Source: Allolobophora icterica (Eukaryota > Annelida > Clitellata > Crassiclitellata > Lumbricidae). Taken from it: a stretch of DNA of 64,000 nucleotides. Under the pieces are notes generated by a model that saw only the letters and a list, made by a program, of their open reading frames with translations, was not told where the DNA came from and did not search any database. A program made the translations under genes and the position numbers. Where the stretch lies: positions 46,347,546-46,411,545 of the forward strand of contig OY744613.1 in NCBI GenBank assembly GCA_963556255.1. Direction: 5' to 3'. Positions 1 to 64,000 of the stretch are shown here, in pieces (position 1 is the stretch's first letter; each line of letters opens with the position of its first letter).

Positions 1-493
1 TGTCTCGGATGTTGGATCATATTCTTCGTGGCGCCTATGCCTTCGTCGACCCTCACGGGATCACCGTCTCTCACTCTTTCCGTCGTCCCTGCCACCTCCC
101 TCTGTCCCTCCGTTTCTCCTTCGTCTCTTTGAGTGATGATTTCAGTTCGTGCCGTCATCTCCTGCTCTCGCGCCAATGCCGAGGTCATCGGAGCAATCGG
201 AGGCAGCCCCGAGCCAGGGCACGGGTTATTCCTTGGGCCATGTGAGTGCACGGTACCGTCACGCAGGTGCAGCTGCCTAACCGCCAAGCACCTGCTACAT
301 ACGCCGTTAGCTTTGACCCTTGACGGCTTAGTGCACGGTTCAGTGCACAGCAAAACCTCGGGCTCTGATTGGTTGGCTTGCGATTGGCTGGGCCGTCTCA
401 GCATGGCACTTCACTGTATTATCGCCCAGTCGACAAAGCCGATAAAAGTCTCCAAAATACGGCCTAGAAACAACATAACAGGACTAACCAAAG

Positions 494-494
<1 letters not shown>
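1..494. other. Leading non-coding stretch, no gene recognised
   Basis: Both strands have short open frames, but none has a recognisable domain or a plausible start context. The sequence is moderately GC-rich, with an inverted GTGCAC motif around 330-350. I see no repeat boundary. It could be flanking retrotransposon or host intergenic DNA. Confidence 0.4.
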
Positions 495-543
<49 letters not shown>

Positions 544-568
544 GATTATGATTATGATTATTATTATG

Positions 569-654
<86 letters not shown>
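495..654. repeat. (TTA)n microsatellite
   Basis: About 160 bp of TTA repeats with a few TGA interruptions near 541-570. The long poly-Tyr and poly-Ile open frames across it are artefacts of the repeat. Confidence 0.95.
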
Positions 655-1512
655 GGAATAGCTCTGGACAGAAAGCATTCTATTCATGGGTGAAAAGTTT
701 TACCTGATCTGAAAGTAAAGATTGGTAATGAGTCTCATATGAAGTGTAACGCTCGATGGATCTGAGATATGGACTACAAGAAAGACACAAAATTGAGATC
801 CTGGAGACTTTGCAATGTAGGCCTAGACATGGAATGAATTAGCAGAATTTTGCTGGGGTGATCTTGAGAAAATAATAAGGTTGTGATCTTGGTGATATTA
901 AAATTAACACAAGCGAATATAGTAGAATACAGGGAAATCAGTTACATGTAGACCTACTTAGGCCAAGCCTAAAGACATTTTACAAGCGAAAATTGTTTTT
1001 TCCCGTTCTATTCAAGAAATCTCTAGTTTGAATTTCATTTGTGTACATAACGGTAGCAGTAGTAAGTTTTCCCAAATGTATTAACGCACAGTCGCTGATA
1101 TTTATAAAACAGAGTTAGAGAAGTGTGTTTCTATTTTATGATCACCTATAACTTTAAAGTGTGCTGCTGTGCTGCATCAGTGGTTTAAAATGCGTAAACA
1201 ATATTAAATTACGGTACCTGACGTTTTAACTGCTTCGATAAAGTAGAAGTTCCCTAGAAGGAACCAAATCACTGTAGTCTGCAACATGAACATGGCTCTC
1301 CTCTCTGTTACAAAGACATCGATCGGAAATTTGTTATATATTTCGGTAAATATCTCGTATATTTTATTTATTTTAGCACTGTCTAAAACTTGTCTTCATC
1401 ATTTAAATGTACAAACCCAAAGCCTAATCTGCAGATTCTCCTAATCTGTTGCTTATTAAGTCATGCCGTTTACGCAGACACTAATTATATTCCAATTATT
1501 ATTATTATTATT
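655..1512. other. AT-rich intergenic stretch, no gene seen
   Basis: No coding frame of note on either strand and no transposon ends that I can pair. A short TTA run at about 1495-1512 lies next to the first piggyBac-like element. Confidence 0.4.
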
Positions 1513-2229
1513 TTAACCCTTCGTCGGGCGTGGGGTCAAAAATGACCCCAGAGCGCATTTTCAAACTATGGTTCGATATCAAAAACTGAAATGGCTGCCG
1601 TGAATTTTTACGAGAATTATTGCATTGGTTATCTCTACGTATTCCAGTTGAGTTTGCATGCGAATTTTAGATGGACAAAAAATTACACGACATTTATACA
1701 CTTAAGGTCATGGGGTCATTTTTGACCCCATTACTCATTATTGATATTTCTTTCTCATTTGACAGTCTAAAGTTGCAAATTGCCCACAATTTTACTTCCT
1801 TATTTATTGTTACTCTTTACACAACGCTCAAGGTGCAATGATTCAAGGGCAGAGGCGCAACTTTGGTCTAAAAAGTGGGGGGTACCAGTTTTGTGCATAT
1901 ACGAAGCAAGGCCGAGACTGCAATCTCTGGGAAGGTACAATAATAAGATATTGACTGATGTACAAAAAGTGGGGTGTACGGTACCCCCAGTCCAAACAGT
2001 GGGTAGGGCCCTCGTACCCCACAAATTACGCCTATGATCCAGGGCCATTCCTGACAATTGGCGAATGGCTCGCTTCATATCGAGGGCGGTGCAAAATCCG
2101 TACAAAATTCGTCAAAGCCGGCAAAATACGGCATAAAGTTATGGATGTGCTGCGATGCTGAAACGAAGTACGTGTACAATGCCAGCATATAGGCCCTATT
2201 GCAGCAAAGAGAGCCCTGATGCAGCTTCA

Positions 2230-2990
2230 ACCAAAGATCTGGGAGGAACATTGAACGTCAGCTCATATACCTTCTTGAATGTGGAGGTCGCAACATTACC
2301 ACTGATAACTGTCGACCCTCGCTGGCCCTAGCTACAGATGTTCTGAAGATAAAAGAAATCGACTTTGGTTGGTACTATTCGTACTAATCGAGTAGATTTG
2401 CCTAAAAAATTTGTTTCTCCCTGAGGACGCGAGATTGTACTCATCCTTTGTCGGGTTCAATGAGACCGGCGACTTGTCATTGCTTTCTTACAACTGGTCA
2501 TCGTCTTGTTGACTATGCACATCTCCAATGGAACTTTTATCAAAACACCAAGGAAGCTTCCAGAGGTTATCAACTTCTACAACAAGACCAAAGTAGTTGA
2601 TTAGGCTGACCAGATGATTCAGCACAAAGTTCTCAACCAGCCTTCGGCAGGCAGTGCCGTTCTGCAACCTGGTGGATATTCCGGCACTTCAGGCTTACGT
2701 CCTTCATGAGAAATTGAATGTGGACAAAGCTCCAGTGAGAAAGCGTCATCAAGAAGCTGGGAAAAAGACCTTCGCCAAGAGCTTCAGGAACAGCGATGCA
2801 ACTCAGCATGGGCTGATTAGAGGATGACTTTTAGACGACACTCTGGAACCTCCAAAGAAATGAGGTCGCTGCCAAGTTTGTCCCAGACAGACAAAAAAGC
2901 CACGGCTGTGTGCAAGGCATCTCATAAGAATGTGTGCACTGTCCACTGTCAAATCTTCTGTCAGACATGTCTCTTCGCTGATTGATGAAA
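2230..2990 (+). pseudogene. piggyBac transposase relic
   Basis: In shifting plus-strand frames there are piggyBac-type blocks in the expected order. Near 2285 is a GRNITTDN-like segment followed by SLALATDVLKIKE, which corresponds to the family's conserved DN(F/W)FTS..LA..L block around a catalytic Asp. Near 2513-2600 is LLTMHISNGTF followed by PEVINFYNKTK and, after a stop, ADQM; this matches the family's late YN..MGGVD..DQ block. Near 2860-2985 is a Cys-rich tail (GRCQVCPRQTKKA...CQIFCQTC), which matches the C-terminal cross-brace zinc finger. Frameshifts and stops separate the blocks, so it is dead. Lying inside TTAA-flanked ends supports the assignment. I rate the family call high and the exact limits low. 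Confidence 0.82.
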
Positions 2991-3064
2991 TACTTTCCTA
3001 AGCTCCTAGCAGTCTCCTATGTTCATTCTAGCGTCATTTCATTGTACTGAGGGCACTAGCCTAT

Positions 3065-3475
3065 ACATTAAGGTAAGAACAGTATTACAAGTCTATGTTT
3101 GTATGTGGCGTCATGACATCATGATGTGACGTCATGTCATGACACCACGTCATGACGTCATGTCATGAGAAAGCGTCATTATATTGTATTGAGGGTGTTG
3201 AACATTAGGGTAGGAACAGCATTACAAGCCTATGTTTGTATGTGGCGTCATGACATCATGACGTGACGTCATGTCATGACACCACGTCATGACAACACGT
3301 CATGACGTCACGTCATGACGTGTTGTCATAAGGAAGCGTCATTATATTTTATTGAGGGCGCTAAACATTAGGGTAAGAACAGTATTACAAGCCTTTTGTT
3401 GCATGTGGCGTCATGACATCATGACGTAACGTCATGCCATGACGTCATTTTATGACGTCTCGTCATGAGGAAGTA
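3065..3475. repeat. Tandem repeat rich in TGACGTCA palindromes
   Basis: Three imperfect direct units (the shared word ATTACAAG at 3084 and 3221, and ATTACAAGCC at about 3384) each hold a run of TGACGTCA, GTCATGAC and related palindromes. The half-site TGACG is repeated many times on both strands. TGACGTCA is the consensus CRE/ATF site, but the context inside a transposon suggests a hairpin-prone subterminal repeat rather than a host enhancer. Confidence 0.8.
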
Positions 3476-3716
3476 CAACAAATAATGACATTTCAATGAA
3501 TAATAATAATAATGACCTTCTCGTGCAATCTAAGTGCTTATTTTATTCGAATTACATGATAACTACTGTGGGGTCAAAATTGACCCCACGCCCTTAGTTG
3601 TATAGTTTTTTTCCGCCCGACGAAGGGTTAACGCCCGAGGTAAAAATAATCCCTCGGGCTCTTAGAAACTATCCGAAGAGCTTTGTGGTTCTGGAGGTAA
3701 CGGTCATCTTCACTGG

Positions 3717-4560
3717 TCAATTGTGTAAAAGTGCATCGATATGCAACGGCATTAAATCGTTACGTGCAAATTGAAAGACACAAATTGAAATTGAAAGACG
3801 CTGAAAGAGGCGTGCTGTCTCCTGCGAGTCCTCTGAAACAATGGTCAAACGCCGACCTAGTTCTGATAAGAACTCTCGGCCCTGGGCATTGAAAAGGCCC
3901 AGGGTTTCCAGTGCCACTGAAACGAAATTGTGGGTAGTGGTGATTTCTGCGTACTGTGTGGTCTTTCTGGTGGCTGCTGCTACTGACGTTATGGAAGTCA
4001 GGTGTATATACGAGTGTGCACACGTGTGTACACTGGTGATGTCCCAATTCATGTATTTCTATCTTGACCACGGGACAAACGTTGCTCCATCTCTTCTTCT
4101 ACCATTGCTTCGAAATAATCCTGTTGGTTCCATGGTGCTCGGAACTTCAGCTCGCTGGAGGGCTTTCCAGTCTCCAGATTATATTATTTATTGTAAAATG
4201 CCTGCTTGCTCGCCCTCAGGAAGGTCTACTCCTTGGTCCGTAACCACACCGCACTGGCATTGGTGTCGCTCTCTGGCGTAGACCAATCGCCACACGGACA
4301 GCCTCATCGCTGAGACACAGCCCACAGGATGCAATTGGGAATACCGCCATTCAATATCCTGCGTGAACGGAAGTCACTGCCCCCAACCTATCCCTGTTGA
4401 GCGGCTTTGTCACCGAGGCCCACACCTCCGATATATCTTTCTCAATCAGCGGTTTGCCCCAAACATTTTGAGCAGTGACGTCCGGGAGCGTCGTCCCGCG
4501 AGCGGAAAAATTTCATCCCTAAAGACGTTTTGCCAGTCCTCCGAATGAAGAATAGCGGTT
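3717..4560 (-). pseudogene. Fragment of RLE-type non-LTR retrotransposon ORF (copy 1)
   Basis: On the minus strand, 3740-3960 encodes FVSVALETLGLFNAQG...GRRLTIVSEDSQETARLFQRLSI. This aligns clearly with the C-terminus of the copy at 4890-5909 (FVPLAMETLGPINNKG...GRHLTQITGDARQTSFLFQQLSV). Further upstream (4240-4350), in another frame, a segment with CGLCLSDEAVRVAIGLR matches CGLRLSDEAIRVAVGLR of that copy. The zinc-knuckle and endonuclease parts between them are missing or scrambled. It is therefore an internally deleted paralogous copy, in the same orientation as its neighbour and separated from it only by a microsatellite. Confidence 0.75.
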
Positions 4561-4579
4561 CCGAGATTTCTGGCTGATG

Positions 4580-4871
<292 letters not shown>

Positions 4872-6082
4872 AATATTGATCTGAAATTGTTATATTTCCT
4901 TGATCGCGGGAAGCGATTTGGTAAAAGAACCGCTGAAAGCCACAGCATTGAACCGCTGGACAGTCACCGACAGTTGTTGAAACAGGAAGCTGGTCTGTCG
5001 GGCATCGCCTGTGATCTGAGTGAGGTGGCGGCCAATGTCTGCAACGAGAGCAAGGCCTTTGTTGTTGATGGGGCCAAGCGTTTCCATGGCCAGCGGGACG
5101 AAGAAATCAGTGTGAAGGAGCGCGTTGTATTTTGCGTTCTTTCGGCTGTCAGCAAGCTCGGCAGCCGCTCCGGTTTGAATGGCTGTAGTGGGTAAATAAG
5201 ATACCGCGATCGTGTCCACAACCGTGGCGTCCCACACCAGACTCCGACCCGCCCTCCATGGGACGAGGGTATTGCCGTCCGGTTTCTTGCCATCCGTGCG
5301 GATAAGGCCTTGTGGTTCTTTGACTGCCGGAAAAAATGCTTTTGTTAGGTTGCGGCAGATCAGGACGTTGAGAGCGGCATGGCGGGCCAATCGACCGAAG
5401 CAAAGAGTACATGATAGGCTGTGTGTGCCTCTAGCAGTGACCAATGCACCGCAGGCGCATGTGTGGGGTTCGCAGATGTTGGCTCCCAAGCGTAGGCCAA
5501 CCGCCACTCTGATCGCCTCGTCGCTCAGCCTTAGGCCGCAAGATGTAATCGGCAAGCAGTGAAGCCAGTCGCTGGCGTGTTGGGCGGAAACGGCTCTCAG
5601 TCGGGTCTGTGCTTCCGTCTCAGTTAGTGCAGTATTTAGCTCCTGGAGCAACTTTTGAAGGCGCGGTCTGTCCCATTTGGATTGAATATGTATTGGGAAG
5701 TCGTCAGCTATTGTAATGCCTGTTTCCGATTGCCACTGCAAAGATGACGTCGCAAAGTGCAACTCGGGCTGGAGAGCGGTCCCACCTAGGACGTTGGACT
5801 GGAGAGCGAGGGTGCCCGCGGCTGATGCCAAAAGGCGGGTAGTGCCAGCGACGACACCCTTCGTATGCCCAGACCGCCCAAGTCGATAGGTAGAGTGGTC
5901 TGCAGCCATTGAGGTTCGGTGAAGGTGATGTTAAGAATGTCTTCGAGACCTTTCCGCAGGATACGGTCATAGTCTGTCAATCGGGGATCATTCGTACATG
6001 GCGTGCAGCGGAGTGTGCATAGTAGTTTAGGAGTGCCTAGAGAGCTTCTTAGAATTAGCAGAGCGTCTTGCCGCGTTATTAA

Positions 6083-7425
6083 CCCTTATAGGGTCACGAT
6101 ATTTCTCAACCGATTTTGGTCACCGGGGGGTAAAAAAATACCCCAACTGTGATTCGCATGATTCCTATGATAAACTCCGATTTTCAAGTATAAAACCACA
6201 GTACAAATAATAAACGCATAAATACATGCATATATATACATACATGTATGTACATGCATACCTACACAACTACATACATACATGTATGTGCATACATACA
6301 TACACACGCACTTATATACAAATAGGTACATGTATATATATATACACACTTTGTCTTTGATATGTATGTTTGTGTGCACGTGCTTAAGTATGTAATACAC
6401 ACAATGTCATGTATGTATATGCTTACATACATACATACATTCATGCATACATGCATGCATGCATATATGCATGAATGCATGGGGGGTTCAAGACAAATTG
6501 ACGTCAACAATAATTTTTATCAAAACGCATGTATGTTTTATGTATGTATGTTGTATGTATCTACGTGTGCATACAGGTTGGTATGTATACATTTGTGTAT
6601 GTATGTATGTATGTAAGTATGTATGTACGTACATGTATGTATGTATGTGTGTATGTATATGTTTATGTACGTACATGTATCTATGTATGTATATATGTAC
6701 GTGTGTATGTATGTATGTGCATACATGCATGTATGTATGTATGGATGTATGTATGCATATATGTACATATATGTGTATGTACATACATGTATATTTTTAT
6801 GTATGTATGCATGTATATGTGTATTTACGTACATGTATCTATGTATGTATATTTGCACGTGTGTACGTATGTGTGTACATACATGTATGTATGTATGTAT
6901 GTATGTATGTATGTACGTGTGTATGTATGTATGTATATATGTACGTGTGTATGTATGTATGTATGTATTTACATGTATGTATGTATGTATGTACGTACGT
7001 ACATACGTGTGTATGTATGTATGTTTGTATATATGTATGTATGTATGTACGTGTGCATGTATGTATGTATGTACGTGTGTTTTTATGTATGTGTGTATGT
7101 TTGTATATATGTATGTAGGTATGTATGTATGTTGTATCTATGTATATTCCGGCGGATCCCCGGAATAGCGGACCTGAACCTGTGTAAAGCATGCATAATG
7201 TTATGTTTATAAATTCCTGAGTAAAATAGCTACGACGTGGTGCATTTTCGTACTTTATAGCATATTTGGGTGCATGACTAACTAATGAAACTGGATGCAT
7301 TCTGTGGATGAAACATATTTAGGAAAAGTCATAGAAGCGATTTCTTCAACTATTTTCAGGGATTAAAATTTCCGCGAAAAACCGACGTGGGGGTATTTTT
7401 TTACCCCCCGTTGACCATATAAGGG
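6083..7425. mobile_element. piggyBac-like MITE filled with (TATG)n
   Basis: The ends are CCCTTATAGGGTCA (left) and, inverted, CCCTTATATGGTCA (right), abutting TTAA at 6079-6082 and 7426-7429. Just inside each end lies GGGGGGTA-A-rich-TACCCC, a hairpin motif laid out like the one in the 1517-3627 element. No transposase remnant is visible. Removing the element with one TTAA rejoins the host retrotransposon frame exactly (…LCL | ITRQDA…), which confirms the boundaries. Confidence 0.88.
6185..7140. repeat. Inverted (CATA)n / (TATG)n microsatellite
   Basis: The left part (about 6220-6500) is dominated by ACATACAT-type repeats on the plus strand. The right part (about 6530-7140) is dominated by the complement, TATGTATG, with TACGTACA and TGCATGCA junctions. 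The tract can fold back on itself. The long open frames rich in Tyr, Met, Val and Cys across it are repeat artefacts. Confidence 0.92.
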
Positions 7426-7894
7426 TTAAACATAGTCTCTTTAAAGCCCTGTCCAGCTCCTTCACCCGGGTTTCTAGGGCGGTCTGAAGGGCAAGTTCTG
7501 TGGAAAGCGGTGCTCCTAAGAGCATTGCCGATTCCGGGGCCGTGCGTGTAAATTGGCTGAAAGCGTATTGTTGGAACTGTTCGTGGTCACCTGCTATCAA
7601 TTCGCATTTTGCTCTGTTGAAGCTTAGGCCCAGGTCTGCAAATTCAGTCTCCAGAAGTGAAATGTCCGTCGCCACCGTATCCGCCGGCCCTCCCAGGGAG
7701 ATGTCGTCGAGATAGCCAAAGGCTAGAGGTGAGATTAGTTTAAGCAGGGATGGTTGTAGCGGGAGGCAAAAAAGAAGAGGACCTAAAGGATCGCCTTGTT
7801 GTGGACCGACTCTGGATTGTATGATGTAGTTGCCGAATTTGAGCTGAGACGTCTCCGCGTAAGGACTTTTGGGGAATCCCATCTTTGTACACAC

Positions 7895-8409
7895 GAAAAG
7901 TTGATTTCTCTGTCAAAAAAAGTTTTTTTTAGTCATTGCTCCCAAAAACTGTCCCAAAATCGTCCCTCAAAAAGTCTGACGACCTTTTTTAGGAATTCGT
8001 CTCCAGAAAAACCTTGATGACCTTTTTTTAGGAATTCATCTCCAAAAGAAATCTCTTTTGTGCAGTTTATCTTGGCTTTTCATTTTACTATTGGGACAAA
8101 TCTTTCATACTCCTTGAACATAGGCCTACATTGCCTGGGACAAAGCAGCCTCACTACTGGGACAAATCCTGAGACTACTGCATGGGATATGATTTGTCAT
8201 ACAGTTAAAATATGCCCTGCCGCCCTCCGTACCCTCCAACCAGAGGGGCCCCGCAAGGAAGGAGGCCCCTAAAAGTGGCAAAAAATAACCGTGAACGGCG
8301 TGAAGTCATTATGATACTGTTCTGGTACATTATAATACGGAAATGGAATACATGTACACTAAGGGTGTTTTATGATGCACATGATTTTTTTAACTCAAAG
8401 ATCTTTTAA
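7895..8409. other. Intergenic, no gene recognised
   Basis: This follows the abrupt 5' end of the retrotransposon. The stretch 7910-8045 contains two related segments ending in GACCTTTTTTTAGGAATTC (about 7979-7998 and 8018-8036), a short direct repeat. No coding signal seen. Confidence 0.4.
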
Positions 8410-10731
8410 CGGCCAGGTCGAATTATCATGCCAATTAGCGTATAAACGCCATATCCGAAATTATATCGCGATAGCTGAACATTTGGGACTGGCGCAAGGC
8501 GACCGAAATTAGGAACCCGGTGACCTGTCTCGGCTTGGCCAAAGTTTTAGACGTTACGATGTCTGTTCTTCGTGTTTTCGATCTTCAACATAATTATAGT
8601 AATTAATTAAGCTATTGTGGTTTTCTAGAGGAGACACCTGGTGCTACATCAGTAGCATGGTATTTAACGCGAGTGGCTGTCTGCCTTGGTAAGAGTATGT
8701 GTTTGATCCCCGAATGAGTTTGTGCCAATCAGATAATGTCGTGGTTTCCGATCGGAGCAAGCTGTCTACAACAATAATTCCCTCGCCCATGACGATATCG
8801 TGCAAGCATGGCGGTAGCGACGGAGGTTTCTCTGTTGGCAACATCATCTGAGGAAGAGGCGTCATCAAATGGCTCAGAAAGAGAACCAGAACCTTCAACG
8901 TCAGCTGGACCACCAAAGCGGCGAAAGGGTACAAGCTCTGTAGTTACCCGTGATGTTGCAGCAGCTCTAGATCGTACCAAAACCAGCAGCAGGAATGCCT
9001 CTCACATTTTCTCTGCTCTCCCTGCATCCAATCTGTATGCAACACCAGCTGGTGAGCTGATCATCAGTCCTTCTGCTATCCATCGAGCAAGGAAGGATAA
9101 CCGTGCAGCCCTAGCAGCTGAGATTCGTGAATCTTTCGATCCGAAGGTTCCCCTTACTATCCACTGGGACGGCAAGATCATGCCAGATTTTGCAGAAACT
9201 GGACGAGTGCGCGTTGATCGTCCTCCAATAATGGTATCTGGTAAGGATGTGACCAAACTATTGGCCATCCCCAAACTCCAATCCGGGACTGCTGCCTTCA
9301 TGGCAGATGCGTGTTTGGCCGAGATCAGAAGTTGGGGATTGGAAGACAGAATCGTGGCCACGTGTTTCGACACAACGGCGAGTAACACGGGTTGCAAGGG
9401 CGGCGTATGCATCAAGCTGGAAAAGGGAATTAGGAAAAGACCTCTTGAACCTTGCCTGTCGACATCATGTTTCTGAAATTGTTCTGGAAAAGGTATTTTC
9501 ACTGCATGATTCTGTAAGGTCTCCAAAATTGAAACTCTTCAGTCATTTCCGTGACTTCTGGCCGCAAATCGATCAGACCAAGTATCGCACAGCAATGGAG
9601 GATAAAGACGCACCACAAAGAGTCAAAGAAATTCGAGAGAATGTCATCATCTTCGCACTGCAGCAACTGAATGCTGAATACCACAGAGACGACTACGAAG
9701 AGCTACTAGAACTAACAGTCATTTTCCTAGGAGGGATTCCACCGAAAGGAATAAAGTTCAGGTACCCAGGGGCATTTCACCGCGCGCGTTGGATGGCACG
9801 TGCGGTTTATGCAATCAAGATGTGGCTTTTCAAAGAGCAGTTTCCCATTCAACATCACCAGAGGGCATCTCGACAATCTTACTCTCAAAAGATGTGGAAT
9901 CATCTACTTCGAGTTTCACTTTTGTGACCACAACCTACGTGGAGTACTGGTTCACCTGTACATCACCCAATGAAGCCCCAAGGAACGATCTTCAATTCTT
10001 GAAGGCAATCCATACTTACCCAGACAAGGAAGTCTCACAGGTCGCCCTAACAGCATTTTCCCGACACCTTTGGTATTTGTCGGAGACCTTGGTTGGCCTC
10101 AGCCTTTTTGACGATTCAGTCACCTTCGACGAAAAACAGCGCATGGTCTATAACATGCGCAACAATCAGGGATCCGACGAACCTCCAAAGAGGCTTCCTC
10201 CCATACATGATCCATCTACAAAAGCGCTATCCGATTTTTTTACCACTTCTACCATCAAACTTTTCCAGCTCCTCAAATTCGATTACGCTTTTCTTGATCG
10301 AGATCCACAACAATGGGAGTCAGAGCATTCGTTCAATGAGGCGAAAGACATCATATCCGCCCTAAGAGTGACGAATGATTAAGCGGAGAAAGGAGTGGCT
10401 CTAATGCAGTCCTTCAATGAAGCCCTGATTCGAAATGAGGAAGAGAAACAATTTGTTCTTCAAATGGTTGAATACCATCGAAATAGATTTCCAAAAGCAC
10501 TAAAGGGACTAAGTAATGACAAATGACTGAAGGTTCTTGGTTTGCTTTTGCCTTATTTTTAATGTTTAAGTGTTGAAATTGTTTGGATTTTCGAGAATTA
10601 CAATGTATGACATTGTTTTCTAAGTGGTAATTTTTCCCGGGCTTTGCGCCAGTTCTAAATCTCTTTTGATTTTCATCTAATTTGACAAATGTTAATGTTT
10701 CTCAAGGTGGAACACAAAAACAACCTGGCCG
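8410..10731 (+). mobile_element. Putative DNA transposon carrying the broken gene at 8808-10525
   Basis: CGGCCAGGT at 8410-8418 is mirrored by ACCTGGCCG at 10723-10731. Further in, GGACTGGCGCAA (about 8487-8498) is mirrored by TTGCGCCAGTTC (about 10643-10654). Paired inverted motifs flanking a multicopy-type gene suggest terminal and subterminal repeats of a transposon. I could not find a convincing target-site duplication, so the exact ends are tentative. Confidence 0.5.
8808..10525 (+). pseudogene. Transposase-like multicopy gene, broken by two frameshifts and a stop
   Basis: Starts at ATG 8808 with a Ser/Glu-rich N-terminus (SSEEEASSNGSEREPEPS). It continues through LTIHWDGKIMPD, VDRPPIMVSG, ATCFDTTASNTG, LACRHHVSEIVLEKVF, ELTVIFLGGIPPKG and AFHRARWMARAVYAIKMWLF to HLWYLSETLVGLSLFDD. 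The tail after a TAA at 10380 (AEKGVALMQSFNEAL...LQMVEYHRNRFP) stays in the same frame as the preceding block. Frameshifts lie near 9430 and between about 9850 and 9900. I recognise the motif order as a large repetitive family found in many invertebrate genomes. The DTTASN...CRHH pairing resembles the catalytic core of hAT-type transposases, but that superfamily assignment is only an inference. The N-terminal 222 codons are clean, so decay seems fairly recent. Confidence 0.7.
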
Positions 10732-12079
10732 ATATTAATTTTGAAACTTCAAATTATAGACACACCCTAATGTACACTGTATACATAATATGAACCCTGT
10801 ATAATATTGTAACGGAATTGGGCTTGTTATAACTGAAATTAAAATTGCATCGACTGATTATGGTATTTCACAATATTGCCGCCTGGTGAAAATTTTATTC
10901 GAACTTTAATATTCGTTTGTATTGTTTTGAGAAATGCGCCATACTGAGAGGTTGTGCCTTGGACTCTCGTACCGAGGCTATAATCGCATGTGTGTTTCGC
11001 TCTACATTGGCTTCTTGCATCTGAGCCTATCCGCTTCAAGCTATCACTCTCTTATTTCGTCAAATCGAAGCTTCGAAACCGCGATTAAAACACCAAGCAA
11101 AATATTAAGTGAACGAAGTCGCTAGCAGTCGATAGCTTAGCGACTGGTTTCTATTAGAGGTCTTAGCGGCGGTGGATGGCGGCGGCGCCGATGACTGGCT
11201 GTGTTCCGGATAATAATATTTGTATAGCGTCAAATCTCAGTATAGTATAGGCCTATATTGGCATTTTACGCCACAGTAGGTATTTATCCGGGACAGAGGT
11301 GCAGTGAAAGCACGTGAACAGCTCTGCAGATGAAACGGTGTCGAAAATGTTCTATCTCATCGACCGGACTTCCTTACTTTTGAAATCCCTCACAATGCAA
11401 CTTTCGTGATTAGAATTTGCTGAGAGCTAACAAAATCTACAGTAATAGTATATTGACTTGAAAGATTTAAGTTGAAAACCTGTGCAAATTAAAACATGAA
11501 ATACCAGCTGTAGCTGACCTTTGCGAGAACACAACCAACGAAATCAAGAAGAAAAGTGTTGTTGTCTTAGAAGTCTTCGTCCAAATGACTTGCTGCGGTG
11601 TTGAAGCCAAACGAACAGTGTAACAATGGATTCACACCGCGACTTTAAATAGTTGGCGAAGCATGCATTATCAATGCGTTGTTTTTCCAACTTTCTAACA
11701 AAATTTATGTTTGCTGATAATGTCTATGTAAAGTGTGATTAATTTAAATAAATGCAAACGCACACGCTAATACTTTTGCATAAGGAAACGAAGAAACTAA
11801 AACAAGAAATTAAGATAGCAGTTATATAATGTGTTTCTTGAACAACTCTATTAAAAAAACAGATAACATTGCTGAAAACAGGCAACGCATTAAAATTCAA
11901 AAACCAAACATGAATAATTGAAACTACATTAGAGGCAAAAAGATGAAATCAGAAATCTGTCATACAAAGATTACATCACCTCATATATTATACGCAAGCG
12001 AAATATCAAGTAAGCAATGTTCACAGAAAGACTATTGCCAGGTGCGTAAGCAACTAAGCCAGTGATGTGTAGCGAATGA

Positions 12080-12420
12080 GTGAGTGAGTGAGTGGATTGG
12101 TGGATTGGTTTGGGCGGGTTGGGTTTGGCGGATGGGTAGATGTATGGATTTGGTTGATCTGGGTGGTTGTGAATTGGTGAGTTGCGATTGGGTAGGTGGG
12201 TGGACGTGCATTAGGTTTAGTGATTGGGTGGGTGGATTTGGTTAGTCTGGGTGGGCGGATTAAAGATTCGTAAGTTGTGGCTTGGTAGGTGGGTGGGCGT
12301 GACTTGGGTTGATGGATGGCGGATGGATTGGTGGTTTGGGTGGGTAGAATGTGTCGGTGGGTGAATTGGTGAATGAATGAGTGGGTGGGTTGGTGGGTTG
12401 AGTGAGTGAGTGAGTTTAGT
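12080..12420. repeat. Degenerate G/T-rich minisatellite
   Basis: A strongly strand-biased array of GGTTGGTGGATTGG-like words with GTGAGTGAGTGAGTG at both edges (about 12078-12092 and 12400-12412). The unit is irregular, about 12-16 bp with larger repeats of GGTTTGGGTGG. The plus strand is almost free of C over 340 bp. Confidence 0.85.
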
Positions 12421-12845
12421 TATTTATGGAGCTTGTTAGCATGCTCAATAATGAAACTCTCCAATTTCGATTCAATATTGGTTAGAGGCGTCTAGTTGCC
12501 TGAGCTCAAAAACTACGTTGAACTACGTATTTTGATGAGTTACAATCTCCCAACTCAGGATTGACGTCGCTTTCATTTCTCTGTACATCCTTGATCTCAA
12601 AGTGAACTGAGTCTTTCTCGGATTTAACCTCAGCCAATCTGAAGGCGTCCAATTGTGTTCATCGGCCACAGTTTCTTAAGTGCAAGAAACAAGTGCCTTC
12701 CTGTGTTGAACTGTGGGGTGTTGGATATTTACTCTCATTGCAATAACGAATTAGCTAGCTTCAGAAATATTGTAAATGTACGTATACTAAATAATTTTGA
12801 CCTGCTACTGGTTGAACACTGTGAAAACGGCAACGCCACAGAATG

Positions 12846-12881
12846 AAGAAGAAGAAGAAGAAGAAGAAGATGATGATGATG
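12846..12881. repeat. (GAA)n(GAT)n microsatellite
   Basis: A run of GAA/AGA followed directly by a GAT run. Confidence 0.9.
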
Positions 12882-13460
12882 ACCTTAGGGGCAATCCAGA
12901 TATTACGTATGCATGGAGGGGGAGGGTTATCCCGGATGCATGTGCTTGCGTATGCTTGACTATGGTGGGAGGGGGGCCAACGATAATGTACTTACGCATA
13001 GGAAACAGGGTGGGGAATGTAAAACCTATAATTTGTCTATATTGGCCTTCAGTTGATTCGCCTTCAAGTGAGCCAGAGTTTAGTTTTTACAGCTCTCAGG
13101 TACTACCAGAGGAAGTAGGACTGTGGAGAGGTGTCACTTGTATACGACATCTTCGGTCCTTACCTCTGAACGCTATTATTAAACTATCACACAGCTCAGC
13201 AGTGAGCCATGGATTACTCATCCTTCAATCTGGCCTAAAGTGCAGTGTCGTACTTACACATTCTGCAGTTGGTGTTACGGGGAAAGGGAGTGTGTTAAGC
13301 GTACGTACGCAGGTGAAGGGGAGGGGGGTGAATAAAGTTCGTGTGCCTACAAGACGGGGTAGGGGTCCAATTTCCCCGATATCAAAATACGTGGTTCAAA
13401 GTAGTTAATCAGCTGATGCATTTAGAGACCTCGAAACCCCTTGTGTGTTGTTGTGGTTAA

Positions 13461-14258
13461 CCCTCAGGCTACCAAGGTTTTTTGTGACATCGGCTACCAA
13501 GGGGGGTGGTTACCACCCCCCCGGAATTTCGTGTTTGGTTTCAAATATCATATCATGCAATATAGCATTTGATTCAGCATTCATTTATGAAAAGAATGGT
13601 ATATTTAGTTGTCAAATAGGCCTATATGAATGCATCTAAAAATTATATAGTTTTTAACAAAGGCACCGGTCCATTTAACGATATCTGATATTATCCCACA
13701 CAATTTGTACTATTTGGATAAAAAAATATAAATGATGTGGGTTTTGAAAAGGAACTATGTATCCAAGAATATTGTAAATATAATGAGACGTAATTTTCAA
13801 CAATACAAACTATTCCAAAGTCTGTTTTAGTTACAGGCAGAACCTAAAGGCGTGCAGCTATATCAACATGAAACAAGAAATTATGTAATTTTTCCCAGCA
13901 GTCAAATACGTCAGTGGTCCTTGCAGTTATTGCAAGTTACTTCCATTGTTTTGTGCGAATGCTTCCTGCAAACCGGATTCTTGAACACTTCACAGCACTG
14001 CTTTACTCTGTTAGCATTCTGCTTTGACTGTTTATAGCCCTTCCCCATACCCAACCATATACTATAGGTGGTACCTAGGCTATATCGGGTATAACTTTTT
14101 TATGGCGTGGGATATCATCACGACTTTTACCTCAAAATGTGTGCAAATGGACCCCCTACAGCTACCTAAAATGTCAAAATTATATTCCATGTGCTAGAAA
14201 AATTTTTGCAGAAAAACCTAGGGGGGTGGAAACCACCCCCCCCTTGGTAGCCCGAGGG
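13461..14258. mobile_element. piggyBac-like MITE (798 bp)
   Basis: The left end CCCTCAGGCTACCAAGG and the inverted right end CCCTCGGGCTACCAAGG differ at one base. TTAA flanks both (13457-13460 and 14259-14262). Subterminal hairpins GGGGGGTGG-TT-ACCACCCCCC (about 13501-13520) and its counterpart near 14221-14241 repeat the architecture of the other TTAA elements. The interior is AT-rich and non-coding. Confidence 0.88.
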
Positions 14259-14693
14259 TTAAGTCTTGAATTATGCATTCTGTTGAAGGAATCGTAACAT
14301 TCTTATATGATTTACCTTAATAAACTATAAGCATCTCGTTTGTCTTTCTCTTTGCATCCTCACACAGTATGATTTCTTAGATCTCTTCTTATCAAATTAA
14401 GGATTTGCATTTGCTTTTATTTAAATCCTTTTGAGTTTTTCACAAAACACCTTTTATCATATGCACTTGGTGCTGTGTTTTACTTTGTATATGATCTCAA
14501 GATGGAAGCGAGACCCCACAATGATGATAACCTACAGGAATGTGAAGCTGATAAAGAAATATTTGGAGAGAGTTGTGACTTCAGAATTCGTGCTGGATAA
14601 AGAACCTACCGGTGCAATTTGTCTGGAAAAGCTTTTCTAAGAAATCTGCTCTGAAAAGTCAAAAGCATATTACACACTTCAGATAAACCACTA

Positions 14694-14806
14694 AGGGCGC
14701 AGGTGGAAGAGAAATCTTGAACCAAATTCTACCCCCGGCGGGGATTTGAACCTCCGATCTCTCGTTTGACAGAGCAGTGGACAAACCACTACACTATCGA
14801 ACACCC
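14694..14806 (-). mobile_element. tRNA-derived SINE (short copy)
   Basis: Read on the minus strand it has a tRNA-like A box (TAGTGTAGTGG, about 14790) and B box (GGTTCAAATCC, about 14745). A CCACCT-containing segment follows. The same body, including GATTTCT..TCCACCT, is found in the longer copy at 60755-61015. It interrupts the zinc-finger pseudogene. Confidence 0.75.
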
Positions 14807-15150
14807 CGTTAACCACCATACAAAAACTCACACTATGGAAAAGCCAAACAAAGGTGAGTTATGTGACAAAGCATTTAGAAATTCTTTTGAGCTTAAGATG
14901 CATAAAGAACCATATTCAGGAGAAAAACCACACACATGTGATTTATGTGAGAAAGCGTTTAGAACTTCTTCTAAACTGAAGATACATAAACGAACACATA
15001 CAGGAGAAAAACCATATAAATGTCAAGTATGTTACAAATCATTTTCACAGAGTAGTTCTCTGAATTGCCATGAGAGGATCCACACCGGAGAAAGACCATA
15101 CAAGTGTAAAATATGTGGAAAAGCGTTTGCAAGATATGGTCATCTAATAA

Positions 15151-15270
<120 letters not shown>

Positions 15271-16034
15271 TAGAAATGAGAGTTATGTGACAAAGTATTT
15301 AAAAGTATAATACATACATGATAGCACACAGACGAAGGGGTACAGGAGAAAAGCCACACAGATGCGAATTATGTGACAAAGAATTTAAAACTTAATTTGA
15401 ACTGAAGATACATAAACGAATGCACACAGGAGAAAAGCCATACAAATGTCAAGTATGTTGCAAATCATTTTCATACAGTAGTTATCTGAATCGCCATAAG
15501 AGAATCCACACTGGAGAAAGACCATACAATTGTGACCTATGTGGAAAAGCGTATTCACAAAAACATCAACTAACTGACCACACTAACACCTATACTGGAG
15601 AGAAACCATACAAATGTAATCTATGTGGAAAAGTGTTTGCAGCAAGTAATAATTTAACTTACCACAGAAGAAGCCACACTGAAGAAAGACCATACAAGTG
15701 TGAACTATGTGGAAAAGTGTATTCAAAAAAGCATCTACTACATGGACATACAAAAACCCAAACTGGAGAAAAACCATACAAATGTCAAGTATGTAACAAG
15801 ACATTTTCACAAAGTAGTAATCTGAATTGCCATGAGAGGATCCACACTGGAAAAAGACCATACATGTGCGAACTATGTGGAAAAGCATTTGCAACAAGTG
15901 GTCAACAAGACATTTTCATGTACAAGTTATTTGAATCGCCATAAGAAGATCCACACAGAAAAAACACCATACAATTGTGAAATTTGTGGAAAAACATTTG
16001 CCTCTAGAATTAATTTAAATGACCATGTAAGAAC

Positions 16035-17076
16035 TAGTGAATGTAATCCCGGGATACCGAATCCCGGGATCTCGGGATCCCGAAACCTTTTTTAAATCCC
16101 GTAATCCCGGGATTGACAAACGTGGAATCCCGTATTTCCGGGATTACAAAAAATTGGGATTTTTGGATTAAAATTGCTTGATCCACTGTATAATTCTTCC
16201 TTGAGGCTTGGGCAACGGACGCTAATTACGGCAGATAAACAGCAACGACGGGTACGAGCCCTAGTACAGACTACAGACTGACTCTGCCTGCCAGAGGCGT
16301 CTACCCCTCCCCAAGTCATTGGATCAACGTCCCTTTTCCCCTATTCTTCCCCTCCCCGTTCCTTTTCCCCTAAGATGGTGTCACACACACTGACAGATCC
16401 CCCATGTCTTGGATGGAGCATTTGCTCCAAGGTTTCTATGGTGTATACGCCTCTGCTGGCTACTTTAATATCAGTGTGCTGCAGGCTGCTGTGCACTCCG
16501 CTGCAGTACGGCTGCTACTGCTAGGCGAGACTGCTAGGCTGCTACTGCTTGGGTCTTCCCGCAGCGGTGCTGCGCTGGTCACCTGTCGTTCTGAGACCTC
16601 ATTTCCGGCCGTGGGATTGCTATCAAGTATCAAGATCTTTCCACTCAGAAACACCGAACCCCGAGTTAATGAGCCTCCGAATACAAGTTAGTGGGCCAAC
16701 CTGTTAGTGGAGAAACATTGATCAAGGATCAACCGAGCCCAACTGCTGTCAAGTGCCTCTGCCTATGCTCTGAGTCATCATTAGTGGGAGATTACCTTTT
16801 GACACTCCACGCTTCTTGCGATAATTTTATCGTAAATAACTCCTAACGAACGTTGAAACTTTTCATTTTAAGTTACAAGTTTATAACACATCGCCACAAC
16901 GTTCTTAATACCATTATAGCTTTAATACACAACAACGTTATAGTATTAAATATACATTTATGCTACAGGCGGGAAATTTTTTATTGCATAAAGTATAATC
17001 CCGGGGTCCCGGGATTGATTAATTTCTAATCCCGTAATCCCGGGATTGACAGAATGCTCCGGGATTACATTCCCTA
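16035..17076. mobile_element. hAT-like non-autonomous element with CCCGGGAT repeats
   Basis: Flanked by a perfect 8-bp duplication GTAAGAAC (16027-16034 and 17077-17084). The ends are TAGTGAATGTAATCCCGG and, inverted, TAGGGAATGTAATCCCGG. Several AATCCCGGGAT palindromes lie just inside both ends. Eight-base duplications with TAG-type termini fit the hAT superfamily. The interior has no transposase. The copy at 46690-46780 preserves the uninterrupted site, so the boundaries are confirmed by comparison. Confidence 0.88.
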
Positions 17077-17483
17077 GTAAGAACCCACAATGGAGAGGAG
17101 CCATATCAGTGTGAATTATGTCAAAAGGCTTTTGCACTGAAGGGTCATCTACACAGGCATTTAAAAACCCACAATACAGAGAAAGCGTACAAAGACAGAT
17201 TATGTGACAACGGTTCTACGCAGACTGATGGTTCGAATGACGAAGTGAAAACTTTTACAGAATTGAAGCAAAATATTGAAGTATTTTCAGATGAGACATC
17301 AACTGTTGCTGGTATTGAGTCTTTTCTTGTGAAACCATATGGATGTGTAATATGCAACAACATGTATGAAATGGATAAGGAGTTTATGGAACACTGTTTC
17401 CACTTGTGTTACTCTCCAGTGGAGAATGACTTTGCTTAACTGTTTGGAAATAACCTACTCGCAGCAATTACTTCATAAATAAT

Positions 17484-18037
17484 CAGTGATGGGCAGTAAA
17501 CTAATTTTTTTAGTTAAACTAAAACTATTTTCCAACTAAAAAAAATTAGTTTAACTAAAGTTGGCAACTAATTTTGGAAATTAGTTAACTAACTAAAAAA
17601 GTAGTTAAACTTTTTCCAACTTTTTTCCAACTTTTACGACAAATATTTTCACAATAACAGAGGTTAAGTGAACTGTAATAATGCAAAGCGTCAATGACAA
17701 TTTAACCTTCAAACTATGCAATGTGTACTGTTCTAGCATACAGTTATGGGCGTACTGTAAGTAGTGTATGAATTTGAAAACACAGGCTGTTAATGCTAAA
17801 ACCATAGTGTTAATCAATAAATTTCGCATTTAGTTGTTGACAGTGTTCAATGTTCATTGCAGAAAATAGTTGCATATTGCTGATTTTTTGGGTTAAACTT
17901 TTTAGTTAGCAGCTAAATTTTTTTAGTTAAACTATGGTTTTAACTAAACTATTTATTTTTAGTTAAACTTCATCCTTAACAACTTAGTTAAACTAAAAGT
18001 TAGCAACTTTCTAGTTAACTATAATTGCCCATCACTG
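17484..18037. mobile_element. hAT-like MITE (554 bp) in the 3' flank of the zinc-finger pseudogene
   Basis: Terminal CAGTGATGGGCA is mirrored by GCCCATCACTG. An 8-bp duplication TAAATAAT flanks it (17476-17483 and 18038-18045). Multiple TTTAGTTAAACT words lie inside in both orientations. CAGTGATGGGCA is a familiar hAT-type end. The homologous sequence at 47130-47150 lacks it. Confidence 0.9.
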
Positions 18038-18401
18038 TAAATAATATTTTAGGTTGAAAATTGAATATGTGTTGCTTATAAACTGTTAACTGCATTACAC
18101 TATATAGCAAATGTGTTTCATAATCTGCTGCCAAATGTTAATCTACGAAATTTATAAACGATTTGTTTGCTATTTCTCTTCGGTTGAATTCATTTGTAGA
18201 AATGTTTTCAAAGTAGCATGCAATACAATGCCTATAAAATGTTAAGTTGGTGATTATGCAAAAATAATATGCATGGTGCTTGATAACAACTGGCAAATTT
18301 CTTTTTTAACATATGAATTTACTGATTGTCTGTAGTTAATGCTTGTTTCCATTGTCTTCTTAGTGCATAGTAAATTTACCCGATATTCATCTAAATATTG
18401 A

Positions 18402-18500
18402 GAGACATGGTAGCTGATTGGTAGAGCGCTCCCTCGTAACATGGATTTGAACCTCGCTTGAGACGGTTACTGTGTGGGAACCTTGAGCAAGTTATTCACA
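18402..18500 (+). mobile_element. Degenerate tRNA-like SINE head
   Basis: TAGCTGATTGGTAGAGCGCT resembles an A box region, and GGATTTGAACCTC lies at B-box distance. The spacing and mismatches suggest an old SINE, not a functional tRNA gene. Its 3' limit is unclear. Confidence 0.55.
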
Positions 18501-19965
18501 CACAATTGCCATCGATTGTTCATTGGCCATTTGATGGTGGCATTGAATAAGAAATGTAATAATTCAGATGTTTCACTCACACCTAAACAATACATCTCTT
18601 CATTGTTATCGCTGGACCCAGTGTATGGAATTCTTCATGTAGTGTGCTAACTATACTTCTCATTCAAAAGTTTCAGAGTTGCTTAGGCCTAAGTTCAGTT
18701 TAAGTAACAAGTGTCCATTAATTCACACGAAGCCTGTGACTTTTCAAGTGTAGCTCTCTTTGGAACTATCTTGTGGATATTTTCATTTAAACGTTTGTGT
18801 TGATACCTTGCTCATTAGATGCCGGCACAATAGAAGTACCTAGGCTAATATCAGGCTAAACTGCTGATTATCAAATATATGGCATGGGTGAACAGAAAGC
18901 TAGTTTACTGCAATAGTTTGTTGGTAAGAGAAATATTCCAAGTTGTTTTTTAGGCCTATGATTGTAGATACGTTAAAAACCAGAAAGCAACAGAAACCAT
19001 TGTTCATCAAAAGTATATAATCACAACAAAATAAAATAGTGCAGCATAGCTGAAGTGCTGACTTAGACACAAGCTCAATCAAACTAAGAATTTCCTTAAC
19101 TGTTGACAGGTCCTAAATTGTACGTAATCAAGTTTACACGAAAAAACAGTTTTCATGTAATTAAAACCATTAACTTTGAATCCAAACATTAAAGAACAAA
19201 AATGCATTCATGGGTACTAATATGCATTGATTTACTCGACACTACCAATTTCTTTGCTGGGTGCACCAGATACATGTAGTTTCTTTTGACCATAAATTGA
19301 TCTTGTCATACTATTGTCAGATAAATTCTTTCAATGGTCAATTGTCAGTGTGGAGTTTCTCAGTTTGCAGTATCTGGTAAAATCCTTTTTAGACTCCGTT
19401 TCTTCTCTTTCAATAAACATGCTCCAGTCATTTCAATCTGGCATTGAGGTTTTAGGCATTTTAATATTGAATATACTTTCCATTTATAAATTCTAAAAGA
19501 AATATTTGCAAGTTCTTTTTTTGTAGCAATGAATGGCTATGTTAGATTACTTTCATAGTTTCAATATGTTAAAGTGAACTAAACAAAGTCAACGAAAGTT
19601 TGAAAATGTTTAATTTTTTCAAATTGATGATTTCACGACAACTACTGAAATGATAAAAGTACAACAAAGAGGAACGGAATACAAAAGAAAACATACATCA
19701 ATTGTAATAGTATATTGCAAGCTTACTATCATTCCTTGTAACTTTTCATTTTTATTTCAAATATTCAGTTTGTTTCAATTAATTTTTTCTTCATAGTAAA
19801 CAAAATTTAGTTCTGTCCTTTTAAATCCTACTAATAATTTTTCCTCTGTCAAAAACACTGGGAGAAGAATACTTTATCATATATTCAGTATCCATAATTA
19901 TCTGCGTTATATGATTTCCCAACCTCAACAGAGAGCAAACATTTAAATCTCATAAGACCTTCTGT
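18501..19965. other. AT-rich intergenic region, no gene seen
   Basis: No domain-bearing frames on either strand and no transposon ends that I can pair. It lies between the convergent zinc-finger genes at 14502-17439 (plus) and 20796-22706 (minus). Confidence 0.4.
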
Positions 19966-19969
19966 GGTT

Positions 19970-20795
19970 ATGATATGATCCTGAAGATCCATAACGTGTG
20001 ATTGATTTCCAACAAATGTACTTTTTTCGCTCGTGAATCTGCAGAGCTTCATTGTTTGACAATGTTTTCTGACAGAACTGGATTGTCACAATTTCATACA
20101 GAATTGTGGCTCCTGTGATTTTATAGAGCACAGACTTAAAGATTTGTAATGTTTTGCTACAAAGATGTTACACAAATGACGTGTCTCCTGAATGGATTCT
20201 TACGAAACGTTTCCTGACATACCTAAAACAGATATGGTTTTTTCACCAGTATGCGCTGTCGATATCATTGTCTCTTTTGGTTTACATACCCAAAAGAACC
20301 TCATGTAACTGGCGTTTGTACGGTTTGTCTTTACCATGAATTCTAACACGACATTGTAGACAGGAAGATCGGACAAACCACATTCTCTCCAGTAAGCTTA
20401 CAGGTTATCATATTAGCTGTGAAAGGAACTGTTCAGCAGAACTAGTACAGACAAGATTTCTCTCCAGTATGGAGTCTCTTGTGAGTTTTCACGTCACTAG
20501 ATTACCAGAATAATTTCCGACATTACAGGTATAGATGGGATTTCTCCCCAGTATGAATTATAACATGACATAATTGCCTGGAAGAATCAGAAAAGGTTGT
20601 TTGACGTATCGAGCATTAATAATTATGGTTATCTCCAGCACTAGTTCCTTTCTAAATCTGCAGAAGAGAATAGCGTGAAAACGTACTCTTGAAAAACTGC
20701 TATTAGGATGACTTTCTCCACGAAGCATTGTAACATGATATTGTACTTTAAAGGACTTCGGAAATGTTTTTCTACTAATATGAAACAAATAATTT
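19970..20795 (-). pseudogene. Relic zinc fingers downstream of the intact 21-finger gene
   Basis: Read on the minus strand, this stretch still carries pieces of the 84-bp finger unit. Examples are TCTCCAGTATGGAG (about 20461-20475), CCCCAGTATGAATT (20546-20560), CACCAGTATGCGCT (about 20237-20250), and a degenerate finger near 20030-20075. The pieces recur at roughly multiples of the finger period but are full of stops and indels. They look like former C-terminal fingers lost when the gene acquired its present stop codon. Confidence 0.7.
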
Positions 20796-22706
20796 CTACA
20801 GAGAGTGAGTTTTTTCATGACTTTTCAGACCTGAAGCCTCTGAGAATGTTTTCTGACATAGCAGACAAAGGTGTGGTTTCTCTCCACTATGAATCTTTGC
20901 ATGAATTCTTAAACCGGAAGAGGCCGTAAATCGTTTTGGACATACCTGGCATTGATAAGGCTTGTCTCCAGTATGAATTCTAGCATGGTCTGCTAGAATG
21001 CCAGATCGGGAAAAACGTTTTTTACATATCTGGCATTGGAAAGGTCTCTCTCCAGTGTGGATTCTAACGTGAATTGATAAACTGGAAGAATAGGAGAAAC
21101 TTTTCCTGCATATCTGACACTGGTATGGTTTCTCTCCAGTATGGATTCTCCGATGAGTCTTGAAACTGGATTTGCATGCAAATGCTTTCGAGCAAAACTC
21201 ACATTGATATGGTTTCTCTCCAGTATGGATTCTCCGATGAGTCTTGACGCTAGATTTGAATGTGAATGCTTTCGAGCATAACTCGCATTGGTATGGTTTC
21301 TCTCCAGTATGGATTCTCCGATGAGTCTTGAGTTTAACATTTAATCTGAATGCTTTCGAGCATAACTCGCATTGGTATGGTTTCTCTCCAGAATGAATTC
21401 TAACATGAACTTGCAGTTGGGATGATCTGCAAAATGCTTTTGTACAAACCTGACACAGAAATGGTTTCTCTGCAGAGTGGGATTTTTCATGACTTCTCAG
21501 ACCTGTAATGCATGAGAAAATTTTCTGACATACCTGGCAAAGGTATGGTTTCTCTCCAGTATGCGTTCTCATGTGGACAGTTAGATTTGTTTTATTAGTT
21601 GCTTTTAAGTAACATAGCTGGCATTGGTACTGCATCTCTCCAGTATGAATTCTAACATGTTGTTTTAGACTGGAAGGACATGAAAATAGCTTTTGACAAG
21701 TATGGCATGCAAACTGTTTCTCTCCAGTGTGTGCTCTCTTGTGAACCAACAGATTACCTAATTGTGTGAATGCTTTTTGGCATAACTGGCATTGGTATGG
21801 TTTTTCTCCAGTATGAGTTCTGAAATGATTTCGTAGACTGGAAGAATCTATAAACTTTTTTTGACATGCCTGACATTGGTAAGGCTTCTCTCCGGTATGG
21901 AGTTTAATATGGAACTGTAGGCTGTTACCATGAGAAAATTCTCTTTTACATATCTCGCACCTGAATGGTTTCTCTCCGGTATGAATTCTAGCATGAATTG
22001 CTACACTGGGATACTGGATAAAACTTTTTTTACACATCTGGCACTGGAAAGGTTTCTCTCCTGTATGGTTTCTGACATGAATTTGTAACGTTAAAGATGT
22101 GCCAAATTCTTTTAGGCAAACCTGACACTGAAATGGTCTTTTTCCAGGGTGGAATTTTTCATGACTTCTCACAGCTGAAGCACTTGAGAAGGTCTTCTCA
22201 CACACCTGGCAAAGGTATGGTTTCTCTCCAGTATGTATTCTTATGTGCCTCTTTAGATAACTTTTATCTTTAGTTTTAAAGTCACATGACTGGCATTGGT
22301 ACGGTTTTTCTTCAGAATGAATTCTTGCATGCACGTTTAGATTTGAAGATTGAGGAAAGCATTTTTTACATACTTGGCATTGGAAAGGTCTCTCTCTAGT
22401 ATGTGTTATCATGTGAAACCGCAAACGATAATTTTGTGTGAATACTTTCTGGCATATCTGGCATTTGTACGGTTTCTCTCCAGTGTGGTTTCTCATGTGG
22501 CTCTTTAGATTAGAGGCGTACTTATACATTTTCTTACATAACTCGCATTCGTATGTCTTCTCTTTGAAACAGCTTATGTTGTTGTCCTTCATAAGATTAT
22601 CCAGCACAAGTGATTTCTGACTTAGCTTTGAACTGTGCATCGTTTCTTGTGTTGCATTTGCGATGACATTTCCTCTTGAATGCTTGCAAGAAATGCTTTT
22701 CGACAT
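20796..22706 (-). CDS. Polydactyl C2H2 zinc-finger protein, 21 fingers
   Basis: A 636-residue frame. I take ATG 22706 (MSKSISCKHSRG) as the start because the open frame begins only 13 codons upstream, after a stop. Residues about 1-50 form a non-finger N-terminus. Then 21 uninterrupted C-x2-C-x12-H-x3-H fingers follow, joined by TGEKP-type linkers, and the protein ends right after the last finger (GLKSHEKTHSL). Fingers 4 and 12 start CDFKTK/CYLKAT, a variant lacking the usual F. Fingers 15-17 are near duplicates (YQCELCSKAF...KTHRRIHTGEKP), a sign of recent internal duplication. The family binds DNA in the nucleus. No KRAB, BTB or SCAN domain is visible, though an upstream exon could exist. 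It lacks the EFMEHC C-terminal finger of the other zinc-finger genes here. Function and target are unknown. Confidence 0.88.
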   Translation of the reverse strand: MSKSISCKHSRGNVIANATQETMHSSKLSQKSLVLDNLMKDNNISCFKEKTYECELCKKMYKYASNLKSHMRNHTGEKPYKCQICQKVFTQNYRLRFHMITHTRERPFQCQVCKKCFPQSSNLNVHARIHSEEKPYQCQSCDFKTKDKSYLKRHIRIHTGEKPYLCQVCEKTFSSASAVRSHEKFHPGKRPFQCQVCLKEFGTSLTLQIHVRNHTGEKPFQCQMCKKSFIQYPSVAIHARIHTGEKPFRCEICKREFSHGNSLQFHIKLHTGEKPYQCQACQKKFIDSSSLRNHFRTHTGEKPYQCQLCQKAFTQLGNLLVHKRAHTGEKQFACHTCQKLFSCPSSLKQHVRIHTGEMQYQCQLCYLKATNKTNLTVHMRTHTGEKPYLCQVCQKIFSCITGLRSHEKSHSAEKPFLCQVCTKAFCRSSQLQVHVRIHSGEKPYQCELCSKAFRLNVKLKTHRRIHTGEKPYQCELCSKAFTFKSSVKTHRRIHTGEKPYQCEFCSKAFACKSSFKTHRRIHTGEKPYQCQICRKSFSYSSSLSIHVRIHTGERPFQCQICKKRFSRSGILADHARIHTGDKPYQCQVCPKRFTASSGLRIHAKIHSGEKPHLCLLCQKTFSEASGLKSHEKTHSL

Positions 22707-22745
22707 CGATACTGATTGTGAATATTTATATGGCCATTCGAACAA

Positions 22746-23129
22746 TGAAGTAATGGTTGAAAATCACTAAATAAAACCTGAAATGGTTCATTCATTAACT
22801 ATTCATTTTTTAACCTTAAATTTGTGTAACGAAAAATGTCATTGTATATCTTGTGTGAGACAGAAACAGCATTTGACCTACAAAAATGGTGACTGTCTGA
22901 TTTAGTCACTGCACAGTGTTCAAATATAAGTGAGGAAGTACTTTGCTAGACACAGTTTTACATGTGACCTCAACGATAATTCTGCAAAAACCCTGCAAGA
23001 TTTTGACATTTTTTGATGCAAGTCCTCCAACTCGTCCCTAACAAACACAAGGGTCTGACTTTACAGTGTGTCTAGACATTCGATGGGTAATTAGCATCTA
23101 ATGGCAGCTATCGATTATTTGGAACATAT
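22746..23129. other. Upstream flank of the zinc-finger gene, no further gene
   Basis: AT-rich. Probably contains the promoter or 5' exon region of the minus-strand zinc-finger gene, but I cannot identify a defined element. It ends at the left terminus of the Sola-like transposon. Confidence 0.4.
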
Positions 23130-23858
23130 CGATGGCTGGAAGCACAAAGGTGCTAAGCGCACTTTTCTTAATTCTAAGAAAACTGAAGTTGAAGTTTTGT
23201 TATGTGTTGCTAAAATTCATTATTCAAAATAATTCGATTTGCAATGACTTTTCCAAAAGAAGAGCTTATTGCAGTGTTACAAGTATTTTTATTTTTGCAC
23301 AAATAATTCTGTTTGTAAAAAAAAAATGACTTTGTAAAATTACTGTAAGGAAATATATGCACTTAGGACTTTTGTGCGCTGATGCTGGGACACCTGAAAT
23401 ACTAATTCATGTCAACTGTTTTGACAATTGTTTTAGAAGACCCTTAATAAATACTGTTCTAACTAGCCTTTAAGCATTTGTTAATTTATTAAGCACCACA
23501 TGATTATATTATTTAATTTTAAAATGTCTTTTAAGCAAAAAAACTCCTAATAATATCAGGAAAATAACCAAAAATAATTTAATTCAAGTATGAGCGACTC
23601 TTACGCCGAGTTTTCCTTCAAATTAATGTGATAATCATAGCTGTCATACTTATCATTATAATTAACATCCAATAAAGATTTAAGAAAAAAATATTATAAT
23701 GAAAATCAAGAAGCACCAAAATGCATCTTCCTCCATAATTTATCCACATTTCACACGTTGAAGAAGTAAAACAATAAAATGCAACAGTAATTATAAAATA
23801 ATGCTCTGCATTCAAGCCATTAGTTTCAGATAAGAAAAGAATAACATTAAGTTTGAAT

Positions 23859-26800
23859 TCAGTCTTCTTCCTCGTCAGCACAGGGCTCCGGAAGACAGTC
23901 TCGAGCTCTAGCATTTGAAGGCAAGTCATTGTAGAAAACCGCATGCTCTGCCGGAATTACTCTGCTCTTCAGTAGCGCAAGGAGGTCAGCTTTTTTGGCC
24001 GTCGAGATTGGGATTCGAGAGAGATAGGCTGGTGTAAGGTCCCCTATCAGTGTGTTTGGCCTGCCGCGTTTGCTGGATATGTTGAGGCGAAGGAAATTCT
24101 CATCACTAATCTGGTATTTGTACTCAATGACAAATGGGTGAAGTTTACTGAAGCGCAGCCACTTAACACGTAGCCAATTCACCGTATCCCCCTCCATATT
24201 CTTGCTGCGATTTAGTAGAAGAGTAGAAGCCAGCATCTTCAAGTCACTGAAGTCTGTGTGCATCATTCGCTGAACGATAAATGGAGGAGCTTTCTTTCGT
24301 GCACCGGCTATCGCCACTTCCCAATCACGAGTTGTATAAATTTTGAGATGCTTTGTAGCTCGCTCAATCAGGGAGTGCATTAGATCTACATCTAAATACG
24401 AGTGGCCACTCTCCATATACTTTAGATCAACAGTTTGTAGAGAAGGCAATGTTCTAATGGCGTACAACATGACTGCACAGATAAACTGGTTGCGATTTTG
24501 TCCACCGCAAGTATCTGAGAATGATGTGACGTGCGTGACGGTTGCTGGAAGTTTTCGCAAGTAATCCAGAAGGGCGGACCCTATATCATTTGCTCCCCTA
24601 CCACCTTCTGTCTCGTCCCATATGTAATTGAATCCTTGTTGGGATGCCGATTCCAGTATCGTAAAGTTGTACACAGCAAGCTTCCTTCTATAATATATTT
24701 GTGAATCACCTGCATGTGGAGTAGAGAGAACTGCTTCAAGATCAAATGTTATGGCTCGATACGATTGGTCACTGCAAGCTTTTACTTTATCGCGACTCTT
24801 CTCCTCCATAGACTCTTTTTCTCGCCTTTTATGTGCTTCCCATGCATCATGCAAGTTCGTCTTCTCTGTATCCACAGCATTTCTGTAGCTATTACAAGTG
24901 GAGCACTGATCTTTCTTAGGAATAAAGAAGCCAAGATTAAATTGGGTATTGAAGACTCTTCGATAGATTTCTTGCTTAACAGGTGCTACTCCAAGCCTTT
25001 GACAGTAATCCTCACTGTACAAACGGTAAAGCTGTTGAATATTAAGATCAGGTGCCAAATACCGTTTACGTGAGTCTTTGCGAGTGTAATGCGATTCAAC
25101 CTGCGGAAAGCTGTTTATGTGATCGACGATCTTCTGGATATTCTCATCTGAAGTTTTATTTGCAGGAACCTTTCCTTTCCGACCATCTTTTCCAACAAAT
25201 AAACCAGTATCTGATTTACCTTTTAAAGCCCTGTTAACAATCTTGATTGAAATAGCAAGAGTACTGCAAAAGAAGTTTCTACAGACACGCATTCGATCAT
25301 CATCGGACATCAAATAATACTCTCGACTTTTCTTGCGCTTTGTGCTTACAGCCTCTCCAGTTGCAGCATCTATGCTACGCCTGCGGACAGCAACTTCAGT
25401 GACTGCGCTGCAGAGGAACTGAGACTTGCACTGAATGTCTTGCAACGAGTAATACTCGTTGCATAATTGCACTTGCTTATCTTCCGAAATCATGACCCCA
25501 CACTTAAAACGACATCCTTCTTCGCAACCCCCACATGGTTTTTTTCCCGCCACTAGTTTCCCTTTCCTCGAAACATACTCCTTTCCATTAGCTCGAGATA
25601 GCTGCCTAACATTTCGTTTCCAACCTTGTGTATTTCGTTTACGCTTTCGTGAACGCTCCTCCATATCTGATGGTGGTAGGCAAGGTGTAGATGCATCGTC
25701 GCTGAGAGGAAGACTTCCTGAGGGACCAGGCTCTTCGTTAGAGAGAGAAGTTGAACGAGTAGACACTGTAACTTCTGTTGGATGTGGAGGATTAACTACA
25801 TCAACTGTTGTTGGAAGCACTGAATCAGGTGACATCTGTTGAGAAGAAATAACCCCGACTGGAACTTGCAAAGGTTGCAAGATTGATGGCCTACATGACA
25901 TGTAAAATAAAAATAAATGCCAATTAAACACTCATTTTTAATAATTTAATAATCTTCCTTTATTGAAGTTCACATTCACAGAATGCATTGCGATTACAAT
26001 GAAACATTCATAATCATAGTACACTGTAGTAACTGATGACAAGTTTAACAGAAGTTTAATTTAACTTTTGTATTTTCATCATAAGAGTAGTTTAAGTAAA
26101 TTAATTCATCAATTATAATGGCAGAAATACAAGAAAATGACTACTCCATAGAGACAATGACTATTAGACCTACATCTTAAAATAATAATTGAAACCACAT
26201 TTGAAATGATAGTACAAAGAACTACCTTAGGCGAGTAATGATGATAACTTTACGGGTACGAGTTCTTTCCATCGGAGTGGCCATACTTGCAACATGAAGG
26301 TTGAAAGGCTCGGACGTCAGCAGGTGTGAATGGTCGAGCACTTCTACTGCAGAAACCTCTCTGCAAAAAGGCTCCAAGACTAGAGGAAGTGTAGGATCAA
26401 GCCCTTCAACTGTCATAGCAGGTGTACGATTAAGCGGAGAAGAAACCTCGAGGTCCAGAGGAAGCATAGTTGCAGGCAAATCAGTTGCCAGCGGGTGTGA
26501 ATGGTCGAGCACTTCTACTGCAGAAACCTCTCTGCAAAAAGGCTCCAAGACTAGAGGAAGTGTAGGATCAAGCCCTTCAACTGTCATAGCAGGTGTACGA
26601 TTAAGCGGAGAAGAAACCTCGAGGTCCAGAGGAAGCATAGTTGCAGGCAAATCAGTTGCCAGCGGGTGTGAATGGTCGAGCACTTCTACTGCAGAAACCT
26701 CTCTGCAAAAAGGCTCCAAGACTAGAGGAAGTGTAGGATCAAGCCCTTCAACTGTCATAGCAGGTGTACGATTAAGCGGAGAAGAAATCTCGAGGTCCAG

Positions 26801-27282
26801 AGGAAGCATAGTTGCAGGCAAATCAGTTGCCAGATGTTCAGTAGATGTTCCTAAGACAGACAAAATGCATACCCAAGTTAAACAATGTAAAGAAACACGG
26901 AGGGATGCATCGCTGGTTTTAATATTCACTATGGCAAGCAATACCGGTCTATGCGTCTGCAGGTGTGTTCTGGTGGTCACGATCCCACCTGTAGTTGCTT
27001 AATAATACCGATGAGACGTCCATGACATTGCCTTTCGATGCAGCCCAAACCTTACTGCATAATACCGCATAATTTTTACAATTTTACCACATAAGCCGAT
27101 TTCGAGCTTTAAATCACTTAATTTCCCAAACATCAACATTTATTTTCCATAATTTTACAGCATTTTCTAAGGTTCCTATTCATAAGCTTACCATCATCAC
27201 TGGATTCCTCGATTGAATCATTAAGGTCCATGATCATCTGAAGCGCTTTTGCAGAACTGAAACGATGCACTCGTTTATGCAT
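23859..27282 (-). CDS. Sola-like transposase, three exons, about 915 residues
   Basis: Predicted exons: 27282-27192, 26850-26226 and 25890-23859. Each junction is a good splice site (G|GTAAGC; TCTGTCTTAG|G; AAG|GTAGTT; CATGTAG|G) and the phases match (1 then 2), so the joined frame is open end to end. Exon 1 encodes MHKRVHRFSSAKALQ and an acidic EESSDD. Exon 2 is almost entirely three 57-residue repeats (about residues 38-208). Exon 3 has a basic KRKRNTQGWKR stretch, a Cys cluster KPCGGCEEGCRFKCG (about 355-370), PKKDQCSTCNSYR, then FDLEAVLSTP (Asp about 622), SFSDTCGGQNRN (Asp about 698) and ESGHSYLDVD with a Glu about 748. These are candidate DDE catalytic residues. It would bind its own terminal repeats and catalyse cut-and-paste transposition in the nucleus. 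The exon model is inference. Confidence 0.85.
26320..26832 (-). repeat. Three 171-bp tandem repeats inside the transposase exon 2
   Basis: Units start at 26320, 26491 and 26662 and are nearly identical; for example, only the third has ATCTCG where the others have ACCTCG near 26788. The period is 57 codons, so the reading frame is kept. Each unit encodes LPLDLE..SPLNRTPAMTVEGLDPTLPLVLEPF and so on, with no resemblance to a known domain. Confidence 0.95.
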
Positions 27283-27645
27283 TTCAATAATAAAGATTTC
27301 GAGATATTGTTTCTGTTATTTTTAATGTAACTTTTATTATTTTTGTAACGGGGACGACGATAAACAGTAATGGCGAATGGCGTGGAAGTCAACAACAAAG
27401 ACAAGGCGTTAAAAAAAGAGGGTGCACATAGGTATTAAGTGCGCTTGAGCTATTTGCGCTCTATGGATTTCAGCCAATGAGACTTAGCCCAATTGTGTTT
27501 TTGGTGCCAAGTGATCCAAATTAACATCGTAAACGTTAGTACCTTTGTGCTCCGATGTATATTTCTTCCAGGCATATTATGCACTACTTTTTTGAAAAAC
27601 CCAAAAAAGTGCGCTTAGCACCTTTGTGCTTCCAGCCATCGATAT

Positions 27646-28377
27646 TTCAAAATACACAGATTGTCAACTCGTTTCTATGCCGCAATGAAATATATTGGAA
27701 AGCATGATCATTAGATTTTAATTTGTTGCTACAGACAGTTGCATGAGAGGTTTCTGACAACTACTGTCGATCAACCGATTTAGTATAGACTTACAACTGG
27801 AAGCATATTCATACGTATGAAGGAGTTGGTGAATTTATCATGAATTTATCATGCCTATAACAAGTTGGTTCTCAATAATAGAAGTTGATAAGAAGATGCC
27901 GCTCCATCCGTAGTTTATAATCTCCAGTACGTTTTCAAAACTCTACCTGGGACCGAGTGTAACACGGAGAAAATATGGTTTACTCACTTTATTCTCCGAC
28001 TCATGATGTTCGAAAACTTGTGACATCAATCAGTCAATCAAACTAAGCATTTATATAGGGTCCCTTCAAAGAAAATAAATCAGAGGTGCTCCCAACCCAA
28101 CCCCGGCGAAAGGAAAAGTCATTACAGAAGAGAAGAAAGCGATGGACGAGTCTTGAGGAAGAGACCGCAGATCAGGTGGAAACCCATTCCAAATTGTACT
28201 TTTTTATGATTATTTTCATCGATCATAAAACCTCTAGTTTGAGTTTTAGTATAAAATATTTATATCGCTGATTCAATGTAAATAATACAGGATACAAAAC
28301 GATAAATTACCAACTTATGAATCTATCCAATTACCAATATAAGTGTAGCTTTAAAACGGTCGCACTCGTGACTTAAA
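27646..28377. other. Intergenic, no gene seen
   Basis: Flank of the Sola-like element. A 61-codon frame at 28086 has no recognisable domain. No paired transposon ends found. Confidence 0.4.
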
Positions 28378-28385
28378 AAAACACA

Positions 28386-28686
28386 GCTAAAACCGTAGTT
28401 TACGTTGCTAAATTGAGTGGCTGGAAATTCGTATTTTACGTTGCTAAAATCTACCAGGTTAGGTCTAATACCACGTATGAAAACTGTTTCATAGTAAAAC
28501 TAGTAGTTGGATTATTGATGAAAGTACTACTGAAACTAGAAGTGGGATGAGCCATGAAAATATTTCATATTTAATCAAACTGGAAGTTGGATGATCAGCA
28601 ACGTCAAGGCCATTGCATTACTTTAGCAACGTACACAACGGGCCTGAAAACAGGTTGAATTTAGCAACGCAAACTACGGTTTTACC
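28386..28686. mobile_element. Small foldback element with AGAAG(C/T)TGGAT core
   Basis: The ends read TAAAACCGTAGTTTACGTTG and, inverted, TAAAACCGTAGTTTGCGTTG. The word TTTACGTTGCTAAA is repeated twice in each arm. Between the arms are three to four copies of ACTAGAAGTTGGATGA..GATGAAAA, the core unit that recurs at 39-62 kb. The right end finishes GGTTTTACC, and AAAAAACA occurs at the right edge (28687-28694) and 2 bp before the left edge (28376-28383). This could be an eroded 8-bp duplication. Confidence 0.65.
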
Positions 28687-28889
28687 AAAAAACAATAATA
28701 ATTACCTGAAACAGACAACGACCACATTTAATTTAGAAAACTAGCTCTTTCCACTTACACAATGTTTCCGAAGTTAATATACTAATATACTAATTAGTAC
28801 ATTAATTGCTTAATAATTAAGAGATGTTGCGACGCCCTTGTTTGAATTCCGGTATATAGTATAGGCGCATTAAAAGAACTGCTCGTAGT

Positions 28890-31800
28890 ACCCAGAAAAA
28901 ATTGGCAACAAGCTGGAAATAGAAAAATATTAAAGATATAATAATATTGTATTTAGAAAATGGTCCCCAGCCTCTGAACTCTCACGATTTGTGACTTTAT
29001 AAGAGAAATTTGAAGGTATAAAGTTATTGCTATTTGAGCCGATGTACCCCTACTACTTACAATCTTTTTACTATTTTTTCCGGTTTCGTTTAGGTCAAAT
29101 AGAGTTAATAATAATTTAATATCTGTGGTTTTGGTCTCTTAGATAAACTATGTTGTATTACCGATGCTAATAGTTAAATTTTCAATCTAAGATCTGAAAG
29201 TTTTAGTTTCAAAAGCTATTTTCGAATGTAATTTTGGCGATAGTGAAACCACGGTCATATTGTCCACAGTCGTTTGATGTGTATTAATGTTCATGGGTCT
29301 TGACGAAAACAGTAAATAAATTAAGCGAGCATTCAACAAAAACGTGGGGCATGTGCAGTCAAGTCAGAAAGTAAATGTAAAATTCTACGCTCTTCAGTAG
29401 GAGAGTTTGATTGGAAACGGAACTGTTTCATTTGTGGTAAACCTGTTGATGTTCGAAAGCCTGATAAGAATGCCAAATGACGCAGTGTACAAACTGGATA
29501 TCAGACAGTATTTTAGATTTCTGTCAGAAACGGCATGATCATTTGGCATTCGTGGTGCAGGGTCGCCTAGAAACAACAGGTGATTTTCCTGCAGGTTAAG
29601 CAATTTGCCACGTGAACTGTTATCGTGACTTTTCTAAGGTTGAAAAGGTTCACAGGGAATCTGAGCCAGGCAGTTCTGGTAGATCTGCCAGTAGACCTGT
29701 CAGCCAAGATATGTTGGAAAATTTTAATGCTATGTGTGATGCAATGGGTTATTTTGATGGTGAATTGTACTGTTGAGGAACTACGTGAAAGAATGGTTAG
29801 TATTTCTGAGGACCCATATACAAACAGTCAATTTTACAGTCATCTGAGGACGATCTTCCAGCTGCAAGGCCAACTGTTTTCATGCAGTGGTCTGCAGACA
29901 ATGTTGACCATAACAATGTGACACTAGACGGTTTGGGAACCTTTCATTGGATGGGAATCATTTCTATGTCAGTAACTGACAGTCATTAGACATGTTACCC
30001 TCAGGTGATTTCAGTGGAAAGTTTGTTAAACATCTATCACGTGTTAAAGTTGCTGACATGGTCCATGGAAGGGGCATTCCTATCCATCAAATTAAACTGC
30101 CAAATGTCCTGGCACTGTCAATGTTTTAGTTCAAACCTATCAATGGTATACAGTCAGGGCTCTGTGCTCCCCATTCAGTAAAATTGGAGTTAATGTGGAA
30201 AATGTTGTGGCACTTTCGAGGTGAAGTGACCGAATTGGTCAGGTTTCATGCAAGACATGAACACTGGTCCACACCTACCTCCTGGCGACATCCGAATGTT
30301 ACCCATTATTGACATGAACCCATGTGAGAGATCATGTATCTTGTCAACACTCTTATTTATCAGTGACCAGGCCAAGAAACTCAAATAATTGTACCATGTG
30401 TAACATTCTACCCAGCCTTTGTGACTGAAAACTGTCTAAGTTATCACTTCACAATCACTTAATGTGGTATGTTGGATAGGAGTTTTCCATGTAATTATGA
30501 GTTTTCGTGGCAGCATTGGCTCTGTGATGTCCAGTTCAGGGCTTTCAGAGGCTTTGGAGTACTGCTATGGCCCAAATACAGTTGTGCATATGATCAGTGG
30601 CAAAGCCTGGGCTTTACGAGGCATTTTTTGATTGATATAGCACTAAGTATTTTGCTTACGAGGTATGTACTAGATACCTCAGTAAATAATGACATTCCTG
30701 GCTCTATAAATAATACAGATGTAACTGATTTGAGAGCACTTTATGACAGTGTCATCAGCAAAGAGTTAGATTTACAAAGTCTAGATGTCTCTGAATGTTT
30801 AAGAAAGTTGGACAGTGTGCTTTCAGCTCATAAAACCATGTTGACCACTGTGTCCAGAACTGCCAAATTATGGTTGCAATATATGAAGTATGTTGAGTCT
30901 TTTGTTGACATTCTAGAAACAGTTCTTAGAGCTGAAAGATCAGGAGTTTGGGATATGCATCTGGTTGGTATCTCAACGATGCTAAATCTCTTTGCAGTGA
31001 CAGGGCACAATCAGTATGCCAAGATTAGTGTGCTTGGCTCTATCTCCAACACATGCTCGAACTGCCACATACTCGTGCATGGTTACATGAAAACCTCAGT
31101 AATGGGTACCACAGTTTACTCCGATCTGACCGTTTATGGGGAGGCTTGTCAACAGATTTTCTAATAGCACAAGTTATGATGAAAGCAATCAAGAGGCTCA
31201 GTGGTTTGACACATAGCAGAGGGATGAGTGAAAGTGTGTGACAGTTATGGGTTTGCACCTTACATAAATGTACCAGTGTTCATGCTGCCCTCAGTCATTT
31301 TACTGGCTTTGACATCACAAGTGATGCTATGTCACTCTCTGAACTAGGTAAATCACGTTTGTCTCGTGATTTCACAGATTTAAACAAAATACTTGGATAT
31401 TTTGCAAGAATCTGCCATTTGATGTATCTGACTATTGTCTTGGCAGTATTTCATTAGGATTAGTTGCATCTGATACTGATGCCATAACATGTGATACTGC
31501 TGATGAAGTTGGCAGTAAGATTATGGTGAACATGGATAATCATGCTTTCACAGATGTTGTGATGCAGAAAGCTGACCAAGTGTGGACATTAGCCTTACTA
31601 ATGAAAAAATCAAAATCAATGCCAACCGTGTTGTCATTGATTCGAGTATTCTGTTTAACAGACTTTTGTTGGTGATGGAAAAGGTCTTCTGAGATGGAGC
31701 CATGCTTCAGCTATACACTGACAGCCAAGCCAACATCTTGACATGTACACTTATGTGCAATTGCATTGTCTGCAGCAATGCTTGAAATAACTCTAGTCTA

Positions 31801-32439
31801 TATAAGTCAAATCATGAAACACGAATATTGCATATGTAATGTATAAAATGGTTAAACTGCAATCACAGGCTATTAAAAATTTCATGTAAATAATGACGGT
31901 TAAAATGCAATAACGTCAATGCTACATATAGAATTTTATTTCCTTGGTGTTCTTGGACCAAGAAAAACACTACTGCAGACTGGCCGCCATTTTGTCCACC
32001 ATTTTGTTTTCTTGCAGTGATACATATGTGTCTTTAGTTCCATCGCATTCCTTGACCCCGAAAATCTTAATTTAGACTCTAAAATCATGTTTGCATCATA
32101 TACATGACTTAACTTATAGCCATTTGAAGATATTGGCCGCCATTTTGTCCGCCATTTTGTTTTTTCATGCAACCGCTACAAATCCAGCTTGCTAATCACG
32201 ATTTGCAAATAGGTCTAGAAACACCTATTTGCAAATTGTTACATGATATGCTTGTAACAGTCATTTCTATAGCCTTTTATAATTCCAAGCCTAAACTATA
32301 CTGCCTACTGGACGTAATAAAGATGTTCATTAAAAAATATTGCGTGGATGGATTTTCGCTGGGGATGATTTAATTGAAGCTATATATAAAACCCTTTATG
32401 AAAAATCAAAAATCAGCTTGTTGCCAATTTTTTCTGGGT
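28890..32439 (+). mobile_element. Decayed TIR transposon (3.55 kb)
   Basis: A perfect 26-bp inverted repeat beginning ACCCAGAAAAAATTGGCAAC is found at 28890-28915 and 32414-32439. Between the repeats lies a degenerate gene of repetitive-family type (29395-31745). I do not see a clear target-site duplication. A partial match to the end (AATTTTTTCTGGGTA) recurs at about 33316-33330. Superfamily not assigned. Confidence 0.75.
29395..31745 (+). pseudogene. Decayed ORF of an unassigned repetitive family
   Basis: Pieces in several plus-strand frames: GEFDWKRNCFICGKPVD (about 29402, a CxxC start), HVNCYRDF (about 29610), FMQWSADNVDHNNVTLDGLGTFHWMG (29878-29955), a clean 231-codon block 30469-31164 with SRTAKLWLQYMKYVE...RAERSGVWDMHL...FAVTGHNQYAKI, then SLLRSDRLWGGLSTDFLIAQVMMKAIKRLSGLTHSRGMSE in a shifted frame (31097-31235), and a poorly preserved tail to about 31745. 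I recognise the motif order (VDHN..LDG..FH.MG, then LW..Y, then GLSTD..I.Q) as a common anonymous multicopy family in invertebrates. No function can be named. Its position between perfect 26-bp inverted repeats suggests it is transposon cargo or the transposase itself. Confidence 0.65.
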
Positions 32440-33411
32440 CTGAGGACTCTGCAACCTGACTAATACATCCGTTGCAACGTAAACCGTTGATCCATACAGA
32501 GTCGCCTGTTTGTGACGTCACTATCCCATCTGATGTTCGGAAAATAATTGAATATCACTATAATATATCATCACACCTAATTAACTGTGTGCCATGCTTC
32601 AAATGAGTTTCTTTTTTCCTTTTTTGACCCCTTTCTTCTTCCTCCTTTTTAATTTTTTTTAAAAAGCAGGGAGGGGCAAATGCCCCATTTCCCCCAAATG
32701 ACGTTCCGCTAAAAATGTCATATGAAAATAACTAACCTGTTGAAATCGATAGAAAAAGACAGAAGTAGACGCACTCCTAGTGAAAGAGATATTCTTTTAA
32801 TCAGGGAAAAATGAATGAGTCCTCTATCTACTGGATCATAGAAGAAATACAGACACTGATCTTTTCATTACACTATTATGCAGTTCGGATGTCGAACACG
32901 TCAGCACTTTCGTTTATTTCCAACTGGTCAACCACGAATAAGAAAATCGTCATAGATTCTAACACTCTGGTGTAGGCCTATTTAAAGTATGATGTTGACA
33001 TGTAAAAGACGCCTAAGGCCAAATAAATGAAATGGTCTGTTTCCGGTAACAGAGTTTCAAAAATGTATTTGTAGGCCTATAGGTAAATATATTTTTTAGG
33101 CAAGATTTTCGTAAACAATGCTATTTCAGATTGCCGAATCATTTTCGTCTTTTTGTGGTTTTGCTTTTCTTACGCTAAATACAGTTAAGTGTTCTTTAAA
33201 CTTATTTGTGAGCAGATATAAATTATATTTCTGAAATGTTTTTTTTATATAATTATGGTAGAAGGCTAATATTTTCACGTTTTTCTGGCAGCCGTCAACA
33301 ATAGTCTAACGAAATAAATTTTTTCTGGGTAGAATTATAACTGTTTCTATTATACGCAAATTAAAATTATCTGTTTGATGAAATCTTTTTTTTAGAAATT
33401 AAAGGTTCTTG
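32440..33411. other. Intergenic, no gene seen
   Basis: AT-rich, with a T-rich pyrimidine block at about 32608-32660. No domain-bearing frames. Confidence 0.4.
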
Positions 33412-33789
33412 CACAGTATAAATAATTACACAGCACGTCGACTCTCATTGCTGGCTGTTGACTAGTTTTTCTGGTCACGTGATTACGACGCCATCTTGAA
33501 ACATAGCTTTTGAATTATAGATTTAAGCTGAAATTAACGTTAAAAATAATATTGTTAATTCTAATGACGTCCTCAATGTTGTTGTAACGTTTAAAAAATA
33601 TTTTATTTGATGGATTCCGGTGTATCGGCGTGTAGTCCTCAATGTTGTTTCAACGTTTAAAAAAATTTGATGTGATTGTTTCCGGTGTATCGGCATGGTA
33701 AACGGTCTCTTTCAAGATAGCGGTCGGTCACACATTCTGACTGCTGCAGAGGCCGGGAGTCGACGTACTGTGTAATTATTTATACTGTG
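33412..33789. mobile_element. MITE with about 33-bp inverted ends (378 bp)
   Basis: CACAGTATAAATAATTACAC begins both ends in opposite orientation (33412 onward and up to 33789) and continues to GTCGACTC with one mismatch. Inside, a roughly 70-bp unit with CCTCAATGTTGTT...TTCCGGTGTATCGGC is repeated in tandem (about 33570-33705). No clear target duplication. Confidence 0.75.
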
Positions 33790-34320
33790 ATATCATACTG
33801 AAACAAAATAATTATGGCAAGTTTTAAACTTTTCTATACATTAAACAGCTGTACTTAGCGCATAGTTAAGCTGATGACCAAGTTTAGATGCAGATAATTA
33901 TCTTCATTAGGCTTAAGTTAATTCACCTTCACCACAGCGCATGTGGATGGTCCTGCTATTCCCCTTATACGCCGTGTTTGATACTTATTACAGAATCTGA
34001 TGTCGTTGACTCATGCGACATGTAGGCCTAACAGAATGTTTTGCTCAAAGATGATCTATTGCTCCTCTCACAACCACACTGATGATGGATAGGCAAACGC
34101 TACAACACCTCGGACCAACCACAAGTTTCAATACTTCCGCTGATAATCAAACGAACATGAAAAACACTATGCGTTGATAGATCTGTTAAAACTGATTGCT
34201 TGTCGAACGATTAAATAAAATTGATGGTAACATTGAATAGGTTTTGGTGACCATGATAAAGTTGATATTTTCATAGAGCCTATCCTTAACATTGCAGTAC
34301 AAACAGATCTATGACATTCG
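33790..34320. other. Intergenic, no gene seen
   Basis: No coding or repeat structure recognised. Confidence 0.35.
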
Positions 34321-34324
34321 CTTA

Positions 34325-34670
34325 CAACGTCGGTTAATGATAATCGCAATCGTAACCTCTAAACTTTAAAAAATTAATGGCCACTCGAAGTCTAAGGCAC
34401 GGCACAAGCCTGGTTATAAGCGCTACATCAAATCAGAGGGGTTTCTAAAGTCCAAGTTTGTTTACCAAAGAGCCAGATTAAGAGAGAAGCCAAAGCAGCA
34501 TTTAAGGAGGGTGTCGTTTAAGGTGAGAAGAATAGGAAGACGGAGAAGATAAAGGGTAGTCCAGAGTGCTTGAAATGGTAAGATTTCAGCGTTGTTAACC
34601 TTTGTTGTAAAAGATTAACATCTCAGCATATATGGAGAATATAATTTTTGAACAGTACCACTGAATGTAG
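34325..34670 (+). repeat. First copy of a dispersed direct duplication upstream of a zinc-finger gene
   Basis: Matches 35393-35750 with about 75-80 percent identity by eye. Shared words include TCGGTTAATG, CTCAGCAT, TGTTGTAAAAGATT and GAACAGTACCA. The unit seems non-coding. Confidence 0.75.
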
Positions 34671-34979
34671 GTTTTAATATTGTGGTGGACACGCCACAAG
34701 GCTTGAATGTAGGTTTTATTAATAATAGCCGTTTTGCTGACGCGTTATCCGGCAAAGTAATGCATCAGAGGGCATCAGCGGCCGATGCGTAGGCCTAAAT
34801 GGTAGCGCTAAGGCGATTTAATAATAGCCAATATTTAAATTTTAGCTTATTTTTGCCTCTTTAGCGATTTAAATTATTAATTAGAATAATATTACACGCC
34901 TTCCGGTTAATTATTTAAGGCCTAAAGCGAGGGTATTTGAGAAGATGATAATGGGCTAATATATAAGTATGGAGGCCAG

Positions 34980-35148
34980 AATATGTCTTGCGTACTAAAT
35001 TATAGCACGCAGACAGTGAATGTAGCCGGCCTATGGAGGCCAGAAAATGTCTTACGTGCGAGACCATAGCGCCTCTGAATGGTCTATGCCGCGAGAGGCG
35101 CTTTATAAATGCCCATATACAATACAATACAATACAATACAATACAAT
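34980..35148 (+). mobile_element. LINE or SINE 3' end with (ACAAT)n tail
   Basis: Ends with AGCGCCTCTGAATGGTCTAT, then GAGAGGCGCTTTATAAATG, then about five ACAAT repeats. The GCGCCTCT...AGAGGCGC stem is the same 3' structure as the LINE copy at 48750 and the SINE at 44157. The upstream part contains a short repeat (GGAGGCCAGAA.ATGTCTT at 34970 and 35035). Confidence 0.7.
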
Positions 35149-35392
35149 GCAGATAGATGCATGAAGGCTGCCACACGGTGCATTGCCTTTAACGTAGAGC
35201 GGCGACGTTGCGCTCTGCACATACTACACGGTGCTTTAGTGTCGTTGGTTAGGGGCTCGGTTACGAATGATTTTGCGGACACGGCTACCTCTTGCTCTTC
35301 ACGCCAGTGATGTTACCACTCTATGTTCTATCGTAAGATGGCAGAATCGTTGTTGATCCAACTCCATCTTAGAAGTTTTTATTAGTTTAGTT

Positions 35393-35750
35393 GACGCCAT
35401 CGGTTAATGGTAATCGGAATCTGCAAACTTTAAATGGCCAGTCGAAGGCCAAAGCAAGGCACCATTCAGCCTATCAACTAGCGCTACGTCAAATCGGGGG
35501 GGGGGTCCTAAACAGTAGCCCAAAGTAGGTCTAAATCAGTTGACGAGAAAGCCAGATCAAGAGAGGAGGCATTACAGAAGGGTGTCGTTTAGGGGTCGAT
35601 AAGATTAGGAAGCAGAGGACCATCTTACGAGGATAAGGGTAATCTAGAGTACTTGAAAAGGTGAGGATTCAGTTTTGTTAACCTATGTTGTAAAAGATTT
35701 ATACCTCAGCATCTGGGAATATAATTACCGAACAGTACCAAACATAACTG
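35393..35750 (+). repeat. Second copy of the duplication upstream of the zinc-finger gene
   Basis: Pairs with 34325-34670. A shorter related repeat, GATGTTCTATCGTAAGATGG followed by TTGATCCAACTCCATCTT, occurs at about 35321 and 35821. The second lies about 430 bp before the zinc-finger start codon. They might be duplicated promoter or 5' exon sequence; this is inference. Confidence 0.7.
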
Positions 35751-36275
35751 CACTTCTTCTTTTGCATTAAAAAAACCGCCCTATAACAGATTTGTTTCGA
35801 GTAGATTGCGTTTGCATTTCGATGTTCTATCGTAAGATGGCAGTAGAGTTCTTGATCCAACTCCATCTTTACTCCACATTTAAAGTGTTATCATTTCTTT
35901 AGTTAACGCCATTTTGATGTGATCGAGAAAGGCCATTAGTAACTACGTTTTCTTCATTACACTGGTGTAGGTGTGTTATATTTACTTGTCTCTCTATTTT
36001 ATTCCTCGCGAATAGTTTATTCAATTTATATTTGATAATGGCAAGTTGGCACAAGAATAACGCCATAATTATCAGTATTACGCTTAGTGATGAATGCAAC
36101 TGAGACTCGTTTTGGGAGCGCATATTTTCATAAACGGACTGGTTTGGAATTGAAAAAGAATTCATCTTACCTAATAAACATCAGATGAGAAGTTCATACT
36201 GTACTTTTGAAGCGCGCGACTTTGTACTAATTGTAGAAAAACATACAAGCGTCATTAATGTGACAAAATGTTTTC

Positions 36276-38099
36276 ATGTCTGAATCATCAACGCGTGGAT
36301 CCCGAAAAACAATACGGGAGAAAACCATGCAGATGCCATTGATACCACAACGCAACTGCACAGCTAAGTCATCTGAAAGACCATACAAGATCCACACTGG
36401 AGAAAAAACATACGAGTGCAAAATATGTCGCAAAGCATTTGCAACTAGCAGTCTTCGAGAACACCATAAAAGAACTCACACTGGAGAAAAACCATACATT
36501 TGTAATATATGTCACAGAGCATTTGCACAGCGAGGTGGCCTGGTATACCATATAAGAACACACACTGGAGAAAAACCATACGAGTGCAAAATATGTCGCA
36601 AAGCATTTGCAACTAGCAATCTTCGAGAAAGCCATACAAGAATTCACACTGGAGAAAAACCATACAGGTGCAGTTTATGTGAGAAAGCATTTGCATGGAA
36701 AAGTCACCTGATATACCACACTAGACTTACCCACTCCGGATTAAAACCATACAGGTGCAATTTATGTGAGAAAGCATTTCCAGAAAAATCTAGTCTTAGA
36801 AGTCATATAAGAACACACACTGGCGAAAAACCATACATTTGTAATATATGTCATAAAGCATTTGCAGAAAAAGGTCAGCTGAAACACCACACAAGAACCC
36901 ATTCTGGAGAAAAACCATACAAGTGCACTTTATGTGAGAAAGCATTTGCATTGAGCTATTGTCTGAAAAAGCACACCAAAATCCACACAGGGGAAAAACA
37001 ATACCGGTGCAATTTATGTGAGAAAGCATTTGCATGGAAAAGTCACCTGATATACCACACTAGAACCCACTCTGGATCAAAACCATACAGGTGCAATTTA
37101 TGTGAGAAAACATATGCAGATAAATCTAGTCTTAGAAATCATATAAGAACACACACTGGAGAAAAACCATACATTTGTAATATATGTCATAAAGCATTTG
37201 CAAAACAAGGTTACCTGAAAGACCACACAAGAACCCATTCCGGAGAAAAGCCATACAAGTGCACTTCATGTGAGAAAACATTTGCAGATAAATCTAGTCT
37301 TAGAAGCCATAAAAGAACACACACTGGAGAAAAACCATACAGTTGTGATATTTGTCACAAAACATTTGCACAACGAGGTCACCTGATAGACCACACAAAA
37401 ACCCATTCTGGAGAAAAACCATACAAGTGCACTTTATGTGAGAAAACATTTGCACTGAGCTATTCTCTAAAAAGGCACACCAACATTCACACAGGTGAAA
37501 AACCATACAGGTGCAATTTGTGTGAGAAAGCATTTGCACAGAAACGTTACCTGGTAGACCACACTAGAACCCACTCTGGAGTAAAACCGTACAGGTGTAA
37601 TTTATGTGAGAAAGCATTTCAACGGAGCTATTGTCTGAAAAAGCACACCAAAATCCACACAGGAGAAAAATCATACAGGTTCAATTTATGTGAAAAAGTG
37701 TTTAGGTATATTCATAGTCTCAAAAGCCATGTAAAAATCAACAGTGCTGATAAAGTGTACAAGAATAATTCTGGTCATACCAGTGTGTCAGGCATGGCTG
37801 AGAGATACCCCAATGATGATTCGGAGTTGCCAATAAGAAAAGAAACCATACAAAAAATTTCATCTCGGCATAACAAGAAAACCATTCAAAGTGAAAAAGA
37901 ACTTTACGCAGGTCAATCAACAATTAATCTTGCTAGAAATAATTCAGGTTTGAGACCTTATGGTTGTGGACTGTGTGATGACTTGTTTGAATTTGGAATA
38001 GAGTTTATGGAACATTGTGACTATCACTACTGTGAAAATCGCCAGAAAGACACTTTTCTGGAAGTCTTTGAAATGCGTTTCCTAAGCTACTTGCCTTGA
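36276..38099 (+). CDS. Polydactyl C2H2 zinc-finger protein with EFMEHC C-terminal finger
   Basis: 607 residues from ATG 36276. Fifteen canonical C-x2-C-x12-H-x3-H fingers (about residues 48-470) are joined by TGEKP/SGEKP linkers. A sixteenth is degenerate because its first Cys is Phe (YRFNLCEK). After a roughly 75-residue linker comes the family's C-terminal finger, YGCGLCDDLFEFGIEFMEHC (about residue 565). Fingers are arranged as a repeating four-finger module (CEKAFAWKSHLIYH; KSSLR.H; CNICHKAFA; CTLCEKAFALSY), so the array grew by multi-finger duplication. The first 37 residues look artefactual: in the other frame, 36262-36395 reads CDKMFSCLNHQR...FAQLSHLKDHTR-like relics. An upstream finger has therefore been frameshifted and the present start may be secondary. 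Presumed nuclear DNA-binding protein; target unknown. Confidence 0.87.
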   Translation: MSESSTRGSRKTIREKTMQMPLIPQRNCTAKSSERPYKIHTGEKTYECKICRKAFATSSLREHHKRTHTGEKPYICNICHRAFAQRGGLVYHIRTHTGEKPYECKICRKAFATSNLRESHTRIHTGEKPYRCSLCEKAFAWKSHLIYHTRLTHSGLKPYRCNLCEKAFPEKSSLRSHIRTHTGEKPYICNICHKAFAEKGQLKHHTRTHSGEKPYKCTLCEKAFALSYCLKKHTKIHTGEKQYRCNLCEKAFAWKSHLIYHTRTHSGSKPYRCNLCEKTYADKSSLRNHIRTHTGEKPYICNICHKAFAKQGYLKDHTRTHSGEKPYKCTSCEKTFADKSSLRSHKRTHTGEKPYSCDICHKTFAQRGHLIDHTKTHSGEKPYKCTLCEKTFALSYSLKRHTNIHTGEKPYRCNLCEKAFAQKRYLVDHTRTHSGVKPYRCNLCEKAFQRSYCLKKHTKIHTGEKSYRFNLCEKVFRYIHSLKSHVKINSADKVYKNNSGHTSVSGMAERYPNDDSELPIRKETIQKISSRHNKKTIQSEKELYAGQSTINLARNNSGLRPYGCGLCDDLFEFGIEFMEHCDYHYCENRQKDTFLEVFEMRFLSYLP

Positions 38100-38100
38100 A

Positions 38101-39538
38101 CAAGTAAAGCAATTAATCCAAAAGTTACTCGTTTCTGTGTGTTAGTCTTACGCCAGCTAAAGTTGATTACAACATGCAAAGATGTGTTGGGATGAGTTTG
38201 TTTTTCATTGGTCAAAAAAGCAGAAAATCAGTAAGTTCTCCTGGCTTCAATGCATGCACCATGTAAATAGAAATGTCATACTCTGAAAAAAAAAATGATT
38301 AGGGAAAGTTCATTCAATAAGAGAAAGAGAGCTCCTGGGTGCAAAGCTCAATCAGATTTAAATTCTTAAAACTGGTGATAAGGTTTATATCGGGCATAGC
38401 ATTGTAAACATTAGAAACAGGGACTACCTGAAGTCTCATGTTGGATAAAAGAGGAAAATATGGCAGAAGGTCAATCAGTGAATGAGGAGGTTCTGAGCTT
38501 TGATTCAGGAATATCGAACACTTGATATTAAAATAGAGAAAGTACTTTTGACCTAAAATTGTCACTTGGCGTGTTGCCATTCACTCTTCAAGACAGTTCG
38601 TGAAGGAACAATAATTGAAGGAAGGAAAACGGCAGGAAATGCAAGGTGTGTGCTGTTCAAGTCAAAGAGTTATAAAGAAAGCAGATGGCACTAAAATATG
38701 TCAAGGAATGGCACAGAAAAGAGACATTTGGGTCATTGGATTCCTGGGCTGGAAATTCCGTTCTTAGCATATAAGTTTAATCATAAGTTACTGCGCATAT
38801 TATTCTAAATGGTTCTTTATGAGATTCCTCGAGCTGACAGTAAAAGCTCAAGGTCTTCAGCAAAATATTGGACATGTTTCTCTCACCTGAAGATGACACC
38901 TGTGTTAAATGGCTGTACAGAATTGTTTATGTGATGCCCTAATTAACTGTGTGCCATAGTTTCAGTTACAGTGTTACTTTTGTTGACAAGACAAAGAACT
39001 AATGTTTTCTACTAAATACACTTAACATAACACTTGACTTGCACAGTGAAGGAAAGCTGATAAACCATGTAACTGCTAGAAATGCTGCATTAAAATGTCT
39101 GTATTAGGTGTCAATGTTAGTGGGACGTTTCCATTTAGTCTTGCCTTCTGATTTCTATATATATTTTCTTTGATCAGCTAACTTTACCTCCCTGGACTCT
39201 GACCTGAGCTGGCACCGGAACGGACAAAGCAGCCTTGATAATGCAGACTTGATTTGATATAGCGCCGTTGTTTTAAGCTGGTACCCTGGCGTGACTTTTG
39301 CATTGCTCTGAGAAATTTCGGAGATTTACTTTACATTATTATTATAGTTTAATCAGAATAAGGTCCGGTTTAAATCAATCGCCAGAGGTCAAGAGAGTTC
39401 GTGTTTGTAATCCAACTTCTGTTTACCCTATTTTGGTTTACCATTTACGCCATTTTGATGAACGAGACAAAGGAAAATCAGTTATTACAATTTATTTCTG
39501 TATCGTAATGGTATAACAACATTTCCTTAAATTATCAC
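38101..39538. other. 3' flank and intergenic region, no gene seen
   Basis: No domain-bearing frame. The 19-bp word TAATTAACTGTGTGCCAT (about 38940) also occurs at 32579, suggesting an old shared repeat. ACGCCATTTTGATG at about 39447 resembles 35905, upstream of the zinc-finger gene. Confidence 0.35.
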
Positions 39539-39546
39539 ACATTTAT

Positions 39547-39961
39547 GGTAATCTTGGCTTATAGCGTCTGAAATTATGTACATTGAAACGTTATAATACA
39601 ATAAATAATCATGGTTCATCTAACTTCTAGTTTCAGTTATATTTGATATCGATCATCCAGCTTCCAGTTTGAGTAATATTTTCATCAATATTCCAACTTC
39701 TAGTTTGAGTTTTACTATGAAATATTTTCATCGCTCATCCACACCAAATCCACGATTATGATATCGGCGCTTAAAGTATCTAATTTAATCACATTTCCAA
39801 CTTCTAGTTTGAGTTTTATTATATAATATGTTCATCGATCATTCAGCTCTAGTTTCAGTAACATTTTCATAAATCTTCCAACTTGTAGTTTGAGTTTACT
39901 AAGAAGTGTTTCATCGCTCATGCAATGTAAATTATTTCAGAGCTAAAGGCCAAGATTACCT
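39547..39961. mobile_element. GGTA-type foldback/MITE, subfamily with TTTAGCG arms
   Basis: The left end GGTAATCTTGGCTTATAGCG and the inverted right end GGTAATCTTGGCCTTTAGC are mirrored. The word ACATTTAT flanks it (39539-39546 and 39962-39969), with one extra T at the right junction. The interior is repeats of the core unit read in reverse (CATC.AGCTTCTAGTTT...ATTTTCATCG). Confidence 0.8.
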
Positions 39962-40081
39962 ACATTTATCATAATAAATATAAATTTCGTGTTTCACATT
40001 ATTACGTCGTGTGCGTATTTTCTTTATTTACGTACTCCATTCATGCGTAAGGATACCGAAAATGAACGGTTTCATATCTCT

Positions 40082-41061
40082 GCAGGGTGACCCGTCGCCG
40101 TGGACAAAGCGCCCCGACAAATGTGCCACAGAAAAGCCGACAATAGCGCCACATAATAACATTTGCTGTACGAGTTCATTTGATATAAGATAACTGAAAA
40201 GAATACGTAAGTGCATCGGAAAGTTACTTGTCGGAATTAAAGCTATAATTATAATAATGTTGTTTATAAATTTGTTTATCTGCTAAAAAAAGAAATTTAG
40301 TGGTATTTGGAAAGCCGGAATTTAGGCCTAATTAGAATTGTTTAAGGATTTAAAGAAGAACGGTTAGAATATAACAAACTAGAAGCGAGAGCTGCGATGA
40401 TAATATAGGCCTAACTAAAACTAGAAGCTAGCTCAACAATGAAAATGTAATTAAAACTGGAAGCTGGATCAACGATTAAAATATGACTAAAACTAGAAGA
40501 TGGATCAGCGATGATAATATAATAATAATAAATAATAATAAATATATTCTTTATTATTTCAAACCGACAGACGCAATAAGATTACATTGAAACATGAAAG
40601 TACAATCAATATCTTAATTAGGCTAAACACACGATTTGGTAGCCATGCAAGGCGCCGCCCTAAAGGGGGGTTACGAGAGTCGATCCGCGTACCTTGTGCT
40701 CTCCTGGCCATGAGTGTAACCACTACTCTAACCCCCTCCCTATGACTAATACTAAAAGCTGGATCAACGATTAAAATACAACTAAAACTAGAAGCCTCAA
40801 CGATTAAAATATAATTAAAACTAGAAGTTGGCTCAACGATTAAAATATAATTAAAAATAGAAGCTGGGTCAGTGATGATAATATAACTAAAACTAGAAGC
40901 TGGATCAACGATTAAAATATTACTGAAACTAGAGGCGGGATAAGCGATTTAGATATAAATAAAACTATGAGCTAAAATTACACGTTCGTGGCGCATTAGT
41001 CGGGGCGTATTTGTCGGGGCGCTTTTGTCGACGGCGCTTTTGACTGGTTGTCTCTCTGCAG
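40082..41061. mobile_element. Foldback-like element with GCGCCCCGACAAA arms
   Basis: The left arm has GTGGACAAAGCGCCCCGACA just after a CTGCAG (40080-40132). The right arm, reversed, has CTGCAG...GTCGACAAAAGCGCCCCGACA (40985-41061). Between 40380 and 40980 are about a dozen core units (ACTAGAAGCTGGATCAACGATTAAAATAT), all in one orientation. A SINE (40615-40740) interrupts them. Ends and duplication are not resolved. Confidence 0.6.
40615..40740 (-). mobile_element. tRNA-derived SINE head inside a core-repeat array
   Basis: On the minus strand: GGGTTAGAGTAGTGGTTACA (A-box region) and GGATCGACTC (B-box position), spaced as in a tRNA. Core repeats lie on both sides, so it inserted into the array. 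Confidence 0.6.
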
Positions 41062-41328
41062 TGGTCCCAACAACACAGATTGCAAGCCTACTGCATTATT
41101 TATCGTTTTAGGGTCCGTTTTTTATTTACGCTATATAACATAGGCCCTATTTCTAGTTTGAGTATGAAATATTTTCATCGCTCATACAACGTCTTAATAA
41201 GGAGATTTATATTCCAAGATTTTTGCCGAATTAGGCGAGTAGTGATTGTTAATTTCTGCAAGATTTCCGGCAATAAAAGTGATTAGACGTTATAAGAATG
41301 AAAAGTAAGAATGGGTGTAGGCCTATAG

Positions 41329-41560
41329 CAGGGTTGTAGTCGAGGGTATACGCGGGTATACAGCGTATAGGCCCTACTCACCTTTAGAGGCCGTATACTC
41401 ACCTCACAAAATATTTCTATTTATTTATTTCTATCAAAACACTGTAGCGTATACTCACAAAATACTGTAGCGTATACTCACCTGTAATTTGTTTCGGAAA
41501 ACTAACTGCTAGCGTATAGGCCTAGGCCTACTTACCTCTAATTTTACAACTACAGCCCTG
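41329..41560. mobile_element. hAT-like MITE with GCGTATACTCACC repeats
   Basis: The ends are CAGGGTTGTAGT and, inverted, CAGGGCTGTAGTTGTAAAA. The interior repeats GTATACTCAC(A/C) words. The flanking 8 bases (GCCTATAG and GTGTATGG) match only partly, so the duplication is eroded or misplaced. Confidence 0.6.
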
Positions 41561-41847
41561 GTGTATGGAAAATACGTAGGGTTGCCACCTTTCTAAACTA
41601 GGAAGTCGGGACGCAGTTTTAGAGCACCCAAATCGTAAAACACCTCACTAAGTGGGACCAGAGGCTCAAGTCGCGCAACCGAGTAATTTTTGTGGGAAAG
41701 ACTGGAAAATAACTATTTAAACAAGATATTTGAGATTAAGATTTATGATTTTGAACAATGTGATGATTTCAGAATGTGTTTAAATGCTATTTATGATATT
41801 TCACTTAGCCTGCATCATAAATTTATAGTGGTGTTGAACAAATATAG

Positions 41848-41950
41848 GGTAATGTTTGTCTTTAGCGTCCGAAATTATTTACATTGCATGAGCGATGAAA
41901 ACGTTTCATAGTTAAACTCAAACAAGAAGTTGGAAGATTGATGAAAGGTA
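41848..41950 (+). mobile_element. Truncated GGTA-type foldback element
   Basis: Starts GGTAATGTTTGTCTTTAGCG, identical to the end of the complete copy at 44891-45136. It is followed by TTTACATTGCATGAGCGATG and about one and a half core units. The right arm is missing. Confidence 0.7.
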
Positions 41951-42590
41951 AGATAAATATGACATACAGTTCATAATGCTCAATGCTGCTACACCAATGT
42001 ACACTTAAAGCCATTGTTCAACACAATTGCGGTTCTTGAAAACAAATTATTTACCAGAGAGCAGAGAACAGACTGTATTGAAACATGCGAAGCAAAACGA
42101 GGTCCACAAAATCAAATTTCTCATATTTTTATTTCATTAAGCTATTTACAAGAAATTGCTTCTTATTACCTATAGTTTCTACAAGTACAAATAAAGAATA
42201 TTCAGATAATAATACAATCTGATTAAAATATTATTTAATTTAAATTGTTAACATCGAGCACTTCTTATGCATACAAAATATGAATTTGACTCTTGATGTT
42301 TTTTTTATTACTTAGGGTCAAGGTGCCAAGTACAGAGTAAAAAGGTGAGTCCGTGACTGTGAAGCCATGAAGACAAATCACATGTTTCTGATAAAGAACA
42401 AACTGCCGCAACCTTAGAAACGGAACATTTAACGACTTTTGGTTTGTGTATATTATGCAGATATGAAACTCTGGTAAAATTTATTTCTATTCCACTCGGA
42501 CCATTTGAAATATGTCCTTCAAATATTTTTAGAAAAATTGTTATTTTGGGGGAATATTACAACCATATCATATTTGGGGATTTGAATAGA
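41951..42590. other. Intergenic, no gene seen
   Basis: AT-rich flank between a truncated foldback and a LINE remnant. No coding signal. Confidence 0.35.
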
Positions 42591-42594
42591 GCTG

Positions 42595-42765
42595 CTTGCA
42601 GCCGCAGCCATTCAGTAGGGCTCCCAGTGTGAAGGCCCCGAGAAACGAAAAATATTTTAAGAACCGAGAAAGATGTAGGAAGACATCCAGAAAGTATGGT
42701 TGCCAGTAGAGGGGAAGGAAGAGCATTCAACAGGAAAGGCCCTATGTTGTCAAAAGATCTAGTTT
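42595..42765 (-). mobile_element. LINE 3'-end remnant
   Basis: Matches the LINE copy at 48780-48910 in the same orientation. Shared are GGGCTCCCAG.GTG...GCCCCGAG and the later GAAGGAAGAGCATTCAACAGGAAAGG, which resembles GGGGCAGGTCATTCCAAAGG. It ends right at the 3' end of the minus-strand zinc-finger gene. Confidence 0.6.
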
Positions 42766-42768
42766 GAG

Positions 42769-43642
42769 CTAGACTGGCCCTGTCACACGGAACAAAGAGA
42801 ACATGTCGGTGATATAATGACGATAACAGTGTTCCATAAATTCCTTTTCGATTTCAAACATTTCGTCACAAATTCCGCAGCCATAAGGTCTCAAGAAGAA
42901 ACGACTCACATAGTGCTCATTAACTGTTGCATGACATTCAAAAAGCTGTTTTTCATCTGGAGTTCGATTAATATTCTCCCTAGGTGAATTGTTTTGATTA
43001 GCCTCTGCTGTTGATACAGTCAGCTTGCTGAATATCTCATTTGAAGTACTTCCACGACATCTCTCTTTCATTCTTGACTCCGTGTGTTCGCATTTCAGTC
43101 GCTTTTCTCCATGGTGGTTCCTTGAATGCACTTTCGGGTGACTCCTCCTAACACAAGCTTCATAAAAAAGTTTGTATTTGTAAGGTCTAACTGCAGAGTG
43201 CACCATTGTGTGACGTTGGAGTTTACTCTTACCTGCAAATTCTTTGTCACAACAGTTGCACCTGTATGACTTTTCTCTGGTGTGGGATCTTATATGGGTA
43301 TCCAGATTAGACCTCTGTGCAAATGCTTTGTTGCATAAGTTGCACTTGTATGGTTTTTCTCCAGTATGGGATCCTATATGGGATTTCAGAAAATACCTCT
43401 GTGGAAATGCTTTGTCACATAAGTTGCACTTGTATGGCCTTTCTCCAGTGTGGGTTCTCATATGTTTGTCCAGAGCAGATCTCCATAGAAAGGTCTTATC
43501 ACATACGATGCAGTTGTGTGATCGTTCTGCAGTATGGGTTTTGACATGATGATGAAGATTAGCCACCTTTGCAAATGCTTTGCTACAAATTTCACATCTG
43601 TACCGTGTCTCTTCATTCTCGATTCTTGCTTGCATCTTCGAT
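42769..43642 (-). CDS. C2H2 zinc-finger protein, terminal exon, with EFMEHC finger
   Basis: The frame starts MQARIENEETRYRC (ATG 43635). A splice acceptor GAATTGACCCTAG just upstream (exon start 43642) suggests a terminal coding exon, so the true N-terminus may lie further upstream. Five intact fingers (about residues 13-147) are followed by a degenerate sixth that has lost its second Cys (YKYKLFYEACVRRSH). Then comes a roughly 70-residue linker and the conserved C-terminal finger PYGCGICDEMFEIEKEFMEH (about residue 248). Fingers 3 and 4 are close duplicates. The last dozen residues run into the LINE-derived segment, so the stop codon may be borrowed from it. Presumed nuclear DNA-binding factor; target unknown. 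Confidence 0.8.
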
Positions 43643-43649
43643 CTAGGGT

Positions 43650-44150
43650 CAATTCAAAGGACATTAAATAATTATGTGTTGTTGTTTTACCATTTTCTAC
43701 ATCACAGTTGCATTCGTGTAAAGTTAGAAATCCTAGAGTGCAAGAGTTCAACCATCAGGCCTTACCAATGTTAAAAACGTAAACTTTTCAGATGTAGGTT
43801 TATTGTAAACTTTAATTTGTAAATTCATTGCTAAAATGTGTGACAAACAGACAAATCGGGGTGCCTATGTACTACCTGGGTGGGTGTCTGCATCGTGATA
43901 GTCGGTTAGGGTCAGGGTAAGCGTCGTGAGGGTCGGTTAGGGTTAGGGTCAGTGTAGCCTATGTATTTGTGCGACTGAAAAAGCTATACCTGCGAGTGGA
44001 AGCTGGATTTTAAAATTGAGGCACCCCGATTGTACATGATCGCCACAGAATATTAAAACAACATGTATTCGAAATTAGCAAAGCGAAAGGAAAATGGTAA
44101 ATGTGTATTTTAGCGTATTACATTATACACTTCCATTGAAACTTTATAAT
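43650..44150. other. Upstream flank of the zinc-finger exon, no further gene
   Basis: Contains a G-rich patch at 43905-43960 with GGTTAGGGTTAGGGTCA, two telomere-like hexamers that are probably coincidental. No coding frame recognised. Confidence 0.4.
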
Positions 44151-44156
44151 ACTTTG

Positions 44157-44395
44157 TGGGGCGTGATGGCTCAGTGGTAAGTTCGGCGTCTTGTGACCGG
44201 AGGGTTGCCGGTTCGAATCCCACTCTAGCCGCTGCGTACGGACCATGGGCAAGTCCTTCACTCGCAATTGCTCGTGGCGCTTCGGCATGAAAATTCTGGC
44301 ACAGTATCAAATGCTGTAGACGGGAGCGCCTCTGAGTAGTAATTGACTTCGAGAGGCGCTATAGAAATATCCGGAATAAATAAATTAAATAAGTA
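44157..44395 (+). mobile_element. Full-length tRNA-derived SINE with a LINE-like 3' stem
   Basis: A box TGGCTCAGTGGTAAG (about 44167) and a perfect B box GGTTCGAATCC (44210-44220) form an internal Pol III promoter. The body ends in GGGAGCGCCTCTGAGTAGT...CGAGAGGCGCTATAGAAAT and an A/T-rich tail (AATAAATAAATT). The 3' stem is shared with the LINEs of this window, so it probably uses their reverse transcriptase. Confidence 0.88.
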
Positions 44396-44404
44396 AATAC
44401 AAAA

Positions 44405-44660
44405 AATAATAATCGTTCATCCAACTCCTAGTTTCAGTTATATGTGCATCGATCTTCCAGCTTCAAGTTTGAGCTATAGTTTCATCGACCATCCAACTTC
44501 TAGTTTCAGTTTTAGTATGAAATGTTTTCATCGCTCATCCAGGGCAATAATTTTGGCACTAAAACGATATATTTTCATCGCAATTCCAACTTCTAGTTTG
44601 ACTGTTATTATGTTACATGCTCATCAATCATCCAACTTCTAGTTTGAGTTTTATATCATA
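44405..44660. repeat. Core-unit array (foldback family fragment)
   Basis: Five or six reverse-oriented core units (CATCCAACTTCTAGTTTGAG...TTTCATCG) directly after the SINE tail. No arms are recognisable on either side. Confidence 0.75.
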
Positions 44661-44890
44661 ATTGCTCGATAATATATGAATTTAAAACGCTAAACTACAC
44701 TTTAACCAGGAAAATTACGAATGAAAGACAATTAATGTAATCGGATAACTAGTTAAAAGCAGATGACTACAAAAAGTAGTCATAAAGCTGACAACGCAAA
44801 GCCTTCAACCTTTTGGATCTAGTCAAAACAGTGTCTAGACTAAAAAATCCCCCGCGTCACTACAACTATGAAGCATAAGTAACAAAATGA

Positions 44891-45136
44891 GGTAATGTTT
44901 GTCTTTAGCGTCCGAAATTATTTTCATTCAAACGTTCTAATACAATATACAATAATACAATAAATAATCATCGTTCATCCAACTTCTAGTTTCAGTTATA
45001 TTTTAATCGATTATCCAGCTTCTAGTTTCCTGAATATTTTCATCAATCTTCCAACTTCTTCTTTGAGTTTAACTGTGAAACGTTTTCATCGCTCATGCAA
45101 TGTAAATAATTTCGGACGCTAAAGACAAACATTACC
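44891..45136. mobile_element. GGTA-type foldback element, complete short copy (246 bp)
   Basis: Perfect 8-bp duplication CAAAATGA (44883-44890 and 45137-45144). The mirrored ends are GGTAATGTTTGTCTTTAGCG, continuing to TCCGAAATTATTT. Three reverse-oriented core units lie between. It is the cleanest short member and defines the family boundaries. Confidence 0.9.
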
Positions 45137-45144
45137 CAAAATGA

Positions 45145-45768
45145 AACATACACAACGCTAGTAATCAGAATACGGAGGGGCGAACATGTTCAAACTCAGA
45201 TTACTAATCTTGGCGAGACAGGAATATAACTCACGAAGTTCAACGGGGCTATTAGAGAGTTGTTTCGATTATTTCTTTTGTTAAGTTATCCAAAATGGCG
45301 CTGCATTGACTAGCTTCAGGATAGAAGGTGCTATGGATGACGTAAATTGCAATGTTGACATTTCTCTCCTCTAGCGATTGAATGCATAATTTACGTCAAC
45401 ATAAAGTCGCTAGTTTAGGGTTAAAAGTCGCTGGTCAAACAAATTACGAGAACTGCGGTAATTCGGAGAGTTGAGGAGTGAAAACCATCGACCTTTATTA
45501 ATATAAGTCGATGGTGAAAACAATGAAACCAAGATACGGTAAGTAGATACCACAAACAAATCATGATGTAATAAAGAAAATTCGCGTTGGATACTGTTTG
45601 ATTCCGGTAATGGTAGGCCCCCTATATCAAGAATTATGTTTAATAAATACAATATGCATTTGAGACATTGGAGAACATAATATGTAATCATCCAACGTAG
45701 GGATTCTCCGAGACAATCCAGAAATTTCGAGAGAAAAGTTCCTGACACGTCCTTTCCGAGACAATAAA
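45145..45768. other. Intergenic, no gene seen
   Basis: A 112-codon minus-strand frame (45410-45748) has no family resemblance and I do not call it. No transposon ends paired. Confidence 0.35.
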
Positions 45769-45776
45769 ACGTCCAT

Positions 45777-46430
45777 GGTAAACGTACGTTTTAGCGTAAT
45801 TAATTATTGGACGAAATGTCCACGTTCGCTTTAGCGTAATTAATTATTGGAAGCTGTATGAGCGATGAAAATACAAATCAAACTGGAAGCTGGATTAGCG
45901 ATGAACATATACGTCAAACTGGAAGCTGGATTAGCGATGAAAATGGAGATCAAACGAGAAGCTGGATGTGCAAAGAAGGTAATCCTCCACGTTACGTGCG
46001 TTCATTATATGTATGCCTACACTCTTATAGTGGATAGTTATCAGCAATTGTGATGACTGATGAAAATATAACTCAAACTAGAAGTTGGATGATTGATGAA
46101 AATAGTATTGAAACTAGAAGCTGGATAAATGATGAAAATATTACATAATAAGTCGGAAACTAGAAGTTCGAATTGCGATGAAACTATAATCGTTTAACGC
46201 CGATATCATTGCCGTGGATGAGCGATGAAAACATTTCTTAGTGTAAAACTTCAAATAGAAGCTGGATTTGCGATGAAAATGAGCTAAAAGTGGAAGCTGG
46301 ATGGATGAACGATTAAAACGTGTAATATTAAAGTAAACTAGAAGCTGGAAGGTAGATTAAATAATTATTTACGCTATTCATTTTTCCGAAATCCTGCCAA
46401 TAATTAATTACGCTAAAGCGTACGTTTACC
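45777..46430 (+). mobile_element. GGTA-type element, subfamily GGTAAACGTACG, copy A (654 bp)
   Basis: Perfect 8-bp duplication ACGTCCAT (45769-45776 and 46431-46438). The mirrored ends are GGTAAACGTACGTTTTAGCG and GGTAAACGTACGCTTTAGCG, continuing through TTAATTATTGG. The left arm carries the TTTAGCGTAATTAATTATTGG word twice. The interior is core units (CTAGAAGCTGGAT.AGCGATGAAAAT) plus a unique ATCCTCCACGTTA.GTGCGTT segment shared with copies B and C. Non-coding. Confidence 0.92.
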
Positions 46431-46438
46431 ACGTCCAT

Positions 46439-46689
46439 GAATTATTTTTTTTTAAATTGAATACGTAGAATTTGCTACTTTATTTTCCAATAATTATAAA
46501 CTAAGAAAAGAAATAGCAAAATCAACAAATATGCCGCGCCGGACACCGTGTTAGTAAATAAAATAACTACAAGTAAAAATAATGCTTCATTTTGTTCTAA
46601 GTCTTACAAATATTTTCAGCTGAGGCATTGCTTATGTATAGTGCTCTTCAAAATGAGCCAACGACGATTATTTATTATAATCATGTGTT
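46439..46689. other. Short intergenic flank
   Basis: AT-rich sequence between the foldback copy A and the duplicated zinc-finger 3' end. Nothing recognised. Confidence 0.35.
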
Positions 46690-47138
46690 GTATACATGGA
46701 AACAACATTTCCATGTAGAATTAATTTAAATAACCATGTAAGAACCCACAATGGAGAGGGGTCATATCAATGTGAATTATGTCACAAGGCTTTTGCACTG
46801 AAGGGTCATCTACACAGGCATTTGAAACCCACAGTACAGAGAATGCGTACAAAGATAGATTATGTGACAACAGTTTCTTGCAGACTGATGGTTTGAATAA
46901 CAAAGTGAAAACTTTCATGGAAGCAAAGCTAAATATAGAAGTATTTTCAAATGAGACATCAACTGTTGCTGGTATTGAGTCTTTCCTTGTGAAACCATAT
47001 GGGTGTGTATTATGCAACGGAATATTTGAATTAGAAAAGGAGTTTATGGAGCACTGTTTCCACATGTGTTACTTTCCAGTTGAGGATGACTTTGCTGAAC
47101 TGTTTGAAAATAACCAACTGACAACAATTACTTCATAA
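46690..47138 (+). pseudogene. Truncated duplicate of a zinc-finger gene 3' end
   Basis: Aligns with the 3' part of the pseudogene at 14502-17439 (its 15980-16034 plus 17085-17439), and similarity continues past the stop to about 47240. It contains half a finger (RINLNNHVRTH), one complete finger (CELCHKAFALKGHLHRH), then a 1-bp deletion in the run that reads TTTAAAAACCC in the other copy. The frame is taken up again for the C-terminal finger PYGCVLCNGIFELEKEFMEH and VEDDFAELFE. There is no start or upstream fingers. It lacks both hAT insertions of the other copy and so records the empty sites. Confidence 0.85.
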
Positions 47139-47240
47139 GTTGAAAATTGAATATAGGCCTATGTTGCTTATAAACTGTTATCTGCATTATGTTGTATTGG
47201 AAATTTGTTTAAGACACTGTTGACAAATGCTAGGCCTAAG

Positions 47241-48424
47241 CTACACACAGGGACCGGTTGGGACCGGAACGCACCGGAACGGCGTTCCGGTTCTTTTTTT
47301 GACGACCGGAACGAAAATTTATAGTATCTAGAGCGTCTTTTCGTTACTTCCTATACTTTTCTGGCGGATTATTAATGAGCTCAACATGGCCCATGTAGAT
47401 CTCAGCCTCTCTGCAGCCTGAATATACCCTGTAGGCTATATGACGGATGCATGATTCACGATACACAGTGCCACAGATACGTATGGTGTTTGTCTAAGTC
47501 ACCCCCACCCTAATGGGTTGAGTTATTTGACCCTGGGTGACCCTCAGTAGGAAAGATCGCCCATGGCAGTTTTATATGATATATTATGTTCATTCGGATG
47601 CACACTAAAATACAACCATATTCTCCCTTTCCCAACCATTGCATACACGTTAACGGTATGTCAGTCAGCTCCAGCGCAAAGAAATGTCTGAAAATAATAA
47701 TATCTGCCTTGTTTGTCTGTCTTTCCTCTCTTTCGCTCTCTCACTCGCTCTTACTCGCTGTCTCTGTTAATCTATCTGTCTGTCTGTCTCTCTCGTTTTC
47801 TCTCGTTCTGTCTCTGTCGCAGTTTGTCTCTTCCAATGTCTCTCCACAACCCTTGTGGCCTGCACACACTGTCAACATACGACTGCAGTCTTCGTTCTTC
47901 ATGTTTTTCGGCCTGCTGTGATAGTAGTCCTTCATGTTGAGAATACACTCGCTATTTTCATTCGTTTATTTAAAAAAAACGACTTCTAATTACATTTTTA
48001 AGTCTAACTGCTTAAATTTAATAAGTAGATGATGAAGCGTTATAGAGAAACCGATATGTTGAATTTCTTCACCAAAAAAGCACTCCAGTAACGATTGTGA
48101 CGGTGGAAATGGGACTGAAGAGGTTTGCAATAGGCCTACAAATAATAAAATATTCCATTGGCATAGTTAACGTAAACGATTTAATAGCTGTGCGTGGGCC
48201 TGTTTCACTTAAAACAGCATCAGTTGCTCAGTCAGAGAATTCAGGGGACGGGCACATTAAAAGACGTTGGCCATCAGAATGATTTTGTTATAGCTGTTGG
48301 TGCAAAGCTAGGTTAACTAATGCAGACAAATTTCCATTTCTGACTTAATTCTATACTCCACCAGAAACATATGCGTGGCCTAGCACTACGAACTTCTGAA
48401 TTCAGAATGGTATGGTATCTGGGA
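47241..48424. other. Intergenic, pyrimidine-rich patch
   Basis: Includes CAGGGACCGG...GGAACGG (47247-47325), which resembles one hAT-type end without a partner, and a CT-rich tract (47700-47830, CTCTCTCTC/TGTCTGTC). No gene recognised. Confidence 0.4.
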
Positions 48425-48450
48425 ATTTATAAAGCGCCTCTCACAGTGCG
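48425..48450 (-). mobile_element. Isolated LINE 3' terminus
   Basis: Plus-strand TTTATAAAGCGCCTCTCACAG is the reverse complement of the 3' end seen at 48750. It is followed by a GAGAGGGAGA purine run and then (TA)n. Only the tail of the element survives. Confidence 0.6.
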
Positions 48451-48505
48451 AGGGAGAGAGAGGGAGAGGGAGAGGGAGGAGAGAGGGGGAGAAAAAGGAG
48501 AGAGT

Positions 48506-48737
<232 letters not shown>

Positions 48738-48749
48738 TATATAATTATT

Positions 48750-49450
48750 TATAAAGCGCCTCTCACAGCATAGACTATTCAGAGGCGCTCCCAGCGTGTC
48801 AGCCCCGAGGGAAAAGAAAGGTCTTTAGGCAGCGAAGAGAAGAAGGCGAGATCCCAAGCAAAATCTTGCTACGAAGAGAGGGGGCAGGTCATTCCAAAGG
48901 GAAGGGCCAAGGATGGCAAACGCACGATGCTGAGCCATCGAAGTCCTTGCGCGCGGGACAAGCAGATCAAGGCGGTCAGCAGACCGAAGAGGGCGGGAAG
49001 ACAGAGCAGATAGAGGTTTGCGCATTAGGTCACAGAGGTATTTAGGAGCTTTTCCCAGTTGAGTCCTAGAGACCAGGAGAAGAACCTTGTATTGGATGCG
49101 GGAAGCAACAGGAAGCCAGTGAAGTAAATCAGTCATAAAGGTAGTTATGTGAGAGAAGCGAGGAATACGGGCAATGAGCCTGGCAGCCGCATTCAGAACA
49201 GACTGCAGAGATGAAAGGCGCGCTTTAGGGAGCCCAGCAAACAATGAATTGCAATAGTCAATGCGGCAGCAAATGAAGGCATGGACCATAGTAGTAAACA
49301 CTGAAGGAGAAACTGATCTTCTTACAGCCCTCAAACGCCTCAGATGATAGAAACAGGAACGTGTCAGGTGGGAGAGGTGTTCAGAAAACGAGAGGGTACT
49401 ATCAAGGGTGACACCCAAATCCCGAACACTGGATGAAAATGAAAAAGCAG
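48750..49450 (-). mobile_element. 5'-truncated LINE 3' end with RT C-terminal domain
   Basis: On the minus strand, 49450-48831 encodes a C-terminal reverse transcriptase region: VRDLGVTLDSTLSFSEHL, FICCRIDYCNSLFAGLP, LQSVLNAAARLI, LHWLPVASRIQYKVLLLV, PLRSAD, GPSLWNDLPP. This block order is typical of CR1/L2-type (and related) LINEs after the catalytic palm, which is absent. The 3' UTR ends in GAGCGCCTCTGAATAGTC and GAGAGGCGCTTTATAAAT. The fragment is bounded on both sides by (TA)n tracts. The frame is open but lacks the catalytic part, so it is dead. Confidence 0.85.
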
Positions 49451-49608
<158 letters not shown>

Positions 49609-49609
49609 T

Positions 49610-50180
49610 TTGATTTTTTTAAGTAGTAAGATTAGGCCATACATTAACAATCTACTTCACTTTGTGAAACATTACTTATGCCTTTACATAGTTAAACCTT
49701 AAGTGTTACGCAGCCACTGTGAATCTATTAAAATAAGAAAGTATTATCGAAAAAGTTGATTCCGTGATTGTTTAACATTCTATGTTTCTGGAGATCGCCC
49801 TATAAATTCACCTATGGCCTATTTAGGCCTATACATTGAAACAAATGCAAACATTCAGCATGTCTGCATTTGTATGCGTTAAGGCACTTCATTCGCGGTC
49901 CTTTTTGCTTTGGCCGAACCCAAAGCGGCTTGGCTTATAGGTTTGCGGCGAAGACCAGCACCCTGTTAATTTGGTTAAATAATAGGTGGCATTAAAACGC
50001 AAAACGCCAACATTTTCATGAAATAAGATGGTTGCGAGAAACGACCAGAATGTAGGGTGGTGTCACCCTCTAATTTCATAAAGAATAAGATGGGTGGCGG
50101 AGACAGGCCTAACAAATAGGTGGCGGCCATTTGAAAAACAGGGCCTATAGATGGCTATGGGACCCACGGACCCGTATGGC
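49610..50180. other. Intergenic, no gene seen
   Basis: Contains several AGGCCTA words (49593, 49820-49832, 50108). No coding frame recognised. Confidence 0.35.
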
Positions 50181-50189
50181 AGATCAATT

Positions 50190-50448
50190 TTCGGGATACG
50201 GAAATTTCGCCCCCGGAAGAATCGTCCCCGAGGAAGTTTCGCCTCCGGGATCTATGATGAAAATGTGACTAAGACTAGAAGCTGGATTAGCGATGAAAAT
50301 GTAAGTAGAAGACTAGAAACTGGATCTATGATGAAAATGTAACTAAGACTAGAAGCTGGATCGACGGGGGCGAAACTTCCGGGGGGCGAAATGTCGGGGG
50401 CGAATCTTCCGGGGGCGAATCTTCCGGGGGCGAGAAGTCCTAGAATCC
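50190..50448. mobile_element. Small foldback element with GGGGGCGAAACTTCC arms
   Basis: The left arm has TTTCGCCCCCGGAAGAATCG and AGTTTCGCCTCCGG. The right arm has GGGGGCGAAACTTCCGG, GGGGGCGAATCTTCCGG (twice) and related copies, that is, the inverse. Two to three core units (GACTAGAAGCTGGAT.AGCGATGAAAATG) sit between. No target duplication resolved. Confidence 0.7.
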
Positions 50449-50765
50449 AATTTTCATGCAGTGGCGCCACACTCCCCATTCAATCCTACTGTTCCTTAGA
50501 GACCATGTGAAATCAAGGTACAATGAGCGTAAATGGATTGCTTAACCTTCACGCTGGAAAGGTTGTTAACGACGGGGATATATAATTTAAATATTTATGG
50601 GATTATTAGCAATTATTTAAAATAAGACTGCTGATAATTTTTTCTATGCGCTTAGAATAGAGTTGCTCTAGCCCTTTAAATGCATTCGCCAGATGACAGA
50701 ACAGACATTGTAAAATTCCAGCTTACTTTTCATTTCGTAAAAAAGTTTAGATCGATCGCCATTTT

Positions 50766-53700
50766 GGTAGAACTCGGTATTTACTGGGGCGCTGCTAGTG
50801 TAACCAAATTTTACCTGGTGATACCTGGCATCGAAACTAGTCGAACGCAACTATTCCCGACTGCGAATAACGATCCGACGATTTTCTACGAATTTTTAAA
50901 GTTTCCGTGAAACACACTACAAATCTGTCTATCTCGCCATATTTACACATACCGTATATCCCGAAAGTTATGACACGAATATCTCGGCAACGATAAATTT
51001 TATAGCGCATTACTTTGTTATAGCGCATTACTTTGTACAGTGACTATTAATAAAAATATTTTACTTTATATAATATTTACTATTACCACTTAAGAAAGGT
51101 CAACTCTATTGATTATGTGACCAATGTGAATTATTATTATTAGCAATGTTACTTTTCCTGTAAAATAATTATCATGGTGATGTTACTGTCAATAAATGTT
51201 CCTGCAATTGTTATTGCTATTGTTTATTGTTCTAAATTGATGTTATTGTTAAGGAATGGATTGTCCTAATGTAATATATCTGTGTAGGCTGGTTCCACGA
51301 CAAAAGGTTCACGACAAATGGTTCACCGACAAAATGGTTCACGGACAAAAGGTTCACGACAAATGGTTCACGACAAAAGGTTCACGACAAATGGTTCACG
51401 GACAAAAGGTTCACCGACAAAAGGTTCACAGGCGAAAGGATAACGATATTCCAGCTTCTAGGTTGAGCGATATTTTCATTGGTTTCATATCATTTTCATC
51501 GCTCTTCCAGCTTCTTGTTTCAGCTCATTTTCGTCGCTCATCCAGCTTTTAGTTTAATCTACGACATAAGTTCATCGCTCATCCAGCTTCTAGTTTTAAG
51601 CGTTAATACGACATATTTTCATCGCCCTTCCAGCTTCTAGTTCTAAGCGTTAATACGACACCTTTTCATCGCCCTTCCAGCTTCGACTTTTAATGCTAAT
51701 AGGACATATTTTCATCGCCCTTCCAGCTACTAGTTTAATTTACATTTTAATCGTTCATCCCGATTCCAGTTTAATTTACATTTTAATCGTTGATCCCGCT
51801 TCCAGTTTAATTTACATTTTTATCGTTCATCCCGCTTCCAGTCTAATTTACATTTCTATCGTTCATCCCGCTGCTAGTTTAATAAACATTTTAATCATTC
51901 ATCCCGCTCCTCGTTTAATTAACATTTTAATCGTCATCCCGATCCTAGTTTAATTAACATTTTAGTAGTTCATCCCGCTCCTATTTTAATTTACATTTTA
52001 ATCGCTGATCCCGCTTCCTGTTTAATTAACTTTTTAATCGTTCATCCCGCTACTAGTTTAATTAACATTTTAATCGTCATCCCGTTTCTAGTTTAATTTA
52101 CATTTTAATCGTCATCCCGCTCCTACTATAATTAACTTTTTAATCGTTCGTCCCACTCTCAGTTAAATTAAACTAAGAGCGGGATTAACGATTAAAATGT
52201 TAGTTAAACTAGGAGCGGGATGAACCATTAAACAGTTAGTCTAACTAGTAGCGGGATGAACCCTTAAAAAGTTAATTAAACTGGAAGCGGGATCAACGAC
52301 TAAAAAGTTAATTCAACAGGAAGCGGGATCAACGATTAAAATATGATTAAAATAGGAGCGGGATGAACTGTTAAAATGTTAATTAAACTAGAAGCGGGAT
52401 GAACCGTTAAAAAGTTAATTAAACTGGAAGCGGGATGAACCGTTAAAAAGTTAATTAAACTAGCAGCGGGATGAATGATTAAAATGTTATTTAAACTAGC
52501 AGCGGGATGAACGACTAAAAAGTTAATTAAACTAGGGTCGGGATGACGATGAAAATGTTAATTAAACCAGGAGCGGCATGAACGATTAAAAAGTTAATTA
52601 AACTGGAAGCGGGCGAACGATTATAATGTTAATTAAACTGGTAGCGGGATGACGATTAAAATCTAAATTAAATTGGAAGCGGGACGAACGATTAAAATAT
52701 AAATTAAACTAGTAGCGGAATGAACGATAGAAATGTAAATTAGACTGGAAGCGGGATGAACGATAAAAATGTAAATTAAACTGGAAGCGGGATCAATGAT
52801 TAAAATGTAAATTAAACTGGAAGCGGGATGAACGACTAAAATGTAAATTAAACTACAAGCTGGAAGGGCGATGAAAATATGTCGTATTAACGCTTAGAAC
52901 AAGAAGCTAGAAGGGCGATGAAAATATGTCGTATTAACGCATAAAAACTAGAAGCTGGATGAGCGATGAAAATGTGTCATATTAACGCTTAGAACTAGAA
53001 GTTGGAAGGGCGATGTAAATGTTTCGAATTAACGCTTCGAACTAGAAGCTGGAAGGGCGATGAAAAATGTCGTATTAACGCTTAGAACTAGAAGCTGGAA
53101 GGGCGATGAAAAATGTCGTATTAACGCTTAGAACTAGAAGCTGGAAGGGCGATGAAAATATGTCGTATTAACGCTTAAAACTAGAAGCTGGATGAGCGAT
53201 GAACTTATGTCGTAGATTAAACTAAAAGCTGGATGAGCGACGAAAATGAGCTGAAACAAGAAGCTGGAAGAGCGATGAAAATGATATGAAACCAATGAAA
53301 ATATCGCTCAACCTAGAAGCTGGAATATCGTTATCCTTTCGCCTGTGAACCTTTTGTCGGTGAACCTTTTGTCCGTGAACCATTTGTCGTGAACCTTTTG
53401 TCGTGAACCATTTGTCGTGAACCTTTTGTCGGTGAACCTTTTGTCCGTAAACCTTTTGTCGTGACACCTGGTTCATCGTAGTTATTATCATACAGCACGA
53501 CATACAGATTTTTTAAAATATAAGTAATATAGTGACCATTTGCATATTTATTTTTCCTACAGTATTATGTGCAGCTTTATTAATGGTCATTTACAATGTA
53601 ATGCGCTATAACAAAGTAATGCGCTATAAAATTTATCGTGATAACCACCACGTCTACAGTATTATGTGCAGCTTTATTAATGGTCATTGTACAATGTAAT

Positions 53701-53961
53701 GCGCTATAACAAAGTAATGCGCTATAAAATTTATCGTTGCCGAGATATTCGTGTCATAACTTTCGGGATATACGGTATGTGTAAATATGGCGAGATAGAC
53801 CGATTTGTAGTGTGTTTCACGGAAACTTTAGAAATTCGTAGAAAATCGTCGGATCGTTATTCGCAGTCGGGAATAGTTGCGTTCGACTAGTTTCGATGCC
53901 AGGTATCACCAGGTAAAATTTGGTTACACTAGCAGCGCCCCAGTAAATACCGAGTTCTACC
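50766..53961. mobile_element. Giant foldback element (3.2-kb near-palindrome)
   Basis: Perfect 8-bp duplication GCCATTTT (50758-50765 and 53962-53969) and mirrored ends GGTAGAACTCGGTATTTACT. Reading inwards, each arm has about 280 bp of near-identical unique inverted sequence (to about 51045; from about 53675), a unique spacer, a tandem GGTTCACGACAAA array (51297-51430; 53340-53470), and a long array of core units of about 34-48 bp. The arms meet at a 6-bp loop near 52165-52170, flanked by CTCTCAGTT and AACTAAGAG. The left arm is about 1.4 kb and the right about 1.8 kb. The open frames inside both arms are repeat artefacts, and no transposase is present. It must be mobilised in trans, if at all. 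Confidence 0.9.
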
Positions 53962-54111
53962 GCCATTTTGTCCTGATGACAGTTTAAACCAGATTATGGA
54001 GAAGAATCGACTCTAATGCCGAGCAGGGTGAGATTATATAACTATGTGCATATAATTTAGTGGATTATAACATTTAATAAACGACAGTTAGGACAATTAG
54101 AGTCCTGATAT

Positions 54112-54715
54112 GGTAAACGTACGTTTTAGCGTATTTAATTATTGGACGAAATGTCCACGTTCGCTTTAGCGTATTTAATTATTGGAAGCTGTATGAGCGA
54201 TGAAAATAGAAATCAAACTGGAAGCTGGCTAAGCGATGTAAATGGAGATCAAACGAGAAGCTGGATGTGCGAAGAAGGTAATCCTCCACGTTAGGTGCGT
54301 TAATTATATGTACACTCTTATAGTGGATAGTTATCAGCAATTGTGATAACTGATGAAAATATAACTCAAACTAGAAGCTGGATAAAAATATTATTGAAAC
54401 TAGAAGCTGGATAAATGATGAAAATATTACATAATAAAACGGAAACTAGAAGACTTTGGAATTGCGATGAAACTATATCGTTTAACGCCGATATCATTGC
54501 CGTGGATGAGCGATGAAAACATTAAAGTAAAACTTGAAATAGAAGCTGGATATGCGATGAAAATGAGCTAAAACTGGAAGCTGGACGATTGAAAGATTAA
54601 AACGTATAATATTAAACTAAACTAAAAGCTGGAAGATGGATGAAATAATTATTTACGCTATTAATTTTTTTCGAAATCCTCCCAATAATTAAATACGCTA
54701 AAGCGTACGTTTACC
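54112..54715 (+). mobile_element. GGTA-type element, subfamily GGTAAACGTACG, copy B (604 bp)
   Basis: Perfect 8-bp duplication CCTGATAT (54104-54111 and 54716-54723). The ends and inner segments are the same as copy A at 45777-46430, with a slightly different number of core units. It contains the intact site TCGTTTAACGCCGATATC (about 54479). Confidence 0.92.
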
Positions 54716-54723
54716 CCTGATAT

Positions 54724-55015
54724 TATGGTTTAAGGTGAACATTTTATTCCCCTGGAGTGGGAAACATTGGACAAACATTAGACCACTAGATATTGTGTTA
54801 GACGCAGTTCCTTTTCATGCACCGTTCTTTATAAGTCGTTGATCAACATGCGTAAATAAGTCAACATAATATTATTTACTGGTTGATTCTGTAGGCCTAC
54901 TTGTTCAATAGATATCGTCTGGGTCGATAGACAGATGATTGTGATTTATTTCCCGACATGTGAACACTCGTAACGCTCAATTTATTTCTTACAGAGGATT
55001 GTTAACGGGAAAGAC
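54724..55015. other. Short intergenic flank
   Basis: Nothing recognised between copy B and the TA microsatellite. Confidence 0.35.

Positions 55016-55017
<2 letters not shown>

Positions 55018-55106
<89 letters not shown>
55018..55106. repeat. (TA)n microsatellite
   Basis: About 90 bp of TA repeats, about 110 bp before another LINE fragment. Confidence 0.95.
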
Positions 55107-55110
<4 letters not shown>

Positions 55111-55214
55111 TAAGATTCTGATTTTTTATTTTGTGATGTGAGGGTTTTATGTTAGCGAAATGCTTAAGTTGAATCACAAGAATTTAATTTTTTTTACATA
55201 TGTAATATACATCT

Positions 55215-55770
55215 ATAGGTGTCACACTGGACAGTACTCCCACCTTTTCTGATCATGTTAAAAACCTCACACGCTCTTCCTACTTTCAACTTCGGTGTAT
55301 CAGGACTATTCACAAATCTGTTTCCCTATCCATACAATTCATGCATTTGTCTGTTCTAGAATTGGTCTTCCTAGGTCCGCCTGTCTCCTCTCCAGTCAGT
55401 TCTCAATGATGCTGATGGAGATTGCTCGTCTTCCTGAATTTTCCCACATCTCCTCGTTTATGGTCTATCAACTTCACTGGCTCCCTCTCTTGGCCCGCAT
55501 TAAATTTAAAGTTCTTGTTCTTGTCTTTTGTTCTAAACTGGGTTCTACTCCCAAGCATCTCATGGACCTCATCTCCCCCCCCCCCCTATTTCTGCAGCTT
55601 CTCACCGACTGATTAAAAATGGTGGTTAAGCAGGTATTTAACTCTGGTTCTGCCCTTAATCTGACAACCATCATTCTGTACATATCCGTGCTACCTCTAA
55701 GCAGGTATTTAACTCTGGTTCTGCCCTTAATCTGACAACCATCATTCTGTACATATCCGTGTCTTAGAAA
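55215..55770 (+). pseudogene. Decayed LINE RT C-terminal fragment
   Basis: Plus-strand frames give GVTLDSTPTFSDHVKNLTRS, IHTIHAFVCSRI, PEFSHISSFMVYQLHWLPLLARIKFKVLVLVFCSKLGSTPKHLMDL. This aligns block by block with the LINE at 48831-49450. Frameshifts separate the blocks. Near the 3' end a 71-bp segment (GCAGGTATTTAACTCTGG...) is directly repeated at 55630 and 55701. Confidence 0.75.
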
Positions 55771-57640
55771 CGCTGATGTTAGAAAGCCCACCCTACCACA
55801 TTTGAATTTACCAAGTTGAACTTATAATTTTTATTGGTAGGAACTCGTGTTTTAATGAAGCAGATAAAGAGTGGACATAGCTGATTACAATGTTGTGATC
55901 TTTATCTTGATCCTAATAATGCACCGTCTTCCTGACCAAATTCATTTCCTTATGCTCTGATTATCTTGTCTTTGTGCCATGATACACACAGTCATATAAA
56001 GTGATATCCTGAGTAGCCATTTCTTGATACTTCTGTTCCTGTTGCCAGTTCCTTAATACATTGACAACAAAAGCAATATGCAATGCATGGCTTTGTACAT
56101 ATACTACAGTGCTATAGAGTTCCCCATTCGTACATGTTGAATAGCTTCCATAATTTATTAATTGCAGACTTTGATGTCTGTGGTCTAATTGCAATGGTGT
56201 AAATTTTTGGCTTAATGTTGTAAGGTTAGAGTAGTTTATAAGTTCAAACAATTGTCTATCTATGGAGACCTTCATGGCATGGCACTAATTCAAACGGGCA
56301 GCAGGCAACTTGGTAAATTCATTCAAAAATAAACAGGGGCGAGGTCACTCGGCTATTGTTTTACCATAGGAAAACGTATATATTTAAATTTCACTTTATG
56401 GCTTGACAGCAGCCTCTCTCACTTGGAGGATGCTGTTATCCGGCATCTGCCATGTGACTTGGTGTGTAGGCCTGTACTGTATCAGTGCATGTGCAGGTGT
56501 TTTCATGCAATATGCAAATGCATGTTGCTTCATCTGATTTCGGACTGATTACAATTTGTCAATACCTATGCAGATGCGCAGTGTAATTAAGGATGTTCAT
56601 ATTTGTAAGGCAAATGTCTGAAGGTGTCTTCTCTCTCAGTCCCTTTGTATGTAGTTGAGCTTCACTGTGATAGGTTGGCTTTAGAGAGCTTGGCCCTCTT
56701 GACTGGTCACAGGACCAACGGCTGTTCAACTCTCATAGTGACTCATGCTTCTGACTATAGCGCGCCGCGCCGCCGCCGCCGATATTTCGTGGGCGCCGCC
56801 GCCGCCGAGTTTTGTTCGTAGGCGCGACGCCGCCGCCGACCCAAAATGACCGGCGCGCCGCCGCCGACATTAAGACGTCGGCGCAGGGCTCTATTACTAA
56901 CTAGTCACTCAACTACAATTTGAGAATATCCATTCTACTGTAAAAAAACAGCAATGAAATTATGTTTTATATTTTAGAGCATGTTAAATATTGAGGTTTT
57001 ACTATTGTTTTTAGCAAGAATATGAAGACGATGAGCAACATTCTGTTAGAGCTTCGAAATGCCGTTGCATGACAAGGTCTATTTCTCATTAATCTTGATT
57101 CAGAACATTACAGTGGATTTATTTGACCACAACTTTCCCTATAGCAAACTATTTAATCTCCGGTTAAAACCAAACCAAACAATGGCATCAAGGTTTGCAA
57201 TTGTACAAGGGAAGGATATCTTCTGTATTTCGTCACGGGTTTCCTCTGTGTGACTAATTCTTACTTTATTTGAGAAATAACTACTACTGACAGATGAAAC
57301 ACGAACCTTTCTTAAAGCACCTGAAACGCAAACTCTACTGAAATCGCTGATATTGCGTAAAACTGGATACTGCTTGTCTTGGAAAGGCTAGGACAACAGG
57401 AGTTGAAGAAACTTTTTACAGAGGCAATTACTTCGAAGTGCATACCACAACTCATGCTTATCAAAAGCCGTACAACTCCCAACTTTGTTTACAGTGGTGA
57501 TTGTTGAAGCAGTTGCGAATGACGTTTAAGAAAATCCACCGAGATGTCAATTATTTGAGAAACTATACTCAAAGTGATCATCAGACAAAGACATTGTCCA
57601 TATTGAAGAAAACAGTGCAATTATCAATTAAGTGAGTAAC
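55771..57640. other. Intergenic, including a CCG-rich patch
   Basis: No gene recognised. A patch at 56757-56890 is described separately. 57240-57640 leads into the zinc-finger gene and may contain its 5' region. Confidence 0.35.
56757..56890. repeat. GC-rich (CCG)n patch, possible MITE
   Basis: GCGCGCCGCGCCGCCGCC-type sequence broken by GATATTTCGTGGGCG and similar spacers, within AT-rich DNA. It ends GCGCAGGGCTCTA, which resembles a hAT-type terminus, but the left end matches it only partly. Confidence 0.5.
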
Positions 57641-57659
57641 CTAATAGGGAATACGAGAA

Positions 57660-59149
57660 CCCATACGGGGGAAAAGCAGTACAGGTACCATATATGTTAG
57701 AAGTCACATGAGAACTCATACTGGACAGACACCATACAAATGTGAGCTTTGTGTGTTCAAAATAATTTACTGAAATAGGTGGCATGATGGCGCATATGAG
57801 AACCCATACTGGCGAAAAATAAGATAGATGCCAATTATGTCAGAAATCATTTTCTGATGGTGGTTATCTGAAAAGGCACATGAGGACTCATACTGGCGAA
57901 AAACCATACAGATGCCAGCTAGGTCAGAAGTCATTTTCTAAAGGTAGCGATCTGAAAAAACACACGAGAACCCATACGGGTGAAAACTATATGAGTGCCA
58001 GCTATGTCAGAAATCATTTAATGATGGTAGTAATCTGAAAACGCACATGAGAACTCATACTGGCGAAAAACCATATAGGTGCCAGCAATGTCAGAAGTCA
58101 TTTAGTGGAGGTAGTACTCTGCAAAAGCACATGATTACCCATACTGGCGAAAAACCATATAGGTGCCAGCTATGTCAGAAATCATTTAATCAGGGTATTA
58201 ATCTCAAAACCCACATGAGAACCCATACTGGCGAAAAACCATATAGGTGCCAGCTATGTCAGAAATCATTTAATCAGGGTATTCATCTCAAAACCCACAT
58301 GAGAACCCATACTGGCGAAAAACCATACAGATGCCAACACTGTCAGAAGTCATTTTGTGAAGCTGGTACTCTGAAAAAGCACATGATGATCCATACTGGC
58401 GAAAAACCATATAGGTGCCAGCTATGTCAGAAATCATTTAATCAGGGTATTAATCTCAAAACCCACATGAGAACCCATACTGGCGAAAACCCATACAGGT
58501 GCCAGCTATGTCAGAAGTCATTTCTACAGGTAGTTCTCTGAAAACGCACATGAGAACCCATACTGGTGAAACCTCACACTGGTGCGAGTTATGTCAGAAA
58601 TCATTTGCTAATTTTAGTCAACTGAAAACGCACATAAGAATCCATACCGGAGAAAAGCCATACATATGTGAGGTTTGTAATAAAGGATTCACACAAATTG
58701 GAAATCTAAAGAAGCACATAAGAACTCATGCAAGTGAGAAGGGAGAAACGCACAGTGAACGTGATATGAAGAGCAGTTCTTCGACAAAGTCTTTAAAATT
58801 CAATGCAGGATCACAACCACAGAATCTTAAAAGAGAAATTGAAGTAATTGCTGATCATTTCATCTCACATAGTAGTGCAGGCGTTATTGACAAACCAAAT
58901 GAACGTCTCTCAAAGAACAAGTATCCAGATTCTAATGGAATTGCAGGTCCCTTACAGAAAATTACAGATGGGGAATGTCTGTACATTAAAAATGTCAAGT
59001 CTCATGTGGATGGAATAGCATCTTTGTCAAAATCTTTTGGATGTGGTATATGTGACGAATTGCTTGAAATAGAGAAAGAGTTTATGGAGCATTGTTCTAG
59101 CCATCGATTTTCTCCAACTGACGATTTAGTTCTTTACCTTGCTGAATGA
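57660..59149 (+). pseudogene. C2H2 zinc-finger gene with frameshifts and EFMEHC finger
   Basis: Relic fingers from about 57660, then better ones at 57830-58030 (one with CQLGQKSF, second Cys lost). A deletion near 57985 shifts the frame. A clean run follows at 58047-58525 with near-identical fingers ([21 protein letters not shown] three times, 84-bp period). A 1-bp deletion near 58525-58531 shifts it again, and the frame continues to 59149 with three fingers, a Ser/Lys-rich linker and the C-terminal finger FGCGICDELLEIEKEFMEHC (about 59040), ending DDLVLYLAE. With each shift removed the order is standard. It is either a recent pseudogene or affected by sequencing errors in repeats. Presumed former nuclear DNA-binding factor. 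Confidence 0.82.
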
Positions 59150-59221
59150 TGACGATTTCACATACTTACAGGTTGTAACAATAATTGTAATTTTAGAAAA
59201 GGAAATGCTATAGAAGTGCTG

Positions 59222-59403
59222 GGATACACTCTGTGGAATGGCTTACCCTCTGACCTGCGCTCTCTCCCTCGGGTCATGTCTAGTACCTTTTATAAGAACT
59301 GTAAGACTTTTCTTTTTGACCGGGCTTGGGTCGGGAGTGCCTCTGAGTAGTCGCCTTGAAGGGGCGCTATATAAATTCCGTTGATTGATTGATTGATTGA
59401 TTG
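59222..59403 (+). mobile_element. LINE 3' end with (TTGA)n tail
   Basis: The plus strand encodes TLWNGLPSDLRSLPRVMSS followed by FYKNCKTFLFD, the usual extreme C-terminus of CR1/L2-like LINE proteins. Then come GGGAGTGCCTCTGAGTAGTC, AGGGGCGCTATATAAATTCC and five to six TTGA repeats. Heavily 5'-truncated. Confidence 0.85.
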
Positions 59404-59411
59404 ATACATGG

Positions 59412-59592
59412 TATACCCCTAAGCCGTAATTTTCCTTGTTAACGGCTGGCTTGAGCAAATTTACGGCTGGTTTTTCGGCTAGCCGTAAAGAGCGTAAACT
59501 ACCTTTTCGGCTAGCCGTAAAATTTCCGGCGGTTTATCGGCTTGCAGAAATTTTTTCGGCTCGGCGGCTAACGGCGGCGGCTTAGGGGTATG
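59412..59592. mobile_element. hAT-like MITE (181 bp)
   Basis: 8-bp duplication ATACATGG (59404-59411 and 59593-59600). The mirrored ends are TATACCCCTAAGCCG and CATACCCCTAAGCCG. The interior repeats CGGCTAGCCGTAAA palindromes. It inserted exactly at the end of the LINE TTGA tail. Confidence 0.88.
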
Positions 59593-59600
59593 ATACATGG

Positions 59601-60750
59601 ATACCATTTGTACCACTTTCATTTCAGAATACTTAGTAAGTAGGCTTTCTGTTGTAGAGAATCGAGAGGTTATGTACTTTTTATCGGCACCAGATATATC
59701 AACTCTACATATTTACATATCTAAGGTGTTACCTTCTTCTCATGCTTATAATCATAAGACTGTGGAATTGCTGTAAATCAAAGAAATTTATATTTTATAC
59801 CATAGTTTCTAAAGACGCAGTAAAATCTTTCGTTCTGAGTTCCACTACTTGACAGCTTTATTGTTAAATATTAAATTTAGCTGCACAAATTCTTTTGCTG
59901 GACTAAATATTTAACGAGCGTTTACACTACTTCTTTTTATGAGACTGTTTGAGACTTGTTACCTAACATGTCGTAACATTGATGATGTATTAAGTAGCAG
60001 AAGTAATTAGCTTATTCTACTTCGATGAAATGTCTGACATTACGTTTGGTCATTACAAAAGATAAATGTGTTATCAAGATTGTTATGCATCCTGAATATT
60101 TGTTGGTTTGTTATTCTTAGTGATTTTTTTATGATATATTTAACCTTATATTTATATTTAGCCTTTAATAAATAAGCTGCATGTCATAAATTCTACATAC
60201 TTATATTTCTATGAATGGAGAATTTTTTTAATATGCTGAAACTTTGTACTTCACGTTGATATTTTGTTTCATCTACTTTTAACTGGATTATATCCTTGTA
60301 ACGTAACCTTAGTGTAGAGGAAATCTTTTATAGCAAATGACGAATGTAGTGCACATTCACATGGCTATGAATTCAGAAGCGCATTGACTTTAAGATCACG
60401 ATGATAACACGTAATATTCGCTAGCAGCCTCTGCTCCATTTTGTGTCAGGGACTTTGTTTCTTAGTGTCTTCCATCTCTGGTTGAAGATTCCTCCTCTTG
60501 GTCAAAGCATTGAACGTTCAAAGTTACTTTTTGTTATCCATGTATAAGTGCTTTAATGATAATTTATTCTGGAATTTGCAGAGGGACTAAAGCAAAAGAT
60601 AATCTGATATTGTGGCAGTTGAATACTTGTAGGAAATATTTTGAAATTATATTTTAAAGAGCACTACAATTATGCATTATTGGGCTAGTTTTGGCATGCT
60701 ACGTTAAGAACGTGCCTGAGACGCGGATTTTTCTAATACTTTTTAATTAA
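59601..60750. other. Intergenic, no gene seen
   Basis: AT-rich, with no domain-bearing frame. Confidence 0.35.
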
Positions 60751-60754
60751 GCCT

Positions 60755-61015
60755 ATAACAAGAAGAAGAAGAACAGCCCCTTAACCAGCCCTGGGGGCAA
60801 CCATTGGCATGAAGTGTTGGCGAATTCATTTTCTTAGCCTCGGCATGCGAGGGCGGGTGGCCAGTTCTTTCCATCGCCGCCTCATCTTCCCACCGAAGTG
60901 TACGGTCAGTGTACTCAGCTGAGTTGCCTAGGGGAAGAAGGTGGAGCAGAAATCTCAAAGCAATTTTTTGCCCTGGCGAGGATTTGAACTTCCGGTCTCT
61001 CGATTCGAAAAATGG
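60755..61015 (-). mobile_element. tRNA-derived SINE, longer copy
   Basis: On the minus strand: B box AGTTCAAATCC (about 60983), then GATTTCTGCTCCACCTTCTT, a GC-rich body, and a tail of TTC/CTT repeats (60763-60773). The first part is shared with the short SINE at 14694-14806. The 5' head is degenerate. Confidence 0.75.
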
Positions 61016-61696
61016 ACGAGTGTGACTCTAGGCATGAAAGTCGTAAACTTGCACTTCATTTAATGTTTGTATTGTTTACAGTTTAAATGTTTTACTTTTA
61101 ATAAAGTGGGTCTGTGTCCAGTTGTGTATAACTTGAGGTTGTTGAAGTAAAGCATTCAAATAGCTCAAAGACAGGTCTCTTGTGAGTTATGACCTCTCTA
61201 AGTTGTGAGGAAACCAGACATGCAACCTCCCCGGCCCCTCTGTGGCCTCTCTGTTGGAAAAGCCTAAGCCGCCACTGGGAGGGTCAGCACGTGTAGATAA
61301 CTCTCTCTTCAACACTGGGGTATACCGCCTAGGGGCGACATCAGTGCCGTGTTAAGGCATAGGCACGCAGCCCAGAAACAAAATAACAATATTATAAGTT
61401 CTGTTCTAACAAGTAACAATTCTGCAAAGTAAAGTAAGAACAATAACACATTTTTAGTTCAATATACTTATTGGTAATAAATCAGAGCGCTATAGAAATA
61501 AAGCAATACTTTTAACGCATGGCGACGATGGCGCACAACTTGCTGTAGGCTATTGGCTATTATGTTTGTTTTTATTTGTCTGATTTTTCACAACGCTATT
61601 CAAGGAATTTTTATGTCTTGGTATTAAAGTTAATATTTATTTTTAATATTAAATCTCTCTGTCCTATAATCTAGTCATTTTATCAATTGTTTTAAA
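61016..61696. other. Intergenic, no gene seen
   Basis: No coding frame or paired repeat ends recognised. Confidence 0.35.
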
Positions 61697-61704
61697 CTTT
61701 AAAT

Positions 61705-62127
61705 GGTAAACGTTCGTTTTAGCGTATTTAATTATTGGACGAAATGTCCACGTTCGCTTTAGCGTATATTTAATTATTAGAAGCTGTATGAGCGATGAAA
61801 ATACAAATCAAACTGGAAGCTGGATTAGCGATGAAAATATAAGTCAAACTGGAAGCTGGATTAGCGATTAAAATGGAGATCAAACGAGAAGCTGGATGTG
61901 CAAAGAAGGTAATCCTCCACGTTACGTGCGTTCATTATAGCCTGTGTACACTGTTATAGTGGATAGTTATCAGCAATTGTGATGACTGATGAAAATATAA
62001 CTCAAACTAGAAGTTGGATGATTGATGAAAATATTATTGAAACTAGAAGCTGGATAAATTATGAAAATATTACATAATAGGCCCTAAACGGAAACTAGGA
62101 GTTGGAATTGCGATGAAACTGTATCGT
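61705..62127 (+). mobile_element. GGTA-type element, subfamily GGTAAACGTACG, copy C (left part)
   Basis: Starts GGTAAACGTTCGTTTTAGCG and follows copies A and B closely (arm word twice, core units, ATCCTCCACGTTA segment). It then breaks at TTTAA (62127-62131), where the piggyBac element begins. The right half would lie beyond the window. The candidate left duplication is CTTTAAAT (61697-61704). Confidence 0.88.
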
Positions 62128-62131
62128 TTAA

Positions 62132-64000
62132 CCCATTTGTGCCTAGCGTCCCATAAATGGGACGGGCAGTTTAAAATTTCCAATAAATTCAAATCTTCAA
62201 TAATTTGACAAGTATTTGATATCAAATTGTTTGTTAGATGCTAGACAACATTTCTGGGCTGCTATTGGGCTACTTAATTAATATGTGCGCGAGTTGATGG
62301 CGTTTGTTTTTAGCAAAGACCTACCGTCGCTGGTTGTGAAATCTAAGCGTATTAACTCTTAATTATTTCGGATATAATCAATAATTCTGCAAGTTCATCG
62401 TATTACACACGAAGGTCAGTATGTTTTCCAACTGTTTCAATAACTTTGTCTAATTTAAACAGTCATTATGGAATTTTAGTGCTGCTTGACCAAGCGTCCC
62501 ATTTATGGGATGCTAGGCACGAATGGGCGGGGCGTTTGTGTGAATGCAGTTTCAAGCTTACAAAATTGCGTGCATGAATTTCTGAGTTATAATTATGTTC
62601 ATTTGCATAATTTAAGTTGTCCTACACTATATATGTACCATCCTGTATTGCAGGCTCTTTATTAGATTTCTTGAATTGGTGAAATATGGGCCGATTAGAC
62701 TTGTAAGTGTAATATTGTTGTCAATTCGGGTTATGCAGTTTGGGTTTGAAAGTCTTTCAATTTGGACACATGCTTTGATTTCAAACTACATAGATGTATC
62801 TGATTTTTGTTGTTGTGAACATTAGCATGCCGAGACAGAAAGGATTTACTTTTCATCAAGTAAGCTTACTAGCAATGCAAGAAGACGTTGTCTTCATGCA
62901 TGCAGATATATTCACAACGCCGTGGGATCAAATCTGTAGCAATGAGGATAGCGGTGACGAAGATGAAGGCACGTGTCATAACCTGACTCAGAGACAACTA
63001 CGTGTAGCAACTTTGACAAGAACACTTCAGGATTGATGGAGGTGACGAATCACACACAGTGTTCACATCAAGAGTGGCACCGATTGAGATGATTTCTCCA
63101 CCGGCCAACTATTTGACTGCAGGTGTTTCTTCAGCAGAGACCTTGACTCATGGTGGTGCAAGAGTGTCGGATACAGCCAAGATTTCAACCACCAATGGAT
63201 TTAGGTGAAGACTGTCCAAGTCATATACTTTGGCAGAGATCTCACCATCTAGCTGTTGGACTCCTGAGACTGTCAGCAGGTGATGCTGACAGAGACTTTG
63301 TCAGCCATTAGTTCACGGTGAAGAATGTTGAAGCCATCACTGCGTCTTCGCGAATTCCTTGATAGTGGTATGTCAACCACAATGAATACTGCAGCGAGGA
63401 CTTCATCGGACAGCAACTAATACTACCACGCGACGAAAGGCACAACTGACCGAGAATCAGACGACAAAGGCAACAAGCCAGAGAGGAAATGGGTGAAAAA
63501 GACATGCCTAAAGCTGTATTCAGCTGATCACATCCTTCTGAATCATTATGCTAAAACCGACTACTAGCCAACAACTTTGTTTGAGTGCTTTCTGGAGTAA
63601 TCATGCAGTTAGTTGAAATACCAACAAGTATATGCAAAGAAGTGCTCAACACTCTGCCTACTCTGATAACTGTGTTCTCTATTTTGATAATTTCGTCACC
63701 AGCCTACAACACCTCACGACACTAAATATTCTTGCAATGGGAATAGTGCATGCAAATCGGATTGAAGATTGTACTATAACTTCTGTAGATAAATTTGAAA
63801 TAATTGTCCGTTGAACAAAAGAGCACAGATTGAATACAGTCCAGCATTATTGTGACAAAATGGAATGACAATAGCTTTGTGACTATGGCATCCAGCTGCC
63901 ATGGGGTAGAACCAATAAGTTTCGGTACAACAGTGGTCGAAGGCTGCCAGTAAAGTTGTAACCATATTTGATCAGCCAATACAAGAACATGGCTGGAGTG
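62132..64000 (+). mobile_element. piggyBac-like transposon, left part (runs off the window)
   Basis: Begins at TTAA (62128-62131) with CCCATTTGTGCCTAGCGTCC. A hairpin CCCATAAATGGG sits just inside. A near-perfect inverted copy of the end lies at 62494-62527 but is not followed by TTAA, so it is a subterminal inverted repeat or a nested end. A transposase relic follows from 62827. The insertion site is known precisely because two other copies of the target (about 46193, 54480) are uninterrupted. Confidence 0.88.
62827..64000 (+). pseudogene. piggyBac (PGBD-type) transposase, decayed, partial
   Basis: ATG 62827 starts MPRQKGFTFHQVSLLAMQED, followed by DIFTTPWDQ, an acidic NEDSGDEDEG and NLTQRQLRVA. 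This N-terminal layout is familiar from PGBD-type piggyBac proteins. After a stop at 63034 the middle is scrambled. 63659-63780 reads YSDNCVLYFDNFVTSLQHL then GIVHANRIEDC, the catalytic FDNFFTS...NR region. 63855-63920, in another frame, reads VTKWNDNSFVTMASSCHGVEP, matching the W.D...V...S block with the next catalytic Asp. YNK.MGGV-like remains (YKNMAGV) close the window. Several frameshifts and stops make it non-functional, and the C-terminus lies outside. Confidence 0.82.

Follow-up and report, generated by a model that had tools for sequence, protein, structure and literature searches.

A young foldback transposon with nested ends and a coding Mutator-like relative in the same animal genome

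Structure of the element

The stretch of DNA analysed here (the window) comprises 64,000 nucleotides of a 1.118-Gb source assembly (C13:46347546-46411545). It carries C2H2 zinc-finger genes and a weak reverse-transcriptase match under the Pfam cut-off, both of animal character. Positions 50766-53961 of the window are occupied by a composite, largely palindromic element, whose features are as follows.

50758-50765: left target site duplication GCCATTTT, directly outside the element
50766-51054, + strand: outer terminal inverted repeat, left (L) end, beginning GGTAGAACTCGG
51055-51290, + strand: left spacer (spL), 236 bp, without mirror counterpart
51291-53468: inner module, from GGTTCCACGACAAAAGG to CCTTTTGTCGTGACACC; these end variants are both those of the coding foldback Mutator-like element (MULE) described below
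51291-51429, + strand: left short tandem array of GGTTCACGACAAA and variants, 13-15-bp units
51430-52164, - strand: left arm of 35/36/47-bp units
52165-52170: palindrome centre, the mirror alignment being centred on 52168
52171-53344, + strand: right arm of 36/47-bp units, exceeding the left arm in length
53345-53468, - strand: right short tandem array, 13-15-bp units, inverted
53469-53672, - strand: right spacer (spR), variable, with a second copy of the terminal repeat's inner end; unmirrored with respect to spL
53673-53961, - strand: outer terminal inverted repeat, right (R) end, 289 bp, pairing with the L end
53962-53969: right target site duplication GCCATTTT, directly outside the element

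A sequence-only reading of this locus had reported exact GGTAGAACTCGG ends at 50766 and 53961 with GCCATTTT adjoining both on the outside, short tandem arrays in both arms and long unit arrays mirrored about a centre. All of these are present: the outer terminal inverted repeats are 98.3% identical between L and R over their 289 bp, the GGTTCACGACAAA arrays occur on both sides, and the 36/47-bp units reverse their orientation at about 52168. The same reading had taken the whole region for one inverted structure, which goes too far, as the palindrome is imperfect. Compared in mirror register, the inner arrays are 80-83% alike and the arms are of unequal length, spL and spR do not align past scattered bases, and the extra copy of the terminal repeat's inner end in spR breaks the mirror once more.

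The folding of the element is far beyond chance, with a DNA folding energy of -1293.7 kcal/mol for the single strand, whereas 12 dinucleotide-shuffled versions average -332.3 (sd 10.2). In the predicted fold, 286 base pairs join the L to the R terminal repeat. The element thus possesses the long inverted, internally repetitive arms of a foldback element, and the comparison with Drosophila FB that had been drawn from the sequence is apt as regards architecture. The accompanying claim that no transposase is present holds for the window copy, within which the open reading frames and domains examined include no such frame, but not for the genome, which contains coding relatives. Foldback elements frequently lack a transposase.

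Copies in the source genome

A genome search with the first 280 bases of the element gave 56 matches, and the best 40 of 215 candidates were scored. The 40 full-length matches represent the window and 26 further loci, all of which were fetched, and are a lower bound on copy number. Including the window, 23 loci are two-ended (two of them, L031 and L036, with one end cut to 36 and 107 bases), L022 has four ends, and L026, L029 and L030 have one end only. The expectation that other copies would share the GGTAGAAC ends and an 8-bp duplication was borne out at most loci: an exact 8-bp duplication, different each time, flanks 19 of the 23 two-ended loci (window included), and a 10-bp duplication at L019 brings the exact duplications to 20/23, while none was found at L014, L027 and L031 (3/23). 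With many copies, each in a different duplication, the foldback has moved as a unit, as had been proposed. The mismatched flanks of three loci recall chimeric copies known from Galileo (PMC3573991), though no exchange partner could be traced for them.

Over their first 224 bp, 42 outer ends from 21 copies differ by 0.41% on average and by 1.8% at most, and 283 of the 861 end pairs are identical, so that the insertions are young. This set leaves out L022, L031 and L036, which have an incomplete or compound end. The composite at 50766-53961, present in further copies in the source genome, is a real, young transposon: a recently active DNA element in an animal genome, folding into a hairpin of about 3 kb.

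The element has polarity, since 18 of the 23 two-ended loci carry one end labelled L and one labelled R. The other five are labelled R + R, and two of these (L019 and L035) nevertheless hold spL. Among 20 other copies tested, spL is full-length at 97.1-99.6% identity in 17, lies in two pieces in L019 and is absent from L013 and L014. The arms are far less constant. Across 16 complete copies, unit counts range from 8 to 34 in the left arm and from 5 to 32 in the right, with total lengths from 2,195 to 3,723 bp, which indicates that the arms grow and shrink between nearly fixed ends. The 7.2-kb locus L019 was considered as an autonomous copy and dropped, its middle consisting of other insertions without a clear transposase.

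Outside the source genome, two of the patterns searched in viral contigs matched one contig each and two matched none, with no blastn match to the window at E 1e-3 (one locus read in part). Prokaryotic genome contigs gave no match to the patterns searched, and blastn returned 9 phage records, matching over 47 bases at most, and no plasmid matches.

The arm unit in smaller elements of the window

The arm unit of about 36 bp occurs in 55 copies in the window outside the foldback element, largely inside elements that have ends and duplications of their own. Six smaller elements that end in GGTA-type sequence contain the arm unit, and four of the six have an exact 8-bp duplication; they are listed here by position.

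28386-28686, + strand: E4, ends GCTAAAACC / GGTAAAACC, duplication AAAACACA/AAAAAACA with 1 mismatch
39547-39960, - strand: E6, ends GGTAATCTTGGC, 9-bp duplication with 1 mismatch
44096-44707, - strand: E5, ends GGTAAATG/GGTTAAAG, duplication AGGAAAAT
44891-45136, - strand: E1, ends GGTAATGTTTGT, duplication CAAAATGA
45777-46430, + strand: E2, ends GGTAAACGTACG, duplication ACGTCCAT
54112-54715, + strand: E3, of the family of E2, duplication CCTGATAT

A strict blind scan, which required an exact 8-bp duplication and, within 6 kb, a 12-bp inverted repeat, returned 15 matches. Eleven of them lie inside one microsatellite (6.2-7.1 kb), and the remaining four are E1, E2, E3 and the foldback, each starting with GGTA and each with the arm unit. 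As controls, duplication lengths of 6, 7, 8, 9 and 10 bp gave 42, 2, 15, 1 and 5 matches in the strict scan. A looser scan gave 81, 35, 13, 3 and 5 at the same lengths, many of which fell inside arrays or duplicated an element in shifted position; six simulated sequences had 2-4 matches at 8 bp. Elements E4, E5 and E6 come from looser scans and have less perfect ends or duplications. Nine of the 13 loose 8-bp matches were judged to be chance or shifted copies, as were the cluster-scan matches with summed mismatches of 5-6.

In E1, E2, E3 and E5, GGTAA is followed, after a variable stretch, by the motif TTTAGCG, of which E6 has a variant; the foldback ends have in common with these elements only GGTA and a TTTA farther in. 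The cores of the small elements align to the foldback arms with E of about 1e-10 to 1e-50. A like scan of 126 kb of fetched loci yielded pairs with CAG or TAGGG ends that have exact 8-bp duplications but lack the arm unit, and 8 bp alone is therefore no marker of the GGTA group. The recurrence of the arm unit elsewhere in the window had been missed by the sequence-only reading, together with the unmirrored spacers and the two-layered look of the element.

A coding foldback MULE with similar arms

The genome contains at least 150 matches to the MULE domain (the best 150 of 402 candidates were scored). Of these, 30 loci were fetched, and 14 of the 30 are bounded by GGTA/GGTT ends and 8-9-bp duplications. 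Ends of the GGTA type are thus most naturally assigned to Mutator in this genome. At one of the 30 (L051), the foldback core lies beside the transposase.

A coding element with foldback arms spans 9,393 bp at C9:854154-863546, within an exact 9-bp duplication (CTTCTTTAC) known from this single copy. It starts with GGTGTCACGACAAAAGG, its other end is the inverse of GGTTCCACGACAAAAGG, and its inverted arms contain 60 and 51 units at spacings of mostly 46 and 35. An open frame of 498 amino acids encodes FLYWCH and MULE domains (Pfam, 37.2 and 53.4 bits) and includes MDGTF, MLDFERA and DNEVEGFH, which we take to be motifs with a catalytic role. The coding element also has a 133-aa frame of C2H2 fingers with about 78% nucleotide identity, across 124-150 bases, to zinc-finger genes in the window.

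Over its 4.3-kb middle, a second locus, C20, is 98% identical to the C9 element. Of the 498 transposase residues, 5 differ between the two frames, and the C20 frame scores 57 bits for MULE and 37.2 bits for FLYWCH. The left arm of C20 extends past 8 kb, and the sequence read stops before its far end. The GGTTCC ends of the two loci adjoin different sequence and lie on opposite sides of the transposase frame, an arrangement that an inversion of the middle between the two arms would give.

Searched at the protein level, the genome yielded these two full-length copies, plus broken or partial ones at 55-95%, and the next intact family at 36%, so that the coding element is rare. Both coding copies have the N-terminal FLYWCH finger and the MULE domain of Phantom proteins. 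The best named relative of the transposase among those listed is from Arctopsyche grandis (61%). A DUF7869 element was considered as a partner of the foldback and rejected, as it has unrelated 33-bp ends, 6-bp ATCGAT flanks and no arm unit.

Probable origin as two layers

We consider it likely that the element is a non-autonomous, recently active foldback of two layers, in which the inner layer is a deleted derivative of a Phantom/Tm1-like MULE and the outer ends are moved by a transposase. Both end variants of the coding element recur exactly in the window copy (at 51291 and 53468), as does its array type. The junction on the left recurs in 22 of the 26 other loci (in one with a single-base change) and that on the right in 21 of 26; L013, L014 and L031 have neither, and in L013 the short array begins in a different, mirrored context. 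On the strength of the end variants and the recurrent junctions, we interpret 51291-53468 as having descended from the coding MULE by loss of its middle. A MULE-type transposase is found between the same ends in the coding element, and the duplications fall within the 8-11 bp of MULEs (8 bp at 19/23 and 10 bp at 1/23 loci, 9 bp in one coding element), a length that is not exclusive, since CAG-ended elements of the genome also show 8 bp. The young 8-bp duplications flank the 289-bp outer repeats, and hence the composite moves by its outer ends. GCGGGAT units make up 23 of 49 units counted in the window copy versus 3 of 111 in the coding copy, and the immediate coding parent of the inner module may be another copy, or one that has been lost. 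A further point against our reading is that the 30 MULE loci fetched (of the 150 scored) do not show the outer repeat within the 1.5 kb covered on each side, a reach that would miss more distant ends.

It is possible, if doubtful, that shell and module have always moved together, as a single Mutator-like element that acquired a second, outer pair of terminal repeats in the manner of plant MULEs. Published MULEs with multiple terminal repeats provide a precedent (PMC3310237), and the recurrence of the same junctions in 22/26 and 21/26 other loci fits such a history. So do two negative results: inside the shell, the inner module is not flanked by a separate duplication (GTGTAGGCT versus TGGTTCATC), and none of the 40 scored matches (63 candidates) spans a joined shell junction, as an empty shell would. 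The coding element at C9, however, stops at the short array, with its exact duplication directly outside, the GGTTCC ends at C9 and C20 continue into different sequence, and neither of these two loci has a match to the outer repeat or the spacers. For a module and a shell of separate origin, the missing inner duplication and the missing empty shell would mean either an old capture with recombination or outer ends that were added otherwise.

Alternatively, the composite could be mobilised by a different superfamily that makes 8-bp duplications (P, hAT or Merlin) and to which the outer ends would belong; we regard this as quite unlikely. The P superfamily (in P elements proper), hAT and Merlin also produce 8-bp duplications. 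CAG-ended elements with such duplications, which we take to be hAT-like, occur in this genome, and foldback architecture is known in the P superfamily too, from Galileo (PMC3573991). Against this stand the GGTA/GGTT ends with 8-9-bp duplications at 14 of the 30 fetched MULE loci of the same genome.

An assembly artefact, with one arm as a false mirror copy, is highly improbable. Assemblers can be misled by long, perfectly matching inverted stretches (here identical across 300 bp or more), but two distinct spacers, unequal arms and 19 different exact 8-bp duplications are found, and both the spacers and three terminal-repeat positions show consistent L/R differences over many loci and chromosomes. 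That a minisatellite merely expanded locally, between repeats that flank it by chance, is hardly conceivable despite the 55 copies of the 36-bp unit elsewhere in the window, given the many loci with exact ends and duplications and the confinement of most of these units to elements with ends and duplications of their own.

If the element is a two-layer foldback derived from the coding MULE, it would have started from a Phantom/Tm1-like form that ended in short arrays, had long inverted arms made of 46/35-bp units and carried both a FLYWCH+MULE transposase and a zinc-finger frame. Loss of the middle would have brought the two inverted arms together as a palindrome. The 289-bp GGTAGAACTCGG ends would then be used by a cut-and-paste transposase, most likely that of another MULE, with 8-bp duplications as the result, and through these outer ends the whole palindrome would spread as a single unit. 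Slippage or unequal exchange may shift the number of arm units between copies. The units may also serve as extra transposase-binding sites, by analogy with the arms of Galileo, in which multiple such sites have been shown (PMC3688188). As non-coding palindromes, small elements with the arm unit and a coding element with an open transposase frame are present in one genome, the route from a coding element through a palindrome to the composite can be tested step by step, and the spread of a 3-kb palindrome bears on the persistence of hairpins and inversions in animal chromosomes.

A more far-reaching history, which we think unlikely, would be that of a matryoshka. A palindromic Mutator foldback would have been captured between unrelated GGTA ends and would have gained a second mobilising enzyme, the 36/46-bp arm unit would be the common working part kept across the turnover of ends, and local inversions of the L022 type would be replicative. 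If this were true, the arm unit could for example be a docking site for MULE or zinc-finger proteins, the coding element's own zinc-finger protein could recognise it, and local inversion products such as L022 would be products of replicative, hairpin-assisted transposition.

Comparison with known systems

The closest described system is Tm1, a Mutator/Foldback family of root-knot nematodes (PMC3169594). Tm1 and the coding element share a FLYWCH+MULE transposase (496 aa in Tm1, 498 aa here) and composite terminal repeats of 13-15-bp tandem units; the duplications of Tm1 are mostly of 9 bp, the length found at the coding element, and its non-coding derivatives likewise outnumber the coding one (PMC3169594). 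Tm1-A measures about 2.6 kb, whereas the coding element here reaches 9.4 kb and has arms of 46/35-bp units and a C2H2 frame (PMC3169594). The unit sequences differ, and the terminal motifs CGGTTAA / CCTACCC and the 14-bp motif of Tm1 have no counterpart, by eye, in the ends found here (GGTTCCACG / GGTGTCACG). We found no mention in PMC3169594 of an outer shell that carries further ends.

Proteins of the FLYWCH-MULE type are placed in Phantom, a group of Mutator-like elements (PMC6446971, PMC3169594). The likeness to Phantom is one of domains, and extends to duplications of 8-10 bp and to animal hosts (PMC6446971, PMC3169594), with the nested shell as an extra feature here. For the second pair of ends, plant MULEs with multiple terminal repeats are the nearest precedent, in that more than one terminal-repeat pair is carried by a mobile Mutator-like element (PMC3310237). 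According to that account the extra repeats are mostly in tandem, whereas the outer and inner ends of the present element have no similarity.

Galileo of Drosophila likewise has long repetitive ends of variable length (PMC3573991), and had been named beside FB as comparable. It is the wrong kin for the inner layer. Galileo belongs to the P superfamily, with a P-type transposase and 7-bp duplications (PMC3573991), whereas the foldback copies here have 8 bp, and the coding relatives of the inner layer carry a FLYWCH+MULE transposase, in one case within a 9-bp duplication.

We recognised no published description of this family in the literature that we searched, which is not searchable by sequence, and an entry in a repeat library is possible. 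The element is a variant within the known Mutator/Foldback kind, marked by nested ends, a shared arm unit and a coding element with like arms, all in one genome.

Foldback form and an 8-bp duplication are also features of the sea urchin TU elements, a likeness by description and not by sequence. A sea urchin foldback is named in PMC4079207, in an account of Tetris from Drosophila virilis, which has foldback arms with internal tandem repeats and 8-10-bp duplications, as does the present family. Tetris shares terminal sequence with the small element DAIBAM (PMC4079207), and sharing with small elements is likewise seen in our window. While Tetris is described there without a known coding partner, a coding element with like arms accompanies the foldback in the genome studied here.

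Compound, mismatched and enlarged copies of the foldback element

L022, C1:71424654-71428644, two copies of the foldback element
L019, C2:15384887-15392663, enlarged copy of the foldback element

In the compound locus L022, the two copies are separated by 54 bp and the second is shortened. The duplications occur in inverted order (GCACCTTT ... GCGTTTGC / AAAGGTGC ... GCAAACGC) which, together with the two adjacent copies, is the signature of a local inversion, produced either when copies recombined with each other or through intramolecular transposition. Three two-ended copies (L014, L027 and L031) have non-matching flanks and are possible products of exchange between copies. At L019, other insertions have expanded the copy to 7.2 kb; it has a 10-bp duplication (CATGATTAAC).

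Coding and compact MULEs

L068:2671-3069 and L069:5691-6089, C2H2 zinc-finger frame of the coding MULE, 3' of the transposase
L071 about 4140-4300 (C9:866340-866500), degenerate further short array (GGTTCACGGACAAATGG...)

Both copies of the coding MULE carry the zinc-finger frame downstream of the transposase, one of them having lost a finger cysteine. The two coding loci, L068 and L069+L071, differ in the side of the transposase frame on which the GGTTCC end is found, as if the middle of the element had been flipped between its inverted arms. The degenerate array in L071 adjoins two arm units, has no outer repeat, and may be what is left of another inner-type element.

Loci L048, L050, L053, L054, L056-L060 and L062-L066 contain compact MULEs, about 2.3-2.6 kb long, with GGTATCC/GGTTTAC or GGTAACC/GGTTTAC ends and duplications of 8-9 bp. 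Recent activity is suggested by the many loci that agree in both score and length of the frame.

Mirrored cluster in the window

Window 50190-50448, small mirrored cluster of 36-bp units flanked by inverted short arrays

The enclosing arrays consist of 15-bp CGGGGGCGAAACTTC units, and CAATTTTC was seen by eye on either side of the cluster. The cluster may be a further foldback that has a short array of its own.
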